From contig NZ_CP102197.1 of the NCBI RefSeq assembly GCF_024584435.1, forward strand, positions 2,170,001 through 2,234,000: 64,000 bases of DNA, given 5' to 3'. Each line of letters opens with the position of its first letter. The stretch's first letter is position 1. The translations under genes and the position numbers were made by a program. A model generated the notes under the pieces. That model worked only from the letters and a program-made list of their open reading frames with translations, was not told the DNA's origin and ran no database searches. Source of the DNA: Schaalia odontolytica (lineage in GTDB: Bacteria > Actinomycetota > Actinomycetes > Actinomycetales > Actinomycetaceae). Of this stretch, positions 1 to 64,000 are shown one piece after another.

Positions 1-789
1 GGTACCGATGATGGGTGTATCGGGGTAGGTGAGCTTGGTTAACGTGGACATGCCCCGTTGGCTGGCAGTGGTTGTTTCCCACTGGCGCACCCACGACGAG
101 GCCTCCTGCGTCCAGCCCGAGCACGCTCGTTTGTTATCGCAGGCCACGACGACGCCGTCAACGGCCGCGAGCGCCTCCGATCCCTCCCAGGGAGCCGAGG
201 ACTGCGCCCCCGACGCCTTGTTGACGACGATGCTGCCGACGATGAACTGGTCTTCGTAGGACACGAAGCTGGGCCGCCCGAGCGAGTTGGGAAGGGTGCC
301 CGTCGTGCGCCACAGCTCGCGCGGCTGCTCGGAGGAGATGTCGAAGGCCGCGGCAGTGACCTGGTGGGTGGAGCGATCGGGGTCTTCGAAGAGGGCATAC
401 AGTGTGGTGCCCTCCACGGTCGTGAGTGCCCGCGGCCCGTACTTCGTGGACGGGAAAGGGATCCTCCACGCCGTTTCGACGCCCGAGGCCCAGGCGGGGG
501 AGATCGCTCCCGTGCTCGTCGCGGACCCCGAGTACCCGATGGTGGGCATCGTGGTGTATGAACGCTGATCGTCCGGCTGTGAGGGTGAGGGCACGAGTCG
601 GTGAAAGAAGCCGATGGCGGCGACGACGGCGACGACGGACAGGAGCCCCATGAGAAGGACCGGCTTCACGCGACTCGTCGGGCGAGGCGGGGGCGTACCG
701 ATCAAAGTGGCGGCGCGCGCCGCGCTCAGTGAGTGCGTGCCTTCCTCGCGCGCGGGAACGTCGGTGCCCGTGTGATCGTCATTGGTCAT
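1..789 (-). CDS. Membrane-anchored extracytoplasmic protein, paralogue 1 (C-terminus beyond window)
   Basis: Open reading frame entering from the left edge on the minus strand, ATG at 789, 263 codons visible and no stop inside the window. Residues 1-42 are a hydrophilic, proline-containing cytoplasmic tail. Residues 43-62 are one hydrophobic helix, followed by an extracytoplasmic domain. That domain shares with the proteins at 865-2442 and 3188-4711 a post-membrane motif of the form GYSGSATSTG, then a Trp-Ala-x-Gly-x-x-x-Ala-Trp segment and a Cys...CSGW segment ending in Trp-x-x-x-Trp. I read this as a three-member paralogous family. The repeated strand-like pattern would suit a beta-propeller (PQQ/WD-like), but that is inference. 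No enzymatic motif is visible and function is unknown. Confidence 0.8.
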   Translation of the reverse strand, partial: MTNDDHTGTDVPAREEGTHSLSAARAATLIGTPPPRPTSRVKPVLLMGLLSVVAVVAAIGFFHRLVPSPSQPDDQRSYTTMPTIGYSGSATSTGAISPAWASGVETAWRIPFPSTKYGPRALTTVEGTTLYALFEDPDRSTHQVTAAAFDISSEQPRELWRTTGTLPNSLGRPSFVSYEDQFIVGSIVVNKASGAQSSAPWEGSEALAAVDGVVVACDNKRACSGWTQEASSWVRQWETTTASQRGMSTLTKLTYPDTPIIGT

Positions 790-864
790 GAGTAGTTTCT
801 ATCACATGACAGTGCCGGTGTTAGCCGGATGGTGACCTCGGGAGGACGCCGAGGCGCGAGCGTC

Positions 865-2442
865 TCAGGACCACCGGGGAGTGAAGGCTGTGATGGTCAT
901 GTAATTGACCACGAGGACGAGGTCGTCGTACACGCGGAAGGATATCTCGTCAGTCCCATCGGAGCCATTCGTGGGAGTGAAGCTGCCGGAAGTGTGGAAG
1001 AGACCGACGCTGTGCATGTCGATGAGCTCGTCTCTGTCACCGCCGTAGTGGCTCCAGGTGTGGATGACCGAGTGGTCCTTGCTGATCGCCGCGTTCTGAG
1101 CACTCATGTGACATTCTCCAGTGGTCCGGTCTGGGGAGAATGTGTCGGAGGTAGTCGTTTCGCGGGTGGGGTGGGTGGAGCCGGTCGGTGTGAAGGAGAG
1201 GGTGTCGCAGACCGTTGCCCCGTTGTCGGTTGTCGTGGCCCGGGCGCGCAGCAGTCCTTCGGCCCATGGGGCCTCGCCGGTTGTGAGGAAGTCGCGCAGC
1301 TGCGCGTTCGTGGGCGTCTGTCCCCCGATGGGGAGCGCTGCCTTGTGGAACCCGGCGCCCGCGGAGGCGGAGATGGCGAAGGACTCCAGGGGGCGCCCGT
1401 CGGGGGCGAACACGGTTGCCTGGTCGGTCTTGGAGTCCGCCACGACCCAGCCGTCGGCGGTGGAGTGCAACTCGAAGCGGTGATTGTGGTTAACGTCGTG
1501 CAGGGCACGGACCTCTCCGGTCTGCGTGTTGATGATGTGTCCCTCCTGCGCGACCGGGTCGAAGAACCCCCCTTGCGGGGCGTTCTCGGCCGCGGGGCCC
1601 CATCTGAGGATGTGGAGGTCGTTGAGGGGCACCCATGTTCCCTCCCCGCATTCGGGGCAGTCCTGGTAGTCCTCCAGGGGGGTGGGGGTGGAGTCGCGTT
1701 CCCAACGCATCGTCCATTCGCCGTCCTCTTTTTCCCAGCCGGAGCAGATCCTGCGGCTGCAGGCGATGACGAGCCCGTCGCGGGAGGTGATCACGATCGT
1801 CGTGGCCAGTTCCGGCTTGTCCTGCCCGTCCTGGTTCCGCCCGGCCCACGGAGCGGGCGAGGCGGCTCCGGTGGTGGGATCCAGCCGGTGCTCCCCCACG
1901 AAGAGGTCCTCTCCGACCATGACCAGGTGAGGCTCTATGTTGCGTGGGGCGGCCTTGGAGACGACCGAGTCCCACTGGACGGTGGGCTCGGTGCCGGACA
2001 CGTCGAGGCTGACGACCTTGAAGCGGTCGCTCTCTCTGAGTGGCAGGGCGAGGATCACCTGGTCGCCGTTCTTCATGGCTGCATACTCGCCAGCACCCAT
2101 TGCGTAATGGTCCAGTTTCCATGCGATGTCGGTTCCGTTGGCCCACTTGGGGGAGGGGCGGCCGGTGTCGGTGTGGGTCCCGGTGTAGCCCTGGGATCGC
2201 AGTTTAGGCTTGTGGGGGGAGTGGAAGGGGCCCCAGACGTAGACGGCGGAGAGGACGAGTGCGAGCAAGACCCCGGCCGTGGTCAGGCACCGGCGGCGGA
2301 TGCGCTGGCGTCGCTCGCGCAGGATTTCGGAGGGCTTCTTACTGACGATCGGCGAGACCTCCCTGCTGCCGAAGCGGGAGGTAGCTCCCTGCGCGTCGTC
2401 GCAGTCGGGGTCGTGGTCGGGGTGCTTATCAACGAGGGACAT
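865..2442 (-). CDS. Membrane-anchored extracytoplasmic protein, paralogue 2
   Basis: 525 residues, ATG at 2442 with GGAG upstream. A charged cytoplasmic tail (1-50) precedes one transmembrane helix at about 52-70. The rest should be outside the membrane. It carries the family signatures seen in its two neighbours: GYTGTHTDTG near residue 84, a Cys...CSGW segment, a region reading GGQTPTNAQLRDFL followed by APWAEG, and a C-terminus reading DDLVLVV...TAFTP. Compared with the 507-residue paralogue the sequence has diverged strongly but the order of motifs is kept, so the duplication is not recent. No lipobox, sortase signal or catalytic motif is visible. A ligand-binding or cell-envelope role is possible; function is unknown. 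Confidence 0.85.
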   Translation of the reverse strand: MSLVDKHPDHDPDCDDAQGATSRFGSREVSPIVSKKPSEILRERRQRIRRRCLTTAGVLLALVLSAVYVWGPFHSPHKPKLRSQGYTGTHTDTGRPSPKWANGTDIAWKLDHYAMGAGEYAAMKNGDQVILALPLRESDRFKVVSLDVSGTEPTVQWDSVVSKAAPRNIEPHLVMVGEDLFVGEHRLDPTTGAASPAPWAGRNQDGQDKPELATTIVITSRDGLVIACSRRICSGWEKEDGEWTMRWERDSTPTPLEDYQDCPECGEGTWVPLNDLHILRWGPAAENAPQGGFFDPVAQEGHIINTQTGEVRALHDVNHNHRFELHSTADGWVVADSKTDQATVFAPDGRPLESFAISASAGAGFHKAALPIGGQTPTNAQLRDFLTTGEAPWAEGLLRARATTTDNGATVCDTLSFTPTGSTHPTRETTTSDTFSPDRTTGECHMSAQNAAISKDHSVIHTWSHYGGDRDELIDMHSVGLFHTSGSFTPTNGSDGTDEISFRVYDDLVLVVNYMTITAFTPRWS

Positions 2443-2677
2443 GGCGTTCTTTTCTCCGACGGCGAGTCATCGGACGACCTCTGATGACTCGCCGGACAGG
2501 GGCGGGGTGCTCGGTGCACCATAAGGCGAGACGAGCGCGGCCCCCGGGTGCTTGCTTCCCCTCCATTATGTCAAAGAAAACTGAACGACCGACAGGCTTT
2601 TCAAGTATTCGTCGCGACATTCCGTCGGTGCATGGCTCCCCAGTAAAAGCCGGAGCATCGGCGTCCCCGCGGCTGGG

Positions 2678-3172
2678 TTACCCCCCTGCCCGCACCATGA
2701 GGACACTCGCGAGCGCCGCCACGCCCTCGCCCCTGCCCGTGAAACCCAGGCGATCCGAGGTCGTGGCCGACACGGTCACCGTGCCGCCGACGATCTCGCT
2801 CATGACCCGGCACGCCTCGGGCAGGCGCGCCGCCATACGCGGGCGGTTACCCACAACCTGTACGGTCGCGTTGCCGAGCACCCAGCCGGCCTCCGTCGTC
2901 ATGCGCCGCACCTCCTCCAGGAGAGCACGCCCCGACGCGCCCGACCACTGGGGACGATCCACCCCGAACACGCTCCCCAACTCACCCAGGCCCGTGGCCA
3001 GCAGCATCGCGTCGCACAGCGCGTGAGCGGCCACGTCGGCGTCCGAGTGCCCCGCAAGGCCCCGCTCGCCGGGCCACTCCAGGCAGGCAACCATGAGGGG
3101 ACGGGGCGAGTCGGGCGCCGCAAAGGCATGCACGTCGACCGCCTGGCCGACGCGAAAAGGCAGATCAGTCAT
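2678..3172 (-). CDS. ispF: 2-C-methyl-D-erythritol 2,4-cyclodiphosphate synthase
   Basis: 164 residues, the usual IspF length. IspF converts 4-diphosphocytidyl-2-C-methyl-D-erythritol 2-phosphate to the cyclic diphosphate in the cytoplasmic MEP pathway to isoprenoids. The metal-binding Asp and His fall at D13 and H15 (VDVHAF), and the third ligand His at H50 inside [12 protein letters not shown]. The substrate loop near the C-terminus reads [14 protein letters not shown], where most relatives have [14 protein letters not shown]. The ATG at 3172 is 15 bp downstream of the stop of the membrane protein at 3188-4711, so the two are probably co-transcribed. An ispD partner is not visible here. Many actinobacteria keep ispF next to cysS and rlmB; here thrC lies between them. 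Confidence 0.95.
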
Positions 3173-3187
3173 GGCACCAGGGTAGCG

Positions 3188-4711
3188 TCACGCGGAAGCC
3201 GGAGTAAAGGCCGTGACCTGGCCCTTCGAGATCGCGATCACGAGGTCATCGAACGCCCACGTCAGCTGATCCGCGTTGGTCAACGCCGTGTTCTCGTGGA
3301 CGACGTCCCCGTCCGTGTCGAGGAAGTAGACATGGTCGGACTGCACATGCCCGCCATTCACGATGTACACGGTGGCGCCGTCGGTGCTCATACGCACCTC
3401 CGTCACATCCGGGGTACACCGCTCGCCGGAACCGATCGCCAGGCCCTTGGCGTCGTGCACGATACGCGAGCTCCCGCCCGATGTTGTGGAGACCGTGACG
3501 TCCTCGCACTTTCGGCCCGACACCTCGACCGTGCCCGTCGCCCACGGGGTCCTCCCGGTCTTCAGGTAGGTCTGGAGCTCTTCAAGGGTCGGGGCCTGTC
3601 CCCCGCGCACGATCTCATTCAGGTAGCGCGCCACCTGGAAGGAATCGACGAGAGTGCCGGAGGTATCGAAGAACTGCGCTTGGTCCCTGTCGATGACGAC
3701 GGCGACACCGTCGCTGGCGACGAAGACATCGCGTCGGTAGCTGGTTGGGTCCAAACGAACCTTCTCCCCGAGCGTCGTCACCGTGCCTGTGCGCACGTTG
3801 ATCAGCTGCAGGGTTCGCCTGTCCGCCACGGGTGCCAGGACCGACATGTCGTCGCCGCTGCCAGCAACTGGGGCGTCCCGCATCTCCCAGATGCCGTGGC
3901 GCTCCTCCTGCAGCGACGTGATCGACTTCCACTGCTGCTTCCACTCGGAAGACTCCCACGTCCAGCCGGTGCAGGTTTCGGCACCCGAGCACGTCACGAG
4001 GACGTCTCCGGCCACCGTCAGGGGAGCGTCATCCACCCAGGGGGCTTCCTGAACCTCGCCCGTCGCCTTGTCCACCGTGGAGTTACCAACGATGAGCCTG
4101 TCGCCGATGGACGCCATGCGCAGATTCAAACGGTAGGAATCGCGGACCACGTTCGGGTTGCTGGAATCCCAGATGACCTGCGGCTGCGAGCCCGAAATAT
4201 CCACGGCGGCGACGTCAAGCCCCTCGCGGATGGAATTGGTTGCGGCCACGTACAGGGTCGTGCCGTCGACCAGCGTCGTCACCTCATCGTGCTCCCCGCG
4301 GACCGGCGAGATACTGTCGAGGGTCCACGCCGTAGCGATGCCCGCCGCCCAGTCGCGGGAGATGTTCCCGGTGCTCGTGGCAGAACCGGAGTATCCCTGG
4401 GAGCTTGCCGCCATCTCGCGCGGCTGGGAACCCCACGGCACGAAGAAATAGCCGAGGACCACGAGGACGACGACCAGGAACGCAAGGATTGACAGAACGA
4501 TGAACCACGCGCGCTTCGAAGAAACGTTTGAGGCGGCCCCCGGATCGTTCGGGCGCTGAATGGGGTTCGGGACCGACGACGGCGAGGCAAACGTGTTCGT
4601 CGACGAGGCGACACCGTTCGCTACCGGGGCACCCGCCGGCGGCTGGGAAATCGGGGCGCTCGAGGAATTGAAAGAGGAGGGCTGCGTCCACGGGAAATCG
4701 TTCGTACTCAC
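3188..4711 (-). CDS. Membrane-anchored extracytoplasmic protein, paralogue 3
   Basis: 507 residues, GTG start at 4711. A Ser/Pro/Asn-rich cytoplasmic tail (1-66) leads into one transmembrane helix at about 68-90. The extracytoplasmic part opens with GYSGSATSTG near residue 105, the same motif as the truncated protein at 1-789. It then shows the Cys...CTGW segment followed by Glu-Trp-x-x-x-Trp, the GGQAPTLEELQTYL region followed by TPWATG, and an FDDLV...TAFTP C-terminus. It is therefore the third member of the local family, separated from the other two by ispF. Function is unknown; one membrane anchor with a large outer domain suggests an envelope or sensing role. Confidence 0.85.
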   Translation of the reverse strand: MSTNDFPWTQPSSFNSSSAPISQPPAGAPVANGVASSTNTFASPSSVPNPIQRPNDPGAASNVSSKRAWFIVLSILAFLVVVLVVLGYFFVPWGSQPREMAASSQGYSGSATSTGNISRDWAAGIATAWTLDSISPVRGEHDEVTTLVDGTTLYVAATNSIREGLDVAAVDISGSQPQVIWDSSNPNVVRDSYRLNLRMASIGDRLIVGNSTVDKATGEVQEAPWVDDAPLTVAGDVLVTCSGAETCTGWTWESSEWKQQWKSITSLQEERHGIWEMRDAPVAGSGDDMSVLAPVADRRTLQLINVRTGTVTTLGEKVRLDPTSYRRDVFVASDGVAVVIDRDQAQFFDTSGTLVDSFQVARYLNEIVRGGQAPTLEELQTYLKTGRTPWATGTVEVSGRKCEDVTVSTTSGGSSRIVHDAKGLAIGSGERCTPDVTEVRMSTDGATVYIVNGGHVQSDHVYFLDTDGDVVHENTALTNADQLTWAFDDLVIAISKGQVTAFTPASA

Positions 4712-4836
4712 CGGTCGTTTCTACCACAGTCGAGGGGCAACCTCCCCCGGCGTTCACGTGGCCCACCCCTCGTTCGTACATGTGACGAGGTCCGGGCTCC
4801 CTCGCCCCGCACGCCTCCGCCCGATAGGATCGACGC

Positions 4837-6294
4837 GTGCGCTATATTTCCACCCGACGCGGCCCCGACGCCTGCCCCCGATCCTTCAGCGACATCCTCT
4901 TGGAGGGCCTCGCCCCCGACGGCGGGCTCTACCTGCCCGAGGAGTACCCGGCCCTCGATGGATCCGACCTCGACACGCTGCGTGGCGTCCTGGCGGAGGA
5001 AGGGTACGCGGCCATGGCGGCCCGCATCCTGGCGCTCTTCGTCGACGACATTCCCGCCGAGGACCTGAACGCCATTGCGGCACGCGCCTACCGTACCCCC
5101 GCCTTCAGTGACCCCCGGATCGTGCCCGTCAGCGCCCTGGAGGGTACCGGCCTGCACCTGGCTCACCTCTCGGGCGGCCCCACGGCCGCGTTCAAGGACA
5201 TGGCCATGCAGCTCCTGGGTGAGCTCTTCGAATACGAGCTCACCCGACGCGGCGACTGGCTCACGATCGTGGGGGCGACCTCGGGCGACACCGGCTCCTC
5301 CGCCGAGTACGCCCTGCGTGGCCGCCCCGGCCTCTCCGTCGTCATGCTCACCCCCGCCGGGCGCATGACCGCCTTCCAACGCGCCCAGATGTTCTCCCTT
5401 GCCGACTCCAACATCGTCAACGTCGCCGTCGACGGGGTCTTCGACGACTGTCAGGACCTGGTCAAGGCCGTCAACATGGACGCCGAGTTCAAGGCGGCCT
5501 GGCACGTGGGAGCCGTCAACTCCATCAACTGGGCGCGCCTGCTCGCCCAGGTCTGCTACTACGTGGCGACGTGGCTGCGCGTCACCGAGCAGGACGCCTC
5601 CGCGAAGGTCAGCGTCGTTGTCCCCTCGGGCAACTTCGGCAACGTCTGCGCCGCCCACATCGCCCGTCAGATGGGAGTTCCGCTGGGTAGCCTCGTCGTC
5701 GCCACCAACGAGAACGACGTGCTGGACGAGTTCTTCCGCACCGGCGTCTACCGGCCCCGCTCCGCCGCCGACACACTCGCCACGTCCAGCCCATCCATGG
5801 ACATCTCCAAGGCATCCAACTTCGAGCGATTCATCTTCGATCTGCTGGGACGCGACGGGGACGCCACGCGCGCCCTCTTCGGCGAGGCGCTCGCCCGCGA
5901 CGGTTTCTTCGACCTGTCCGCAACGCCCGAATTCGCCTCCCTGCGAGACACCTACGGCTTCATGTCGGGAACCTCCACCCACGCCGATCGCCTGGAGGAA
6001 ATCGCGCGCACCGAGAAGGAAAGCGGCTACCTCCTCGACCCGCACACCGCCGACGGCGTGCACGTTGCGCGCGCGGTCCGCGCCGAGATCGAGGGCCCGC
6101 TCGTCGTCATGGAGACCGCCCTGCCCGTCAAGTTCGCCGACACCATCCTCGAGGCCACCGGGCACCTGCCGCCCGTCCCCTCCCGCTTCGAGGGGATCGA
6201 GGGCCAGGAAGAGCGCGTCACACCCCTGGCCAACTCGGCGCAGGCCCTCAAGGAGCTGATCGCGCAGCGCGTGCGTCCCGCAGGCCGCGCCTGA
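4837..6294 (+). CDS. thrC: Threonine synthase
   Basis: 485 residues, GTG start at 4837. ThrC converts O-phospho-L-homoserine to threonine with pyridoxal phosphate in the cytoplasm. The N-terminus MRYISTRRG and the early block LAPDGGLYLPEEYP are typical of the longer (ThrC1) class. The PLP lysine is K120 in GGPTAAFKDMAMQL, and the phosphate-binding loop appears as GATSGDTGSSAEYA. The block VVPSGNFGNVCAA also matches the family. It stands alone, divergent from the membrane-protein/ispF unit, with 125 bp between starts. A 19-bp sequence occurs twice downstream (6315-6333 and 6376-6394) before cysS; I cannot assign it a role. Confidence 0.96.
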   Translation: MRYISTRRGPDACPRSFSDILLEGLAPDGGLYLPEEYPALDGSDLDTLRGVLAEEGYAAMAARILALFVDDIPAEDLNAIAARAYRTPAFSDPRIVPVSALEGTGLHLAHLSGGPTAAFKDMAMQLLGELFEYELTRRGDWLTIVGATSGDTGSSAEYALRGRPGLSVVMLTPAGRMTAFQRAQMFSLADSNIVNVAVDGVFDDCQDLVKAVNMDAEFKAAWHVGAVNSINWARLLAQVCYYVATWLRVTEQDASAKVSVVVPSGNFGNVCAAHIARQMGVPLGSLVVATNENDVLDEFFRTGVYRPRSAADTLATSSPSMDISKASNFERFIFDLLGRDGDATRALFGEALARDGFFDLSATPEFASLRDTYGFMSGTSTHADRLEEIARTEKESGYLLDPHTADGVHVARAVRAEIEGPLVVMETALPVKFADTILEATGHLPPVPSRFEGIEGQEERVTPLANSAQALKELIAQRVRPAGRA

Positions 6295-6524
6295 CACGCC
6301 CCTGCCCCCGGGCCGCCGCCTCGGCCCCGCACGGGAACCCACGGCGCGGCCCAGCAGCCCGGGCCTAAGCTCGGCGCCGCCTCGGCCCCGCACGCGCGAG
6401 CCCGAGGGATCGCGGGCGAGCCTCGATCCCCGACAAAACGGGGGGCAACCCCGGCCTCGTCACATCCTCCCGCCGGGTAGGCGCGCCCGGCGACGCCGAT
6501 GCCAGCCCGGGTAGGATGAGCACC

Positions 6525-7976
<1,452 letters not shown>

Positions 7977-8659
7977 TCCGCGGTTGAGCTGCGGCCGAGG
8001 GCCGGGCTGCTTGATGAGCCCTGGGTGGCGGCCCGCCCGCTCGCCGTCGGCGCCGCGAGCTTCGCTCGGCGCGCCCGCTCGAAGGCCTGCCAGGCTCCGC
8101 CACCGCCCACGGGCACCGCAGCCAGGCCTCGCAACCCTCCGGTGCCCTCCACATCGGCGCGGCTACCAAGGAACCGCGTTTTGGCTTGTTGTGGAGGGCT
8201 ATTGCACTACTTGGGGAGGCATTGCACCCGATCCGTAGGCATTGCACCCGATCCGTAGGCATTGCACCCGTTCTGAACGGGTGCAGCGCGACGCAACGGG
8301 TGCAGTGCGACGTAACGGGTGCAGTGCGACGTAACGGGTTCGGCGCGACGTAACGGGTGCGGCGCGACGTAACGGGTGCAGCGCGCTACGCGCTGTCGAG
8401 CCAGCCACCTGATGTCAGGAAACGTGGTGATCAGCAGGGCAGAACCGCTTGGGTAGACACTGCGGTATCTGGTACTTAGTGCAATGTCGCGCGCGGTCGT
8501 GCAATGCATCCCTGATCGGCGCGATGCCTCCCAGGGGAGAGGCAGAGAACGCGGCCACGGCGTCGACGATGAGGATTGCATCCCGGGTACCGCGAGAGTC
8601 CCTTTCCGCACTGTACGCTGGTCAGGAGGCCTTCTCGAGAGAACGACAGGAGGAACGGC
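7977..8659. other. Gene-free stretch between cysS and the DUF1697 gene
   Basis: No convincing coding sequence in 683 bp. Open frames here are short, differ on every frame and run through repeats. The segment holds the repeat island at 8219-8383. Looser copies of its half-site occur on both sides: a TTGCAC...TTGGGGAG stretch at about 8202-8219, and TGCAATG-containing stretches at about 8480-8510. The Shine-Dalgarno site of the next gene lies at its right end. Confidence 0.6.
8219..8383. repeat. Opposed-repeat island, family A (19-20 bp units)
   Basis: Two perfect 20-bp units (8219-8238, 8239-8258) containing TGCACCCGAT, plus a third partial unit, run in one orientation. They meet five 19-bp units in the other orientation (8289-8307, 8308-8326, 8327-8345, 8346-8364, 8365-8383) built on CGTAACGGGTGCAG. 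Where they meet, 8263-8285 is a perfect palindrome with 11-base arms around one T (TGCACCCGTTC / GAACGGGTGCA). The whole island could fold as one long stem in DNA or RNA. Related units recur at 41266-41336, 51764-51850 and 53118-53400. Function unknown. Confidence 0.85.
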
Positions 8660-9202
8660 ATGGAGTACGTGGCGCTGCTGCGCGGCATTAACGTCGGGGG
8701 TAAGAACAAGGTCGTCATGAGTGAGCTGCGCGAGCAGGTTGCCGACGCAGGCTACGGGAACGTTCGCACCTACATCAACAGCGGCAACCTTCTCTTCGAG
8801 GCGGACGCCCCGCGTGACGAGGTCGCTCAGAGCGTTGAAGCCCTGCTGGAGAGCCACTACCCCTTCCCGATTCGCGTGGCGCTCCTGTCGGGGCAGGACT
8901 ATCTCGCGGAGCTGTCGGGCGTGCCCGAGTGGTGGCACGGGGATGTCGCGCGACGCGACGCGCTGTTCTACACGCGAGGCCTCGACCGGGCCCGCGTGCG
9001 CGAGCGCATCGAGGCGATGCCCCTGGGTGACGAGGCCGTTTACTTCGGCGAGAACGCCGTCTTCTGGGGCAAGTTCAACGAGACGGAGTTCCTCAAGACC
9101 GCCTACCACAAGTACCTGCTGCGCGAAGACTTCTACCGTCAGGTGACGATCCGCTCCGGCGCAACGGTCGAGCGCATCGCGTCGATGCTGTCACAGGACT
9201 GA
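8660..9202 (+). CDS. DUF1697 family protein
   Basis: 180 residues from the ATG at 8660, preceded by CAGGAGGAA. The frame extends upstream but the Shine-Dalgarno site and the family start decide this position. The N-terminus MEYVALLRGINVGGKNKV, the block YINSGNLLF and the C-terminal block reading FGKFNE-like ...FWGKFNETEFLKTAY are the DUF1697 signature. Members are small soluble proteins of unknown function, about 180 residues, found widely in bacteria. It stands between a repeat island and rlmB, 100 bp apart from the latter, with no obvious operon partner. Confidence 0.85.
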   Translation: MEYVALLRGINVGGKNKVVMSELREQVADAGYGNVRTYINSGNLLFEADAPRDEVAQSVEALLESHYPFPIRVALLSGQDYLAELSGVPEWWHGDVARRDALFYTRGLDRARVRERIEAMPLGDEAVYFGENAVFWGKFNETEFLKTAYHKYLLREDFYRQVTIRSGATVERIASMLSQD

Positions 9203-9302
9203 CGCGCCCGATCGTGATCTTTGCCCCCGCGCCCGGTCACGGCGCCCCGAGGAGGAATGAAACCCGTACCCTGGTGTCAGTTCGAGTTGATGAGGAGACA
9301 CC

Positions 9303-10280
9303 ATGGCCGCACACAGCGGGCGCCCCGGCGCCATCCGTAAGAAGGGTACCAAGAAGGGCGCGCAGGTGGGCACCGGCGGGCACTCGCGCCGCCGCCTCGA
9401 AGGCAAGGGGCCGACCCCCAAGGCTGAGGATCGCACCTACCACCCCGCCCACAAGCGCAAGGTCAAGCGCGAGGCCCGGGAGGCCCAGGAGGCCGCCATT
9501 GCCCGCGCACGCGCCAAGTCTTCCATTCGCATCAAGCCTGGCCACGAGCTGATCGCCGGGCGCAACCCGGTCGCCGAGGCCGCCCGCGCCTCGGTCCCGA
9601 TTGAGCGCGTCTTCGTGCTGGACAACGTCAAGGACGACCGCGTGGAGGAGGTCGTGCGCCTCGCCTCGGCTATGGGGGCTCCCGTCTACGAGGTGACCCG
9701 CCGCGACCTGGACGTCGCGACCGACGGGGCGGTTCACCAGGGGGTGGCCATCGAGGTGCGCGGCTACGAGTACGCCGATGCTTCCGACCTCATTGCAGGG
9801 TCCCTGCAGCAGCTGGGCCACCCGCTCCTCGTTGCCCTCGACCAGGTGACGGACCCGCACAACCTGGGTGCGGTCCTGCGCAGCGCGGGCGCGTTCGGCG
9901 CCGACGGCGTCATCATCCCTGAGCGTCGCAGCGCGGGCGTCAACACCACGGCGTGGAAGGTGTCGGCCGGCGCGGCGGCGCGTGTGCCCGTGGCTCGCGC
10001 GACGAACCTCGTGCGTGCCCTGGAGGAGGCCAAGCGGGCCGGCTACTTCGTGGTCGGCCTGGATGGCGGAGGGGATGCTCCCCTGCGTGGCCTCTCGCTC
10101 GCCGACGGCCCGCTCGTCGTGGTCACGGGGGCCGAGGGTGCGGGCCTGTCCCGCCTCGTGCGGGAAACCTGCGATCAGATCGTGTCCATCCCGATCGCCT
10201 CCACCGTCGAATCCCTCAACGCGGCGGTCGCCACGGGCATTGCCCTGTACGAGGTGGCCTCCCTGCGCGCCAAGGCCTGA
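9303..10280 (+). CDS. rlmB: 23S rRNA (guanosine-2'-O-)-methyltransferase, TrmH/SpoU family
   Basis: 325 residues, ATG at 9303. A basic, low-complexity N-terminal tail (1-80, rich in Lys, Arg, Gly) precedes a SpoU substrate-binding domain beginning at HELIAGRNPVAEA and a SpoU knotted methyltransferase domain. The three SPOUT motifs are visible: LDQVTDPHNLGAVLRSAGAF, VVTGAEGAGLSRLV and IPIASTVESLNAAVATGIAL. RlmB methylates G2251 (E. coli numbering) of 23S rRNA using S-adenosylmethionine. Actinobacterial members often carry the basic tail and follow cysS, as here with the DUF1697 gene and repeat island intervening. Other TrmH-family targets cannot be excluded from sequence alone. Confidence 0.92.
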   Translation: MAAHSGRPGAIRKKGTKKGAQVGTGGHSRRRLEGKGPTPKAEDRTYHPAHKRKVKREAREAQEAAIARARAKSSIRIKPGHELIAGRNPVAEAARASVPIERVFVLDNVKDDRVEEVVRLASAMGAPVYEVTRRDLDVATDGAVHQGVAIEVRGYEYADASDLIAGSLQQLGHPLLVALDQVTDPHNLGAVLRSAGAFGADGVIIPERRSAGVNTTAWKVSAGAAARVPVARATNLVRALEEAKRAGYFVVGLDGGGDAPLRGLSLADGPLVVVTGAEGAGLSRLVRETCDQIVSIPIASTVESLNAAVATGIALYEVASLRAKA

Positions 10281-10310
10281 GCGCTCGTCCGGCGCGCGAG
10301 TCCTCCTATG

Positions 10311-10348
10311 CCCGCACCCCCCTCGCGACGCGGGCCCGGGGGTGCGCC
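10311..10348. terminator. Hairpin between convergent rlmB and WXG100 genes
   Basis: GCACCCCC (10314-10321) pairs with GGGGGTGC (10338-10345) across a GC-rich loop. It lies between two converging genes and could stop transcription from both sides. There is no T-tract, so the call rests on position and stem only. Confidence 0.4.
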
Positions 10349-10456
10349 GTCTTGCCCCGCGAGAGCGGCGGGGGAGCCCCGTGACGCGCGCGGGGTGAAT
10401 GAACGAGCTCGCCCCGAGAGGAGAGCAGAGCCAGTCGCGACGCGGGCAGTGCTGGG

Positions 10457-10747
10457 TCAGCTCGCCCACATGGCGTTGACCGTCGCGTGGGCCTCGCGGT
10501 AGTGATCGAGCGCCGACTCGAGAGCTTTCTTGTTGTCCGCGAGGGACTTGGCAACGTCCCGCAGCTTCTTCTCGTGTCCCACGGCACGGTCGAGGGCCGC
10601 GGACGCAGCCTCGCCCTCCCAACCACGAGCCAGGAGCGATGCCGCCTGCGGAACACCGTCGATCAGGGCCTCGAGCTCGTCGGCTCGTGCCCCGAGGGTG
10701 GTGGCCAAGGCCTGGAGTTCATCCTCGTTGACGTAAATCTCGCTCAT
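10457..10747 (-). CDS. WXG100 (ESAT-6-like) family protein
   Basis: 96 residues from the ATG at 10747, which follows GGAG by 6 bases; the longer upstream frame lacks a good site. The protein is an all-helical, charged polypeptide with the central Trp-Glu-Gly turn (ARGWEGEAASAAL, around residue 43), the WXG hallmark, and heptad-like helices on each side. WXG100 proteins are small substrates or partners of type VII (ESX) secretion, secreted as helical-hairpin dimers. No EssC/EccC ATPase or other secretion component is in this window. It ends the minus-strand block with the four-member family at 11035-13656, 287 bp away, which may be a functional link or only proximity. Confidence 0.82.
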   Translation of the reverse strand: MSEIYVNEDELQALATTLGARADELEALIDGVPQAASLLARGWEGEAASAALDRAVGHEKKLRDVAKSLADNKKALESALDHYREAHATVNAMWAS

Positions 10748-11034
10748 TGTTATCTCCTGCGGTGCTGGTTGACATCCAGGTTCTCCGCGCGGCGCGAAGG
10801 CGTCCCGGAGGGGAGGAATGCCCGTCGGCGCACAGCTTCCTGCGCGTGTCAGCGAGTTGACCTCCCCGCTCCACCAAATTAACACACTCTGTCAGAGTTT
10901 GACAGGGCGGGAACGACAGGTGCCCCCTTCATGCCCGTCGGGAGGTCTCAGACGCCTCGTGACCGACGGCGAACGGCTCCGACCGTGGATGCCGCCTCGC
11001 GATAGGGCTAGGGATGGGGACCGAGGAGGGGAGG

Positions 11035-11634
11035 CTACCGTCTGCGTTTCTGTGCGGCCTTGCGCATCGCCATAAGCTCGGGGACCGAGAGGGGTATGTC
11101 CGGCTCGATGTCCTTGCGATCGAGGTGATGGACGGGGGCGGACAGGATGCCCTGGGCGTTGAATGACTCTTCGAGCGAGCGCATCGACGATTCGATGTAA
11201 CTGTTTTCGAAGCCGCTGAGGTTGATTCGCGTCGCCCAATCAGCGAGGCACCACAGTTCGGTCATCGGCCCCGATTCGTCCTCGATCGTGCGTGCGATGA
11301 TGTCCACGTAAATCTTGGTGATGGCGGCTCTCTTGACACGGTTGGGCAGGAAAGAGCTTGTCTGTGATAACAGGAGGGTGAGCCCTCGCGTGTTGAAGAA
11401 AAAATCAGTGAGGAGTGCGCGCCCGCTGTGTCCGATGACCAGCTCCGTTCCCGACCACCCTCGCTGCTTGAATTGTTCGCGCATGCCGACTCTCTCGGAG
11501 CGGATGCCTTTCATCTTCCACAGGCCGACGCAGCGAGACACGGCGTCGGCGGGGGCTATTGCCAGGCGAAAAACGGTGATCGGGCTGAAAGATGCGTCGA
11601 AGTCTCGTTGCGTGGTTGAGACAAAAGAGTTCAT
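11035..11634 (-). CDS. Unknown protein, tandem family member 4 (intact)
   Basis: 199 residues, ATG at 11634 with GGAAGA six bases upstream; 20 bp after the previous gene of the family. I do not recognise the family. Features shared with the three upstream paralogues: an N-terminal strand (FSPITVFRLAI), a helix with DAVSRCVGLWKMKGI, the block GMREQFKQRGWSGTEL followed by IGHSG, a central TELWCLADW, a helix reading SLEESFNAQGIL, and a basic C-terminus after PELMAMRKAAQ. There is no signal peptide or membrane segment, so it is probably cytoplasmic or an unclassified secretion substrate. It is the only member of the four whose frame is undisturbed. Codon use looks less GC-biased than in neighbouring housekeeping genes. 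Confidence 0.75.
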   Translation of the reverse strand: MNSFVSTTQRDFDASFSPITVFRLAIAPADAVSRCVGLWKMKGIRSERVGMREQFKQRGWSGTELVIGHSGRALLTDFFFNTRGLTLLLSQTSSFLPNRVKRAAITKIYVDIIARTIEDESGPMTELWCLADWATRINLSGFENSYIESSMRSLEESFNAQGILSAPVHHLDRKDIEPDIPLSVPELMAMRKAAQKRRR

Positions 11635-11654
11635 CGTCTATCTTCCGTGTGGTG

Positions 11655-12284
11655 TCAGTAGTGCCTGTTCTTCTTCGCGTCCCTGCGCATGATGGCGACG
11701 CTTCGGAAGTAGAACAGGTGGTCTTTCGGCAGGTCTCCGCCGTGGAAGAATCGAGGAGCTTCCAGGAGGAGTCCTTGGCGCTGGAGGTCGCCCGCGAGTT
11801 CACGGAAGGACATGTCCATGAAGGCGTCAGTACCCCAGCGTTCATCGTGCAGAATGCGAGCCTCGCAGCACCAGAGTTCGGACGCTGGGCGTCCCCCCAC
11901 TGAGCAGGAACGTGCGGCGACGAGGATCTCTGTCCTCTCTTGGCGTGTGCGTTTGACCGACGTGGGTGCTGTGGAAGGGAGGAGGTCGATGCCCGGGATA
12001 GCGTCGATGATTGGCGATAGTGCGAGGCTGCGCAGATCGCTGCCGATAATGACTTCCGCGCCGACCCAACCGTGCTGGGCGAGCTGCTCACGCATGCCGT
12101 TCGTCTCGCCCCAGGCTCCTTTGGACACCCAGTAGTTGACAGCATGCGTGACCGTCTGATGTGGGTCGGCCGCGATGAGCGCGTAGAAGTACCTGCGTCG
12201 GTTGATGACCCTCCGTAGAGAGAAACCTGAATGACCTGCCCCCCATGAATATCCTCCTCGAGGAAAGACCAGTGTCAACAACAA
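11655..12284 (-). CDS. Unknown protein, tandem family member 3 (start region frame-disturbed)
   Basis: 209 residues if read from a TTG at 12284, which has no ribosome-binding site. A much better start exists: ATG at 12246, with GAGGAGG upstream, but it is out of frame. The ATG runs into six G in a row (12239-12244 as C on the plus strand). With five G the ATG would read straight into this frame and give a 196-residue protein, close to the 199 of the intact paralogue. Family features are present: GMREQLAQHGWVGAEVIIG, SELWC, a helix reading FRELAGDLQRQGLLLEAP, LPKDH and a basic C-terminus. Function unknown. Either the tract varies in length, the gene is decaying, or the base count is wrong here. 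Confidence 0.6.
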   Translation of the reverse strand: MLLTLVFPRGGYSWGAGHSGFSLRRVINRRRYFYALIAADPHQTVTHAVNYWVSKGAWGETNGMREQLAQHGWVGAEVIIGSDLRSLALSPIIDAIPGIDLLPSTAPTSVKRTRQERTEILVAARSCSVGGRPASELWCCEARILHDERWGTDAFMDMSFRELAGDLQRQGLLLEAPRFFHGGDLPKDHLFYFRSVAIMRRDAKKNRHY

Positions 12285-12408
12285 GCATCAGCACTCTGCC
12301 GCAGTGTGTTGCTGCTGAGCGCCGCTGCTCACCAGGATACTATCCGCAGGGAATTATCGGGATTGACGAGGCATGGGAATCCCCGTGGTGATCGGCCGGG
12401 GAGGGAGG

Positions 12409-13010
12409 CTACCCCCGGCACTTCTTTGCAGCCTTGCGCATTGCCGTGAGCTCGGGGAGTGAGAGGGGGACGTCCGACGGGATATCCCAGCGATTGAGGT
12501 GACGGGCGGGTGCAGTCATGATGCCCTGCGCGTTGAAGGACTCTTCGAGTGAGTGCATCGACGATTCAGCGTAACTGTTTTCGAAGCCGCTGAGATTCAT
12601 CCGTGTTGCCCAATCAGTGAGGCACCACAGTTCGGTCACCGGACTCGATTCGCTCTCGACTGTGCGCGCAATCATATCCACGTACACCTTGGTGATGGCG
12701 GCTCGCTTGATTCGGTCGGGCACGAGAGAGAGGGGGCATGTGACAAGAGACGACGGTATGAGCGTGTCTCGAAGATAACATTAGTCAGGAATGCGCGACC
12801 GCTGTGTCCGATGGTCAGTTCCGTTCCGGTCCATCCCCGCTGCTTGAATTGTTCTTGCATGCCGATAGTGGTGCAGCGGGCCCCCTTCGCCTTCCAGAGA
12901 CCGACGCAGCGGGAGACAGCATCGGACCGGGACGCTGACAGCTGAAAAACGGCGATCGTGCTGAAAGATTCGTTGAAGCCTTGCTGCATACTTGAAATGA
13001 AAGAGTTCAT
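12409..13010 (-). pseudogene. Unknown protein, tandem family member 2, frameshifted
   Basis: Close paralogue of the protein at 11035-11634, broken into two frames. The first part runs from the ATG at 13010 (AAGAAGG upstream) through FISSMQQGFNESFSTIAVF, GMQEQFKQRGWTGTELTIGH and ETRSYRRLLSH. The second part, in another frame, resumes at PDRIKRAAITKVYVDMIA and ends at 12409. The break falls in a GA-repeat next to a G run: (GA)4 at 12724-12731, then GGGGG at 12732-12736. Removing one GA joins the halves at exactly 199 residues, the length of the intact paralogue, and aligns HAPSLV with QTSSFL. The extra dinucleotide therefore looks like slippage. It may be phase-variable rather than dead. Confidence 0.75.
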
Positions 13011-13656
13011 CGGCCTTCTTTCCGGGAAAAAGGGATGAGAACGGAACACTAGTGATGCCCCGCATCTGGGCGATGTTGGCGGGGGAGAGGGGGTGGTCTT
13101 CGGGCAGCTCCTCACCATCGACGAGGCGTGGGGGAGTTGCCAGGATGCCCTGCTGGTGCAGGGCCGTGTGCAGGTACTCGAAGACGCGGGCGAACGGATC
13201 CTTGCCGGGGCGGGCGCGTTGAATCGCCGTATCCCAGGGGAAACACCACAGCTCGGTGCAGGCCTGCTCGGCGTCGGGCAGCGGGCGAGCCGCGATGATG
13301 ATCGTCGTCTTGTTGAGGTGACGCAGCTGCGCGCGCACCGCCTTCGCCGACAGGTGGATGGCGAGGCCGCCCAAGGCGAGGGCTGGGGAGATCTCAGCGA
13401 CATCCAGAAGGGTGTCGTGGTTGCGCCTGCGTGAGGCCGTGACCTGCCCGGGCATGACCGTGACCTCGGTGCCCGACCAGCCGATGTCCGCGAAACGCTT
13501 GCACATCGTGGTCGACTCGCGCTTGATACCGATGGCACGCCAGAACTGGGCGCAGCGCGCAACGGCCTCCGCCGGTGGACACGACACGGTGTACACCGTC
13601 ATGGGGAGCCTCTTCAGGAGCGAGTCCAGCGGTAGGCGCGGGGGAGTGATATCCAT
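12781..13656 (-). CDS. Unknown protein, tandem family member 1 (3' end frame-disturbed)
   Basis: 291 residues from the ATG at 13656, which AGGAG precedes by five bases; an upstream in-frame GTG at 13662 is less likely. Residues 1-200 match the family: FADIGWSGTEVTV, CTELWCFPWD, LHQQGILATPPRLVDGEELP and ANIAQMRG. The frame then continues about 90 codons over the start of the next gene, in a different frame. The family's natural end is nearby: one extra base in the GGGG tract (13058-13061, C on the plus strand) would give MRG-His-His-stop at 13049 and a 202-residue protein. The C-terminal third is thus probably an accident of the frame. Function unknown. Confidence 0.65.
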   Translation of the reverse strand: MDITPPRLPLDSLLKRLPMTVYTVSCPPAEAVARCAQFWRAIGIKRESTTMCKRFADIGWSGTEVTVMPGQVTASRRRNHDTLLDVAEISPALALGGLAIHLSAKAVRAQLRHLNKTTIIIAARPLPDAEQACTELWCFPWDTAIQRARPGKDPFARVFEYLHTALHQQGILATPPRLVDGEELPEDHPLSPANIAQMRGITSVPFSSLFPGKKADELFHFKYAARLQRIFQHDRRFSAVSVPVRCCLPLRRSLEGEGGPLHHYRHARTIQAAGMDRNGTDHRTQRSRIPD

Positions 13657-13739
13657 CAGCACTCCTGGGGATCGGGGTAACGAAGCCAGGTTATCAGTGC
13701 AAGGGGTGCCTGCTGAAACACACAGACGAACGAAAACGA

Positions 13740-13745
13740 TACGAT
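13740..13745 (+). promoter_or_regulatory. Possible -10 element for a leaderless DUF456 transcript
   Basis: TACGAT ends six bases before the ATG at 13752, the spacing expected if transcription starts on the start codon, as is common in actinobacteria. I see no convincing -35 element, and GAGG at 13746-13749 could also serve as a weak ribosome-binding site. Confidence 0.35.
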
Positions 13746-13751
13746 GAGGCC

Positions 13752-15621
<1,870 letters not shown>

Positions 15622-15639
15622 AGCGGTTGGCGGCTGAAA

Positions 15640-15667
15640 GGGGGCTGACGCATGCGCGTCGGCCCCC
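15640..15667 (+). terminator. Hairpin after purA
   Basis: GGGGGCTGACGC (15640-15651) and GCGTCGGCCCCC (15656-15667) form a 12-pair stem with one G-T pair and the loop ATGC, starting 18 bases after the purA stop. There is no T-tract after it. Confidence 0.6.
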
Positions 15668-16574
15668 GCTGCGCTGTCCGGGCCTCGCCCGCAGCCCCGT
15701 GGTCGAGCCTCGTCGTGCTCTATCGTGTGGGAGCCTCGCGCGAGAGGCGGCAGTCTGTGACATCTCCACCGTCGCGAGGGGCAGCCGGGCCGCTGGATGA
15801 AACTCCAACCGCCCCTGCGTCGCCAGCCTGCGGGTTCTGTGAAACTCCAACCGCCCCTGCGTCGTCGGCCTGTGGGTTCTGTGAAACTCCAACCGCCCCT
15901 GCCTGCCCGAAATGGCGCAAAAATGACCCTTGCCGGGCGACAGGGGTGGTCGCGGTTTCACTGGGGGCGGGCGTGCCGTACGCAGGGGTGGTCGTGGTTT
16001 CACTGGGGGTGGGTGTGCTGTACGCGGGGGTGGTCGTGGTTTCACTGGGGGTGGGTGTGCCGTACGCAGGGGTGGTCGCGGTTTCAGTCGCGGTTGAGAG
16101 GAGGACGGACTCCGCGCAGACGCGCTGAGCCGCGCCCTCGGCGGGCGCGCCTCGGCGCCTGCAAGAGGACGGAAACCGGTAGCAGGGAACGTGCGGGTTG
16201 CGGGCGAGGTCGGCACAGACGTCCCGTGTCCCACACCGTGGCCGGGTGCCCCGCCATCGACGCCCGGATACGACAAAGCACGCCGAACCGAATGCGCCTG
16301 TCGGCGCGAAGGCCGCTCGTAGCGGCAGAGTTTGGAGCCCGGGGCATACCGGTCCGGCGTGCTCCACAACTGTACGGCGAAGGAACGCCTCGGCGCATCT
16401 TCGGCAGGCGTGCGCATACACACACTCGCTCGGCCCCTCCCCGCCTCCCGCCAGTCGGTGCCCCCCCGCGGCTGTCCCCCCGCGGCCGTCCCACCCCTGC
16501 CCCCGCCCCGCCACCGCCGCGAGGCGCGGGGCGGGGCCTCGCAACCACCGCACATGTGCGACGATGGAGGCGTG
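15668..16574. other. Gene-free stretch after purA
   Basis: About 900 bp without a convincing gene. One open frame runs from the repeat island at 15798-16093 far downstream, but only because the 42-bp repeat unit is a multiple of three; it codes low-complexity Arg/Pro-rich sequence and has no start signal. From 16094 to 16560 the sequence is GC-rich with no repeat or motif that I can identify, until the GGAGG site of the next gene. Confidence 0.6.
15798..16093. repeat. Opposed-repeat island, family C (42 bp units)
   Basis: Left side: two full 42-bp units (15798-15839, 15840-15881) and a partial third, each starting TGAAACTCCAACCGCCCCTG. Right side: three full 42-bp units (15941-15982, 15983-16024, 16025-16066) and a partial fourth, each starting CAGGGGTGGTCG and containing GGTTTCAC. 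The right units are the reverse complement of the left in their 21-bp core (GTGAAAC...CCCCTG). The unique centre (about 15903-15940) is bounded by short complementary arms, TGCCCG and CGGGCGA. The design matches families A and B although the sequences are unrelated. Confidence 0.85.
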
Positions 16575-17498
16575 ATGACATCAAGCCAGCCTCCCACGCG
16601 AACCCGAACCGGCCCCGACCGCGGGCGCCGCCGCGACACACCGGCGACCCTTCGTGTCCCAGCCGCCGTGGGCACGCTCATTGTCATGCTCCTGGCCGCG
16701 CTGACGATCGCGGCCTGGTGGTTGCCCGGCTCGCGGTGGAGCGTGGGTCCCGTCGTCGCGGTGGCATCCTTCCTTCTCGCCCTCGGGTGGCCTTCCCTCG
16801 CTCGCCTGCACATGCCGTGGCTCGCGCAGGCGGTCCTCGCTCTGGGGGGTGCGCTGACGCCGGTGGCCGTTGCCTACTGGAAGAACCTCGACATCGCGAT
16901 CCCGCTGACGGGCATCACGCTGGTGGCCCTGGTTGCCGCCACGATTCTCGACGCGCCCGCTCCTCGGGACCACTCCGTCGGGCGAACGAGCGAGCACTGG
17001 GGTTCGACGTCCCTGACGGCGGCCCTGGCCTCGTCGGTGACCGCGCTCCTCATCATCACGGCCGGCTCGATGTGGGTGTCCCTGACCGTTCACGAGCGCT
17101 GGTCCGTCATCGTTCCCATGGCCGCTCTCATCGCGCTCGTCGCCGCCGCGTCGGCGCGAACTGGTCGCAGCTCGCGAGCCGTCGTCGTCTGGTCGATCAT
17201 CATGGGGTTGGCTGCCGGCCTGGTCGCAGCCTCGGCGGCGTGGATCCTCGGCCAGACATCCGACCTGCTTCCCGTCGTCTTCCCCTTTATCGCCAGACGA
17301 TTCGGAGACTTCGCCGCCTTCCTCACGCTCGGTGGCGTCACCGGATTCGGCGTGGGTTTCGCGGTGTCCGTCGTGGACGTGCTCCTGGGCGAGCGGACCT
17401 CCTCCGCGCAGCTGGCGAGCGTGCTCGGACGGGGAGCCGCGAAGTTCCTGGTCGCCGCCCTTCCGGTCTACGCGATGATCCGAATCGGCGGGATCTGA
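16575..17498 (+). CDS. Hypothetical polytopic membrane protein
   Basis: 307 residues from the ATG at 16575, four bases after ATGGAGG; the frame extends upstream but that part is Pro/Arg-rich and unsupported. A hydrophilic N-terminus (1-30) is followed by about eight hydrophobic helices, for example LIVMLLAALTIAAWWLPG, ALASSVTALLIITAG and VIVPMAALIALVAAASA. The fifth and sixth are linked by a short Arg-rich loop. Near the C-terminus, FLTLGGVTGFGVGFAVSVV resembles a glycine-rich packing helix. I do not recognise the family. It precedes the nitrobindin-like gene by 38 bp and could be co-transcribed with it. Confidence 0.75.
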   Translation: MTSSQPPTRTRTGPDRGRRRDTPATLRVPAAVGTLIVMLLAALTIAAWWLPGSRWSVGPVVAVASFLLALGWPSLARLHMPWLAQAVLALGGALTPVAVAYWKNLDIAIPLTGITLVALVAATILDAPAPRDHSVGRTSEHWGSTSLTAALASSVTALLIITAGSMWVSLTVHERWSVIVPMAALIALVAAASARTGRSSRAVVVWSIIMGLAAGLVAASAAWILGQTSDLLPVVFPFIARRFGDFAAFLTLGGVTGFGVGFAVSVVDVLLGERTSSAQLASVLGRGAAKFLVAALPVYAMIRIGGI

Positions 17499-17536
17499 AC
17501 CCGGCCCCTGCGGGTGTCAGACGCTAGGCTGGAGGC

Positions 17537-18208
17537 ATGATGGTGATACCCGCTGATCTGCCCGCACTCGTCGCTCCCGTCGCGTGGATGCTCGGAACGT
17601 GGGAGGGGTGGGGCATGCTCGCCCGCCCCGACGCTTCGAGCCGGGGGGACGGGGACGGCGCCGCCGAGGACTCTCCCGTGGTCGAGGAGATCCGCGGCGA
17701 GGTCGTCGGAGACCAGATGCGCCTCGTGACGCGCGTCTACGCCGGCGTCTCCTCGACCCCGATCGATCCGACGTGGGACGCGGCCCGCGGGCTCTCCGCG
17801 ATCACCAAGGGTGACCTCGTGAGTGAGGAAACGCTGTACGTGTCGGTCGCCCCCTCCGATGCCCCGCTTCCCCCGCCCGGGCAATACAATCCGCGAGAGT
17901 TCACGGCGACCTCAGCCTCGACCCAGGGGCACGCGGCGGTCTGGAACGGCGTGAGCGTGGGGCCGCGCGTCCAGATGGTCTCCGACGCGATCGCGCTGGG
18001 CGAGGGCACGCAGCGACTCGTTCACCTCGGGCGCATGTTTGGCCTGGTAGCCGGGGAGTTCATGTGGACGCAGGAACGCACGCTCGACGGGGAGCAGGAG
18101 GCGAGCGTTGAGATCTCGGGACGACTGATGCGAACCGCGCAGGCCTCGACGGAGTCGGGCGAACCCATCGACGGAATCGACGATTCTGAGGGTGGTTTCC
18201 TTGTCTGA
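17537..18208 (+). CDS. Nitrobindin-like (FABP/heme-binding beta-barrel) protein
   Basis: 223 residues, ATG at 17537. The N-terminal MLGTWEGWG block corresponds to the GTWxGxG motif of the nitrobindin/DUF1794 beta-barrel family, and the rest alternates strand-like segments (EEIRGEVVGDQMRLVTRV, RVQMVSDAI). Family members are ten-stranded barrels that bind heme through a proximal His and can isomerise peroxynitrite. I cannot place the heme-ligating His with confidence, so heme binding here is inference. The gene overlaps ygfZ by 17 bp, a pairing I believe is common in actinobacteria, followed by dtd. The 15-residue Asp/Gly-rich insert after LARPDASS is unusual. Confidence 0.7.
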   Translation: MMVIPADLPALVAPVAWMLGTWEGWGMLARPDASSRGDGDGAAEDSPVVEEIRGEVVGDQMRLVTRVYAGVSSTPIDPTWDAARGLSAITKGDLVSEETLYVSVAPSDAPLPPPGQYNPREFTATSASTQGHAAVWNGVSVGPRVQMVSDAIALGEGTQRLVHLGRMFGLVAGEFMWTQERTLDGEQEASVEISGRLMRTAQASTESGEPIDGIDDSEGGFLV

Positions 18209-19364
18209 GGAACGCCGCGCTGACATCCTCGACGAGGCCGTGACCTCCTTCGGCGCGACCCCACACTGGGGGGACCCCGCGGGCGAGCAGTGGGCGCTCG
18301 AGGGCGGGCGCGCCATCGTGGAGCGTCCCGATCTGGCGGTCATTGACGTGGGCGGCGCGGATCGGGCGACCTGGCTGACGTCGCTGGCGTCCCAGGTTCT
18401 GACCGGGATGGCGCCCGGAGACAGCCGCGAGCTGCTGATCCTGTCTCCCGAGGGACGCATCGAGCACTGGGCGGGCGCCAGCGACGACGGCGAGACGACC
18501 CACCTGATCGTGGAGCGTTCCGACGCGGACTCTTTCGTTGAGTTCCTCGAATCCATGCGCTTCGCGCTGAGGGTGAGCGTGGGCGTGCGCGACGCGGTTG
18601 TCTTCTCGTCCGTGCGCGCCCGAGCCAACACCGCCGACGCCGCTTCGGCCCTGCCCGGGATCGAGTGGACGTGGGAGGACCCGTGGCCCGGGGTCGCCGA
18701 GGGCGGCGCGGCGTACTTTCAGGGCGAGCGTCATCCGGGCGCGCGCACGCCGATGATGTACCACGTGGCCTCGCCCGAGGGGGCCGCCAGCTTCGAGGAC
18801 GCCTGGCTGGGTGTCACCGAGGGAGGGAGTCGTCGCCGGGCCGGCATCTTGGCGTGGGAGGCCATGCGCATCGCCGCGTGGAAGCCGCGCCTGGGACGCG
18901 AGGTGGATGCTCGCACGATCCCGGCCGAGGTGGACTGGCTGCGCACCGCCGTCCACACCGATAAGGGCTGCTATCGCGGGCAGGAGACCATTGCTCGCGT
19001 CATCAACCTGGGGCGTCCGCCGCGCCGCCTCACCTACCTGCAGCTCGATGGCTCGCGCGCCGACCTGCCCGCCCCGGGCACTCCCATCGAGGTCGGGGGG
19101 CGACAGGTTGGGGTGATCACCTCGGCCGCCCGCCACGCCGACGAGGGGCCGGTGGCCCTGGCGCTCCTGGCTCGCGCGCTTCCCGTGACGACGGTCTTCG
19201 ACATTGACGGGGTGGCTGCCGCGCAGGAAGAGATCGTGCCCCAGCACGGCAAGTCCTCCATCTCCCCGCAGACTCGTCCCGGGGCCGACCTGTCCCGCGA
19301 GGCGGGCCAGCGCGGCGGGGCGAGCGGATTCGGTGGGCTCGGTTCCGCGCTGGGGGCGCGCTGA
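18192..19364 (+). CDS. ygfZ: YgfZ/GcvT-like folate-binding protein
   Basis: 390 residues if read from the GTG at 18192; a TTG at 18201, six bases after AGGGTGG, is an equally good start. The signature KGCYRGQE (about residue 258) is the conserved YgfZ motif containing the cysteine. It is followed by INLGRPPRRLTYLQLDG. YgfZ proteins bind tetrahydrofolate and support repair or assembly of certain iron-sulfur enzymes such as MiaB; they lack the catalytic aspartate of aminomethyltransferase. The gene overlaps the nitrobindin-like gene by 17 bp and its stop overlaps the dtd start by one base, so the three are probably co-translated. Confidence 0.85.
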   Translation: MVSLSEERRADILDEAVTSFGATPHWGDPAGEQWALEGGRAIVERPDLAVIDVGGADRATWLTSLASQVLTGMAPGDSRELLILSPEGRIEHWAGASDDGETTHLIVERSDADSFVEFLESMRFALRVSVGVRDAVVFSSVRARANTADAASALPGIEWTWEDPWPGVAEGGAAYFQGERHPGARTPMMYHVASPEGAASFEDAWLGVTEGGSRRRAGILAWEAMRIAAWKPRLGREVDARTIPAEVDWLRTAVHTDKGCYRGQETIARVINLGRPPRRLTYLQLDGSRADLPAPGTPIEVGGRQVGVITSAARHADEGPVALALLARALPVTTVFDIDGVAAAQEEIVPQHGKSSISPQTRPGADLSREAGQRGGASGFGGLGSALGAR

Positions 19365-19873
19365 TGCGAGCCGTTATTCAGCGCGCGACCTCGGGGGAGG
19401 TGCGGGTCGGCGGCCGCGTCGTCGGACGCCTCACCTTCGGCGAGGGACCCCTCGGGCGCGCGGGGGATGAACCCGGCGCCCCGGCGAAAGCCCGCGTGGA
19501 CGGCGAGAGCGCGCAGGCGCGCCAGGGCCTCGTGGTCCTGCTGGGGGTCCGGCGAGGCGACGGCCCGGAGCAGGTGGCCACCGTTGCCCGCAAGATCGCG
19601 GAGCTGCGTGTCCTTAACGGCGAGGTCAGCGCGTCGGAGGCGGGCGCCCCGATCCTTCTCATCTCGCAGTTCACGCTGTATGGGGACACGCGCAAAGGTC
19701 GGCGCCCCTCGTGGGCGCACGCCGCTCCCGGGGAGGAGGCGGAGCCTCTCGTTGACGCGGTCGCGCGGGAGCTGCGCGCGCGTGGCCTGCACGTTGAAAC
19801 GGGCCAGTTTGGTGCGATGATGGAGGTCCGCCTCGTTAACGACGGACCGTTTACGGTTCTGGTGGAGGCCTAG
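19364..19873 (+). CDS. dtd: D-aminoacyl-tRNA deacylase
   Basis: 169 residues, ATG overlapping the ygfZ stop by one base. DTD removes D-amino acids (and glycine from tRNA-Ala) from mischarged tRNAs. The start MRAVIQRATSGEVRVGG, the catalytic loop ISQFTLYGDTRKGRRPS and the C-terminal NDGPFTVLVEA match the family; relatives usually read NDGPVT at the last. The cross-subunit Gly-cisPro motif appears as the GP in NDGPF. An insert of roughly 25-30 residues (about 27-52, rich in Gly, Ala, Arg) lies between the first two blocks, where E. coli DTD has a short turn. This makes it about 20 residues longer than usual. Confidence 0.92.
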   Translation: MRAVIQRATSGEVRVGGRVVGRLTFGEGPLGRAGDEPGAPAKARVDGESAQARQGLVVLLGVRRGDGPEQVATVARKIAELRVLNGEVSASEAGAPILLISQFTLYGDTRKGRRPSWAHAAPGEEAEPLVDAVARELRARGLHVETGQFGAMMEVRLVNDGPFTVLVEA

Positions 19874-20469
19874 CTCGCGGGGCCTGCCGCCCGGCCTCGC
19901 TCGCTGAGCGTTTCTGTGGTCGCGGTGCCCGCGTGCGCTGCCGCGCCGCCGGACCGTCGTGGTTTGTTGGCCGGTGCCGTGCTGTGGGTTTGTTGGCCTG
20001 CCGTGGGTCCGGCTACGCGCACGTTAACCCACTAGGTGGCCGCTTCGGCCCGGTAGGTGGCGGTGTAGGCCCAGCTACGCGCACGTTAACCCACTAGGTG
20101 GCGGGTGGGCGGGGTGGCCCACGCTCCACTAACTGGGCTAACCTGCGCAGCTGCCGGGCCCACGCTCCACTAACTGGGCTAACCTGCGCAGCTGCCGGGC
20201 CCACACGGCCAAGTAGTAGGCGAACGAGCACGAGGCGCGAGGCACAAACCACGAGGGCTTGCGGAGCCGACCCGGCACGTGAGGAAGATGGCCCGTTCCG
20301 AAAGCCGTAACGTCGCAATCTCGAGCGGGCCCGGCGCGTGCGGAAAACGGCGTTCCCGGCGTCGCGGGACGTGCCGCCCAGAGGGAGTCGGAGGGCCGAT
20401 TCCGTCCCGGCCTCGTCGAGAGGGTCCCGTCCGGCGAGCTTGCCCGCACACTCGCCGCCCCATGCCCTG
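19874..20469. other. Gene-free stretch before clpC
   Basis: Nearly 600 bp without a supportable gene. It holds the repeat island at 20012-20199; upstream, GTGGGTTTGTTGG-type words at about 19960-20000 look like degenerate flanks of it. Between 20200 and 20469 I see no repeat, hairpin or coding signal. Confidence 0.55.
20012..20199. repeat. Opposed-repeat island, family B
   Basis: Two forward units, GCTACGCGCACGTTAACCCA followed by CTAGGTGG, start at about 20012 and 20074. They are followed by two exact 41-bp tandem units (20118-20158, 20159-20199) whose reverse complement reads GCTGCGCAGGTTAGCCCA then GTTAGTGG. The second pair is therefore the same element in the opposite orientation. The centre (about 20041-20073) contains GGTAGGTGG. 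Related units are found at 41023-41103, near 41130 and at 41575-41655. Function unknown. Confidence 0.8.
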
Positions 20470-20480
20470 CGCCCAGGGCG
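20470..20480 (+). promoter_or_regulatory. Candidate ClgR operator upstream of clpC
   Basis: CGCCCAGGGCG fits the core CGCYNANRGCG of the ClgR site known from Corynebacterium and other actinobacteria, where ClgR activates clpC and clpP genes. It lies about 107 bp before the clpC ATG. The flanking positions match the full consensus poorly and no clgR gene is in the window, so the call is tentative. Confidence 0.4.
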
Positions 20481-20586
20481 AAAGCGCGCGCACGCCGTGA
20501 GCTGGCCTCGTAGTCTGGTAACCAGTCAACTGGGATGGGTCTGTGCCGAGTTCGGCGCGGTGGACGCCCCTGAAATGAGGAGAGGC

Positions 20587-23055
20587 ATGTTCGAACGCTT
20601 TACCGACCGCGCTCGCCGGGTCGTCGTGCTCGCGCAGGACGAGGCACGCGGTCTCAAGCACAACTACATCGGCACGGAGCACCTGCTGCTCGGCCTGATC
20701 TCGGAGGGTGAGGGCGTCGCCGCCAAGGCCCTGGAGACGATGGAGATCAAGGGTGAGGCCGTGCGCGCCTCGGTCATCGAGATCATCGGCGAGGGCGAGA
20801 AGCCGGTTGAGGGCCACATTCCCTTCACCCCGCGCGCCAAGCGCGTCTTCGAACTGAGCCTGCGTGAGGCCCTGCAGCTGGGCCACAACTACATCGGCAC
20901 GGAGCACCTGCTGCTCGGCCTGCTCAAGGAGGGCGAGGGCGTGGCCGCCCAGGTCCTTACCAAGCAGGGGGCCGACCTGGCGCAGGTGCGCCAGACGGTC
21001 ATCCAGATGCTGTCCGGCTACCAGCGCGGCGACGAGGAGGGCCGAGAGTCCGTGGGAGCCGGCGTGGGTGGCACCGGCGGCCCCGAGCGCTCCAACTCGG
21101 CGATCCTGGAGCAGTTCGGTCGCAACCTGACGCAGGCCGCGCGCGAGAACAAGCTGGATCCCGTGATCGGGCGTCGCACGGAGATGGAACGTGTCATGCA
21201 GGTCCTGTCGCGGCGCACGAAGAACAACCCGGTGCTCATCGGCGAGCCGGGCGTCGGCAAGACCGCCGTCGTTGAGGGGCTCGCCCAGGCGATCGTGGCG
21301 GGCGACGTGCCCGAGACGATCAAGGATCGGCAGATCTACAGCCTCGACATGGGGTCGCTGGTGGCGGGTTCGCGCTATCGCGGCGACTTCGAGGAGCGCC
21401 TGAAGAAGGTGCTCAAGGAGATCCGCACGCGCGGGGACATCATCTTGTTCATTGACGAGATTCACACGCTCGTTGGCGCGGGCGCCGCGGAGGGGTCGAT
21501 CGACGCCGCCCAGATGCTCAAGCCGATGCTGGCGCGCGGCGAGCTGCAGACGATCGGTGCGACCACGAACGACGAGTACCGCAAGTACATCGAGAAGGAC
21601 GCGGCGCTGGAGCGTCGCTTCCAGCCGGTGAAGGTGGACGAGCCCAGCGTCGACGAGACGGTGGAGATCCTGAAGGGCCTGCGCGACCGCTACGAGGCGC
21701 ACCATCGCGTCATCATCACGGACGCCGCGATCCAGGCGGCCGCGGAGCTGGCCGACCGCTACATCTCGGATCGCTTCCTGCCCGATAAGGCCATCGACCT
21801 GGTCGACGAGGCGGGCGCCCGCCTGCGGATCCGCCGCATGACCGCCCCGCCGGAGCTGCGCGAGCTCGACGAGAAGATCGCCGAGGTACGCCGCAACAAG
21901 GAGGCGGCCATTGACGACCAGGACTTCGAGAAGGCGGCCTCCCTGCGCGACGAGGAGTCGAAGCTCGCGGAGGAGCGCAAGTCGAAGGAAGAAGCCTGGA
22001 AGGGCGGGGAATCCGACGAGATCGCCGAGGTGGGGGATCAGGAGATCGCCGAGGTCCTGGCCATGTCGACGGGTATTCCGGTCGTGCGCCTGACCCAGAC
22101 GGAGACCGCGAAGCTGCTCAAGATGGAGGATGAGCTGCACAAGCGCGTCATCGGGCAGGACGAGGCCGTCAAGGCCCTTGCCCAGTCGATCCGCCGCACG
22201 CGCAGCGGCCTGAAGGATCCGAACCGTCCCGGCGGCTCCTTCATCTTCGCGGGCCCGACGGGCGTGGGTAAGACGGAGCTGGCCAAGGCGCTCGCCGAGT
22301 TCCTCTTCGGGGATGAGGACGCTCTGATTCAGCTCGACATGTCGGAGTTCTCCGAGAAGCACACGGCCTCGCGCCTCTTTGGTGCGCCTCCCGGCTACGT
22401 CGGCTACGACGAGGGCGGGCAGCTGACGGAGAAGGTGCGCCGCAAGCCGTTCTCGGTTGTTCTTTTCGACGAGGTCGAGAAGGCTCACCCGGACATCTTC
22501 AACTCCCTGCTGCAGATCTTGGAGGAAGGCCGCCTGACCGATTCCCAGGGCCGCAAGGTGGACTTTAAGAACACGGTCATCATCATGACGACCAACCTGG
22601 GGACCCGCGACATCAATAAGGGTGTTCTCACGGGCTTCCAGACGGCGGATCACTCGACGCACGACTACGGCCGCATGAAGGCGAAGGTCGCGGAGGAGCT
22701 CAAGCAGCACTTCCGGCCGGAGTTCCTCAACCGCGTCGATGACACGATCGTGTTCCCGCCGCTGACCAAGCCGGAGATCGCCCGCATCGTGGATTTGATG
22801 ATCGCGAAGCTGGCCAAGCGCATGGAGGCTCAGGATATGCGACTGCAGCTGACGGACGAGGCGCGCGAGCTCCTCGCGGACGTCGGCTTCGATCCGGTTC
22901 TGGGAGCCCGCCCGCTGCGTCGCGCCATTCAGCGAGAGATCGAGGACGCGCTGAGCGAACGCATCCTGTTCGGAGAGCTGCAACCTGGTCAGGTTGTCAC
23001 GGTTGGCGTGCAGGAAGAGGGAGGCGAGCGCTCCTTCACCTTCAACGGGGAGTGA
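20587..23055 (+). CDS. clpC: ATP-dependent Clp protease ATPase subunit ClpC
   Basis: 822 residues from the ATG at 20587 after AGGAG. Cytoplasmic AAA+ unfoldase that feeds proteins to ClpP. Two Clp-N repeats (residues 1-150, each with [13 protein letters not shown]) lead to AAA domain 1 with Walker A GEPGVGKT at 219-226 and [24 protein letters not shown] coiled segment lies at about 430-470 ([20 protein letters not shown]). AAA domain 2 has GPTGVGKT at 556-563 and ends in the D2-small domain. The [20 protein letters not shown] start and the UVR domain separate it from ClpB. It stands alone behind a long noncoding region and a candidate ClgR site; no ctsR-like gene is adjacent. Confidence 0.97.
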
Positions 23056-23241
23056 TCTTCTCGCCAGTTGCGCCGGGATGACAAGTGTGTGGTTGGTGGT
23101 AAAGCGACCGTCGCTCTGTGAGAGAGCCCCCTCTGGTTGTTAGGTAATCGCCTGTCTGATAGATTCTGATTAACTATTGGATTCGTGTGAACTCGTGCCA
23201 CACTATGTTTAGGGCACTGCTCATCTATCGAGAGAAGGGTC

Positions 23242-26200
23242 ATGACCTCGCGACCGCGACGACACCTGACTAGCGTGAGGCGACGCCTGCCGTCGGCCAT
23301 CCTCATGCTGGTCGTCGTTGCACTCTGCATCGCGGGCGTCATCTACCGGGGCGCGGAAGTCACCCAGGTCAACGTCAACGACGGTGGCATCTGGGTGACG
23401 AACAAGTCGAAACAGATGGTCGGCCACCTCGACTACGAGGCCCGCATCCTCGACGGTGCGCTGCGCACCGAGGCCACCAACTTCGACGTGGGTCAGGCGG
23501 CCGAGACCGTCACCGTCTCCGACCTCAGCTCCCTCACGGTCGCTCCGGTCAACGTCACTCAGGTCGCCCTCGGCGCCCCGACCGCTCTGCCCGCCGGTTC
23601 CATTGCGATGCAGGGCGGCGACGTCCTGGGCGTGCTCAACGCCGCCGACGGCACCCTGTGGACGACGTCCGCGTCCTCCCCGAGCCCCTCCAACCTCGCC
23701 GAATCAGCGGCTCTAGCCTCGAACATGGGGGCCAGCGCCTTCGTGACCGGCGAGGACGGGTCCGTCTACTCCCTCTCGGCCTCGGGAACGCTCACGACCG
23801 TGAAGCATCGCGGCTCGGTTGACGAAACGAAGACGAGTCAGGTCGCCGGGATCTCCGAGGACGCCCGCCTGTCCATGACGGTCGTCGGCGATCAGGTTGT
23901 CGCCCTCGATGCGGCGTCCAACACGCTCTACCTCCCGGGGAACAAGACCCTCGACCTCGGCGCCGCCGGTGTCGAGTCCGGCGGCGTCCTGCAGCAGGCC
24001 GGACCGAAGGACGACTCGGTCCTGCTGGCCACGGCCACGTCCCTGGTCGCGATCCCGCTGGCGGGTGGGCGCCCCTCGATCACGCCCGCCGCCGAGGGGT
24101 CCCCGAGCGGCATCCCGGCGGCCCCCGTGCGCCACGAAGGCTGCGCCTACGGCGCGTGGAGCGGATCGGGGGCGTACGTGCGCTCCTGCAAGGACCCGTC
24201 CTCGAACAAGCAGATGGTGGTTGACACGCTCACCTCCGCCCGCGAGGTTGTCTTCCGCACCAACCGCAAGGCCATCGTCCTCAACGATGTCGCCGAGGGG
24301 GACGTGTGGCTGCCCGACTCGAACATGGTCCTCATGGACAACTGGGACGAGGTCGAGAACCAGCTCGAAGAGAGCGAAGAAGAGCAGGACAGCCCGGAGC
24401 TCACCAACGAGGTGGCCGACCCGCAGCAGCGCGAGGAAAACACCCCGCCCGAGGCCGTCGACGACGAGTTCGGCATCCGCCCGGGGCGCTCCACCGTCCT
24501 GCCCGTCCTGGACAACGACTCAGACCTGGACGGGGACGTGCTGACCGCCACCCCGACCTCGCAGCCCGGGTGGGGCTCGGTGGTCGTGGCGCGCAGCGGG
24601 CGCGCCCTGCAAATCGAGGACGTCTCGGCGGACCAGAGCGGATCCACGTCCTTCACCTACGACGCGTCGGACGGGCAGGCCTCCGCCTCCGCCCGCGTTC
24701 AGGTCACGGTCCATCCCTACGGGCAGAACGAGGCGCCGGTTCAGGTGCGCTCCTCCTCCGTCAAGATCGGGGTGGGCGCGCGGATCCAGTACCAGGCCCT
24801 CAGCGACTGGCGTGACCCCGACGGCGACCCGATCTACCTCAAGGACGTGCAGGCTCCCACCGGCCTGAACGTCTCCTTCGTCGAAGACGGCACCGTGACG
24901 ATCAACGAGGAGGGCAGCTCCGCCGGGCCCAAGACCGTCGTCCTGACGGTGGCGGACGACCAGGGGGCCGAGGCGCGCGGCGAGCTCGTCGTGAACGTCC
25001 AGGAGGCGGGAAACCTGCCGCCCTCGGCCAACGGCGACCTCTTCCAGGCCCACCCGGGCGAGACCGTCACCCTCGACCCGCTCAGGAACGACACCGACCC
25101 CAACGGCGACCCCCTGTCCCTCGCCGCCGTCTCCGGAGCCCCGTCGGGCGTGACTCTCACCCCGGATCTCGACCGCGGCACCATCGACTTTCGGGCGCAG
25201 CAGCCCGGGTCCTACTCCTTCGCCTACACGGTCTCCGACGGGATCGCGACGACGCTGGGCATCATCCGCGTGGAGGTCGTGGCCGCGTCCTCGGTGCGCC
25301 CCGTCGCGGAGAACGACACGGCCGTCCTGCCCCAGGGCGGGTCCGTGCTGGTCAATCCCCTCGGCAACGACTATGACCCCGCCGGAGGGATGCTCTCCGT
25401 GACCTCGGTGGATACATCGAAGGCGCCCGAGATCGAGGTCGCGCTCATCGAACGTCACCTCCTGCGAATCACTGCCCACGCGGGCATCGATAAGACGGCG
25501 ACCTTCTCCTACACGGTTTCCAACGGCCAGGGAAACGCCACCGCCGAGGTGACGGTGATTCCCGGCGCTTCGGATCGTTCCGACCTGCCGCCCATCCTGG
25601 CGCCCGACCGGGCAAAGGTGCGCGTCGGCGACGTCGGAACCGCGTCGGTCCTGTCCAACGACCGCTCCCCGGCCGGCCTGAGCCTCCAGGTCGAGTCGAC
25701 CCTCGAGTACGACCACGCCTCGTCGGTTGGGACGCCCTTTGTGACGGGTAACCAGGTGCGCCTTGAGGCGGGAACGAGTCCCGGGCTTCTCGAGGTCGTC
25801 TACTCGGTCATCGACTCCGCCGGCAACCGCGCCTCCAGCACCGTCACCTTCGAGGTCATCCCGGACACCGAGAGCAACGAGGCCCCCCGTCCGAGGACCC
25901 TCAACGCGTGGACGAGCGCCGGCCAGGCCGTGACGATTCCCGTCACGCTGAGCGGCATCGATCCCGATGGCGACTCGGTGACGCTGGTCGGCGTGGACTC
26001 CTCGCCGACCCAGGGCGTGGCCACCGCCTCGGCCACCTGGATCGACTACACCCCCAACCGCGGGGCGGTGGGCACCGACACCTTCACCTACACGGTCGAA
26101 GACCGCAAGGGAGCGCGCGCCTCCGCCCGCGTGCGCGTCGCGATCTCCCCGTCACCCACCTCCAACCAGAACCCCGTGGCCGTCCCGGACACCGTGCAGG

Positions 26201-29097
26201 CTCGCCCTGATCGCGTCCTCAACATCAACGTCCTGTCCAACGACGTCGATCCCGACGGCGACACGCTCTCCCTGGACGAGGACGGCCTGACGACGGCCAC
26301 GCCCGCGCTCAATCCGCAGGTCCGCTCCGCGACCACGATCTCCGTGCGCACCCCATCCGAACCCGGCAGCTACGCGGTCGCCTACACGGTCTCGGACGGC
26401 CGAGGCGGCTCCGCCACCGGTTTGGCCACCATCTACGTATCCGAGGACGTCCCCCTCAAGGCCCCCGTCGCCCGCGACGACTACGTGGCCTACACGGAGC
26501 TGCCCGAGGACGGGTCGGCCGTGCGCGTGCGCGTCGTCGACAACGACGACGACCCCGACGGGTCGGTTGACGAGCTGAAGGTCACCACCGGCGAGTCCGG
26601 GGTGAACGTGAGCGGCCAGGACCTGCTCATCCCGGTCTCCGACCAGCTGCGCCTCGTCGTCTACACGATCACCGACCGCGACGGACTGACCAACTCCGCC
26701 GTCGTCACCGTGCCCGGACGCAACGGCACCGCGCCCTTCCTGAACAACGCGAACCTCCCGATCGAGGTGGACGCGGGATCCCAGCGCACGATCTCCCTCT
26801 CCGACTACGTCATCGTGCGATCGGGGCGCTCTGCGCAGCTGGTGGAGGGGTCCTCTCCGGCCGCCCAGGCGGGGCTGACGTCGGTGAGCGCCGAGGGCGC
26901 GACGCAGTTGACGATCAGCGCGGCCGAGAGCTTCTCCGGAAACACGGCATTCACCATTCAGGTCAGCGATGGGGATGACGCGGGCGCTCTGTCATCGAGC
27001 CTGTCCGTGCCCGTTCGAGTGCGCGCGACCCAGAACCAGCCGCCCACCTTCACCCCGACCGGCGTGCGCGTCGAGGCCGGGGGCGAGGCCGTCACCCAGA
27101 ACCTGGCGCTCGGAGTCACCGACCCCGAGGGCGGCGACCCCTCGACCTTCACGTACGCGGTGGGGAGCGTTCCCGACGGCATCAGCGCCTCGGTGTCGGG
27201 TTCGACCCTCACCGTGACCGCGGCCCAGGACACGGCCCGAGGCCCGGCCGGATCCATCGGGGTCAGCGTGACCGACACGGACGGAAACTCGGTGTCGGGT
27301 TCCGTCCCCGTCGAGGTCGTGTCCTCCTCCAAGCCTCACGTCAGCGCGCCTGACTACCAGGAACGGGGCCGGGTCGGCGAAACGGTGAGGGTGGACGTCG
27401 CCTCCCGGGCCATCAACCCCTTCCCCGATTCCCCGCTCACCCTCGAGGGCGCGGTCATGGGCCTGGGAGGCGGGCAGGTGCGCGCCGAGGGAACGGTCGT
27501 GTCGATCACCCCCGACGAGGTGGGAACCATCAAGGTCACCTACCGCCTCAACGACTACCTGGGCGACCCGTCTCGCTCGGCCCAGGGCAACATCGTCGTC
27601 ACCGTCGTCGGCGCGCCGGGTGCCCCCACGGGAGTGCGCGCCGAGGCGAGGGGGACGAGCGGCGCTCGCGTGACCTTCACCCCGGGCGCGGCCAACGGCG
27701 CCACCGTCACCGGCTACCGGGTGCTCGACGCGGACTCGGGCCAGCAGGTGTCGGCCACCTGCACCGCCGGCTCGTGTACGGTCGATGGTCTCAGCGCCGG
27801 TCGCGGCTACTCCTTCTCCGTTGTCGCCACCAGCAGCGAGGGCAACTCAGAGCCCTCCGCGCCCTCGAATACGATCAAGACGGTGGGCAAGCCCAGCCAG
27901 ATGGTTGCGCCCAAGGTGGAGGCCGGTGACTCGGTGTTGAAGGTCTCGTGGGTGGCACCGGAGAATGACGGCGGGTCGAAGATCGACCACTACGAGGTCC
28001 AGGTCAACACCGACGAACCGATCACCGTGCATGGACTGTCGACCACGCTCTCCGTGGTCAACGGGCATGACTACGCCGTTCGGGTCCGGGCCGTCAACGG
28101 CGAGGGTCAGGCCGGACCGTGGTCCTCGCCCACCATCGGACGCCCCCACCCCTCGCACGTCGCCCCCGATGAGCCGGTGGTCACCGTGACCACCGAACGC
28201 TGGGAGGGACAGGGCCAGATCGTGGCGAAGGTCTTCGTCTCGTGGACGGTCGGCAACAGCGGCGGCAGCGGATGGGGGACAACCACCGTCACCGTCAACG
28301 GCGAGTCTTACAACGTTACGGCGGACGAGGACCAGCGTAAGACTAAGAAGGTGGTCCTCGAGGACTCGGTGACCTTAGCGACCGTGACCGTCACCGTGCG
28401 CAACGCCGAGGGCGACGCCACCACGTCGGCCCCCCAGACCGTGCGCATCCCGCCGAACCCGAACACCCCGCCCTTCGAGATCGACCCGCCGACGATCACG
28501 GCGACGGGTAACTCCGGCCAGCTCCACGCCACGAACGTCAACGTCAAGCCCGGACGCGGCTACCTCGCCAACGAGCTCACCGTGTTCTGGGGAACGAGCG
28601 GCGCCGACTGCTCCGCCAAGGCCCGCTCTAACGACACCAACCGCAGGGTCCAGGGCACGAACTTCGTGTGGTTCGGGGGAGATGAGGCTAACGGGGTTCC
28701 GCAGAACTTCTACTTCTGCCAGATCTCGACCTCGGGCCTGGTCTCGAGCGCCATCAGGGTCACCGGCACGCCGAGGAACGACCACGCCGTTCCGGACAAG
28801 GATTGGGCGAACATCGAGATTCGCGCCGACTACGTGCCCTACCCCGACGGCGGCTTCGCGGTGGGAATCCGCCGCACCAAGGAGACCGAGGGCCTGTGCA
28901 CCTACGGTTGCCGGCTCAAGGTCGTCGATTCGGCGACCGGCCAGACGATCTACAAGCAGAGCGACGCCGTCATATCGCCCACCGAGACACCGGGTCTTCG
29001 GGTCGAAGGCTCCATACTGCCCGTCGACGAGCCCTATCGAGTTGCCCTCTACATCACCCTGTCGACGGGCAAAGAGATCATCAAGTACATGCACTAG
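23242..29097 (+). CDS. Giant membrane-anchored surface protein with Ig-like and fibronectin type III domains
   Basis: 1951 residues, ATG at 23242 after AGAGAAGGG. A short basic tail and one transmembrane helix (17-35) act as signal anchor. Residues of about 40-375 look like a beta-propeller or similar sensor domain. An acidic stretch (about 375-400, QLEESEEEQD) leads into a long array (about 400-1450) of Ig/cadherin-like modules, marked by repeated VLDNDSDLDGD-type and NDTDPNGDPLSL-type motifs. Two fibronectin type III domains follow (about 1457-1545 and 1550-1635), then a C-terminal domain to 1951 containing several Cys. There is no LPXTG motif. It opens the kinase/phosphatase cluster and resembles the Fn3 protein of the bifidobacterial PFNA locus. 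A role in adhesion or envelope sensing is inferred. Confidence 0.85.
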   Translation: MTSRPRRHLTSVRRRLPSAILMLVVVALCIAGVIYRGAEVTQVNVNDGGIWVTNKSKQMVGHLDYEARILDGALRTEATNFDVGQAAETVTVSDLSSLTVAPVNVTQVALGAPTALPAGSIAMQGGDVLGVLNAADGTLWTTSASSPSPSNLAESAALASNMGASAFVTGEDGSVYSLSASGTLTTVKHRGSVDETKTSQVAGISEDARLSMTVVGDQVVALDAASNTLYLPGNKTLDLGAAGVESGGVLQQAGPKDDSVLLATATSLVAIPLAGGRPSITPAAEGSPSGIPAAPVRHEGCAYGAWSGSGAYVRSCKDPSSNKQMVVDTLTSAREVVFRTNRKAIVLNDVAEGDVWLPDSNMVLMDNWDEVENQLEESEEEQDSPELTNEVADPQQREENTPPEAVDDEFGIRPGRSTVLPVLDNDSDLDGDVLTATPTSQPGWGSVVVARSGRALQIEDVSADQSGSTSFTYDASDGQASASARVQVTVHPYGQNEAPVQVRSSSVKIGVGARIQYQALSDWRDPDGDPIYLKDVQAPTGLNVSFVEDGTVTINEEGSSAGPKTVVLTVADDQGAEARGELVVNVQEAGNLPPSANGDLFQAHPGETVTLDPLRNDTDPNGDPLSLAAVSGAPSGVTLTPDLDRGTIDFRAQQPGSYSFAYTVSDGIATTLGIIRVEVVAASSVRPVAENDTAVLPQGGSVLVNPLGNDYDPAGGMLSVTSVDTSKAPEIEVALIERHLLRITAHAGIDKTATFSYTVSNGQGNATAEVTVIPGASDRSDLPPILAPDRAKVRVGDVGTASVLSNDRSPAGLSLQVESTLEYDHASSVGTPFVTGNQVRLEAGTSPGLLEVVYSVIDSAGNRASSTVTFEVIPDTESNEAPRPRTLNAWTSAGQAVTIPVTLSGIDPDGDSVTLVGVDSSPTQGVATASATWIDYTPNRGAVGTDTFTYTVEDRKGARASARVRVAISPSPTSNQNPVAVPDTVQARPDRVLNINVLSNDVDPDGDTLSLDEDGLTTATPALNPQVRSATTISVRTPSEPGSYAVAYTVSDGRGGSATGLATIYVSEDVPLKAPVARDDYVAYTELPEDGSAVRVRVVDNDDDPDGSVDELKVTTGESGVNVSGQDLLIPVSDQLRLVVYTITDRDGLTNSAVVTVPGRNGTAPFLNNANLPIEVDAGSQRTISLSDYVIVRSGRSAQLVEGSSPAAQAGLTSVSAEGATQLTISAAESFSGNTAFTIQVSDGDDAGALSSSLSVPVRVRATQNQPPTFTPTGVRVEAGGEAVTQNLALGVTDPEGGDPSTFTYAVGSVPDGISASVSGSTLTVTAAQDTARGPAGSIGVSVTDTDGNSVSGSVPVEVVSSSKPHVSAPDYQERGRVGETVRVDVASRAINPFPDSPLTLEGAVMGLGGGQVRAEGTVVSITPDEVGTIKVTYRLNDYLGDPSRSAQGNIVVTVVGAPGAPTGVRAEARGTSGARVTFTPGAANGATVTGYRVLDADSGQQVSATCTAGSCTVDGLSAGRGYSFSVVATSSEGNSEPSAPSNTIKTVGKPSQMVAPKVEAGDSVLKVSWVAPENDGGSKIDHYEVQVNTDEPITVHGLSTTLSVVNGHDYAVRVRAVNGEGQAGPWSSPTIGRPHPSHVAPDEPVVTVTTERWEGQGQIVAKVFVSWTVGNSGGSGWGTTTVTVNGESYNVTADEDQRKTKKVVLEDSVTLATVTVTVRNAEGDATTSAPQTVRIPPNPNTPPFEIDPPTITATGNSGQLHATNVNVKPGRGYLANELTVFWGTSGADCSAKARSNDTNRRVQGTNFVWFGGDEANGVPQNFYFCQISTSGLVSSAIRVTGTPRNDHAVPDKDWANIEIRADYVPYPDGGFAVGIRRTKETEGLCTYGCRLKVVDSATGQTIYKQSDAVISPTETPGLRVEGSILPVDEPYRVALYITLSTGKEIIKYMH

Positions 29098-29105
29098 GGC
29101 ACGGT

Positions 29106-29123
29106 CCGGGCGGGAAGGCCCGG
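29106..29123 (+). terminator. Small hairpin between the surface protein and moxR
   Basis: CCGGGC (29106-29111) pairs with GCCCGG (29118-29123) around GGGAAG, nine bases after the stop. There is no T-tract. It could attenuate readthrough or protect mRNA ends; weak evidence. Confidence 0.3.
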
Positions 29124-29172
29124 AACCAGCACACCGACAACCAACACAACGACCGAAGAGAAAAGGATACTC

Positions 29173-30138
29173 ATGTCACTGTCCATTGAGGACGCGACGC
29201 GTTTCGCCCAGGTTTTCAAGAGCCTCGTCAACGGGGTCTCCGTGGCGGTCTTGGACAAGCGCCAGGCGGTTCGCCTCGCGCTCACGACCATGTTTGCCGG
29301 AGGACACCTGCTGCTCGAGGACGCCCCGGGCACCGGCAAGACCGCCCTGGCGCGCGCCATCAGCGCCGTCATCGATGGCACGCACTCGCGTATCCAGTTC
29401 ACCCCCGACTTGCTTCCCTCCGACATCACGGGCGTGAACATGTTCAACCAGAAGACCGGCGAGTGGGTCTTCCACGCGGGCCCCGTCTTCGCCGAGATCG
29501 TCCTGGCGGACGAGATCAACCGCGCTTCGCCCAAGACCCAGTCCGCCCTGCTGGAGGTCATGGAGGAAGCGCAGGTCACGGTGGACGGCGTGCGTCGCCC
29601 CGCACCCCAGCCCTTCATGGTCATCGCGACCCAGAACCCCGTCGAGCAGGCCGGAACATACCCCCTGCCCGAGGCCCAGCTCGACCGCTTCCTCATGAAG
29701 ACCTCGATCGGCTACCCGTCGCGCAGCGCCATGATCGACGTCCTCGACGGCTCGGCATCCCCGGACCGCTCGAAGAACCTCCAGCCCATGGTGTCCGGCC
29801 AGGACATCGTCGCCTGGTCCGCCCTGGCCGCGGACAACCACACCGACCGCGCGGTCCTGGACTACGTGGCGGCCCTGGCGGAGGCCACCCGCGAGGACGA
29901 GTCCTCCCTGCTGGGCGTCTCCACGCGTGGCGCGATCGGCATGGTCCGATGCACCCGCGTGTGGGCGGCCGCGCAGGGGCGTAACTTCGTTCTGCCCGAC
30001 GACGTCAAGGCCCTCGCCGTGCCCGTGTGGGCCCACCGCATCGTCGTTGACCCCGACGCCGCGTTCTCCGGCGCGACCTCCGAGGGCGTCATCCAGCGCG
30101 CCCTCACCTCGGTCCCCGCACCCGCGGTCGGCGCGTAA
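29173..30138 (+). CDS. MoxR family AAA+ ATPase
   Basis: 321 residues, ATG at 29173 after AAAGGA. MoxR ATPases act as chaperone-like remodellers, usually with a DUF58/von Willebrand-type partner encoded next door, as here. Walker A is EDAPGTGKTALA (about residues 48-56) and Walker B reads IVLADEINRASPKTQSALLE. Sensor 1 is VIATQNPVEQAGTYPLPEAQLDRF, a MoxR signature, with the C-terminal lid carrying STRGAIGMVR. It is the AAA component of the PFNA-like cluster, 18-20 bp before the DUF58 gene. Confidence 0.94.
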   Translation: MSLSIEDATRFAQVFKSLVNGVSVAVLDKRQAVRLALTTMFAGGHLLLEDAPGTGKTALARAISAVIDGTHSRIQFTPDLLPSDITGVNMFNQKTGEWVFHAGPVFAEIVLADEINRASPKTQSALLEVMEEAQVTVDGVRRPAPQPFMVIATQNPVEQAGTYPLPEAQLDRFLMKTSIGYPSRSAMIDVLDGSASPDRSKNLQPMVSGQDIVAWSALAADNHTDRAVLDYVAALAEATREDESSLLGVSTRGAIGMVRCTRVWAAAQGRNFVLPDDVKALAVPVWAHRIVVDPDAAFSGATSEGVIQRALTSVPAPAVGA

Positions 30139-30158
30139 GGATCCTCCCGGTAGCAGTG

Positions 30159-31385
30159 ATGGAAGGGAAGCGTTCGGATAGCGCGGACGGGGTGCGGCAC
30201 CGCAGGGAGCAAAGCGCTCGTGTGCGCCCCGTCGCGGCGCTCACGGGCGCCGTCACGCCGATCGGCTGGGCCGTCATCGTGCTCATCGTCGCCGGCGTCG
30301 CGGTCGCCGCAGCGTTCCAGTGGGTCGAGGCGTTGGCGTGCGCGCTTGCGGGCGTCGTCGCGCTCGTGCTGGCGGCCACCCGCGTCGCGTGGAAGCCCCC
30401 GCACCTCGTGTCGATCCGCGTCCCCAACGAGCGCATCGTCGCCGGCCAGACGGCCGTCGGCGAGATCATGGTGCGTAACGAACGCAACCGTCCCGTGCGG
30501 TCGGGCATCATCGAGTTGCCCATCGGCTCGGGCACCGGTGAGTTTGTCGTGCCCCCGCTGGGCGCGCGACGCTCGTGGGACGAGATGTTTCTCATCTCCT
30601 CGCGTCACCGAGGCCTCATCAACGTCGGTCCGGCGCGCTCGGTGCGCTCCGACGCCCTCGGCCTGCTGCGCCGCGTGCGCGTGTGGGACGAGCCCGTCAT
30701 CCTCCACGTGCACCCGCGCACCGTGCGCGTTCCCTTCGACGCCACCGGCTTCCAGCTGGATGTCGAGGGCGTGTCCACGGGCAGGCTCTCCAGCTCCGAC
30801 GTGTCCTTTCACGCGCTGCGCGACTACGAGCCCGGAGACGACCGGCGTGCCGTCCACTGGCAGTCGACCGCTCGCCTGGGCAAGCTCATCGTCCGCCAGT
30901 ACGAGGAAACGCACCGTTCCCACCACGTCATCGTGCTGGACACCTCCCGCGACGTCTGGGATCACGAATCCTTCGAAACGGCGGTCTCCGTCGCCGCCTC
31001 GCTCGCTCTGGCCAGCCTGCGCGAGTCCCGTCCCGTGTCCGTGACGACGACGGAGGACTGGCTGCCGTCGGGCAGCGCCATGCGCCTGCTGGACGCCCTC
31101 TCCGAGGTGGGGGCGGGTGCCGGAGGGGAGTTGTCCCTGCGCGTGCGCGAGGCCGTGGCCGAGCGTCCCGGCGTCTCGGCCCTCACCCTCGTGGTGGGTC
31201 CGAAGGTGAGCGACGTCGACGCCGCTCACCTGGCGCGACTGGCCCCCATCGACGTTCCGGTCTCCATCATCCGAATCGGTTGCGCCGAGGGGCGAACCAG
31301 GCGAGACCTCGGGCGGGGCGTCCTCCTGGACTGCGCGCGCCTCGATGACCTGCCGCGTATCATCGTCGCCGGAGGGCTTGCATGA
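30159..31385 (+). CDS. DUF58 domain-containing membrane protein
   Basis: 408 residues from the ATG at 30159 (an in-frame GTG at 30156 is possible). Two hydrophobic helices near residues 30-75 (GWAVIVLIVAGVAVAAAF, LACALAGVVALVLAA) anchor it. The conserved DUF58 block follows: DVSFHALRDYEPGDDRRAVHW then STARLGKLIVRQYEE, with the tryptophan typical of the motif. A vWA-like C-terminal fold begins at VIVLDTSRDVWDH, which keeps part of a MIDAS-like DxS pattern. DUF58 proteins pair with MoxR ATPases. The gene overlaps the transglutaminase-like gene by four bases (ATGA). Confidence 0.92.
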   Translation: MEGKRSDSADGVRHRREQSARVRPVAALTGAVTPIGWAVIVLIVAGVAVAAAFQWVEALACALAGVVALVLAATRVAWKPPHLVSIRVPNERIVAGQTAVGEIMVRNERNRPVRSGIIELPIGSGTGEFVVPPLGARRSWDEMFLISSRHRGLINVGPARSVRSDALGLLRRVRVWDEPVILHVHPRTVRVPFDATGFQLDVEGVSTGRLSSSDVSFHALRDYEPGDDRRAVHWQSTARLGKLIVRQYEETHRSHHVIVLDTSRDVWDHESFETAVSVAASLALASLRESRPVSVTTTEDWLPSGSAMRLLDALSEVGAGAGGELSLRVREAVAERPGVSALTLVVGPKVSDVDAAHLARLAPIDVPVSIIRIGCAEGRTRRDLGRGVLLDCARLDDLPRIIVAGGLA

Positions 31386-34060
31386 CCACCAGCGTTGATA
31401 CCAAGCCGCGCGCGCAGAGGGTCGACTCGCAGGCCGAGACCGCACCGGCGACGCCCGTCGCGACCCGCGCGCGCGCGGACGCAGCTCCTTCCGCCTCCGC
31501 CCGCCCCCGCGCCAACGACCGTCCCCCCGCCGGCTCGCAGGGGCCTCGCCACAAGACGACGCGTTCGCGCCTGCTGACCATCACGCAGCGTTTCGCGACG
31601 TACCGGTCGAAGCTGCCGATCTGGTCCCTCCTGGTTCTCGCCCTCCTCTTCGCCGGGCCCATCGCGGCCTTCGAACCCGTCTTTGGCGGGGGAGTCGGGG
31701 CCATCGCCGCCGGAGCCGGCGTGGCCTGCGGCCTGGCGATTGCCGCGGCCTCGACCCACTGGCGGTGGGATGCGCTCACGACCGTGTTGAGTGTCGCGGT
31801 GACCTACTTCCTGGGCGGCAGCGCGGCCGCGCTGCGCTCCGAGGCGCTGTTTGGCTTCCTGCCCACGGGGCAGACCCTGCAGGTCATGGTGCTCGGGTCC
31901 TTCCGCGCGTGGAAGGATCTACTGACGCTGACGCCCCCGGTGTCGGTCTACTCCGGCCCGGCCCTCGTGCCGTGGATGAGCGGCCTCATCCTGGCGCTTC
32001 TGGCCGGCCTGATCACTGCGCGCGCCGGACGCGCCGTCCTGGGATCCATCCCCGTCGTCGTGATGGCGGTCATCGCCGTGTTCTTCGGGCTGACGCACTA
32101 TCCTCTTCCGCTCGCGCCCGTCCTCGCCTGGTGGGCGCTGCTGGTCGCCTGGTGGGCGAGCGCCGCCCAGTACCAGAGAATCACCCTGGGCCAGGATGTG
32201 CTGGTGGGACGAAAGAGCTCGCCCGGCGGCGAGGCCACGGTCGGGCGTCGTTCTCGCTCGACGGTCTACGTGGGAAGGCGGGCGGTTGGCGCCATCCTCG
32301 TCCTCGCGGTTTCCGTCGCCGTGGCGATGCCGGCCGCGGCGTTCCTGGGCTCCCCTCGCGGACGCATCGTTGGCCGCGACCTGATTCACCCGCCCCTTGA
32401 CGTCCAGGCCTACCCCTCCCCGATGTCCTCCTTCCGCCACTACACGACGGACCTGAAGGACGAGACGCTGCTGACCGTGTCGGACCTGCCCGAGAACCAG
32501 CGCGTGCGAATCGCAGCGATGGACGTGTACGACGGCACGACCTTCGGCATGTCCCAGAAGCGAGGCGACGGGCACACGGGGTACATCCAGGTCCAGACGA
32601 CCATCCCCGGACGCTCCCAGGGCGCCTCCGTGGTCACGCTGACGACCACGGGGCTGTCGGGCCCGTGGGTTCCCGTCCTGGGAACACCCTCGCAGATCGC
32701 CTTCACGGGGGCGCAGTCCTCCGAGCAAAAGAACGGCCTCCACGTCGATACGTGGGCGAACGCGGCGCTGACGACCGGTCCCGCGGGCTCCATGAGCTAT
32801 AACGTGACCACCGATTTTGTCGCGCCCGTGCGCGACGAGGAGCTGGCCAACCTCGTGGCGCTGTCCTCCACCTCGGAGGACAAGAACGTTCCCGACGGCG
32901 TCGCGGAAAAGGCCGCGGAGCTCACGCAGAACGCCTCGACCCCGCTCGCGGCGGCGCGCGCCATCGAACACTACCTGGCCACGAACGGCTACTACCTCAA
33001 CGAGAACACGCGCTTCTCGCGGCCGGGCGTGCGCACCGATCGGCTGGAGCGCATGCTGACCTCCGACGAGAATCTGATCGGCGACGACCAGCAGTACACC
33101 GCGCTCATGGCTCTCATGCTGCACCAGTTGGGGATCAACGCGCGCGTCGTCATGGGAGCCTACCCCGAGGGCGGCTCCCAGGGGGGCGCCGCGACCCTGC
33201 GTGGATCCGACATTCGCGCGTGGGTTGAGGTCGAGTTCTCGGGCGGCGTCTGGGGCGTGTTCGACCCGACTCCGCCGCGCGACCACGTGCCGCAGACCCA
33301 GGTTCCCAAGCCTCGGTCCGTCCCTCGCCCGCAGGTCCTGCAGCCGCCGGAGCCCCCCGAGCCCCCGGCCGAGATGCCTCCGCCCACGCGTGACCAGAAC
33401 GCCGACCCGCTCAAGCCACCCGAGGCGGGCCTGCCCTGGGGCATCATCGCCGGAGTGTCGGGCGCCATCCTCCTCCTCGCGCTGCCGCCCCTGGCGATCC
33501 TGGCGTTCAAGGCGGGTCGGCGCAGGCGTCGCCGCAGGGCGGCGGCCGGTGATGCGCTGGTGGGCTCGTGGGACGAGGTCGTGGACCTGGCCGCCGACTC
33601 TGGCCTGCGCATCGAGCTGGGACGCACTCGCCAGGAGACCGCGTGGGCACTGTCCTCCCAGTGGCAGCTGGGGGAGGACCCGGGCGACCCCTTCGCCCTG
33701 GTGACGGGTGAGATGCGCAGCGGCGAGGACGGGTCGACCTCGTCCTCCGACCGCGGCGACGCCGGTGGCAGGGGACGCTACGTGATTGACGGGTGGAGCC
33801 GCTTCGGCGGCGACGTTCCTTCTCCCGTTGTGATCGCTCGCTTCGCCGACGTCGCGAACTTTGCCTCCAACGGTGCCTCCCGCGACCGCGCGCGCGCCGC
33901 GTGGGCCCAGGTGGGACAGCTGCGAGACCAGGTGTCCAAGCGTGCGGGCTTCTTTGCGCGCGTGCGCCGGGCGCTGTCCCTGCGGAGCCTGCGTATGCGC
34001 CGCAAGCTGCGTCTGAGCGCCCTGATCGAGCGCACGATGCGAGAGGAGATCGAGCGGTGA
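31382..34060 (+). CDS. Transglutaminase-like membrane protein lacking the catalytic Cys and His
   Basis: 892 residues, ATG at 31382. An Arg/Ala/Pro-rich tail (1-70) precedes about six transmembrane helices (about 75-330). An extracytoplasmic domain with a transglutaminase core follows at about 500-640, then a Pro-rich linker (PRPQVLQPPEPPEPP), a last helix at about 685-710 and a cytoplasmic tail. In the core, the position of the catalytic Cys in the usual GDCxxY motif is GDDQQY (Asp569). The usual DxHAW is DIRAW (Arg612, with Trp614 kept). The FDPTP segment with the third residue is present. By comparison with active enzymes, two of three triad residues are replaced, so a non-catalytic binding role is likely. 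It overlaps the kinase by four bases. Confidence 0.9.
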   Translation: MTTSVDTKPRAQRVDSQAETAPATPVATRARADAAPSASARPRANDRPPAGSQGPRHKTTRSRLLTITQRFATYRSKLPIWSLLVLALLFAGPIAAFEPVFGGGVGAIAAGAGVACGLAIAAASTHWRWDALTTVLSVAVTYFLGGSAAALRSEALFGFLPTGQTLQVMVLGSFRAWKDLLTLTPPVSVYSGPALVPWMSGLILALLAGLITARAGRAVLGSIPVVVMAVIAVFFGLTHYPLPLAPVLAWWALLVAWWASAAQYQRITLGQDVLVGRKSSPGGEATVGRRSRSTVYVGRRAVGAILVLAVSVAVAMPAAAFLGSPRGRIVGRDLIHPPLDVQAYPSPMSSFRHYTTDLKDETLLTVSDLPENQRVRIAAMDVYDGTTFGMSQKRGDGHTGYIQVQTTIPGRSQGASVVTLTTTGLSGPWVPVLGTPSQIAFTGAQSSEQKNGLHVDTWANAALTTGPAGSMSYNVTTDFVAPVRDEELANLVALSSTSEDKNVPDGVAEKAAELTQNASTPLAAARAIEHYLATNGYYLNENTRFSRPGVRTDRLERMLTSDENLIGDDQQYTALMALMLHQLGINARVVMGAYPEGGSQGGAATLRGSDIRAWVEVEFSGGVWGVFDPTPPRDHVPQTQVPKPRSVPRPQVLQPPEPPEPPAEMPPPTRDQNADPLKPPEAGLPWGIIAGVSGAILLLALPPLAILAFKAGRRRRRRRAAAGDALVGSWDEVVDLAADSGLRIELGRTRQETAWALSSQWQLGEDPGDPFALVTGEMRSGEDGSTSSSDRGDAGGRGRYVIDGWSRFGGDVPSPVVIARFADVANFASNGASRDRARAAWAQVGQLRDQVSKRAGFFARVRRALSLRSLRMRRKLRLSALIERTMREEIER

Positions 34061-35595
34061 GTCCAGCCGTCGCAGGCATGAGGGGGCCGGAGATTCCGGG
34101 ATTTAGGTGGGTTCGTCCCCTGGGGCAAGGCGGTTTCGCCGACGTGTTCCTCTACCGTCAGGAGCTGCCGAGCCGGGACGTGGCCATCAAGGTGGTGCGC
34201 GCCCAGGGGGATGAACGGGGCACGAAGGAGCTGCATCGCGAAGCCGACGCCATGACGCTCCTGTCGGGTCACCCCTCCGTCGTGGAGTTGCACGGCGTGG
34301 GAACGACGGCAGACGGGCGGGCATACCTCGTCATGGAGTACTGCCCGGTTGCCGACCTCCTCACGCAGGTTCGTGCGCGGCCCATGTCGCTCGAGGACGC
34401 CCTGGACACGATGATCAAGATCTGCGGCGTCGTCGAGACCTTCCACTGGCAGGGCTACGTGCACCGCGACATCAAGCCCTCGAACATCATGCTGGACGCC
34501 TACGGCAAGCCTGTCCTGGCCGACTTTGGGGTCGCGTCGAAGGTGGGAGCGCTGGAGGTCGGTGCTTTCGACGGCTTTTCGGTCCTGTGGGCGCCCCCGG
34601 AGCAGCAGGACGTGAACTCGCCCGCCTCCCCCCTGCAGGACGTGTGGGCCCTGGCATCGACGACGTGGACCTTCGTGACCGGGCGCAGCCCCTTCGAGGA
34701 TCCGATCGGAGACAACTCGGCGGCATCGATCGCCAACCGCGTCCAGCGGGGGCGCGTGCGCGGCCTGGGACGGGCGGATGCCCCCTGCGAGTTGGAGCGC
34801 GTGTTGCGGGCGGCGATGGCGGTGGACCCGGCGGAGCGCACACAGTCGGCGAAGGAGTTCGGCGAAGGGCTTCAACGGGTTCAACAGGAGCTCGGCTACC
34901 CGCGCACGGAGATGGAGATCAAGGAGAAGCGATCGAAGAAGGTCCAGGCTCCTGCGGTCGGCACCGACGACAAGACCCGCCTGCGCGCGGCCCCCGTGAT
35001 TGACCCCGAAGCGACGCACATGCGCCCCTCTCCCTACTCCTTCGAGGGGGGAAGCGGCTCCGGCGGCGTCGAGGCGGTCGCCGACTCGTGGAAGAGCGAC
35101 CGGGACGGCGACATCGACGAGGTCTCTGCTCGCCGCAAGGTTGAGGAGACGGCGGCGCCCGCCAAGGGCCTGACCCCCGTGACGGGGATGATCCTCGTGC
35201 TGTTGGCCGCGATCATCGCCGCCGGCTTGGCTGTGGCGATGCTGCGCGGTCAGGGGTCTTTCACGCGCATCACGCCGGCACCCGAGACGAGCACGGCGTC
35301 GGCCACGCCGGGTGACGCGGTGGGGGTTGCCCCGCCCCAGGTCACCGATTTGACGGGGAGTTACGCGGGCGGGCTGGTGGAGTGGACGTGGACCGCGCCT
35401 GCGGGTGCCACCGACTCCGAGACGGCCTACGCGTACGAGGCCTCGGGCGCGGGAGGAACCTCCCGCGGGCGCGTCAAGGAGACGACCGTTCGCGTCGACG
35501 GCGCCAGCGGAGACAACTGCGTGGAGATCACGACGGTCGCCCGCTCGTCGGGGCGCATGTCCGATCCGGTCCGCGCCTGCATCACGGTCCCGTGA
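34057..35595 (+). CDS. Transmembrane serine/threonine protein kinase with an outer fn3-like domain
   Basis: 512 residues from the GTG at 34057, inside the end of the previous gene (GTGA overlap) and behind GAGGAG. The kinase domain has the G-loop GQGGFADV (23-30), the ATP lysine K45 (VAIKVV), catalytic HRDIKPSN (136-143, D138), and DFG at 156-158, followed by APPEQQ. A juxtamembrane stretch (about 280-375) contains Glu/Lys-rich and Ser/Gly-rich parts. One transmembrane helix lies at about 378-398. The outer part (about 430-512) is a single fibronectin-like domain (VTDLTGSYAGGLVEWTWTAP) rather than the PASTA repeats of PknB. It probably phosphorylates the FHA protein and is reversed by the PP2C gene downstream; this is inferred from order. 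Confidence 0.9.
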   Translation: MSPAVAGMRGPEIPGFRWVRPLGQGGFADVFLYRQELPSRDVAIKVVRAQGDERGTKELHREADAMTLLSGHPSVVELHGVGTTADGRAYLVMEYCPVADLLTQVRARPMSLEDALDTMIKICGVVETFHWQGYVHRDIKPSNIMLDAYGKPVLADFGVASKVGALEVGAFDGFSVLWAPPEQQDVNSPASPLQDVWALASTTWTFVTGRSPFEDPIGDNSAASIANRVQRGRVRGLGRADAPCELERVLRAAMAVDPAERTQSAKEFGEGLQRVQQELGYPRTEMEIKEKRSKKVQAPAVGTDDKTRLRAAPVIDPEATHMRPSPYSFEGGSGSGGVEAVADSWKSDRDGDIDEVSARRKVEETAAPAKGLTPVTGMILVLLAAIIAAGLAVAMLRGQGSFTRITPAPETSTASATPGDAVGVAPPQVTDLTGSYAGGLVEWTWTAPAGATDSETAYAYEASGAGGTSRGRVKETTVRVDGASGDNCVEITTVARSSGRMSDPVRACITVP

Positions 35596-35671
35596 GGATG
35601 CTCATGACGCCGCCTACGTTTTGTTGTCTTTCGCGCTTTTCGGATGCTGCGGGCCTCACGCGCCCCGTGTG

Positions 35672-35677
35672 TAGAAT
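35672..35677 (+). promoter_or_regulatory. Candidate -10 element before the PP2C gene
   Basis: TAGAAT matches five of six bases of the TATAAT consensus in the 137-bp gap after the kinase gene. No good -35 is present at the right distance. It could give the phosphatase/FHA pair its own promoter. Confidence 0.35.
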
Positions 35678-35732
35678 GGTGGACGTAATGCGTCACGCTG
35701 CGCGAGTTGCGCAGCGGGAAAGATGAAGGCAG

Positions 35733-36605
35733 ATGGCTCTCGATGAACATGCGGAGCGCCCCGCGGTTCGATGGGGTGCCTCGACCGACATTGGCCCGGT
35801 CCGAGCAGAAAACGAGGACTCGTGGCTGGCTGTCCCACCCGTCTTTGCGGTCGCCGACGGCATGGGCGGGCACCTGGGCGGGGCCCAGGCCTCGTCGACG
35901 GCGGTCCTGATCCTGCAGGAGTACCTCAGCCCGGGCAGGCTCGGGGATCGGCCGGTGGATCTGGTGGATCTGTCCGTTGCGATCGACTCCGCGGCCACCG
36001 CGGTGGCCTCGTTGGCTCCCGCCGACAATCCGATGAGCGCGCCGGGCACGACGCTGTCGGGCCTCATGGTGCTGCACACCGCCGAGGGCCCCTACTGGCT
36101 GTCCTTCAACGTGGGGGACTCGCGCGCCTACGTCGTGGGTGGAGGCGGGGTCCGTCAGCTCACGCATGACCACTCGGCGCTGCAGGAGGCCCGCGACCTC
36201 GCGGCGACCTCCGGGGCGCCCAGGGTGATCCCGCCGGCGAATGTCGTGACGAAGGCGCTGGGAGCCGGGCAGTCGGGTGGCGTGAAGGCTGACTACACGA
36301 TCATGCCGTTGGAAGAGGGCGATCGGGCGGTGATTTGCACGGATGGCGTGCACGGGGTCCTGTCGGATTCGCAGATGTGCGCCCTGGTTGCCGCCGGGAA
36401 CGGGCCGCAGGGTGATGCCGATGCGCTCGTCCGGGCTGCCCTCGAGGGGGGAACGCGTGACAATGCCACTGCCGTTGTGGTTTACGCAGGAACCGAATCG
36501 CGAGTAACATTGCCTTCGAATGTCATGAGTCGCATGATTCAACCAGTACGTCCGGCGTCGATCGAGACAGCTCGCCGGATTCCTCGAAGAAAAGGCAGTA
36601 ACTGA
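35733..36605 (+). CDS. PP2C-type serine/threonine phosphatase
   Basis: 290 residues, ATG at 35733 after GAAGG. Metal-dependent phosphatase that removes phosphate from Ser/Thr residues. The family's metal and phosphate residues are in place: RAENEDSW, FAVADGMGGH, LSFNVGDSRAYVV, LTHDHSALQEA, ICTDGVHGVLSD and GTRDNATAVVV. The length fits the bacterial stand-alone PP2C domain, with no membrane anchor, so it acts on the cytoplasmic side. Its stop overlaps the FHA gene start by one base. It follows the kinase gene as in PknB/PstP loci and is the likely antagonist. Confidence 0.94.
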   Translation: MALDEHAERPAVRWGASTDIGPVRAENEDSWLAVPPVFAVADGMGGHLGGAQASSTAVLILQEYLSPGRLGDRPVDLVDLSVAIDSAATAVASLAPADNPMSAPGTTLSGLMVLHTAEGPYWLSFNVGDSRAYVVGGGGVRQLTHDHSALQEARDLAATSGAPRVIPPANVVTKALGAGQSGGVKADYTIMPLEEGDRAVICTDGVHGVLSDSQMCALVAAGNGPQGDADALVRAALEGGTRDNATAVVVYAGTESRVTLPSNVMSRMIQPVRPASIETARRIPRRKGSN

Positions 36606-37939
36606 TGCTTCAGATTGGACGCTTCCTGTGTCGCGGACAGGGCGCGATGCTCGTCACCGGCCCGCTCGGTGCAGCGTTGGTTCCGCTGAGTTTCGCTGAT
36701 TCCGCGGCAGACGTCGTGTGGGGGCGCGCGGATACGCAGGCGTGGCTAGCGCACGTGCAGGCCGAGCAGGGGGACGCCCTGCTCCTGGACTGCGCCGGCG
36801 AGCAGCCCTACCTGACCGTTCTGGGCAACATTCAGCTGCGCATGCGCGCCGCCGGCCAGATCACGGAACAGGTGTGGACCGACCCGATCTGGGCGTGGCC
36901 CTTCAACCCAGGCGAGTGGCAGACCTTCGAGGCCACCATCATTGAGGGCGACGAGGTCACGTGGATGGTGCCCGCCGCCGACCGCGTTGAGGCTGCCGAG
37001 ATTCGCATTGGTCGCGCGCTCGATGAGGTGGAGGCGATGTCCTCGCTGCCCGTCGACACGATGGGTTTCCTCATCAATCCCGACATCTCCACCCACGAGC
37101 GCCGGGCACTGCGGGAGGCTCGCGAGGAGCTTCCCGAGCCGACCCTGCGCACCGCCTCCGTCGATCTCGAGGCCCTTGAGGCGCAGTTCCTGGCCGCAAC
37201 CAACAAGGCGCCGGTGTTCCTGTCCTCCTCGAGGGCATCGTCGGCCGACGAAGGCGAGGCCGGTGCGGATGCTACCGATGCCCGGGAGTCGGCCGCCGAT
37301 CGCGCCGAGGACAAACCCGTGAAGTCGGCCGAGCAGCCCTCCGGGGAACTCTACGTTGTCGCTGCCACGGAGGAGCCCCCGATCGACACGGCAGCCTCCT
37401 CCGATCGAGTCGAGGACTCGGAGGCCAGCGAGGAACCGACCCCGGGGTCCGCCCCGGAGCCGACCCCCGAACCGGCTGCGGAGTCTCCGACCGTTCCCGA
37501 GGCGATGAGCGCCGTGGGACTGGCCGGCCTGAACGCCGAGACGGACACCGAGGCCACGATCTTGCGCCTGGCCCCCGTCAACTCCGGCCCCGCCGCACCC
37601 GTCGCCTTCCTGATCCACGGCGGAACGGTGCCCGTGGAGGTCTCGCGTGACGTGGTCATCGGTCGAGACCCCGATGCCTCTGCCCTCACCGGTCGTCCTC
37701 CCGCCACCGTCCTGCGTGTGCCCAGCCCCGCGACGGAGATTTCTCGCTCGCACTGCGCCGTCATGATGACCGCTCCCGGCTCGTGGGCGCTCATGGACCT
37801 CGGCAGCGCCAACGGAACGGTCCTGCGTCACGCGGACGGTTCCTTCCAGGACGTGACCCCCATGGTCACCTTGGCGCTCAACGACGGCGACCTGATTGAC
37901 GTCGGCGAGGGGACCACCATCGAGTTCCGCGTGCGCTGA
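36605..37939 (+). CDS. FHA domain protein
   Basis: 444 residues, ATG at 36605 overlapping the phosphatase stop. Residues 1-190 form an unrecognised globular domain, followed by an Ala/Glu/Pro-rich acidic linker (about 200-310). The C-terminal FHA domain (about 340-444) has the phosphothreonine-binding blocks: VIGRDPD, SPATEISRSHCAVMM and LGSANGTVL. FHA domains read phosphothreonine, so this is a plausible output of the kinase upstream. It ends the cluster, immediately before a strong terminator. Confidence 0.9.
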   Translation: MLQIGRFLCRGQGAMLVTGPLGAALVPLSFADSAADVVWGRADTQAWLAHVQAEQGDALLLDCAGEQPYLTVLGNIQLRMRAAGQITEQVWTDPIWAWPFNPGEWQTFEATIIEGDEVTWMVPAADRVEAAEIRIGRALDEVEAMSSLPVDTMGFLINPDISTHERRALREAREELPEPTLRTASVDLEALEAQFLAATNKAPVFLSSSRASSADEGEAGADATDARESAADRAEDKPVKSAEQPSGELYVVAATEEPPIDTAASSDRVEDSEASEEPTPGSAPEPTPEPAAESPTVPEAMSAVGLAGLNAETDTEATILRLAPVNSGPAAPVAFLIHGGTVPVEVSRDVVIGRDPDASALTGRPPATVLRVPSPATEISRSHCAVMMTAPGSWALMDLGSANGTVLRHADGSFQDVTPMVTLALNDGDLIDVGEGTTIEFRVR

Positions 37940-37957
37940 CAAGTCGGTGACGCTTCG

Positions 37958-37991
37958 CGCGTGGGGCGGGTCTTGTGGCTCGCCCCACGCG
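37958..37991 (+). terminator. Rho-independent terminator after the kinase/phosphatase cluster
   Basis: CGCGTGGGGCG (37958-37968) and CGCCCCACGCG (37981-37991) form a perfect 11-bp stem with a 12-base loop, followed by TTTCTTTCT. It is the clearest terminator in the window. Confidence 0.85.
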
Positions 37992-38070
37992 TTTCTTTCT
38001 GCCCCGACTCGTTCGGCGGGCGCACCCTAGGACGCCTTGTCAAGACAATGGGGCGTCGTCGCGCCATCAG

Positions 38071-38100
38071 GTGACCTAGGTCCCTAGAGCAGTGTATTCT
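38071..38100 (+). promoter_or_regulatory. Candidate sigma70-type promoter of ppdK
   Basis: GTGACC (38071-38076, four of six to TTGACA) and TATTCT (38095-38100, four of six to TATAAT) are 18 bases apart, 63 bases before the start codon. The spacer contains the perfect palindrome GACCTAGGTC (38073-38082), a possible operator. Confidence 0.45.
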
Positions 38101-38162
38101 TGCCTGTGGTAGCGACCCGCGCGCGGGTCGGTCATCGCAAAACAAGGAAGTTGAGGACCACG

Positions 38163-40880
38163 ATGGTCAAGTATGTGTACGACTTCTCCGAGGGTGACAA
38201 GTCCATGAAGGACCTGCTCGGAGGCAAGGGAGCGAACCTCGCAGAGATGACGAAGCTCGGTCTGCCCGTTCCCCCCGGGTTCACGATCACCACCGAGGCA
38301 TGCCGCGCATATCTCAAAGAGTCGACGGTTCCCGAGTCGCTGGCCACCGAGGTCACCACCGCGCTGCGCGGCGTCGAAGACCAGATGGGTCGCCAGCTGG
38401 GCGATCCTTCCGACCCGCTCCTAGTCTCCGTGCGAAGCGGCGCGAAGTTCTCCATGCCCGGCATGATGGAAACCGTTTTGAACATCGGGCTCAACGATGA
38501 GTCCGTTCGCGGCCTCGCCGCCGTTAGCGGTAACGAACGCTTCGCGTGGGACTCCTACCGCCGCCTCATCCAGATGTTCGGCAAGACCGTCCTCGACATC
38601 GACGGCGACCTCTTCTCCGACGCCCTCGACGCCCTCAAGGCCGAGCGCGGCGTCGTCGGCGACACCGACCTGAGTGCCGAGGACCTCAAGGGCCTCGTCG
38701 ACACCTTCAAGGGCATCGTCAAGGAACAGACCGGCAGCGACTTCCCGCAGGACCCCCGCACCCAGATGGACATGGGCATCGAGGCCGTGTTCCGTTCCTG
38801 GAACACCGAGCGCGCTCGCATCTACCGTCGCCGTGAGCGCATCCCCCACGACCTGGGCACCGCAGTCAACATCTGCACCATGGTGTTCGGCAACATGGGC
38901 GAGAACTCCGGCACCGGCGTCTGCTTCACCCGCGACCCCTCCTCCGGCCACTCCGGCGTCTACGGCGACTACCTGGAGAACGCGCAGGGCGAGGACGTCG
39001 TCGCCGGCATCCGCAACACCCTGCCGCTGTCGGCCCTGAAGGAGATCAACAGGCCCGTCTACGACGAGCTGCGCTCCATCATGCGCAAGCTCGAGACCCA
39101 CTACCGCGACATGTGCGACATCGAGTTCACGGTCGAGCGCGGCAAGCTGTGGATGCTCCAGACTCGCGTCGGCAAGCGCACCGCCGCCGCCGCGTTCCGT
39201 ATCGCCACCCAGCTCCTGGACGAAAAGCTCATCACCCGCGACGAGGCCCTGGGGCGCGTCACCGGCGACCAGCTCACCCAGCTGATGTTCCCCCAGTTCG
39301 ACGCCAAGGCCGATAAGGAGCTCATCGCTCGCGGGATGGCGGCCTCCCCGGGCGCCGCCGTCGGCAAGATCGCCTTCAACAACGCCCAGGCCGAGGCCGC
39401 CGCCGCGAAGGGGATCAGGACCGTCCTCGTGCGTCGTGAGACCAACCCCGATGACCTGCCCGGCATGGTCGCCGCCGAAGGCGTCCTGACCGCGCGTGGC
39501 GGCAAGACCTCCCATGCCGCCGTCGTCGCCCGCGGCATGGGCAAGACCTGCGTGTGTGGAGCCGAAGCCCTCGTCATCGACGCCACCGCCGGCACCGTCA
39601 CCATCGGCGACATGGTCCTGACCGCCGACGACACGATCGCCATCGACGGCCAGACCGGCGAAATCTTCCGCGGCGAGGTCCCGGTCACCGACTCGCCCGT
39701 CACGACCTACCTCGCCGAGGGGCTTGAGGCCGGTGTCGCCGCGGCCGGCGCGGACCAGGGGACCCGAGAGCTCGTCGAGGCCGTCGACAAGCTCCTCTCC
39801 CACGCCGACAAGGTCCGCCGCCTGAGCGTGCGTGCCAACGCCGACACCCCCCTCGACTCCAAGCGCGCCATCGACTTCGGCGCCGAGGGCATCGGCCTAT
39901 GCCGCACCGAGCACATGTTCCTGGGCGAGCGCCGCCCGCTCGTCGAGCGCGCGATCCTCTCCGCCCCCGAGTCCGAGGAGCGACAGGCCGCCTTCAACGA
40001 GCTGGAGAAGCTGCAGAAGCAGGACTTCCTCGAGATGCTCGAGGTGATGGACGGCAAGGCCATGACCGTGCGCCTCATCGACCCGCCGTTGCACGAGTTC
40101 ATGCCCGCCCTCATCCAGCTGGAGACGAAGGTCGCCGTCGCCAGGGCGACCGGCACGCTCGATCCCGCCGACGAGGCGATGCTCGTCGAGGTCCGTCGCA
40201 TGCACGAAGAGAACCCCATGCTGGGCCTGCGCGGTGTGCGCCTGGGCATCTACCTGCCCGGCCTGTTCGCCCTGCAGATGCGCGCCCTGTGCGAGGCGGC
40301 CGCGCAGCTCGTTGCCCGCGGCCTCGACCCGCGTCCCGAGATCATGGTCCCGCTCGTCGGCTCCGTGCGTGAGCTCCAGCTCGTGCGCGAGGAGGGCGAA
40401 GGCATCATTGCCTCCGTCGCCGCCGCTCGGGGCGTCGACCTGTCGGGCGTGTCGATTGGCGCCATGATCGAGCTGCCGCGCGCCGCCATGACGGCCGAGG
40501 ACCTGGCCGAGGAAGCGGACTTCTTCAGCTTCGGCACCAACGACCTGACCCAGACCGTGTGGGGCTTCTCGCGCGACGACGTCGAGGGCGTGTTCTTCCC
40601 GCAGTACATCGAGGCCGGCATCTTCGGCGTCTCCCCCTTCGAGTCCATCGACGTGCACGGCGTCGGCACCCTGGTCTCCGAGGGCGTGCGCCGCGCCCGC
40701 TCGACCAAGCCGAACATCAAGCTCGGCGTGTGCGGCGAGCACGGTGGTGACCCGGCCTCGATCCACTTCTTCCACGGCGTGGGCCTGGACTACGTGTCCT
40801 GCTCGCCGTTCCGCGTCCCCGTCGCCCGCCTTGAGGCTGGCCGCGCCGCGGTTGAGGACCACGTGGACATGACCGCCTGA
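38163..40880 (+). CDS. ppdK: Pyruvate, phosphate dikinase
   Basis: 905 residues from the ATG at 38163 with GAGG upstream; an earlier in-frame start lacks a site and adds unrelated residues. The enzyme interconverts pyruvate, ATP and phosphate with phosphoenolpyruvate, AMP and pyrophosphate. The N-terminal ATP-grasp domain begins VYDFSEGDKSMKDLLGGKGANLAEMTKLG (family start KYVYDFSEG). The phosphohistidine is H451 in GGKTSHAAVVARGMGK. The C-terminal PEP domain ends with C857 in LGVCGEHGGDP, the catalytic cysteine. Length is typical. A pyrophosphate-linked glycolytic role is common in related host-associated actinobacteria. Confidence 0.97.
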   Translation: MVKYVYDFSEGDKSMKDLLGGKGANLAEMTKLGLPVPPGFTITTEACRAYLKESTVPESLATEVTTALRGVEDQMGRQLGDPSDPLLVSVRSGAKFSMPGMMETVLNIGLNDESVRGLAAVSGNERFAWDSYRRLIQMFGKTVLDIDGDLFSDALDALKAERGVVGDTDLSAEDLKGLVDTFKGIVKEQTGSDFPQDPRTQMDMGIEAVFRSWNTERARIYRRRERIPHDLGTAVNICTMVFGNMGENSGTGVCFTRDPSSGHSGVYGDYLENAQGEDVVAGIRNTLPLSALKEINRPVYDELRSIMRKLETHYRDMCDIEFTVERGKLWMLQTRVGKRTAAAAFRIATQLLDEKLITRDEALGRVTGDQLTQLMFPQFDAKADKELIARGMAASPGAAVGKIAFNNAQAEAAAAKGIRTVLVRRETNPDDLPGMVAAEGVLTARGGKTSHAAVVARGMGKTCVCGAEALVIDATAGTVTIGDMVLTADDTIAIDGQTGEIFRGEVPVTDSPVTTYLAEGLEAGVAAAGADQGTRELVEAVDKLLSHADKVRRLSVRANADTPLDSKRAIDFGAEGIGLCRTEHMFLGERRPLVERAILSAPESEERQAAFNELEKLQKQDFLEMLEVMDGKAMTVRLIDPPLHEFMPALIQLETKVAVARATGTLDPADEAMLVEVRRMHEENPMLGLRGVRLGIYLPGLFALQMRALCEAAAQLVARGLDPRPEIMVPLVGSVRELQLVREEGEGIIASVAAARGVDLSGVSIGAMIELPRAAMTAEDLAEEADFFSFGTNDLTQTVWGFSRDDVEGVFFPQYIEAGIFGVSPFESIDVHGVGTLVSEGVRRARSTKPNIKLGVCGEHGGDPASIHFFHGVGLDYVSCSPFRVPVARLEAGRAAVEDHVDMTA

Positions 40881-40920
40881 TCGGCGGCCGTGTTGTGCCG
40901 AGCGCCGCTGATTGAGCGCG

Positions 40921-40953
40921 ACGAGGCCGTGACCGGTTCGGTCACGGCCTCGT
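40921..40953 (+). terminator. Strong hairpin after ppdK
   Basis: ACGAGGCCGTGACCG (40921-40935) and CGGTCACGGCCTCGT (40939-40953) form a perfect 15-bp stem with the loop GTT, 41 bases after the stop. The following bases are only moderately T-rich. Confidence 0.75.
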
Positions 40954-41008
40954 TCCGTTGTGGGTGGGGTGCTGTGGGCGGGGGAGCGTGTGGTAGATCG
41001 GCCCATCT

Positions 41009-41725
41009 ACTGGTGGTGTTAACCCACTTGTGCACAGCTAAACCCATTTACTGGAGGCTGGGCGGGTGTGACCATGTGCCGCCAGGTGGGTTCACATGCG
41101 CAGGGGTGGGCCCACGTTGCCACCAGGTGGGTTAGTGTGTGGGCCCGTGTTGTGTTGTTGCGGGCGGTGCTTGTTGCGCCGGGGGTTGGCGGACTTTTTT
41201 TCGCCAGTTCTCTTGTGCCGCGTGTCGTGTGGGCTTTCAGATTCCGCGTTTGTTCTTGTCTGAGCGTGCAGTGCACCCGATCCGTAGGCATTACACCCGT
41301 TCTGATCGGGTGCAGTGCCCCGTAACGGGTGCAGCGTCCTCGCGGTGTTGCCGGTTGAATGGTCGACTGTGGTGTCGCATTACCTCCCGAACTGGTGCAG
41401 CATTGGCCTCTCGCGCGTCGTGTAAGCGGTGCGTGTTCGCGTGAATGCTTGTTGTTAAGTGGTGTTACACCACTTAGGTGGGTATTGCACCAGTTGGGAG
41501 GTGGTGTAATGCTCCCTAACTAGTGCAGTGCTTGTGGACGCGTGTTGGTTGTGCGCATCTGCGGGAGGCGTGACCCCACTTGTGCGCAGCTAAACCCATC
41601 TACTGGAGGCTGGGCGGGTGTGACCATGTGCCACCAGGTGGGTTAATGTGCGCAGGCGTAGGGCCGGAGCAGTGGTGTCACGGGTTGTGGCTTTTCGGCG
41701 GTGGCTGCGCTCACGGTGCGTCCGG
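41009..41725. repeat. Composite intergenic island with family A and B units
   Basis: No gene in about 700 bp between converging ppdK and the CPBP gene. Two near-identical 81-bp copies (41023-41103, 41575-41655) each carry a family B unit pair: a forward word with AACCCATCTACTGG and an inverted word ending CCACCAGGTGGGTT. Another inverted B unit lies at about 41117-41140. Family A units sit at 41266-41336, including TGCACCCGATCCGTAGGC and CGTAACGGGTGCAGCG, as at 8219-8383. A variant inverted pair (TTGCACCAGTTGGGAG / CTCCCTAACTAGTGCAG) is at about 41488-41527. Function unknown. Confidence 0.8.
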
Positions 41726-42484
41726 CTAGGCGCCGGCGTGGGAGAGGAAGACCGCGCCAACGACGAGCGAGTTGTTGAGGGCGTGCAACAGCCAGGCGTA
41801 GGCCAGGTTCTTCCCCGAGCACAGGTAGGCGAGCGTGAGGGTCAGGGCCAGGGGAATGTAGGAGGGGATATCCTGCCACCCGTGGCAGTGCATGAGGGTA
41901 AAGAGCAGGCACGATACGGTCGCGACGAGCCACGTGGGGGCGTAGGCGCTGAGCGTACCGATGAGGAAGTGACGGAAGAACACCTCCTCGATGAGGGGGC
42001 CGCCGAGGGCGACGATGAAGGAGAACACGAGCCCGCCGAAGCCCTCCGTGAAGTAGTGGAGGGAACCGTCGCCAAACGAGCTCGGGGTGGACAGAGCGTT
42101 GTTCGCCAGGTTCTGGGCGATCATGGTCAGGACGAACAGGCCGAGGAGGGCGGCGACCTTGCGGATGGGGCGAGTGCGCAGGTAGGAGAAGTCCGAGAGG
42201 AAAACGCGCCCGGCGATCGCAAGCGCGAGGATAAGGAGTCCGATGTTGACGCAGTCCTGGATGAGCAGGAAGTGCTCCGATCCCACCGGCGCCAGGGTGC
42301 GCAGGAGCTGCGTGGGGTACAACGCTCCGCAGGGGATGCCGAAGATCGCGATGCGCGCCCACTCGGCTCGCGTTGGGCGAGCGGTGCGCCTCGGAGCTGA
42401 AGCGGGGCTGGTGGGCGGCGCAGGTTCTTCGGCAGCGGGTGAATGAGCGGGCCGGGACGCGGCCCTATCGCGTGTGGGAGACAT
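41726..42484 (-). CDS. CPBP family intramembrane metalloprotease-like protein
   Basis: 252 residues from the ATG at 42484, chosen because AAGGGG lies six bases upstream; the frame stays open to 42754 and a start at 42520 is also possible. A Pro/Ala-rich cytoplasmic tail leads into about seven to eight transmembrane helices. The CPBP/Abi signature is complete: LIEEVFFRHFLIG (EExxxR), a downstream LMHCHGW His motif, and HALNNS near the C-terminus. These residues form the metal site of the CAAX-processing/bacteriocin-immunity family. No bacteriocin genes are adjacent, so the substrate is unknown. Confidence 0.88.
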   Translation of the reverse strand: MSPTRDRAASRPAHSPAAEEPAPPTSPASAPRRTARPTRAEWARIAIFGIPCGALYPTQLLRTLAPVGSEHFLLIQDCVNIGLLILALAIAGRVFLSDFSYLRTRPIRKVAALLGLFVLTMIAQNLANNALSTPSSFGDGSLHYFTEGFGGLVFSFIVALGGPLIEEVFFRHFLIGTLSAYAPTWLVATVSCLLFTLMHCHGWQDIPSYIPLALTLTLAYLCSGKNLAYAWLLHALNNSLVVGAVFLSHAGA

Positions 42485-42756
42485 GCGAACCCCTTCGTTC
42501 GACGAGCCTGACTTCTCCATGGTAACGCCGCCGCTTGACAGCCGAGGGCGTTTCGTGATCATCGGTCCGGCGCGGTGGGCCGATGCCGGTGGGTGGGCTA
42601 CCCGCAGCGTCTGACCGAGTGGTAGCCTCAGAGAGAGGTGCCGCGCTACGCCTGTCGGAAGGGGGGTGGGATCGGTCTGGCGGTCAGCAAAACGGGCCCT
42701 TGGTCCCAGCGTGGAGCGGTCTTCGAGCGCTAAGGACGGCGACTGTGCGGTCACAA
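42485..42756. other. Noncoding leader between the CPBP gene and the iron operon
   Basis: Divergent intergenic region. I see no gene. The G-rich stretch at about 42620-42740 has several short complementary words and could be structured, but it matches no riboswitch consensus I know. Confidence 0.4.
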
Positions 42757-42772
42757 TTTAGGTAATCCTAAA
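42757..42772 (+). promoter_or_regulatory. DtxR/IdeR-type iron box
   Basis: TTTAGG-TAAT-CCTAAA is a perfect 6+6 palindrome in an otherwise GC-rich region. It resembles the centre of the DtxR consensus (TTAGGTTAGCCTAA). It lies 100 bp before the FTR1 gene, so iron-dependent repression of the operon is likely; it is an inference from sequence and context. Confidence 0.7.
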
Positions 42773-42871
42773 CGTAGTGCTTTCCGCTAGGCGGGCATGA
42801 CGTTACTCTCGTTGGGTAAGAATCCTACAAGCCCGGCGCCTCCCATCCGCCGGTTCTACAGGAGGTTCGTG

Positions 42872-44518
42872 ATGACAGTGCTTCGCATCCGCACGCAGGA
42901 CGTCATCCAACACTTCGTCCGCATCGTCGTCGCCGTCGTCATGGCCGTGCTCATGGCGCTCATCGTGGCAACACCCTCGCGCGCCCAGGGCCAAACCTGG
43001 GGCGACGTGGCCACCACCATCAACGGAATCATCGACGAGGGCGTCGCCGCATTTCGGGCCGGTGACGCCAAGGGTGGTAAGGACAAGGTCAACGACGCCT
43101 ACTACAAGAACTATGAGACGACCGGCATGGAGAAGCAGGTCATGGCACGCATCTCCGGGGCGCGCGTGTCCCAGGTGGAGATGGAGTTCTCCCTCCTGAA
43201 GAAAGCCATGACCGACAACGCCGCCTCCGACGTTGACACCCACGCCGCAACCCTCAAGCAGTACGTCACGGAAGACGCGGCCACCTTGGACGGCGTCTCA
43301 CCGGGGCAGGCGGGCACCGCTTCCTCCGCCGACTACAGTCCTGGCCCCTGGGGCGAGGTCGCCCAGACCATCAACGGGATCCTCGCCGAGGGGGTTGAGA
43401 CCTTCAAGGCGGGTGACGCCAAGGGCGGCAAGGACAAGGTCAACGACGCCTACTACAAGAACTATGAGACGACCGGCATGGAGAAGCAGGTCATGAGCCG
43501 CATCTCCGGGGCGCGCGTGTCCCAGGTGGAGATGGAGTTCTCCCTCCTGAAGAAGGCCATGACCGACAACGACTCCAGCGCGGTCGACGAACACTACGCG
43601 ACCCTGTCGAACTTCGTTCGCGAGGACGCCAATACCCTGGACGGCTACACGGGCAAGGCTGCCGAATCCTCCTCCGCATCCTCCCCGTGGCTCGCGCAGT
43701 TCCTCCCCTCCCTCCTCGTCATCCTGCGTGAGGGTATGGAGGCGATCCTCGTGGTCGCCGCGGTCCTGGCCTACCTGGCGAAGGCCGGGCACAAGGACAA
43801 GACCGGCATCGTGTGGGGCGGCGTTGGCCTCGCCCTGGCATTCTCCGTCGGATTGGCGGTCGTGTTCAGCTATGTCTCCTCGCTCGCGGGCGCGAACCAG
43901 GAGCTCCTCGAGGGCTTTGCCGCCCTCTTCGCCGTCGCCATGCTGATCTGGGTATCGAATTGGATGATCAACAAGTCGTCCAACGAGGCCTGGGACAGGT
44001 ACATCAAGGACAAGACGGACGCGTCCCTGACCCGGGGCTCGCTCCTCGGCCTGGCATTCATCTCGTTCCTCGCGGTCCTGCGCGAGGGAGCCGAGACGAT
44101 CCTCTTCTACGTGCCGATCGTCTCCGGCGCGGGCGCCAACGTGCACTACGTGTGGATCGGCCTCGGAGTTGGCGCCGTCATCCTCCTCGTCGTCTACCTA
44201 CTCATCCAGTTCGCGGCGCTGCGCATCCCGCTGCGTCCCTTCTTTACGATCACGTCGATCCTGCTGGCCCTCATGGCCTTCACCTTCACGGGATCGGGCA
44301 TCAAGGAACTCCAGGAGGCCGACGTTATCTCGCTGACGCCTCTGTCCGGATTCCCCACCATTGACCTCTTGGGGATCTACCCCCGAGTGGAGAACCTGGC
44401 CGCGCAGGCCTTTGTTCTCGTCCTCATCGTTGGGCTCTACTTCTTCGGAAAGGCGCGCCTCGCTCGCGAAGCCATCGCCTCGAAGCAGTCGGAAGTGAGC
44501 TCATCGGAGCGACGCTGA
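42872..44518 (+). CDS. FTR1 family iron permease with duplicated extracytoplasmic module
   Basis: 548 residues from the ATG at 42872, six bases after AGGAGG. A signal/anchor helix (about 18-38, ending PSRAQ) precedes two nearly identical modules of about 80 residues, repeating every 117 residues (DNA 42996-43226 and 43347-43577), each with GDAKGGKDKVNDAYYKNYE. The FTR1 membrane domain (about 275-540) has seven helices and both REXXE iron-binding motifs: REGME (286-290) and REGAE (404-408). FTR1/EfeU proteins move iron across the cytoplasmic membrane. As the first gene behind the iron box, next to a P19-type lipoprotein, it matches the membrane part of the FetMP/P19 type of system. Confidence 0.92.
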   Translation: MTVLRIRTQDVIQHFVRIVVAVVMAVLMALIVATPSRAQGQTWGDVATTINGIIDEGVAAFRAGDAKGGKDKVNDAYYKNYETTGMEKQVMARISGARVSQVEMEFSLLKKAMTDNAASDVDTHAATLKQYVTEDAATLDGVSPGQAGTASSADYSPGPWGEVAQTINGILAEGVETFKAGDAKGGKDKVNDAYYKNYETTGMEKQVMSRISGARVSQVEMEFSLLKKAMTDNDSSAVDEHYATLSNFVREDANTLDGYTGKAAESSSASSPWLAQFLPSLLVILREGMEAILVVAAVLAYLAKAGHKDKTGIVWGGVGLALAFSVGLAVVFSYVSSLAGANQELLEGFAALFAVAMLIWVSNWMINKSSNEAWDRYIKDKTDASLTRGSLLGLAFISFLAVLREGAETILFYVPIVSGAGANVHYVWIGLGVGAVILLVVYLLIQFAALRIPLRPFFTITSILLALMAFTFTGSGIKELQEADVISLTPLSGFPTIDLLGIYPRVENLAAQAFVLVLIVGLYFFGKARLAREAIASKQSEVSSSERR

Positions 44519-44553
44519 CCCATCACCAACCAACACGCTAAGGAGTTCATCGC

Positions 44554-45192
44554 ATGAAGCGCTCACTCTTCCGCGTCGGCGCGGCCCTGGCCACGCTGGC
44601 CCTCGCCGGCACCCTCGCTGCCTGCTCGAACAACAACGCCTCGTCCAACGACACGAAGCCCACCACCGGATCCTCGGCCGACGCCGACTCGGGTGCCGCG
44701 GCCCCCGGCGAGGACGCGGGCTTCGAGGAACAGCCCCTGGGCGACGACGTTCACGTCGGCCCGCTCGTCGTGGGCGGCGTCTACTTCCAGCCCGTCGACA
44801 TGGAACCCACCATGGGTGTGCCCGCAGCCGAGGCGTCCATGCACATGGAGGCCGACATTCACGCGGCCGCCGACAACAAGCTCGGTTACGGCGCCGGCGA
44901 CTTCGTCCCCGCCCTGACCGTCACCTACACCATCAAGGACAAGTCCGGCAACACCGTCCAGAGCGGTACCTTCATGCCGATGAACGCCTCCGACGGCCCC
45001 CACTACGGCCTGAACATCCCCAAGCTGGAAGCCGGAACCTACGACGTGACCTTCTCCATCGAATCCCCGGAGAAGAACGGCTGGATGCTCCACACCGACA
45101 AGGCCACGGGCGTCGAGGGACGTTTCTGGACCGAACCCCTGGTCGCCGAGTTCCCGGACTGGCAGTGGGATCCCACGGCCGTCTCCTGGTGA
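44554..45192 (+). CDS. P19/Tp34-type iron-transport lipoprotein
   Basis: 212 residues, ATG at 44554 after AAGGAG. The signal peptide ends in a lipobox, LAGTLAACS, so the mature protein starts at the Cys and is membrane-tethered. A Ser/Asp/Gly linker leads to an Ig-like domain of the P19 (FetP, Tp34) family with the metal-site segment PVDMEPTMGVPAAEASMHME and an aromatic segment near GFKNGWMLH-like NGWMLHTD. P19 proteins bind copper and iron in the periplasm and work with FTR1 permeases. The gene is 35 bp from the FTR1 gene, as in the Campylobacter Cj1658-Cj1659 pair. Confidence 0.9.
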   Translation: MKRSLFRVGAALATLALAGTLAACSNNNASSNDTKPTTGSSADADSGAAAPGEDAGFEEQPLGDDVHVGPLVVGGVYFQPVDMEPTMGVPAAEASMHMEADIHAAADNKLGYGAGDFVPALTVTYTIKDKSGNTVQSGTFMPMNASDGPHYGLNIPKLEAGTYDVTFSIESPEKNGWMLHTDKATGVEGRFWTEPLVAEFPDWQWDPTAVSW

Positions 45193-45246
45193 CGATCGCT
45201 TGAAGCGGGGACGAGGCGGCTCCCACCCGGGAGGCCACCTCGCCCC

Positions 45247-45262
45247 GCGCCCTTCGGGGCGC
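45247..45262 (+). terminator. UUCG-loop hairpin inside the iron operon
   Basis: GCGCCC-TTCG-GGGCGC is a stable tetraloop hairpin followed by TTTACC, 55 bases after the lipoprotein stop. It may act as a partial terminator or an mRNA-stabilising element that keeps the first two genes more abundant. Confidence 0.4.
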
Positions 45263-45315
45263 TTTACCACCGAGACCGTTGGGTCTCGGGTTGTCTTGTG
45301 TGGAGAGGAATACCA

Positions 45316-46632
45316 ATGCTTCAGCAGATGAGCGAAGCGACGTTGACGTTGCTGCTGACGATGCTCGCCGTCGGCGCCGTCATCCGCTTCATGCCGGCCG
45401 CCGGGCACGGCCGCCGCGGAAAGAAGGCCCGCCAGCTCGCCGTGTGGTTCGGCATCGCTGCGGGCGCGATCGCCTCCGTCGCGCTGACGATCATCAACGT
45501 GGAGGCTCCCAAGTCGGTCAACCGCCAGACCGTCGGCCTGTACACGCTGCCGATCGCGGTCGTCCTCGCCCTCATCTTCCTCTCGCTCCTCGCCCTGCGC
45601 TCGCGGCGCGTGCGCTCCCTCCTGCCCACGGGGGACGCCGAGGCCCGGGCCCAGTTCTCGACGGAAACGCCGGTGCCAGGGGATGCCCTCGTGCGCCTCG
45701 TCGGCGCCCTCTTTATCGCCTTCGCCCTCTTCCGCTCCGTTCCCACGGCGCTCAACCAGGCAGTCATGATGCTCTCGGGCGGCGTCGAGATCTACTCCAC
45801 TCAGGCGGTTCTCGCCATTGTCGGATACGGGCTCGCCTGGGTGCTCGTGTGTTTCCTCGCCTGGGTGTCCTACCGCCTGTGCGCGTGGAACAACCGCGTG
45901 TGGCCGGCCGCGTGCATCCTGTGTTCGCTGGTCCTCAATCACTCGCTGCTGTTCGTGCGCATCCTGAAAGCCAAGCGCTGGATCACCGTATCCAAGGGCG
46001 CGTGGAATATCATCTCCTGGTTCATCAACAACGAGGCAGTCTTCACGATCGTGGCCGCCCTGGCCCTCGGCGTCGTCGTCGCTCTCACGTGGCACGCCTC
46101 CCGCTCGATCCCGACCGTCGGTGCCAATCCCGCCGAGGGACGCCTGGGCCGGGCCCGCTCTCGCCTCTACAAGTCCATGGCGGGCACGGCGGCCGTCGGA
46201 TACCTGTGCGGGGCACTCCTCATCACCGTCGGCGTCGCGATCGGTAGCCAAGAGGTCGAGCTCTCGGCCCCCGAGGCGCACAGCGTCGTTGACGACCAGG
46301 TCAGCGTCAACCTGGCCGACATCTCCGACGGACACCTGCACCGCTTCGAGTACACGACCTCGACCGGCGTCAAGGTGCGCTTCATCGTCATCCAAAAGTC
46401 CGGGTCCTCGTTTGGCGTGGGACTCGACGCGTGCGAGATCTGCGGTCCGACCGGCTACTACGAGAAGGACGGCAAGGTCATCTGCAAGCTGTGCGAGGTG
46501 GCGATGAACATCGCGACCATCGGTTTCAAGGGAGGGTGTAACCCGATACCCATCGAGTACAAGGTCTCCAACGGGACCCTGACCGTGCCGATCTCGGTCC
46601 TCGAGGCCTCGGCTCCCATCTTCGCGAAGTAG
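45316..46632 (+). CDS. DUF2318 (Fe-S-containing membrane) protein
   Basis: 438 residues from the ATG at 45316 behind GAGAGGAA. Eight or so transmembrane helices fill residues 10-320. The C-terminal DUF2318 domain (about 350-425) has the Cys motif CEICG...GYYEKDGKVICKLC followed by GFKGGCNPIPI, a probable metal or cluster site outside the membrane. DUF2318 proteins occur with FTR1 and P19 genes (Cj1660 in Campylobacter). It probably carries electrons or metal between the lipoproteins and the permeases; this is inferred. Confidence 0.9.
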   Translation: MLQQMSEATLTLLLTMLAVGAVIRFMPAAGHGRRGKKARQLAVWFGIAAGAIASVALTIINVEAPKSVNRQTVGLYTLPIAVVLALIFLSLLALRSRRVRSLLPTGDAEARAQFSTETPVPGDALVRLVGALFIAFALFRSVPTALNQAVMMLSGGVEIYSTQAVLAIVGYGLAWVLVCFLAWVSYRLCAWNNRVWPAACILCSLVLNHSLLFVRILKAKRWITVSKGAWNIISWFINNEAVFTIVAALALGVVVALTWHASRSIPTVGANPAEGRLGRARSRLYKSMAGTAAVGYLCGALLITVGVAIGSQEVELSAPEAHSVVDDQVSVNLADISDGHLHRFEYTTSTGVKVRFIVIQKSGSSFGVGLDACEICGPTGYYEKDGKVICKLCEVAMNIATIGFKGGCNPIPIEYKVSNGTLTVPISVLEASAPIFAK

Positions 46633-46642
46633 AGGGGCACGC

Positions 46643-47920
46643 TTGTTTATCCGAATGCTGCGAGGCGCGCTCACGAGGCGAGGCAATCGTCACCTCATGA
46701 TCGCCCTGACTATCGCGCTGGGAGCCGGCGTGGCAACGTCCATGCTCTCCGTCATGTTCAACGTCGGCGACAAGGTCAACCAGGAACTCAAGTCCTACGG
46801 CGCCAACATCGTCGTGCGCGCCCAGGGGGCCGCCGTCCTGTCCGACCTGTACTCCACGGGAGAGGCCAGCGAGTCCCACGCCTACCTGCGCGAGGACGAG
46901 CTGGGCAACATCAAGACGATCTTCTGGACCTACAACATCCTCGACTTCGCGCCGCTGCTGAATGTGTCCGCCACGGATGCCTCGGGCGCCCCCGTGGCGA
47001 CCACGGGAACCTGGTTCAGCCACCACCTCGAACTCGCCACGGGAGAGAGCATCGACACCGGCTTGGACAAGCTGCGCGGATGGTGGGACGTCACGGGCGC
47101 GTGGCCGACCGATGACGATCCGAACGGCGCCATCGTGGGTGCAACCTACGCCGCCGAGCGCGGCCTGAACGTGGGGGACTCCTTCACGCTCACGCGCGCG
47201 GGCATCAGCCGCGAATTCACGGTGCGCGGCGTCGTGACCACCGGGGACGATGCCGACCGCGGTGTCTACATTCAGCTTCCCGCGGCCCAGGAACTGATTG
47301 AACGTGAGGGGGTCGTCAGCAGCGTCGAGGTCTCGGCCCTGACCACCCCCGACAACGACTTGGCCCGCAAGGCCGCGAAGAACCCGAACTCGCTGAGCGT
47401 GTCCGAGAAGGAGACCTGGTACTGCACGGCCTACGTCTCCTCCATCGCCTACCAGATTGAGGAGGTCATGACGGACTCGGTCGCCCGTCCCGTCCGCCAG
47501 GTCGCCCAGTCCGAGGGAACCGTCCTGGAGAAGACGCAGCTCCTCATGGTGCTGGTCACCGTCCTGGCCCTCATCGCCTCGGCCCTGGCCATCGCGAATC
47601 TCGTGACCGCTGGCGTCATGGAGCGCTCCAGTGAGATCGGCCTGATGAAGGCCGTGGGCGCCAAAGACAAACAGATCATCGCCCTCTTCCTCGCCGAGAC
47701 GATCGTCGTCGGACTCGTGGGCGGAGTCATCGGCTACGGAGCGGGGCTCGGCCTCGCCCAGGCCATCGGATACATGGTCTTCGGCTCGGCCATCGCCTTC
47801 GCCCCCGTCGTCGTCGGACTCGTCGCCGTCCTCGTCATCATCGTCGTCCTGGGAGCCTCCATCCCGGCGATCCGCTACCTGCTGCGTCTCAACGCGGCGG
47901 AAGTCCTCCACGGAAGGTGA
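46643..47920 (+). CDS. ABC transporter permease, FtsX/MacB type (first)
   Basis: 425 residues from a TTG at 46643 after GAGGGG. One N-terminal helix, a large extracytoplasmic domain (about 45-275) and three C-terminal helices (about 290-415) give the FtsX/MacB layout. The cytoplasmic loop after the second helix reads SSEIGLMKAVGAKDKQI, which is characteristic. The outer domain contains GANIVVRAQGAAVLSD, as in MacB-type proteins. It pairs with the next gene and with the ATPase at 49140-49925, as Cj1661/Cj1662 do in Campylobacter. The stop overlaps or nearly touches the next start. Confidence 0.9.
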   Translation: MFIRMLRGALTRRGNRHLMIALTIALGAGVATSMLSVMFNVGDKVNQELKSYGANIVVRAQGAAVLSDLYSTGEASESHAYLREDELGNIKTIFWTYNILDFAPLLNVSATDASGAPVATTGTWFSHHLELATGESIDTGLDKLRGWWDVTGAWPTDDDPNGAIVGATYAAERGLNVGDSFTLTRAGISREFTVRGVVTTGDDADRGVYIQLPAAQELIEREGVVSSVEVSALTTPDNDLARKAAKNPNSLSVSEKETWYCTAYVSSIAYQIEEVMTDSVARPVRQVAQSEGTVLEKTQLLMVLVTVLALIASALAIANLVTAGVMERSSEIGLMKAVGAKDKQIIALFLAETIVVGLVGGVIGYGAGLGLAQAIGYMVFGSAIAFAPVVVGLVAVLVIIVVLGASIPAIRYLLRLNAAEVLHGR

Positions 47921-47925
47921 GCCAC

Positions 47926-49131
47926 ATGTCCAGACGAGCAATGTTCTGGCGGATGATCACCTCCTCCATCCTGCGCCGGCGCTCCCGCGTCCTCATCGCG
48001 GTCCTCGCCGTCGCCATCGGTGCGACCACCCTGTCCGGCCTCGTCACGATCGCCGTCGACGTGCCCGCGCAGATGGCCCGCGAGATCCGCTCCTACGGCG
48101 CCAACCTCGTACTCACCCCCAGCGGGGAAGGAAGCATCACGGACGAGGCGGTGGCCGCCGCCACCGAACACGTGCCGGCCGACGCCCTCGTCGGCTCCGC
48201 AGCCTTCGACTACGAGACGGTCACCGTCAACGACCAGCCCTACGTCGCGGGAGGAACCGACCTGGATGCTGTGCGCGCCATGAACCCCTTCTGGTTCGTC
48301 GACGGCGCGTGGCCGGATGCGCCCGGGCAGACGCTCGTCGGCGAGCAGATCGCCTCCACGATCGACGTCAAGGCCGGAGACACCATCACGGTCAGCCAAC
48401 TCGATGGCAACGCGTCCGCCAAGGCCGCCCAGGCATCCGGCCAGCAGTCGGGCGCCGACGCGGCCCAGGCCTCCTCCCTGTCCCTGGAACCGCGCACCGT
48501 CACCCTGACGGTCTCCGGGATCCTCAAGACCGGTGGAAACGAGGACGGCTACCTGTACATGTCCGCCCAGGACATGTCCGCGCTCACCGGAACCCAGGGA
48601 GCGGTCTCCCTCGCGGAATACTCCATCGCCCTCGAGGGCGAGCAGCTGAGCGCGGTCGCGGACGCCATGAACGCCTCCAACCCCGACGTTCACGCTCAAA
48701 CGGTGCGGCGCCTCGCCCAATCGGACACGGGGGTTCTCAACATGCTGCGCTCCCTCCTCCTCGTCGTCACCGTCATCGTCCTGGCCCTCACCATGATCGG
48801 CGTCTCCACGACGATGATCGCCGTCGTCACCGAACGCCGCAACGAGATCGGCCTGCGGAAGGCCCTGGGCGCCACCGCCCGCTCCATCACCGCGGAGTTC
48901 ATGGGCGAGGGCGTCATGCTCGGAGCCATCGGCGGGATCCTGGGGGCGGGCGCCGGATACGGCCTGGCCACCCTGATCTCGACCTCCGTGTTCCACCGCA
49001 CCATCTCCCTGCACCCCCTCATCCTGATCGCCACCGTCGCGTGCGCGATCCTCATCGCCGTCCTCGCCTGCCTCCCGCCCGTGCGCCGCGCACTGGCTGT
49101 CGACCCCGCGCTCGTCCTGCGCGGAGAATGA
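47926..49131 (+). CDS. ABC transporter permease, FtsX/MacB type (second)
   Basis: 401 residues from the ATG at 47926, eight bases after GGAAGG; an in-frame GTG at 47917 overlaps the previous stop. The topology repeats that of the first permease: one helix, an outer domain (about 45-255, including SYGANLVLTPSGEGS), and three helices at the C-terminus with the loop RRNEIGLRKALGATARSI. The two permeases probably form a heterodimer. In the P19 system the permeases are not classical import channels and may act as mechanotransmitters. That idea is taken from the MacB family, not from this sequence. Confidence 0.9.
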   Translation: MSRRAMFWRMITSSILRRRSRVLIAVLAVAIGATTLSGLVTIAVDVPAQMAREIRSYGANLVLTPSGEGSITDEAVAAATEHVPADALVGSAAFDYETVTVNDQPYVAGGTDLDAVRAMNPFWFVDGAWPDAPGQTLVGEQIASTIDVKAGDTITVSQLDGNASAKAAQASGQQSGADAAQASSLSLEPRTVTLTVSGILKTGGNEDGYLYMSAQDMSALTGTQGAVSLAEYSIALEGEQLSAVADAMNASNPDVHAQTVRRLAQSDTGVLNMLRSLLLVVTVIVLALTMIGVSTTMIAVVTERRNEIGLRKALGATARSITAEFMGEGVMLGAIGGILGAGAGYGLATLISTSVFHRTISLHPLILIATVACAILIAVLACLPPVRRALAVDPALVLRGE

Positions 49132-49139
49132 GAAGACCC

Positions 49140-49925
49140 ATGAACACCCCAGAGAAACTCCCCGCCGATCCCCAGGCAAAGCCCGCGCACCCCCTCCTCC
49201 GCCTCGACGGCGTCTCGAAGATTTATGGCGACCTGCACGCCCTGGACAACGTCTCCCTCGAGATCCCGCGCGGCCAGTGGGTCTCCATCGTCGGCCCCTC
49301 GGGCAGCGGAAAGACAACCCTCATGAACATCGTCGGCGCCATGGACACGGCGACGACGGGCACCGTCACCCTCGACGGACACGACATCTCCGACCTGACG
49401 GCCGACGAACTCACCGAGGTCCGCTGCCGGACCATCGGGCTGGTGTTCCAACAGTTCCACCTCATCGGCCACCTCACCGCCCTCGAGAACGTCATGGTTG
49501 CCCAGTACTACCACTCGATGCCGGACGAGAAGGAAGCCATGGAGGCCCTGGACCGCGTCGGCCTCGCCGACCGCGCCACCCACCTTCCCCGCCAGCTCTC
49601 CGGCGGCGAGCAGCAGCGCGTGTGCGTCGCCCGCGCGCTCATCAACTACCCCAAGCTCGTCCTCGCCGACGAGCCCACCGGCAACCTCGACGAAACGAAC
49701 GAGGAGATCGTCCTGGACCTGTTCAACCAGCTCCACCGCGACGGCACGACGCTCATGGTCGTCACGCACGACGCGCTCGTCGCAGAGCAAGGGCAGCGCG
49801 AGATCCGTCTCGACCACGGTAAGGTCGTGAAAGAGACGTGGCACGACCACGACTCGCGCACCTTAGACCTCGCGGTCCCGGCGGACGCGCAGGCCTCCCG
49901 CAGCGGAAAGGACAAGGTACGATGA
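49140..49925 (+). CDS. ABC transporter ATP-binding protein, LolD/MacB type
   Basis: 261 residues from the ATG at 49140. Walker A is GPSGSGKTTLMN (about residues 53-63), the Q-loop VFQQFHLIGHLTALENV, the signature LSGGEQQRVCVARAL, Walker B LVLADEPTGNLD and the switch His in VVTHDALV. It is the LolD/MacB class that drives FtsX-type permeases, which fits the two upstream. A tail of about 35 residues after the nucleotide-binding domain is rich in Asp and His (WHDHDSR), possibly metal-binding. Its stop overlaps the next start by four bases (ATGA). Confidence 0.95.
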   Translation: MNTPEKLPADPQAKPAHPLLRLDGVSKIYGDLHALDNVSLEIPRGQWVSIVGPSGSGKTTLMNIVGAMDTATTGTVTLDGHDISDLTADELTEVRCRTIGLVFQQFHLIGHLTALENVMVAQYYHSMPDEKEAMEALDRVGLADRATHLPRQLSGGEQQRVCVARALINYPKLVLADEPTGNLDETNEEIVLDLFNQLHRDGTTLMVVTHDALVAEQGQREIRLDHGKVVKETWHDHDSRTLDLAVPADAQASRSGKDKVR

Positions 49926-50500
49926 ACCGTCGATCGACGCCCCCCAGCCCCTCCGGCTCCCCCCGGTGGGGGAGCGTGGCCACCTACGCGACCCTCGGCG
50001 CCCTCGGCGCCACGATCCTGGCCGCCTGTCAGCCCTCGACGGGCCTGGACATGAGCAAGCCCCTCAATGATGGGACCTGGACCGCGCAGTCCAACGCCGA
50101 CGACCAGGGCTCCGTCGGCACGATCACCATCACCGTCGAAGGTGGGCGGATCACCGCGACCTCGTACGAGACGACGCTCGCGGACGGCACGGACAAGGGA
50201 AGCGACTACGGGAAGAGTTCGGCCGGAGAGGTCTTCAACGAGGACTACTACAAGAAGGCCCAGGCCGCCGTCGCCTCCTACCAGGAGTACTCCGAGAACC
50301 TCACGAAGGTCGGCGACCCCGCCAAGGTCGATGTCATCACGGGCGCGACCGTCGCCCACCAGCAGTTCGTGCAGGCGGCGATCCGAGCGATCGCGGCCGC
50401 CCAGGGCGTATCCCCCGACGGAGCGGACGACATCGAGATCCCCGGCCTGAACGACGCCACCAAGGAGGGGGCCGACGACCTCGGGGGTAGCGACGGCTGA
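49922..50500 (+). CDS. FMN-binding domain lipoprotein
   Basis: 192 residues, ATG at 49922 in an ATGA overlap with the ATPase gene. The lipobox is ATILAACQ, so the protein is lipid-anchored outside the membrane. A single FMN-binding domain (about 45-170) ends with DVITGATVAHQQF. This fits the D-x-x-S/T-G-A-T motif whose final Thr is flavinylated by ApbE, and the next gene encodes an ApbE. A covalent flavin carrier in the iron operon suggests extracytoplasmic ferric reductase or electron-transfer activity; the function is inferred. Confidence 0.88.
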   Translation: MNRRSTPPSPSGSPRWGSVATYATLGALGATILAACQPSTGLDMSKPLNDGTWTAQSNADDQGSVGTITITVEGGRITATSYETTLADGTDKGSDYGKSSAGEVFNEDYYKKAQAAVASYQEYSENLTKVGDPAKVDVITGATVAHQQFVQAAIRAIAAAQGVSPDGADDIEIPGLNDATKEGADDLGGSDG

Positions 50501-50534
50501 AAGCCCGCCCACGTGGCGTTCCTCCTTCCCCGCG

Positions 50535-51587
50535 ATGGGTACCCGCGTCGACCTGATCGGCTGGGGCGGGGACGGCATGGGAATCGTCAACGCCCTCGTC
50601 GGCCTCGTCGCCAGGCACGAGGACCTGTGGAGCGCCTATCGCGCCACGTCCGAGGTATCGAGGATCAACTCCTCCCATCTCCCATCGGTGGTCGGCGCAC
50701 CATCAGTGGTCGGCGCCCCGGACCCGGGCGGCGTCCTCGTCAGCGAGGAGACCGACCGCCTCCTGAGGGAGGCGCTGGTGCTGGCGAGCGCCACCGGAGC
50801 ATCCTTCAACCCCCTGATAGGGCCCCTCGTCGCCGCATGGGACGTCCCGGCCATGCGGGCGGCATACGTCGCGGGCGCTCCGCTTCCCCCCGCCCCGGCC
50901 CCGGGCCTCGTCAAGGCAGCGCTGGATGCCTCCTCGCCCGAGCTTCTGACCCGTGTTGGAGAGCGCCGCTGGCTGCTGCGAGACCCCGGAGCCTTCGAAC
51001 GCGCGGCTCTTTCCGCGCGCCCGCTTCAGGCACCCCGCGAGGGCACGCGACCCTCGCCGCGCCTTGATCTCGGAGGAATCGCCAAGGGATACACGGCTGA
51101 CGCGTGCCGCGACCTCGCCGCGGAGCTGGGCGCTTCGGGCGTCCTCGTTTCCGTCGGCACCTCCTCGATCGCGGCGCACGGGACGCGCGCTGACTCCTCG
51201 CCCTGGCGCGTGGGCATGAGGGACCCCAACGACGGGGAAGCGAGCGTGAACGGAGTCATCGAAGTGCCCGCGGATGGGATGGCATCCCTGTCCACGTCCG
51301 GGGATAACCTGGGGCCGCTCGGCGCGAGGCGCGCGCCGATGCCGCCCGGAGCCCCCAGCCGGGCGTGCGACCACCACATCATTGATCCTCGCACGGGCGA
51401 ACCCGCACGCTCCGGGGTCCGCCAGGTCAGCGTCGTGGCATCCTGCGGCGTGCTTGCCGAGGCTCTATCCACGGCCCTGCTCGTGGATCCGTCCCTCGAT
51501 GTTGGCGATGTCGTAGCCCGCTGGTCGTGTGCGAGTGGCCTGCCCGCGTCTGCCCGGGTCGTGGGGCTGGAGCGCGCCGTGCAGTGA
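50535..51587 (+). CDS. apbE: FAD:protein FMN transferase
   Basis: 350 residues from the first available ATG at 50535. ApbE transfers FMN from FAD to Thr in target proteins, here presumably the lipoprotein just upstream. Motifs: AMGTRVDLI start, LDLGGIAKGYTADA and HHIIDPRTGEPA. The start is odd. The family block SFPAMGT is encoded in frame, so the protein should begin further left, but no ATG, GTG or TTG occurs between the stop at 50448-50450 and 50535. AAGGAGGGGG at 50462-50471 precedes an ACG codon at 50475. No signal peptide is visible from the ATG, although many ApbE proteins are exported; some actinobacterial ones are not. Confidence 0.9.
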   Translation: MGTRVDLIGWGGDGMGIVNALVGLVARHEDLWSAYRATSEVSRINSSHLPSVVGAPSVVGAPDPGGVLVSEETDRLLREALVLASATGASFNPLIGPLVAAWDVPAMRAAYVAGAPLPPAPAPGLVKAALDASSPELLTRVGERRWLLRDPGAFERAALSARPLQAPREGTRPSPRLDLGGIAKGYTADACRDLAAELGASGVLVSVGTSSIAAHGTRADSSPWRVGMRDPNDGEASVNGVIEVPADGMASLSTSGDNLGPLGARRAPMPPGAPSRACDHHIIDPRTGEPARSGVRQVSVVASCGVLAEALSTALLVDPSLDVGDVVARWSCASGLPASARVVGLERAVQ

Positions 51588-52018
51588 TAAGCGTCGGCGC
51601 TCAGGCGCTTCGGGTGCACGGGAAGGCGGCGGGGCCTCGCGGTTTGGTGGAAGGGGCTCAGGGCGGATCTGTCTCGGGCGCCTGCCGATGCCTGCGCGCG
51701 AGCACTCTCGAGGACGCTCGCACACAGCGCCTCCGCTGCTTGTCCGTGCCTGCGTGCAGGCACAGCACCTGATCGGGAGCAGCGCACCTGATCGGGAGCA
51801 GTACACCTGAACAGAAAGGGTGTACTGCATACCGATCGGGTGTAGTGCTGCGTGTGTGGCGCGATGCGATGCTGTTTCGGCGGGGAGCGTCTCTGCCGCG
51901 GGAGCGACACCGTCGCTGCCCTGGGGTCTATCCGCAGCCCCACGCGTGCCTCGTGACGCGTCCACAGGGCTTGCTTGTCTGGATGTGCTGGTACCCCGTG
52001 CGATGGGATCATGCGGAC
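51588..52018. other. Gene-free stretch between apbE and the DUF559-like gene
   Basis: About 430 bp. It holds the repeat island at 51764-51850; the remainder has no motif I can name. The reading frame of the next gene stays open into it, but that part lacks a start site and similarity. Confidence 0.55.
51764..51850. repeat. Short opposed-repeat island, family A
   Basis: Two units with GCACCTGATCGGGAGCAG run forward, then GTACACC (hairpin left arm) meets GGTGTAC (right arm) around TGAACAGAAAG. The last unit, ACCGATCGGGTGTAGTGC, runs in the opposite orientation. It resembles the islands at 8219-8383 and 53118-53400 and lies upstream of the DUF559-like gene that the second island follows. Confidence 0.7.
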
Positions 52019-53119
52019 ATGAGTAGCCACAAGCTGACGGTTGTTCGTTCCTCGTCGATCCATCGAATGACCCGTGAGGACCAAGAATCAGGTGCGTGCA
52101 TGCATGTGATGCGAGGGCACTACGTCCGAGTGGAAGATCCGCGTCTGCTCGAGACTCCGTGGAACACATGGAACGCTGTGGCGCGAGCGAGACTGCTTGC
52201 GCTACAGGCTTCCGGGAAGGGGGACAGGGTCTTTGTCGGCGCGAGTTCGATTGTCGCCCGAGGAATTCCGCTGTGGGAGGCGAATCCGGATGTGTTTGTG
52301 TGGGCGCGTACCCGACGTGGATCCAAGTCACTACGCGCGGTTCGAGCTGCCGGCACTCTCGTGCCAGCGGTGTCAGTGCGGTGGTCTGTTGCCCCGCCTC
52401 ATGCCACTGAGCTGCAGACGGTTGGAGGAGTTCGCGTCGAAGGCATCACTGACGCTGCGGTTCGAATGGCGTTCCGGTCCGAGTATCTCAGCGCGTTTGT
52501 CGCGATCTGTATGGTGCTGAACAGGCGGTCGCGCTTCTCCGTCTTCTCCCAGGCAGAGTCTCGTGAACGAGCGAATGACGTGAGGGAGGCAATGCTCGGC
52601 AGGCTCGCGGCCTGGCGCCAGCGAGAAGACAACGTGCCGTTTCAGCGAGCGGAAACCATCATGTGTGCGGCGGATCCGGGATGCGACAACCCGGCTGAGG
52701 CCGCACTGCTGTGGGTCATCAAGTCGGTGAGCGCTTTCGACGTCGTCACCCAGCATGAGATCGTCATCAACGGACGTCGCTATTTCGCGGACATAGCGAT
52801 TCCCGAACTCATGATCATCTTTGAGTTCGATGGGATCGGAAAGCTCGGCACGAACGAAGCCGACTTTGCCCGAGCGAAGAGAGAGTGGATTGCGCGGGAC
52901 AATGATCTGCGTGCCGCGGGGTGGAAGACCTATCGCGTGTCGTGGCCGGACTACGAGGACTTGGTGCGGCTGAGGGCTTGGGTGATTGAGATAGTGGGGT
53001 TGCGGCAATCCTCGATACCCGCGTCGGCCCAGGGATTGTGGGTCAAGCCAACCAAGGCGTGTGACGGGCCCGATCGCCGCTTCCACGTGACGTGGTCTCA
53101 GCGGGATGCACGGGGGTAG
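52019..53119 (+). CDS. DUF559-like protein with a PD-(D/E)xK-type C-terminal domain
   Basis: 366 residues from the ATG at 52019 (MSSHKLTVV). The frame is open further upstream, but that part runs through the repeat island. The N-terminal half (about 60-180) resembles the AbiEi-like region of actinobacterial DUF559 proteins. The C-terminal domain (about 255-345) has the core FADIAIPELMIIFEFDG, with an Asp and a following Glu-x-Asp as in the restriction-endonuclease fold, then WIARDNDLRAAGWKTYRVSW. The active-site Lys position appears replaced by Asp, as is common in this group. Codon use is less GC-biased than in its neighbours. It sits alone between two repeat islands. Function unknown; a defence or repair nuclease is possible. 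Confidence 0.75.
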   Translation: MSSHKLTVVRSSSIHRMTREDQESGACMHVMRGHYVRVEDPRLLETPWNTWNAVARARLLALQASGKGDRVFVGASSIVARGIPLWEANPDVFVWARTRRGSKSLRAVRAAGTLVPAVSVRWSVAPPHATELQTVGGVRVEGITDAAVRMAFRSEYLSAFVAICMVLNRRSRFSVFSQAESRERANDVREAMLGRLAAWRQREDNVPFQRAETIMCAADPGCDNPAEAALLWVIKSVSAFDVVTQHEIVINGRRYFADIAIPELMIIFEFDGIGKLGTNEADFARAKREWIARDNDLRAAGWKTYRVSWPDYEDLVRLRAWVIEIVGLRQSSIPASAQGLWVKPTKACDGPDRRFHVTWSQRDARG

Positions 53120-53400
53120 TACACCTGATGGGGAGCGGTGAACCCGACAGGGGACAGCGCGCCCGATGGGAAGCAGAGCACCCGGACAGAAGTGCACCCG
53201 ATGGGGGGGCAGTGCGCCGACGAGGGGCAGAGTGCCCGATGGGAAGCAGTACACCTGGACAGAACTGCACCCGATGGGAAGCAGAGTGCGACAAGGGGCT
53301 GCGCGCCCGGACAGAAGTGCACCCGATGGGGAGTAGAGCACCCGATGGGGAGCAGTACACCTGGACAGAACGGGTGCAATGCACACCGATCGGGTGTCGT
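53118..53400. repeat. Long repeat array, family A (about 14 units)
   Basis: About 14 contiguous units of 15-20 bp, mostly AGTGCACCCGATGGGGAGC or its variants AGTACACCTGGACAGA and AGAGCACCCGATGGG, in one orientation. The array ends in AACGGGTGCAATGCACACCG and ATCGGGTGT, which face the other way. A higher-order order of two or three units recurs (for example CCCGGACAGAAGTGCACCCG at about 53182 and 53307). It fills the gap between the converging DUF559-like gene and the membrane-protein gene. It has no unique spacers, so it is not CRISPR. Confidence 0.85.
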
Positions 53401-53541
53401 GCCCTCGCCAACAAGCACAAACGAGGCGCACTGCCGCTTGCCGGGACACGAGGCGCCGTTGCGGCTGGTTGGACAGTCTGCGGTGCGTGTGGGGCGACGC
53501 GAGCGTGGGGCATCGACGTGGATCTTGGCGCAGCTTGTGCG

Positions 53542-54132
53542 TCAGTAGGAGGCCACGCCCGTGTCGCTGCCGGGATGGGTGCAGGGAGACTCGGGCGCCT
53601 GGGGAGCCTGGACGGTGGCCTCTCCGCCGTTGATGGTGACGTCGCCGTTGATGACGATGCTCGGTTCCGGCGGGAAGAGGCGGGCCATCGTCGACTGGCG
53701 CTTCAGCCAGGCAACGACCGCCAGGACGATGCCGATGACGACGTAGATGACGTGCTGGACCGTGGGGTTGTCGGCCAGGCGCGGGGCGATCTCGTCGGTG
53801 ATCTTGAGGACGAGGCCCAGCATGATGAACAGGCTGGAGGCGACGACAAAGGGGAAGCTGACAATCTTGTAGGTGTGGGCCGACCTCAGGTAAAGCCACT
53901 TATTGAGGGCGTGGTATCCGAAGCCGACGGCCATCATCGCCAGGGTCGCCCAGACGTAGTGGGCCTGCCTGGTCGAGGTGAGCCACCCCATGTGATCGAC
54001 GGTGAAGGCGCCGACCGCGCCGATGATGAGGAGGTAGTCCGGGGAGAAAAGCAGCCACAGGACGAGCTTCTTGTAGTACCAGATAGCGAAGAAGAACAAC
54101 AACCACAGCATCACGGCGACGAAGAAATACAT
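53542..54132 (-). CDS. Hypothetical polytopic membrane protein
   Basis: 196 residues, ATG at 54132. Five hydrophobic helices (about 2-22, 30-50, 60-80, 90-110, 125-145: MYFFVAVMLWLLFFFAIWYY, YLLIIGAVGAFTV, VWATLAMMAVGFGY, VVASSLFIMLGLVL, VIYVVIGIVLAVVAWL) are followed by a short soluble tail with INGDVTINGGEATV. The tail resembles a single beta-hairpin. No family recognised. There is no Shine-Dalgarno site, but a -10 element lies six bases upstream, so the mRNA may be leaderless. Its 3' end meets the repeat array. Confidence 0.75.
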   Translation of the reverse strand: MYFFVAVMLWLLFFFAIWYYKKLVLWLLFSPDYLLIIGAVGAFTVDHMGWLTSTRQAHYVWATLAMMAVGFGYHALNKWLYLRSAHTYKIVSFPFVVASSLFIMLGLVLKITDEIAPRLADNPTVQHVIYVVIGIVLAVVAWLKRQSTMARLFPPEPSIVINGDVTINGGEATVQAPQAPESPCTHPGSDTGVASY

Positions 54133-54138
54133 GGTTTC

Positions 54139-54144
54139 ATTGTA
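54139..54144 (-). promoter_or_regulatory. -10 element of a probable leaderless promoter
   Basis: On the minus strand TACAAT (five of six to TATAAT) is followed by six bases and then the ATG at 54132, so transcription would start on the start codon. The -35 region is poor. Confidence 0.5.
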
Positions 54145-54298
54145 CCTGACCGATTGGTATGTGTGCCGCGTTTCTCAGCATGTCACCGCCCGGGATGCGG
54201 CCGTGTTCGGCCGCTGCGCAGTGCCCCACCAGGCTTGACGCCACGCCCGCCTAGCGCTCAGCCAGCAGCACACCACCAGACCTGACACCATACTCAGG

Positions 54299-57200
54299 CT
54301 AGCGCTCCGCCGACAGCGCACCAGACCTGACACCGCGCTTCGCCAATAGCGTCGCCAGGTGGACGCCCGCGCGTCCGGCCAGCTGCGAGGCCTGAGTGCG
54401 GCACGAGAAGCCGTCGGCCAGATACACGGCCTCCGGATGCGCTGACAACGTGGGCAGCAGCGAATGTGAGGCGACGGCGAGCGAGAGGTCGTAGTGCCCC
54501 GCTTCCATGCCAAAATTGCCCGCCAGGCCGCAGCATCCCTCCAGGCGCAACACGCGTGCTCCCAGGGATTCCAAGAGCGCCTGGTCGGTGTCCCATCCCA
54601 TGACGGAGTAGTGGTGGCAGTGAGGCTGAGCAACGATCGTGACGCCGCTCAGGTCGGGCAGGCGGCGCGCAGAGTCGGGCACGGCGGACAGCGCCTCGGC
54701 AAGCGTGTGCGTCGCGCGCGAGACGAGGGCGCTGCGGGGGTCCTCGGGCAACAGGTCACGCAGGTCGTCGCGCAGCACGGCTGTGCACGAGGGCTCCACG
54801 CCGATGATGGGAATCCCGGCGGCGGCGAAGGGGGCGAGCGTGGAGAGCAATGCCGTCAGGTGCTTCTTCGCTCCCGACAGCTGTCCGGTCGTAATCCACG
54901 TGAGTCCGCAGCACGCGTCGGGCGCGACGATGGGGGCGAAGCCGTTCGCGTCGAGCACGTCCACGACAGCGCGCGCACCCGCGTCGTCGAGGGTCTGGCT
55001 GAAGGAGTCCGCCCACACGAGCGCGTACGGCCGCCCGCCGGGATCGTGCGGGCCGCTCAGGATCGGGGAATCCGACAGCGACGAGGCAGTGGTCGCCTCG
55101 CGCTCGCGGGCTGAGTCAGACGAGGCCGGGGTGCCGCCGCGCTCGCGGGCTGAGGCACCGGGGTCGGAATGGGAAGGCGCAGATGTGGCGAGCAGTGACC
55201 GATGCCGAGCCCACGCGGTGAAAGTGCCGGACTGGAGCTTGGGCATGCCACGGTGAGGGTCGAGGCCAATGACGCGGAACGCGAGGCGCCGCAGCAGCGG
55301 GACGGACAGGACGGCGTTGCCGAGGGCCGCCAGCCCCGGAACCCGTGCGGTCACGCGGGTCAGGCGCGGGAGCCAGCCGAGCGTGTAGTGGCTGAGGGGT
55401 CGCACTCGTCCCCTGTACGTGCGATACAGGACCTCGGAGCGGTAGCGAGCCATGTCAACCCCCGCCGGGCAGTCGGCCGAGCAGGCCTTGCACGCGAGGC
55501 ACAGGTCGAGGGCCTCGAGGACCTCGGGGGAGTCGATGGCGCGCACGAGGCGCGAGTTGGCGGCCTCCTGAAGGATTCGCGCCCTCCCGCGGGTCACGTC
55601 CTTCTCCTCCCGGGTCGCCAGGTAGGAGGGGCACATGAAGGTTCCCGATACTCCCGCGCGGCACTTGCCGACTCCGGTGCAGCGGTGGACGGCGGACGTG
55701 AAGTCGCCCCCGTCGCTCGCGAAGGCGAAGCCTCCATCGGCGAGCATGGGGTGTGCCGCGACGCGGCGCAGGTTGGCGTCGAGGGGATCGACGCCGGGCT
55801 GGCACTCGAGGGGGTGGTCGGAAGCGTCCCGGGGTGACCGCGAGGAAGCGGACGTGGCGGCCGCCCGTCGTGCTAAGGCGCGGGAGGCGGCGCTCGCGGA
55901 GTCCATCGGGGAGGCCAGCACCCCGGGATTGAGGATGTTGTCGGGATCGAAGACGTGCTTGACGCGGGCGAAAAGGTCAAGCATGTCGGGGGAGTACATG
56001 AAACGCAGGAGCTCCCCGCGTGCGCGCCCATCGCCGTGCTCGCCGGAGACCGAGCCGCCGTGGGAGGCGCAGATGCGGGCGGCGGACTGGAGGAACGCCC
56101 GCGAGTGCGCCACGCCGGCCGGGGTGTCGAGGGGCATGGCGAGGCGGACGTGGACGCAGCCGTCGCCGAAGTGGCCGTAGAGGAGGCCGTCAATGTCGAA
56201 CTCCTCCATGAGGGCCGTGAAGTCCCGAAGGTAGGCGCCGAGGTTGCGGGGCGGAACGGCGGCGTCTTCGAAGCCCGGCCACGCCTGCCGGTCGGTGCCC
56301 GTCTCGTCCGGCGGGGTGCGCCCTCCCAGGCCCGCCCCGTCGGCGCGGATTCTCCACAGCGCCGAGGCCTGAGCCCCGGGCGGGTAGACGACCGTGTCGA
56401 TGGCGGCCGAGTCGGCGCACAGGGCGCGTGCGCGGGTGAGTGAGGTCTCCATGTCTTCGCCCGCGGCTCCGACCTCCACGAGCAGCCAGCCATCGCCGTC
56501 GGGCAGGGCGGGGACGGCGCCTGGCCCCCTGTGTGCGCGCACGACGTCGACGAGGCGCCGGTCCATCCCCTCGACGGCGAGGGGTGAGTGGGCCAGGAGC
56601 GAGGGAACGTCGTCCGCGGCGTCGATCATGGATCGGTAGCCGAGGGCGGCGAGCACGGGCGCGTCGGGGAGGGGGACGAGCCGCACCGTGATGGACAGGA
56701 TGAGGACGAGGGTGCCCTCGCTTCCGGCGAGCATGGCGGCCAGGTTGCGTCCCCCCTCGGGGGTGAGGTGCTCGAGGGAATAGCCGGACACCTGGCGCTT
56801 GAAGCGGCCCAGCTGGGTGCGAATGGGAGCGAGGTGAGAGTCGATGAGGGGGGCCAGGTCGGGCACGCAGCTCAGGCCCGTGTCGTGCGAGGTCGTGGCG
56901 GTGAAGCGCCTCCCGCGCCCGTCGACGCACTCCAGGGAGACGATGTTGTCGGAGGTGCGTCCCCAGGCCGTGGCGTGGGGGCCGCAGGCGTTGTTGGCGA
57001 CCATCCCGCCGATCGTGGCCCGGTTCTGCGAGGAGGGGTCGGGTCCGAAGCGCAGGCCGTGGGCGGCGGCAGCTGCCTGGAGGGTTGAGCCAACGCACCC
57101 CGGTTCGACGGTGGCGGTGCGTGCGTCGGGATCGATGTGTAGGACGCGATTCATGTGGCGCGAGAAGTCGAGGACCAGGCCCGGGCCGATCGCATTCGAC

Positions 57201-57415
57201 GCGCACGAGGTGCCGCCCCCGCGCGCGGTCAGGGGCACCCCGCGTGCGCGGGCGAGGTCGAAGGCCGCGAGGGCCTGTTCTTGCGTGCGAGGGAAGGCGA
57301 CGGCGAGCGGCGGGATGCGCGTCAGGCCGGCGTCGGAGGAGTAGCGCGCGCGTGTCCCCACCCCGTCGTCGACGTCGATGAGTGCGCGCAGTTCCTCCAG
57401 GAAGCTATCGCTCAT
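54299..57415 (-). CDS. FAD-linked oxidoreductase fused to Fe-S and CCG domains (D-lactate/glycolate dehydrogenase type)
   Basis: 1038 residues. The N-terminal FAD_binding_4 domain (about 40-180) has the pyrophosphate loop TARGGGTSCASNAIGPG and GGMVANNACGPHA. The FAD-oxidase C domain (about 220-510) ends in VSGEHGDGRARGELL and FDPDNILNPG. A ferredoxin-like region (about 575-660) has CTGVGKC and CLACKACSADCPAGVDMARY, enough for two 4Fe-4S clusters. Two CCG-type domains follow (DACCGLTW and EGCCGLAGNFG). This is the YdiJ/GlcD-type all-in-one layout. The substrate is a D-2-hydroxy acid by homology; D-lactate is the usual guess. Start ATG at 57415; no partner gene is adjacent. Confidence 0.92.
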   Translation of the reverse strand: MSDSFLEELRALIDVDDGVGTRARYSSDAGLTRIPPLAVAFPRTQEQALAAFDLARARGVPLTARGGGTSCASNAIGPGLVLDFSRHMNRVLHIDPDARTATVEPGCVGSTLQAAAAAHGLRFGPDPSSQNRATIGGMVANNACGPHATAWGRTSDNIVSLECVDGRGRRFTATTSHDTGLSCVPDLAPLIDSHLAPIRTQLGRFKRQVSGYSLEHLTPEGGRNLAAMLAGSEGTLVLILSITVRLVPLPDAPVLAALGYRSMIDAADDVPSLLAHSPLAVEGMDRRLVDVVRAHRGPGAVPALPDGDGWLLVEVGAAGEDMETSLTRARALCADSAAIDTVVYPPGAQASALWRIRADGAGLGGRTPPDETGTDRQAWPGFEDAAVPPRNLGAYLRDFTALMEEFDIDGLLYGHFGDGCVHVRLAMPLDTPAGVAHSRAFLQSAARICASHGGSVSGEHGDGRARGELLRFMYSPDMLDLFARVKHVFDPDNILNPGVLASPMDSASAASRALARRAAATSASSRSPRDASDHPLECQPGVDPLDANLRRVAAHPMLADGGFAFASDGGDFTSAVHRCTGVGKCRAGVSGTFMCPSYLATREEKDVTRGRARILQEAANSRLVRAIDSPEVLEALDLCLACKACSADCPAGVDMARYRSEVLYRTYRGRVRPLSHYTLGWLPRLTRVTARVPGLAALGNAVLSVPLLRRLAFRVIGLDPHRGMPKLQSGTFTAWARHRSLLATSAPSHSDPGASARERGGTPASSDSAREREATTASSLSDSPILSGPHDPGGRPYALVWADSFSQTLDDAGARAVVDVLDANGFAPIVAPDACCGLTWITTGQLSGAKKHLTALLSTLAPFAAAGIPIIGVEPSCTAVLRDDLRDLLPEDPRSALVSRATHTLAEALSAVPDSARRLPDLSGVTIVAQPHCHHYSVMGWDTDQALLESLGARVLRLEGCCGLAGNFGMEAGHYDLSLAVASHSLLPTLSAHPEAVYLADGFSCRTQASQLAGRAGVHLATLLAKRGVRSGALSAER

Positions 57416-57534
57416 GGACCCAGTGTGTCACGGGCTCGGGGGCCTGGCCGAGGCTATCCGCTGTGCGGATGGCTGATCGGTGCGCGCGTGAGGAGCGAGG
57501 GGGATGGCGCCGACAGAGGGCGGGCCGTGTGCCT

Positions 57535-57768
57535 CTAGGCGGGTTCGGGGTCGTCGCCGTAAAGCCTCGGGAAAGGTGTCACGGGAACGGGCATGGGCTC
57601 GATCGGGGGGAGATGAGGCCTGACCGTCTGTGAAGTATCCGGGTAGAGGCGCGGGCGTGAGCCGACGTGAAGGCGGTAGGGAGAGAGTTCGCGGCAGGTC
57701 TCCTCCGATGCCGGAACTCGTGATTCTGGCGCCGAATACTCAACGATGCGCAGGCTTTCTCTGCCCAT
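57535..57768 (-). CDS. Small Pro-rich hypothetical protein
   Basis: 77 residues, ATG at 57768 with GGCGGAGAA close upstream. The C-terminal half is rich in Pro (LPPIEPMPVPVTPFPRLYG) and there is no membrane segment or known motif. It follows the broken DUF1023 gene on the same strand, with 162 bp between. It may be a real small gene or a chance frame; nothing in the sequence decides. Confidence 0.4.
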   Translation of the reverse strand: MGRESLRIVEYSAPESRVPASEETCRELSPYRLHVGSRPRLYPDTSQTVRPHLPPIEPMPVPVTPFPRLYGDDPEPA

Positions 57769-57930
57769 TTCTCCGCCCTGTCTGTTGCTCGCTTCGTGAT
57801 GCGCAGTAGTTTAACCGGATGGAAGAGATTGTGCCATTCGTCGTCCGCGCTACCCTCAGTATCCTACACAACGATACGGCTCAGGCGAGGCGAAGCGCAA
57901 ATAGTTGTTCGGAATGTGTCAGCGTTGGCG

Positions 57931-58847
57931 CTAGTATCCGATGAGCGCCTGCTTCCACCACTGCGACTCATCGTCGGTCGGTGGCTGGGGGTTGCTGCGC
58001 GCCTTCTTGAGGGCCTCCCACTCCTCGTCGGTCGTCGGCTTGGCGTCGGCGATGATGTTGGCGAAGTCCTGCGAGGTGCGCGTGCCCTCTTCGAAGTACG
58101 CCATGTGGTTGTCGAAGCCGTGAATCGCGCGTTCGACGACCCCCGCAGCTCCTGCGATACTCGGGGGAGTCGGCGCCAGTAGTTCGCGGCATCGGTCGCG
58201 TCCGTGCTCAGGTGAGTGATGCCCTCGAGCTTGCGGGGGTTCGTCCCGTACGAGGCGTCGGGACCCAGGCCTTGGACGGCGTCGCCATCGGGGATTGATG
58301 ACTCGTAGACGTGGCCCTCGGGCAGTCCGTAGGCGTCAATGTTGCGCACGCCTGATCCGGGAGAGCCGAACATGACGACGTTGTCGACGGTCCCCGGAGC
58401 CATCATGGGGAGCGCCTTGCCGGAGGAGGCGATCGCGCTCGTGCGCTCGTACTTGTTGTCGTAGTTGAAGTCGAGCAGGTAGGTCTCGGCTTGGCCCGCC
58501 TTTCGCCGTTCGGAGTTGTTGGTCTCGTTGCGAATGGCGGCGAGGTTGTCGTAAGCCTCCTTCGCTTTCTCCATCTTCTTGCGTGCCTCGGTCAGCTCCG
58601 TGTCGTCGTAGGCGGCGCGGCCCTTGTGGACGTCGTCTGGGATCTGTGTGGCTCGCTTCTTGTCGTAGGCGGCCTTTGTCGTTTCGTATTCCGCCAGCGC
58701 CTTGTTGTATTCCGCTTGAGCCTGGTCGTAGGCTCCCGTATGTTCCTTGCCGTTGGAGTCCGTGTAGCCAAAGAGGGAGTCGGAGAGCTCGCGCAGGGCG
58801 TGGGAGAACTGGTCGAGTTCCCCGTCGCGAATGTCAGGATCTGGCAT
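57931..58847 (-). pseudogene. Degenerate DUF1023-type alpha/beta hydrolase gene, frameshifted
   Basis: Starts at the ATG at 58847 (PDPDIRDGELDQFSHAL). An N-terminal helical region of about 110 residues (repeated Ala/Glu/Lys heptads, AQAEYNKALAEYETTKAAYD) leads to YLLDFNYDNKYERTSAIA. Then comes APGTVDNVVMFGSPGSGV and GLPEGHVYESSIPDGD, blocks I recognise from the end of DUF1023 hydrolases. The middle that should hold the GHSYGS-type nucleophile is missing. From about 58140-58180, where two 5-base homopolymers lie, the frame shifts: the 3' part in another frame reads GVVERAIHGFDNHMAYFEEG to QWWKQALIGY-stop at 57931. One base gained restores 305 residues. Such proteins with helical tails can be type VII substrates; here probably decayed. 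Confidence 0.7.
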
Positions 58848-59083
58848 GGGACGGTCCTGGGGGCAGCGTGGAGGGGAGGCGAATGTGCGGTGTGGGTCGC
58901 ATTCTACCGATGTGAAGGCATCGGCAGGTGGCTTGTGCGACAGCCGAGATGGTGTGCCGAGTGAGGCTCGACACCCCAAATGATTACGTGGTATCTATCG
59001 CAATTCCCCTGTGTCCTCCCTGCTTCTTTTGGAACGTGTGGAACAATGACCACGAGTGCCCCACACACTTGGAGGAAAGAGCG

Positions 59084-60898
59084 ATGGCCCTGTTTGAGTT
59101 CGAGGACGGACGCCTCGTACCCGCTCAATTCGGGTACCCGGTCGCGCAAGACCTGGGTCCGGAGCTGGTCGACGCAATTTGTCAGCAGGTCCTGCAGATC
59201 GTCTCCCGTCCCCTCTTCCCGGTGACCTGGCGTGACATGACGGGCCAGGGGAAAGAGGAGACTCCCCGCCTGACAGCCCTGGACGTGACCGGCCAGATCG
59301 TCTCCGTCGAGATCCTCAAGGAGCTGGACTCCGACACGCTGATCACCTCGCTCTCGCGCCTGGCCGAGGTCGCCTCCATCTCCTGGGCGGATCTGGCCAA
59401 CGAGTACCCGTCGGGTCCCGAGGGTTTCCGCACCGGGTGGGCGCAGTTCCGCGACTCGATGCCTCCCGCGGTGGGGCCTGGTCCCAGGCTCATCATGGTC
59501 GCGGGCGAGATTGATCCGTCGGTTCGCCCCGCCCTGTCCCTGCTCGCCACCTCCGGCGTCGAGGTTCACCTGATGAACCTGCGTCAGATGTCCAACGGGC
59601 GCCTCTTCCTCGACGTCAACGCCGTCGGGCCGCGCCTCTACGGTCACGCCCCGCAGGTCCTTGCCTCCGCGGCTGCCGCCCCCGAGCTGACGTCCGGCCC
59701 GAGCTTCGGCGAGGTCGAGCGGGAGTCTCTCCCGTCGCAGGCGTCAGGCGACCGTCAGGCCCAGGACGAGGAGCTGGGCAGCGAGGAGCCGGACAACGAG
59801 GAGCCGGACAACGAGGAGCCGGGCTGCGAGGAGCCGGATGCCCGCGACGAGTGCGACGCCGAGTCGGACGGCGAGACGCCGACCACTCGCCCGACCCCGA
59901 AGGTCGCGCCCCACCTGCGCGACGTGTTCAGCTATCCGGCGAGCGAGGAGCCTCCGGCTCCCTGGCAGCCCTCTGAAGCCGAGGGTGCCTCCGACGCCGA
60001 CCCGACCGACGAGGCGGCCCAGGGCCGAGGCGGCGAGGCGGACGCCGGTGACGACGCGCACGCCGATGGGGCGCAAGACGCGGACGCCGCCGAGCAACAG
60101 GAGACCTCGGAAGACCCGGATGAGGGGGCCGAAGACGACGAAAGCCCGGCAGCCCTCGAGGAGGAGCGCGACCCCGGCGAGGCGGAGGAGAACGACCCCG
60201 GCGAGGCCGGGGAGGCCGACGCGGACGACGCCGAAGGCCCGGCGGAGTCCTCCGTGACCCTCGGTCCGCGTGACGACGATCGCGCAGCACGGGCGCGAGG
60301 CGAGGGCGAGCTGCCCGGAGGCGACGACGAGGAAGACTCCGACGCCGCGCGCGAGCAGCCCGAGGAGGATACGGCCGAGGAGGATGCGGCCGAGGAGGAT
60401 GCGGCCGAGGAGACTCCCTCGGAGCGCCCCGCACACCTCGGCAGCCGCGCGTCCCGGCGCGCGCAGATCGGCGAGCTCAACGACGCCGGAGCCACCTACG
60501 CGGCCACCGACTCGTTCGTGGACCACGCCGAGGAATCCGCCGAGGTCATCCAGGCCCGGGAGGAGGGGGTCCCCGTCCTCAGCCGCGACGAATCCGGGCT
60601 GCGCGCCCTCGCCCAGATCCTCGGCGAGGATACCCCCCTCGTCGCACGGAGCGAGCTTGGACTGCCCGCCGACCTCATGCTGGAGGCCAACGGCGCGATC
60701 TTCGGCGCCGGCCTGACCTACCCGTCCCTCGACACCCTCCTGACGGCGCGAGGACTCGGGCACATCCAGGCCTGGGCTCTGGTGCGCATCGGAGATAGGC
60801 TCGGGCCGACGCTTGCGGAGGCCCTCGATGAGATCAACCGGGAGATCGTGCGCGAGTACTCCGACTCTCCGCGGGGGCGCCGCTCAGCCCGACACTGA
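59084..60898 (+). CDS. Acidic low-complexity protein with globular N- and C-terminal domains
   Basis: 604 residues from the ATG at 59084 after GGAGGAAAGAG. Residues 1-190 form a globular domain (LFEFEDGRLVPAQFGYPV, IVSVEILKELDSDTLITSL) that ends in a strand reading RLIMVAGEI. Residues of about 240-480 are a very acidic, repetitive linker: Glu-rich, with EEPDNEEPDNEEPGCEEPD early on and a four-fold EDAAE repeat at about 425-445. A C-terminal region (about 490-604) reads EEGVPVLSRDESGLRALAQI and ends with LAEALDEINREI. No family recognised; the 5' domain looks a little like a PD-(D/E)xK nuclease core (E-x-x-K style VEILK), which is speculation. It may bind a basic partner. Confidence 0.7.
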   Translation: MALFEFEDGRLVPAQFGYPVAQDLGPELVDAICQQVLQIVSRPLFPVTWRDMTGQGKEETPRLTALDVTGQIVSVEILKELDSDTLITSLSRLAEVASISWADLANEYPSGPEGFRTGWAQFRDSMPPAVGPGPRLIMVAGEIDPSVRPALSLLATSGVEVHLMNLRQMSNGRLFLDVNAVGPRLYGHAPQVLASAAAAPELTSGPSFGEVERESLPSQASGDRQAQDEELGSEEPDNEEPDNEEPGCEEPDARDECDAESDGETPTTRPTPKVAPHLRDVFSYPASEEPPAPWQPSEAEGASDADPTDEAAQGRGGEADAGDDAHADGAQDADAAEQQETSEDPDEGAEDDESPAALEEERDPGEAEENDPGEAGEADADDAEGPAESSVTLGPRDDDRAARARGEGELPGGDDEEDSDAAREQPEEDTAEEDAAEEDAAEETPSERPAHLGSRASRRAQIGELNDAGATYAATDSFVDHAEESAEVIQAREEGVPVLSRDESGLRALAQILGEDTPLVARSELGLPADLMLEANGAIFGAGLTYPSLDTLLTARGLGHIQAWALVRIGDRLGPTLAEALDEINREIVREYSDSPRGRRSARH

Positions 60899-60956
60899 CA
60901 CGGGCGGTGGTGGGGCCCGACGCCGGGTGAATCGCTGACGTCGGTCCCCACCTGTC

Positions 60957-62099
60957 TCACTTGACGAAGGCCGCCAGCCATCCCAGCATCGTGTCGTAGA
61001 CGGCTTCTCGCACGGGAGCATCCGAGAGAACCAGGTCGTGCTTGCCCGGGAAACGCGCGATCGTCACCATGTTCGACAGGTTGAGGCTGCGCTGAGCGAT
61101 CACAACCGGATCCAGGACGGTGTCGGAGACGAAGGCACGTTCGCTCCACTCCTCGTCGAAGTACGCGGAGGTCGACACCATCGACAGGACCGGGCACTCC
61201 AGCGCCACGTCCTTCTCGATCGTCTCGTGCCCGGCCATGATGGCCTCCAGCCAGGAGGCGGGCACCGGGTAGGATTCGGGGCGCTTCCACTCGTGGGCAA
61301 TCGGCCATCCCGCGACCGACGGGTCATCCTCGGCGAGCCCGGCCGGGATGGGCAGGCCCGACGAGGCGCGCCCGGCGAGGGATCGGCCGTAGAGGCCCGA
61401 TCCTCCCGTGGGCACCTCCCACATCGGGCTGCGCGAGGCGATCCTGCCGATCACGGGCGCCATCGCCCCGCGCCAGGCGCTCATCGACTGCATCTCCAAC
61501 CATGCCGAGTTCAGGATCAGGCCCGCCAAAACCCCGGGGTGACGATGCGCCCACAGGGTGGCGATGAGGCCCCCCGTCGAGTGGCCCATGAGGACGAGGG
61601 GATCGTCGTCGCGCTCGTCGCGGATAAGCTCGATGGCCAGGCCGATCTCCTCGTCGTAGACGGAGAGGTCGTCGGCGTAGCCGATCGTCTGGTGGGGGCG
61701 AAGGCTGCGCCCGTACTTGCGCATGTCCAGCGCGTAGAAGGCCGCGCCAGCGGCGGACAGGCGCTGGGCCATCTCCGTCTGGAAGAAGTAGTCGTTGCGC
61801 CCGTGCAGGTACAGGACCGTCACGCGCGCGTCCGTCGTGGGAGTCGCGCGCACGAGGGTGGCCACGCACTCTCCCTCCGCGTCGTCCAGGAGTTCGATCG
61901 TGCGCGAGGAGAAACCCGGGCCGAGGATGTCCGGCGCCCAGTCCCGGCCGGGGGGACCCGCCTCGCCCCACGGCGCCATGACGTCGCGCTCGGGCGCGGC
62001 CTCGTGCGAGGCGTCGGTGGGGACACCGGAGAAACCGGAGAGATCGGCCGCTTCGGGGCGTGCGTGCCCCGAAGCCATCGGATCGGTGGATGCGCTCAT
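60957..62099 (-). CDS. Alpha/beta hydrolase (serine aminopeptidase S33 type)
   Basis: 380 residues, ATG at 62099. The nucleophile elbow is LMGHSTGGLIAT (Ser in GHSTG), and the oxyanion region reads TVLYLHGRNDYFFQ. A likely acid/His pair lies in the C-terminal third, with IARFPGKHDLVLSD resembling the family's end. Members include monoacylglycerol lipases and lysophospholipases. An N-terminal region of about 50 residues is Ala/Glu-rich and unrelated. It is separate from metX (91 bp upstream on the same strand). Substrate unknown. Confidence 0.88.
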   Translation of the reverse strand: MSASTDPMASGHARPEAADLSGFSGVPTDASHEAAPERDVMAPWGEAGPPGRDWAPDILGPGFSSRTIELLDDAEGECVATLVRATPTTDARVTVLYLHGRNDYFFQTEMAQRLSAAGAAFYALDMRKYGRSLRPHQTIGYADDLSVYDEEIGLAIELIRDERDDDPLVLMGHSTGGLIATLWAHRHPGVLAGLILNSAWLEMQSMSAWRGAMAPVIGRIASRSPMWEVPTGGSGLYGRSLAGRASSGLPIPAGLAEDDPSVAGWPIAHEWKRPESYPVPASWLEAIMAGHETIEKDVALECPVLSMVSTSAYFDEEWSERAFVSDTVLDPVVIAQRSLNLSNMVTIARFPGKHDLVLSDAPVREAVYDTMLGWLAAFVK

Positions 62100-62190
62100 A
62101 GGGTCAGCATAACGCGCTCAAAGGTGGACCTGGCGAGCGCGACGCGGACGCCGGGAGCGGCACGCGCGAGGGAGGGGGCCGGTCGCGACC

Positions 62191-63348
62191 CTACGCGAAG
62201 GACGAGGCGCGAGAAGGGATGCGCTCGTTGAGAAACTCATCCAGGAGGGCCGTGAGCTGGTCCGACTCGATGAGGAAGCCGTCGTGACCGTGGTCGGAGT
62301 GAATCTCGCGGTAGAAGGCACCCGAAATGCCCGACGCCATCTGCCAGACCTGCTCGGGGTAGAACAGGCGATCCGAATCGACGGCGACGGCGAGCGTGCG
62401 CGCCGTGACGGACTTGAGGGCCTCGGCAACTCCGCCGCGGTCGCGGCCAACGTCGTGGGAGAGCATCGAACGACACAGGGCCACGTAGGAGCCGGCGTCG
62501 AAACGGCGCACGATCTTCTCGCCGTGATAGTCCAGGTAGGACTCGACCGCGAGGCGCCCGCCGTGCAGGGGATCCTCGTCGTTTTGGGGGATCCGGCCGA
62601 AACGCTCGTCCAGCTCGGAGGGAGAGCGGTAGGTCGTGTGCGCGATCTGGCGGGCCAGGGCCAGGCCTGCACAGGGTCCGGGCCCGGCGTAGTAGTCGCC
62701 GCCCCGCCACGCAGGATCCAGCTGGATCGCGCGGATCTGCGTGTGGGTCCACGCCGCCTGCTCGGCGGTCGTCTGCGCGCCCGACGCGACGACCACCAGG
62801 CGCTCCACCCGCTGGGGGTAGGTCACCGCCCACTCGATGGCGCGGTGACCGCCGAGGGACGCGCCGACCACGAGGCTCCAGGAATCGATCCCCAACAGGT
62901 CGGCCAGACGCGCCTCGGCGCGGACCTGGTCCCGCGTGGACACGACCGGGAAACGCGACCCCCAGGGCGCGCCGTCGGGGGCAAGCGAGGCCGGTCCCGT
63001 GGACCCCTGGCATCCCCCCAGGACGTTCGCGGCGACCACGAAGTAGCGTTCCGTGTCAATGATGCGCCCCGGTCCCACGATCTTCTCCCACCAGCCGGGG
63101 GTGGGCTGCCCGGGGGCGGCCTCGCCGCACACGTGCGCGTCCCCGGTCAGGGCGTGCAGGATGAGCACCGCGTTCGAGGACGCCTCATCGAGGGTTCCCC
63201 ACGTCTCGTAGGCGAGGGTGACGCTGGGCAGGACCGTCCCGTTCTCCAGGCGCTGGGCGCCCAGGTTGGCGAATTGGCGCAACGCCGGCGGATCCCCTTC
63301 CCGCCACGCGCCGGACGTGGGAGCTGGGGGGAGGCTGTGGCGGCTCAT
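62191..63348 (-). CDS. metX: Homoserine O-acetyltransferase
   Basis: 385 residues from the ATG at 63348; the frame is open upstream but overlaps metY. MetX acetylates homoserine with acetyl-CoA, the activation step for direct sulfhydrylation to homocysteine. The nucleophile elbow reads VVGASLGGHRAIEWAVTYP, and the alpha/beta hydrolase blocks GRIIDTERYFVVAANVLGGC and DHGHDGFLIE contain the likely catalytic His. Length is typical (350-400). It lies 82 bp downstream of metY, the usual actinobacterial metY-metX order. Homoserine O-succinyltransferase is excluded by family, though a few members use succinyl-CoA. Confidence 0.94.
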   Translation of the reverse strand: MSRHSLPPAPTSGAWREGDPPALRQFANLGAQRLENGTVLPSVTLAYETWGTLDEASSNAVLILHALTGDAHVCGEAAPGQPTPGWWEKIVGPGRIIDTERYFVVAANVLGGCQGSTGPASLAPDGAPWGSRFPVVSTRDQVRAEARLADLLGIDSWSLVVGASLGGHRAIEWAVTYPQRVERLVVVASGAQTTAEQAAWTHTQIRAIQLDPAWRGGDYYAGPGPCAGLALARQIAHTTYRSPSELDERFGRIPQNDEDPLHGGRLAVESYLDYHGEKIVRRFDAGSYVALCRSMLSHDVGRDRGGVAEALKSVTARTLAVAVDSDRLFYPEQVWQMASGISGAFYREIHSDHGHDGFLIESDQLTALLDEFLNERIPSRASSFA

Positions 63349-63396
63349 CGTATCCTCTTTCGTCTCTCTCGTGACTCGCTGCTCCGTGGGTCGGGT

Positions 63397-63425
63397 GGTG
63401 GCGGCGCGGGAGGGGCGCCGCCACC
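63397..63425 (-). terminator. Hairpin between metY and metX
   Basis: GGTGGCGGCGC (63397-63407) and GCGCCGCCACC (63415-63425) form a perfect 11-bp stem with a seven-base loop just after the metY stop. A weak terminator or a processing site could lower metX relative to metY. Confidence 0.5.
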
Positions 63426-63430
63426 GTGGC

Positions 63431-64000
63431 TTAGGCGGTGGCTGCGCGGGCGGCGTCAAAGCCCAGCTGCAGGTCGGCCAGAATGTCCTTGATGTTCTCC
63501 AGGCCGATCGAGAGGCGGACGGTTCCGGGTGCAACGCCGGCCTTGGCGAGCTCGTCGGGCGTGAGCTGGGAGTGCGTCGTCGAGGCGGGGTGGATGACCA
63601 GGGACTTCGCGTCGCCGATGTTGGCCACGATGGGGAGCAGGCGCACGCCGTCGGCGAAAGCACGGCCGGCCTCGTAGCCGCCCTTGATGTCGAAGGACAG
63701 CAGGCCGCCCACGCCCAGGGGAGCGTACTTTCGGCCCAGCTCGTAGTAGGGGGAGGACTCCAGGCCCGCGTAGTTGACCGACTCGACGTCCGGGTGCTCC
63801 TCGAGGAAGCGCGCGACCGCCAGGGCGTTGGAGACGTGACGCTCGACGCGCAGGGACAGCGTTTCGATGCCCTGCGAGATGAGGAACGCGTTGAAGGGGG
63901 AGGTGACGGCCCCGAGGTCCCGATTGACGAGCGTCTGGATGCGCAAGAGGAAGGCGAGGTTCGCGCCGAGGGCGCCCCCCACGCCTAGGTCGCGGGCGTA
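63431..64000 (-). CDS. metY: O-acetylhomoserine (thiol)-lyase (N-terminus beyond window)
   Basis: The last 190 residues of a Cys/Met-metabolism PLP enzyme, running out of the window on the right. The blocks FLISQGIETLSLRVERH, FLEEHPDVESVNYAG and KSLVIHPASTTHSQLTP are specific to the MetY branch, and the end reads APGTVRLSIGLENIKDILAD. Catalyses O-acetylhomoserine plus sulfide to homocysteine. Upstream of metX on the same strand; the PLP lysine is outside the window. Confidence 0.93.
   Translation of the reverse strand, partial: YARDLGVGGALGANLAFLLRIQTLVNRDLGAVTSPFNAFLISQGIETLSLRVERHVSNALAVARFLEEHPDVESVNYAGLESSPYYELGRKYAPLGVGGLLSFDIKGGYEAGRAFADGVRLLPIVANIGDAKSLVIHPASTTHSQLTPDELAKAGVAPGTVRLSIGLENIKDILADLQLGFDAARAATA

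Follow-up and report, generated by a model that had tools for sequence, protein, structure and literature searches.

A tandem array of putative immunity-type proteins linked to type VII secretion in Schaalia odontolytica

The stretch of DNA analysed here (the window, 64,000 nucleotides of the chromosome of Schaalia odontolytica) carries four tandem paralogues and a WXG100 gene on the minus strand, between an rlmB-type gene and the pair DUF456/purA. The family of these paralogues is named FamX in this work. We think that FamX constitutes a new protein family of the immunity type, with a link to the actinobacterial type VII secretion system (T7SS), and that the window holds an ageing orphan array of its members, a reading to which we give an even chance of being right. 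The array resembles a reserve of antidotes to some rival that injects proteins, because FamX closes an operon of secretion substrates in relatives and has often outlived the rest of that operon.

According to this proposal, a helical protein of about 400 residues (P400), another of about 135 residues (P137) and the WXG100 protein would constitute the substrate set of the full operon, and FamX, being made last, would bind and block P400, or a variant of it from kin, inside the cell. The tandem copies would differ in specificity, and three cassettes would be shuffled among them by recombination close to the conserved GWxGTE and ELWC blocks. Many strains devoid of P400 would retain FamX as orphan protection against relatives, and the window would hold one of these orphan arrays, its copies B, C and D being altered or in decay.

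The array and the FamX family

Table 1. Features of the array and of its surroundings, in positions of the window.
Feature	Position	Strand	Remarks
rlmB-type rRNA methyltransferase	9303..10280	+	Conserved flank of the array
WXG100 protein	10457..10747	-	96 aa; T7SS substrate type; PF06013 over cut-off
FamX copy A	11035..11634	-	199 aa; sole clean ORF of the array; AlphaFold mean pLDDT 75.8
FamX copy B	11655..12221	-	Homologous 188 codons within ORF 11655-12284; profile match 3.6e-73
FamX copy C, 3' part	12409..12780	-	Frame stretch; copy C broken
FamX copy C, 5' part	12723..13010	-	Frame differs from that of the 3' part
FamX copy D	13054..13656	-	AlphaFold mean pLDDT 73.4 over this stretch
DUF456 membrane protein	13752..14246	+	Conserved flank, purA next

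The paralogy of the four copies is far beyond chance. When the 2.39-Mb chromosome was searched with copy A, the two pieces of copy C (E values of 8.5e-50 and 1.4e-33), copy D (3.4e-17) and copy B (7.6e-15) were recovered, and no FamX was found outside the array at E 0.001. These values bear out the tandem minus-strand run, followed by a WXG100 gene, that had been described in a sequence-only reading of this DNA. Other details of that reading stood in part. Among the sequence blocks that it assigned to all four copies, ELWC is indeed common to all, while the others stand letter for letter in A, almost unchanged in C and in no more than approximate form in B and D (GMREQL..GWVGAE, MCKRF..GWSGTE). 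The less GC-biased codon use applies to A and B, with GC3 of 0.75 and 0.74, and not to D (0.86), the neighbouring genes having 0.89 (rlmB), 0.90 (DUF456) and 0.84 (a 17.5-kb gene).

Copy A is intact, as had been stated, unlike the three other copies. In copy B, the ATG at the start position of the nearest relative is out of frame, so that its start would have to lie elsewhere upstream, and the frame of copy D extends to 12781, past the end point of the D copies of relatives. The alignments contain copy B as a stretch of open frame lacking a start codon at its beginning, and copy D as about 200 codons of its longer frame. Two frames of the array are broken, in comparison with relatives, at short runs of G or TC that are a few units long. 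Other genomes have intact relatives of the broken copies.

Searches with FamX against Pfam, NCBIfam, PADLOC and PHROGs gave nothing over a cut-off, in agreement with the earlier reading, which recognised no known domain in it, and profile searches yielded no clear match to a characterised family. The only E values under 0.01 were those of the PADLOC model SAVED_PDDEXK (0.0024, 14.7 bits, for the broken C piece) and of DUF6046 (0.0089, one of 28 members); a SAVED/PDDEXK identity was rejected, copies A, B and D having no such match. PF14011 (EspG) matched none of the 28 members scanned, and PDB sequence searches returned nothing convincing. The AlphaFold models of copy A and of the D stretch predict a small alpha/beta domain with generic fold matches only. 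Foldseek found no match to them at E ≤0.001, and neither EspG nor known T7SS immunity proteins are among the fold matches listed. Small alpha/beta domains of the KA1 and SRPBCC-like types reached modest fold scores; they have no sequence relation to FamX and share the arrangement alone. No signal peptide was noticed when the sequences were read by eye. Conservation across the widest alignment is confined to columns of P, G, A and L, and a catalytic-type set is absent; an enzyme role keeps a small probability, since the nine closest members share invariant positions of R, E, W, C and D. Locus L076, whose chosen stretch contains stops, was omitted from alignment A4 and counted in the scan of 33 loci given below.

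FamX is found only within its order among the genomes sampled: in 18 of 35 genomes of the genus, 27 of 213 of the family, 10 of 396 sampled from the order and 1 of 396 sampled from the phylum, the latter being the window's own genome. A 28th match in the family (G196) was false, consisting of 48 residues inside the ORF of an ATPase-type regulator. Misses in the larger searches are less certain, because few candidates were scored per genome, namely the best ones of a first look (at most 15 in the family, at most 8 in the order and phylum for FamX and at most 4 in the order for P400). Copy B had no counterpart among the plasmid and phage records searched. A locus has up to four FamX copies, and many loci have a single one. 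The relatives compared include Schaalia odontolytica FDAARGOS_732 and Actinomyces sp. HPA0247, and the tandem arrangement is present among close relatives, as the rlmB-purA site holds at least two copies in 10 of 14 relatives' loci and one copy in the remaining 4. A close relative without FamX was also met (G012, with an EccC that is 91% identical).

A substrate operon, its remnants and the secretion machinery

Profiles were run over 33 FamX loci from 30 genomes. P400, P137 and WXG100 are encoded on the FamX strand in 10 of them, with P400 intact in seven (L036, L037, L045, L046, L068, L079 and L127) and broken or truncated in three (L074, L126 and L160). FamX is located at the 3' end of the full operon, and L126 has FamX ahead of WXG100 as well. 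As for the remaining loci, the window contains FamX and WXG100 only, and 22 of the 33 contain FamX only, within stretches of unequal length (8.9 kb for L160, 13.8 kb for L034, FamX lying 3.2 kb from the start in L075) beyond which a partner could be missed. Loci of the genus were covered against such misses by a genome-wide search for P400, which was detected in 6 of the 35 genomes (once as a fragment) and was not found in 13 of the 18 that have FamX. In most relatives possessing a WXG100 counterpart, this gene is upstream of the FamX array.

The operon is met in different states at particular sites. One Actinomyces site is met in three states: the whole module (L079), P400 distributed over three frames (L160) and FamX alone (L078). 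The FamX, P137 and WXG100 of L160 match as in L079, and L160 belongs to a fragmented draft in which sequencing errors are possible. At another site, a DUF4032 gene is directly followed by FamX in L067, and the module of L068 adjoins a gene like that one. Considering both series together with the 13 genomes in which P400 was not found, FamX seems to outlast the substrates. In four species (L041-L044) a solitary single-copy FamX is all that lies between rlmB and DUF456/purA, any partner gene being absent.

Neither P400 nor P137 matched a Pfam or NCBIfam model over its cut-off, and no LXG domain or recognised toxin domain was found in P400. In the order, P400 was detected in 23 of 396 sampled genomes, many matches being partial. 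One of its loci (L136) adjoins EccD, which ties P400 to the T7SS machine; from the operon and the loci beside EccD we infer that P400 is a secreted substrate. In L130, two adjacent genes share the P400 sequence between them. G031 has P400 but no detectable FamX, and FamX was likewise not detected in 11 of the 13 loci of the order that were read for their full or partial P400 matches with a simple ORF caller that may miss overlapping frames; this counts against the immunity reading. Genes of about 150 aa that come after P400 in L128 and L129 resembled FamX by eye, and were discarded as members when profile comparison gave no support.

The WXG100 protein of the window scored 35.4 bits against PF06013 on a truncated stretch (cut-off 27.3) and 34.4 bits in a second scan, while it was under the cut-off of NCBIfam TIGR03930 (36.2 vs 44.85); one WXG profile included this truncated copy, and the first residue of each protein was set to M. 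Its W-x-G turn is WEG. A C-terminal YxxxD/E constitutes the secretion motif of such proteins and is needed in only one partner of a pair. The window protein lacks it (YREAH), and the copies of L036 and L037 read YEETE.

A T7SS locus is situated about 37 kb past the right end of the window, with an EccC-type ATPase of 1352 aa that has three FtsK stretches, subtilase genes (one of them tested) and further WXG100 genes. EccC presence was scored by eye, counting matches that spanned almost the entire query, whether unbroken or in pieces. A full-length match was obtained in 25 of 35 genomes, 17 of the 18 with FamX and 8 of the 17 without it (Fisher p 0.0027, kinship being ignored). In three genomes having FamX (G051, G202 and G015), the FtsK-type matches found with one EccC query were all partial. 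Long FtsK-type frames, which could be divergent T7SS ATPases, above all in G015, were noted there and in other genomes.

The association with EccC would be expected of a chaperone too, and a chaperone is the main rival to immunity, although a rather improbable one in our opinion. FamX would then stand in for EspG or EsaE and escort P400, P137 and WXG100, or other substrates, to EccC. Its position after the substrates in the operon and its predicted alpha/beta domain are suitable for such a task. The slot could moreover be open, as EspG was over the cut-off in 0 of 12 genomes with one sub-threshold match (G029), a result that has no positive control since 14 control genomes gave 0 likewise. A chaperone would be less expected in the three genomes devoid of a full-length EccC match and in the 13 of the genus where P400 was not found, P400 loci with no detectable FamX do not suit it either, and one would not usually see a chaperone in two to four diverse mosaic versions at one locus.

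Selection, mosaicism and turnover

Lone FamX genes are under purifying selection. Between the four single-copy orphan species dN/dS is 0.07-0.12, compared with 0.14-0.54 for other FamX pairs and 0 to 0.15 for neighbouring genes; these values, as well as the synonymous differences given below, were obtained on chosen pairs. They bear on the possibility that the array of the window is a dying relic without present function, FamX of relatives having perhaps a different role. The broken copy C, the missing in-frame ATG of copy B and the run-on of copy D are what a relic would look like, and truncated or broken copies are found in L036 and L039 too. Against it stand the intact copy A and a FamX dN/dS that stays under 1 for every pair compared, including the orphans of related species, and we consider this explanation improbable.

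Identity between FamX copies changes along the protein. With cut points preset at the GTE and ELWC motifs, copies L035c3 and L033c1 are 95%, 90% and 44% identical in the three successive segments, and L033c1 and L034c3 are 64%, 42% and 96% identical. Synonymous differences in the same preset segments are 0.20, 0.18 and 0.52 for the first pair and 0.29, 0.58 and 0.09 for the second. As they switch in step with identity, they point to exchange and not to selection alone. Several copies look like mosaics of N-terminal, middle and C-terminal cassettes exchanged near the conserved blocks, and the D copies differ mainly in their middle part. Judging from L036 and L037, whose P400 proteins are 91% identical while their best FamX pair reaches 52%, turnover can be quicker in an array than in the operon. 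The opposite case, L045 and L046 (FamX 81-84%, P400 66%), speaks against immunity, FamX being better conserved there than P400.

Diversity and operon linkage might also be explained if the FamX proteins were variable effectors delivered by the P400/P137/WXG100 set. This is very unlikely, given that solitary copies with no partner gene are strongly constrained in four species, that FamX occurs in genomes without a full-length EccC match and that its widest alignment shows no conserved catalytic-type residues. The sequence-only reading had remarked that such genes often mark conflict or surface-variation systems. The conflict part is partly sustained by the WXG100/P137/P400 operon, met at 10 of 33 loci, by the keeping of orphans, by the turnover of arrays and by the apparent exchange of cassettes near conserved blocks. 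A surface- or phase-variation locus is hardly credible in spite of the diversified tandem copies and of two frames broken in short G or TC runs, as each of these runs comprises just a few units, no signal peptide was seen by eye and a small alpha/beta domain is predicted for the core.

Relation to described immunity systems

The killing of rivals by T7SS is well documented for Bacillota. FamX matches the T7SS immunity arrays that have been described in its operon linkage, in the diversity of its tandem copies, in the apparent exchange of cassettes and in being kept where the substrate is gone and, in a few genomes, where no ATPase is recognised. We hold the immunity reading at about one half only, because harm by P400 is putative: a toxin domain was not recognised in it, and its C-terminal quarter varies with no exchange for another domain, unlike that of classic polymorphic toxins. 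The analysis shows the family, its linkage to the operon, the retention of orphans, purifying selection and segment-wise mosaicism; that P400 is harmful, and that FamX binds and neutralises it, is what we infer.

The comparisons that follow refer to excerpts of the cited papers. EsaG of Staphylococcus aureus and TipC of Streptococcus mitis are non-identical tandem immunity copies linked to a T7SS toxin, and their arrays undergo recombination via conserved sequence blocks, change in copy number and formation of pseudogenes (PMC9484751). FamX is similar in being met on a T7SS substrate operon, in its non-identical tandem copies, in its varying copy number with broken copies and in its orphan copies without partner. 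It differs in that no sequence-family relation was found (no Pfam or NCBIfam match), in belonging to an actinobacterial T7SS instead of T7SSb, in having as partner P400, which is not a recognised toxin, and in that its immunity function is putative. ExiA and ExiB are soluble alpha/beta proteins encoded downstream of the LXG substrate EsxX and its small helical partners, and ExiC and ExiD are orphan immunity genes of strains that lack the toxin and in some cases the T7SS genes as well (PMC12744356). FamX is likewise predicted to be of soluble alpha/beta type, lies downstream of a helical substrate set and is kept as an orphan; however, the orphans there are the membrane proteins ExiCD while soluble ExiAB stays with the toxin, and here the soluble-type protein is the orphan.

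TsaI also has multiple diverse copies, which adjoin the T7SS substrate TspA and are thought to act against toxins of kin (PMC7456083). These are polytopic membrane proteins (DUF443), unlike FamX, and little recombination was found among the paralogues (PMC9484751). In Olsenella, a predicted cytoplasmic immunity gene stands beside an actinobacterial T7SS locus (T7SSd) with Rhs and LXG-like toxins and single immunity candidates; the excerpt of this work mentions neither a tandem mosaic array nor a P400-type partner (PMC11217815). The same source describes EspG and EsaE as chaperones that act with T7SS substrates and helical partners. FamX differs from them in having no PF14011 match and in being present, too, where a full-length EccC match was not obtained.

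A literature search of incomplete coverage found no description of FamX, of its pairing with P400 or of a tandem mosaic array by an actinobacterial T7SS. Recombining tandem immunity genes are a known principle from Bacillota, and what appears new is FamX, the actinobacterial setting of the array and the P400 partner. More specifically, and with a confidence somewhat short of even, we propose FamX arrays as the actinobacterial counterpart of the staphylococcal mosaic immunity arrays, in which an undescribed family with three shuffled cassettes would give orphan defence against an undescribed class of T7SS effectors of about 400 aa (P400) with no known toxin domain.

If FamX is an immunity family, the array would mark strains that have come under attack and P400 would be singled out as a new effector. 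Recombining tandem antidotes would then have been built anew from an unrelated protein family. Should the mosaic-immunity reading be true, it would mean that there is T7SS-driven warfare among the Actinomycetaceae of mouth and gut.

T7SS-type loci, L103, L104 and L106

Two additional T7SS-type loci, L103 and L104, each encode a protein of ~395 aa, WXG100-like at its N-terminus and rich in glycine and alanine at its C-terminus, accompanied by a ~100-aa partner. Against the WXG100 model PF06013, these ~395-aa proteins scored 26.7 and 27.8 bits (cut-off 27.3). Each locus also contains two membrane-segment ORFs and, judged by eye, both resemble the systems of the membrane-depolarising toxins TelE/EsxX with their membrane immunity genes. 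The T7SS locus L106, in the genome containing the window, combines WXG100 genes and an EccC-type ATPase with several subtilase-like genes in a row. Of these last, one was tested with Pfam; three neighbours, one of which is truncated where the stretch ends, were judged alike by reading.

Features and their coordinates
Feature	Coordinates	Own genome (kb)	Membrane-segment ORFs (aa)
T7SS-type locus	L103:2879-5980	about 2162.9-2166.0, left of window	262, 274
T7SS-type locus	L104:2484-8300		280, 408
T7SS locus	L106	2264-2284	
Repetitive stretch	window 15700-16600		
Similar-looking ORFs	L106, about 14.9-16.8 kb		
DUF1877 gene, FamX	L075:2726-3784 (G202)		
P400-P137-WXG100 module	L102:8216-16516 (G031)		
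Split P400	L130:5339-6995		
~150-aa gene	L128:7836-8294		
~150-aa gene	L129:7584-8012		

FamX in G202 and the purA repeats

In genome G202, which gave no full-length EccC match, the candidate immunity family FamX lies directly downstream of a DUF1877 gene. The window stretch adjoining purA is repetitive, and its ORFs on both strands read as short repeated peptides; L106 carries ORFs of similar appearance.

The helical proteins P400 and P137

FamX was not detectable at the G031 module of P400 (~400 aa), P137 (~135 aa) and WXG100, near which a 917-aa ORF resembles, by eye, a large T7SS substrate. The ~150-aa genes 3' of P400 in another family have a FamX-like pattern by eye, for which hhalign gave no support. 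The loci L130, L135, L136 and L137, from other families of the order, have a P400 that is either split (L130) or matched only partly, and P137 and WXG100 occur near an EccD gene (PF19053 in L136). Some T7SS loci may include P400 and P137 as regular components.
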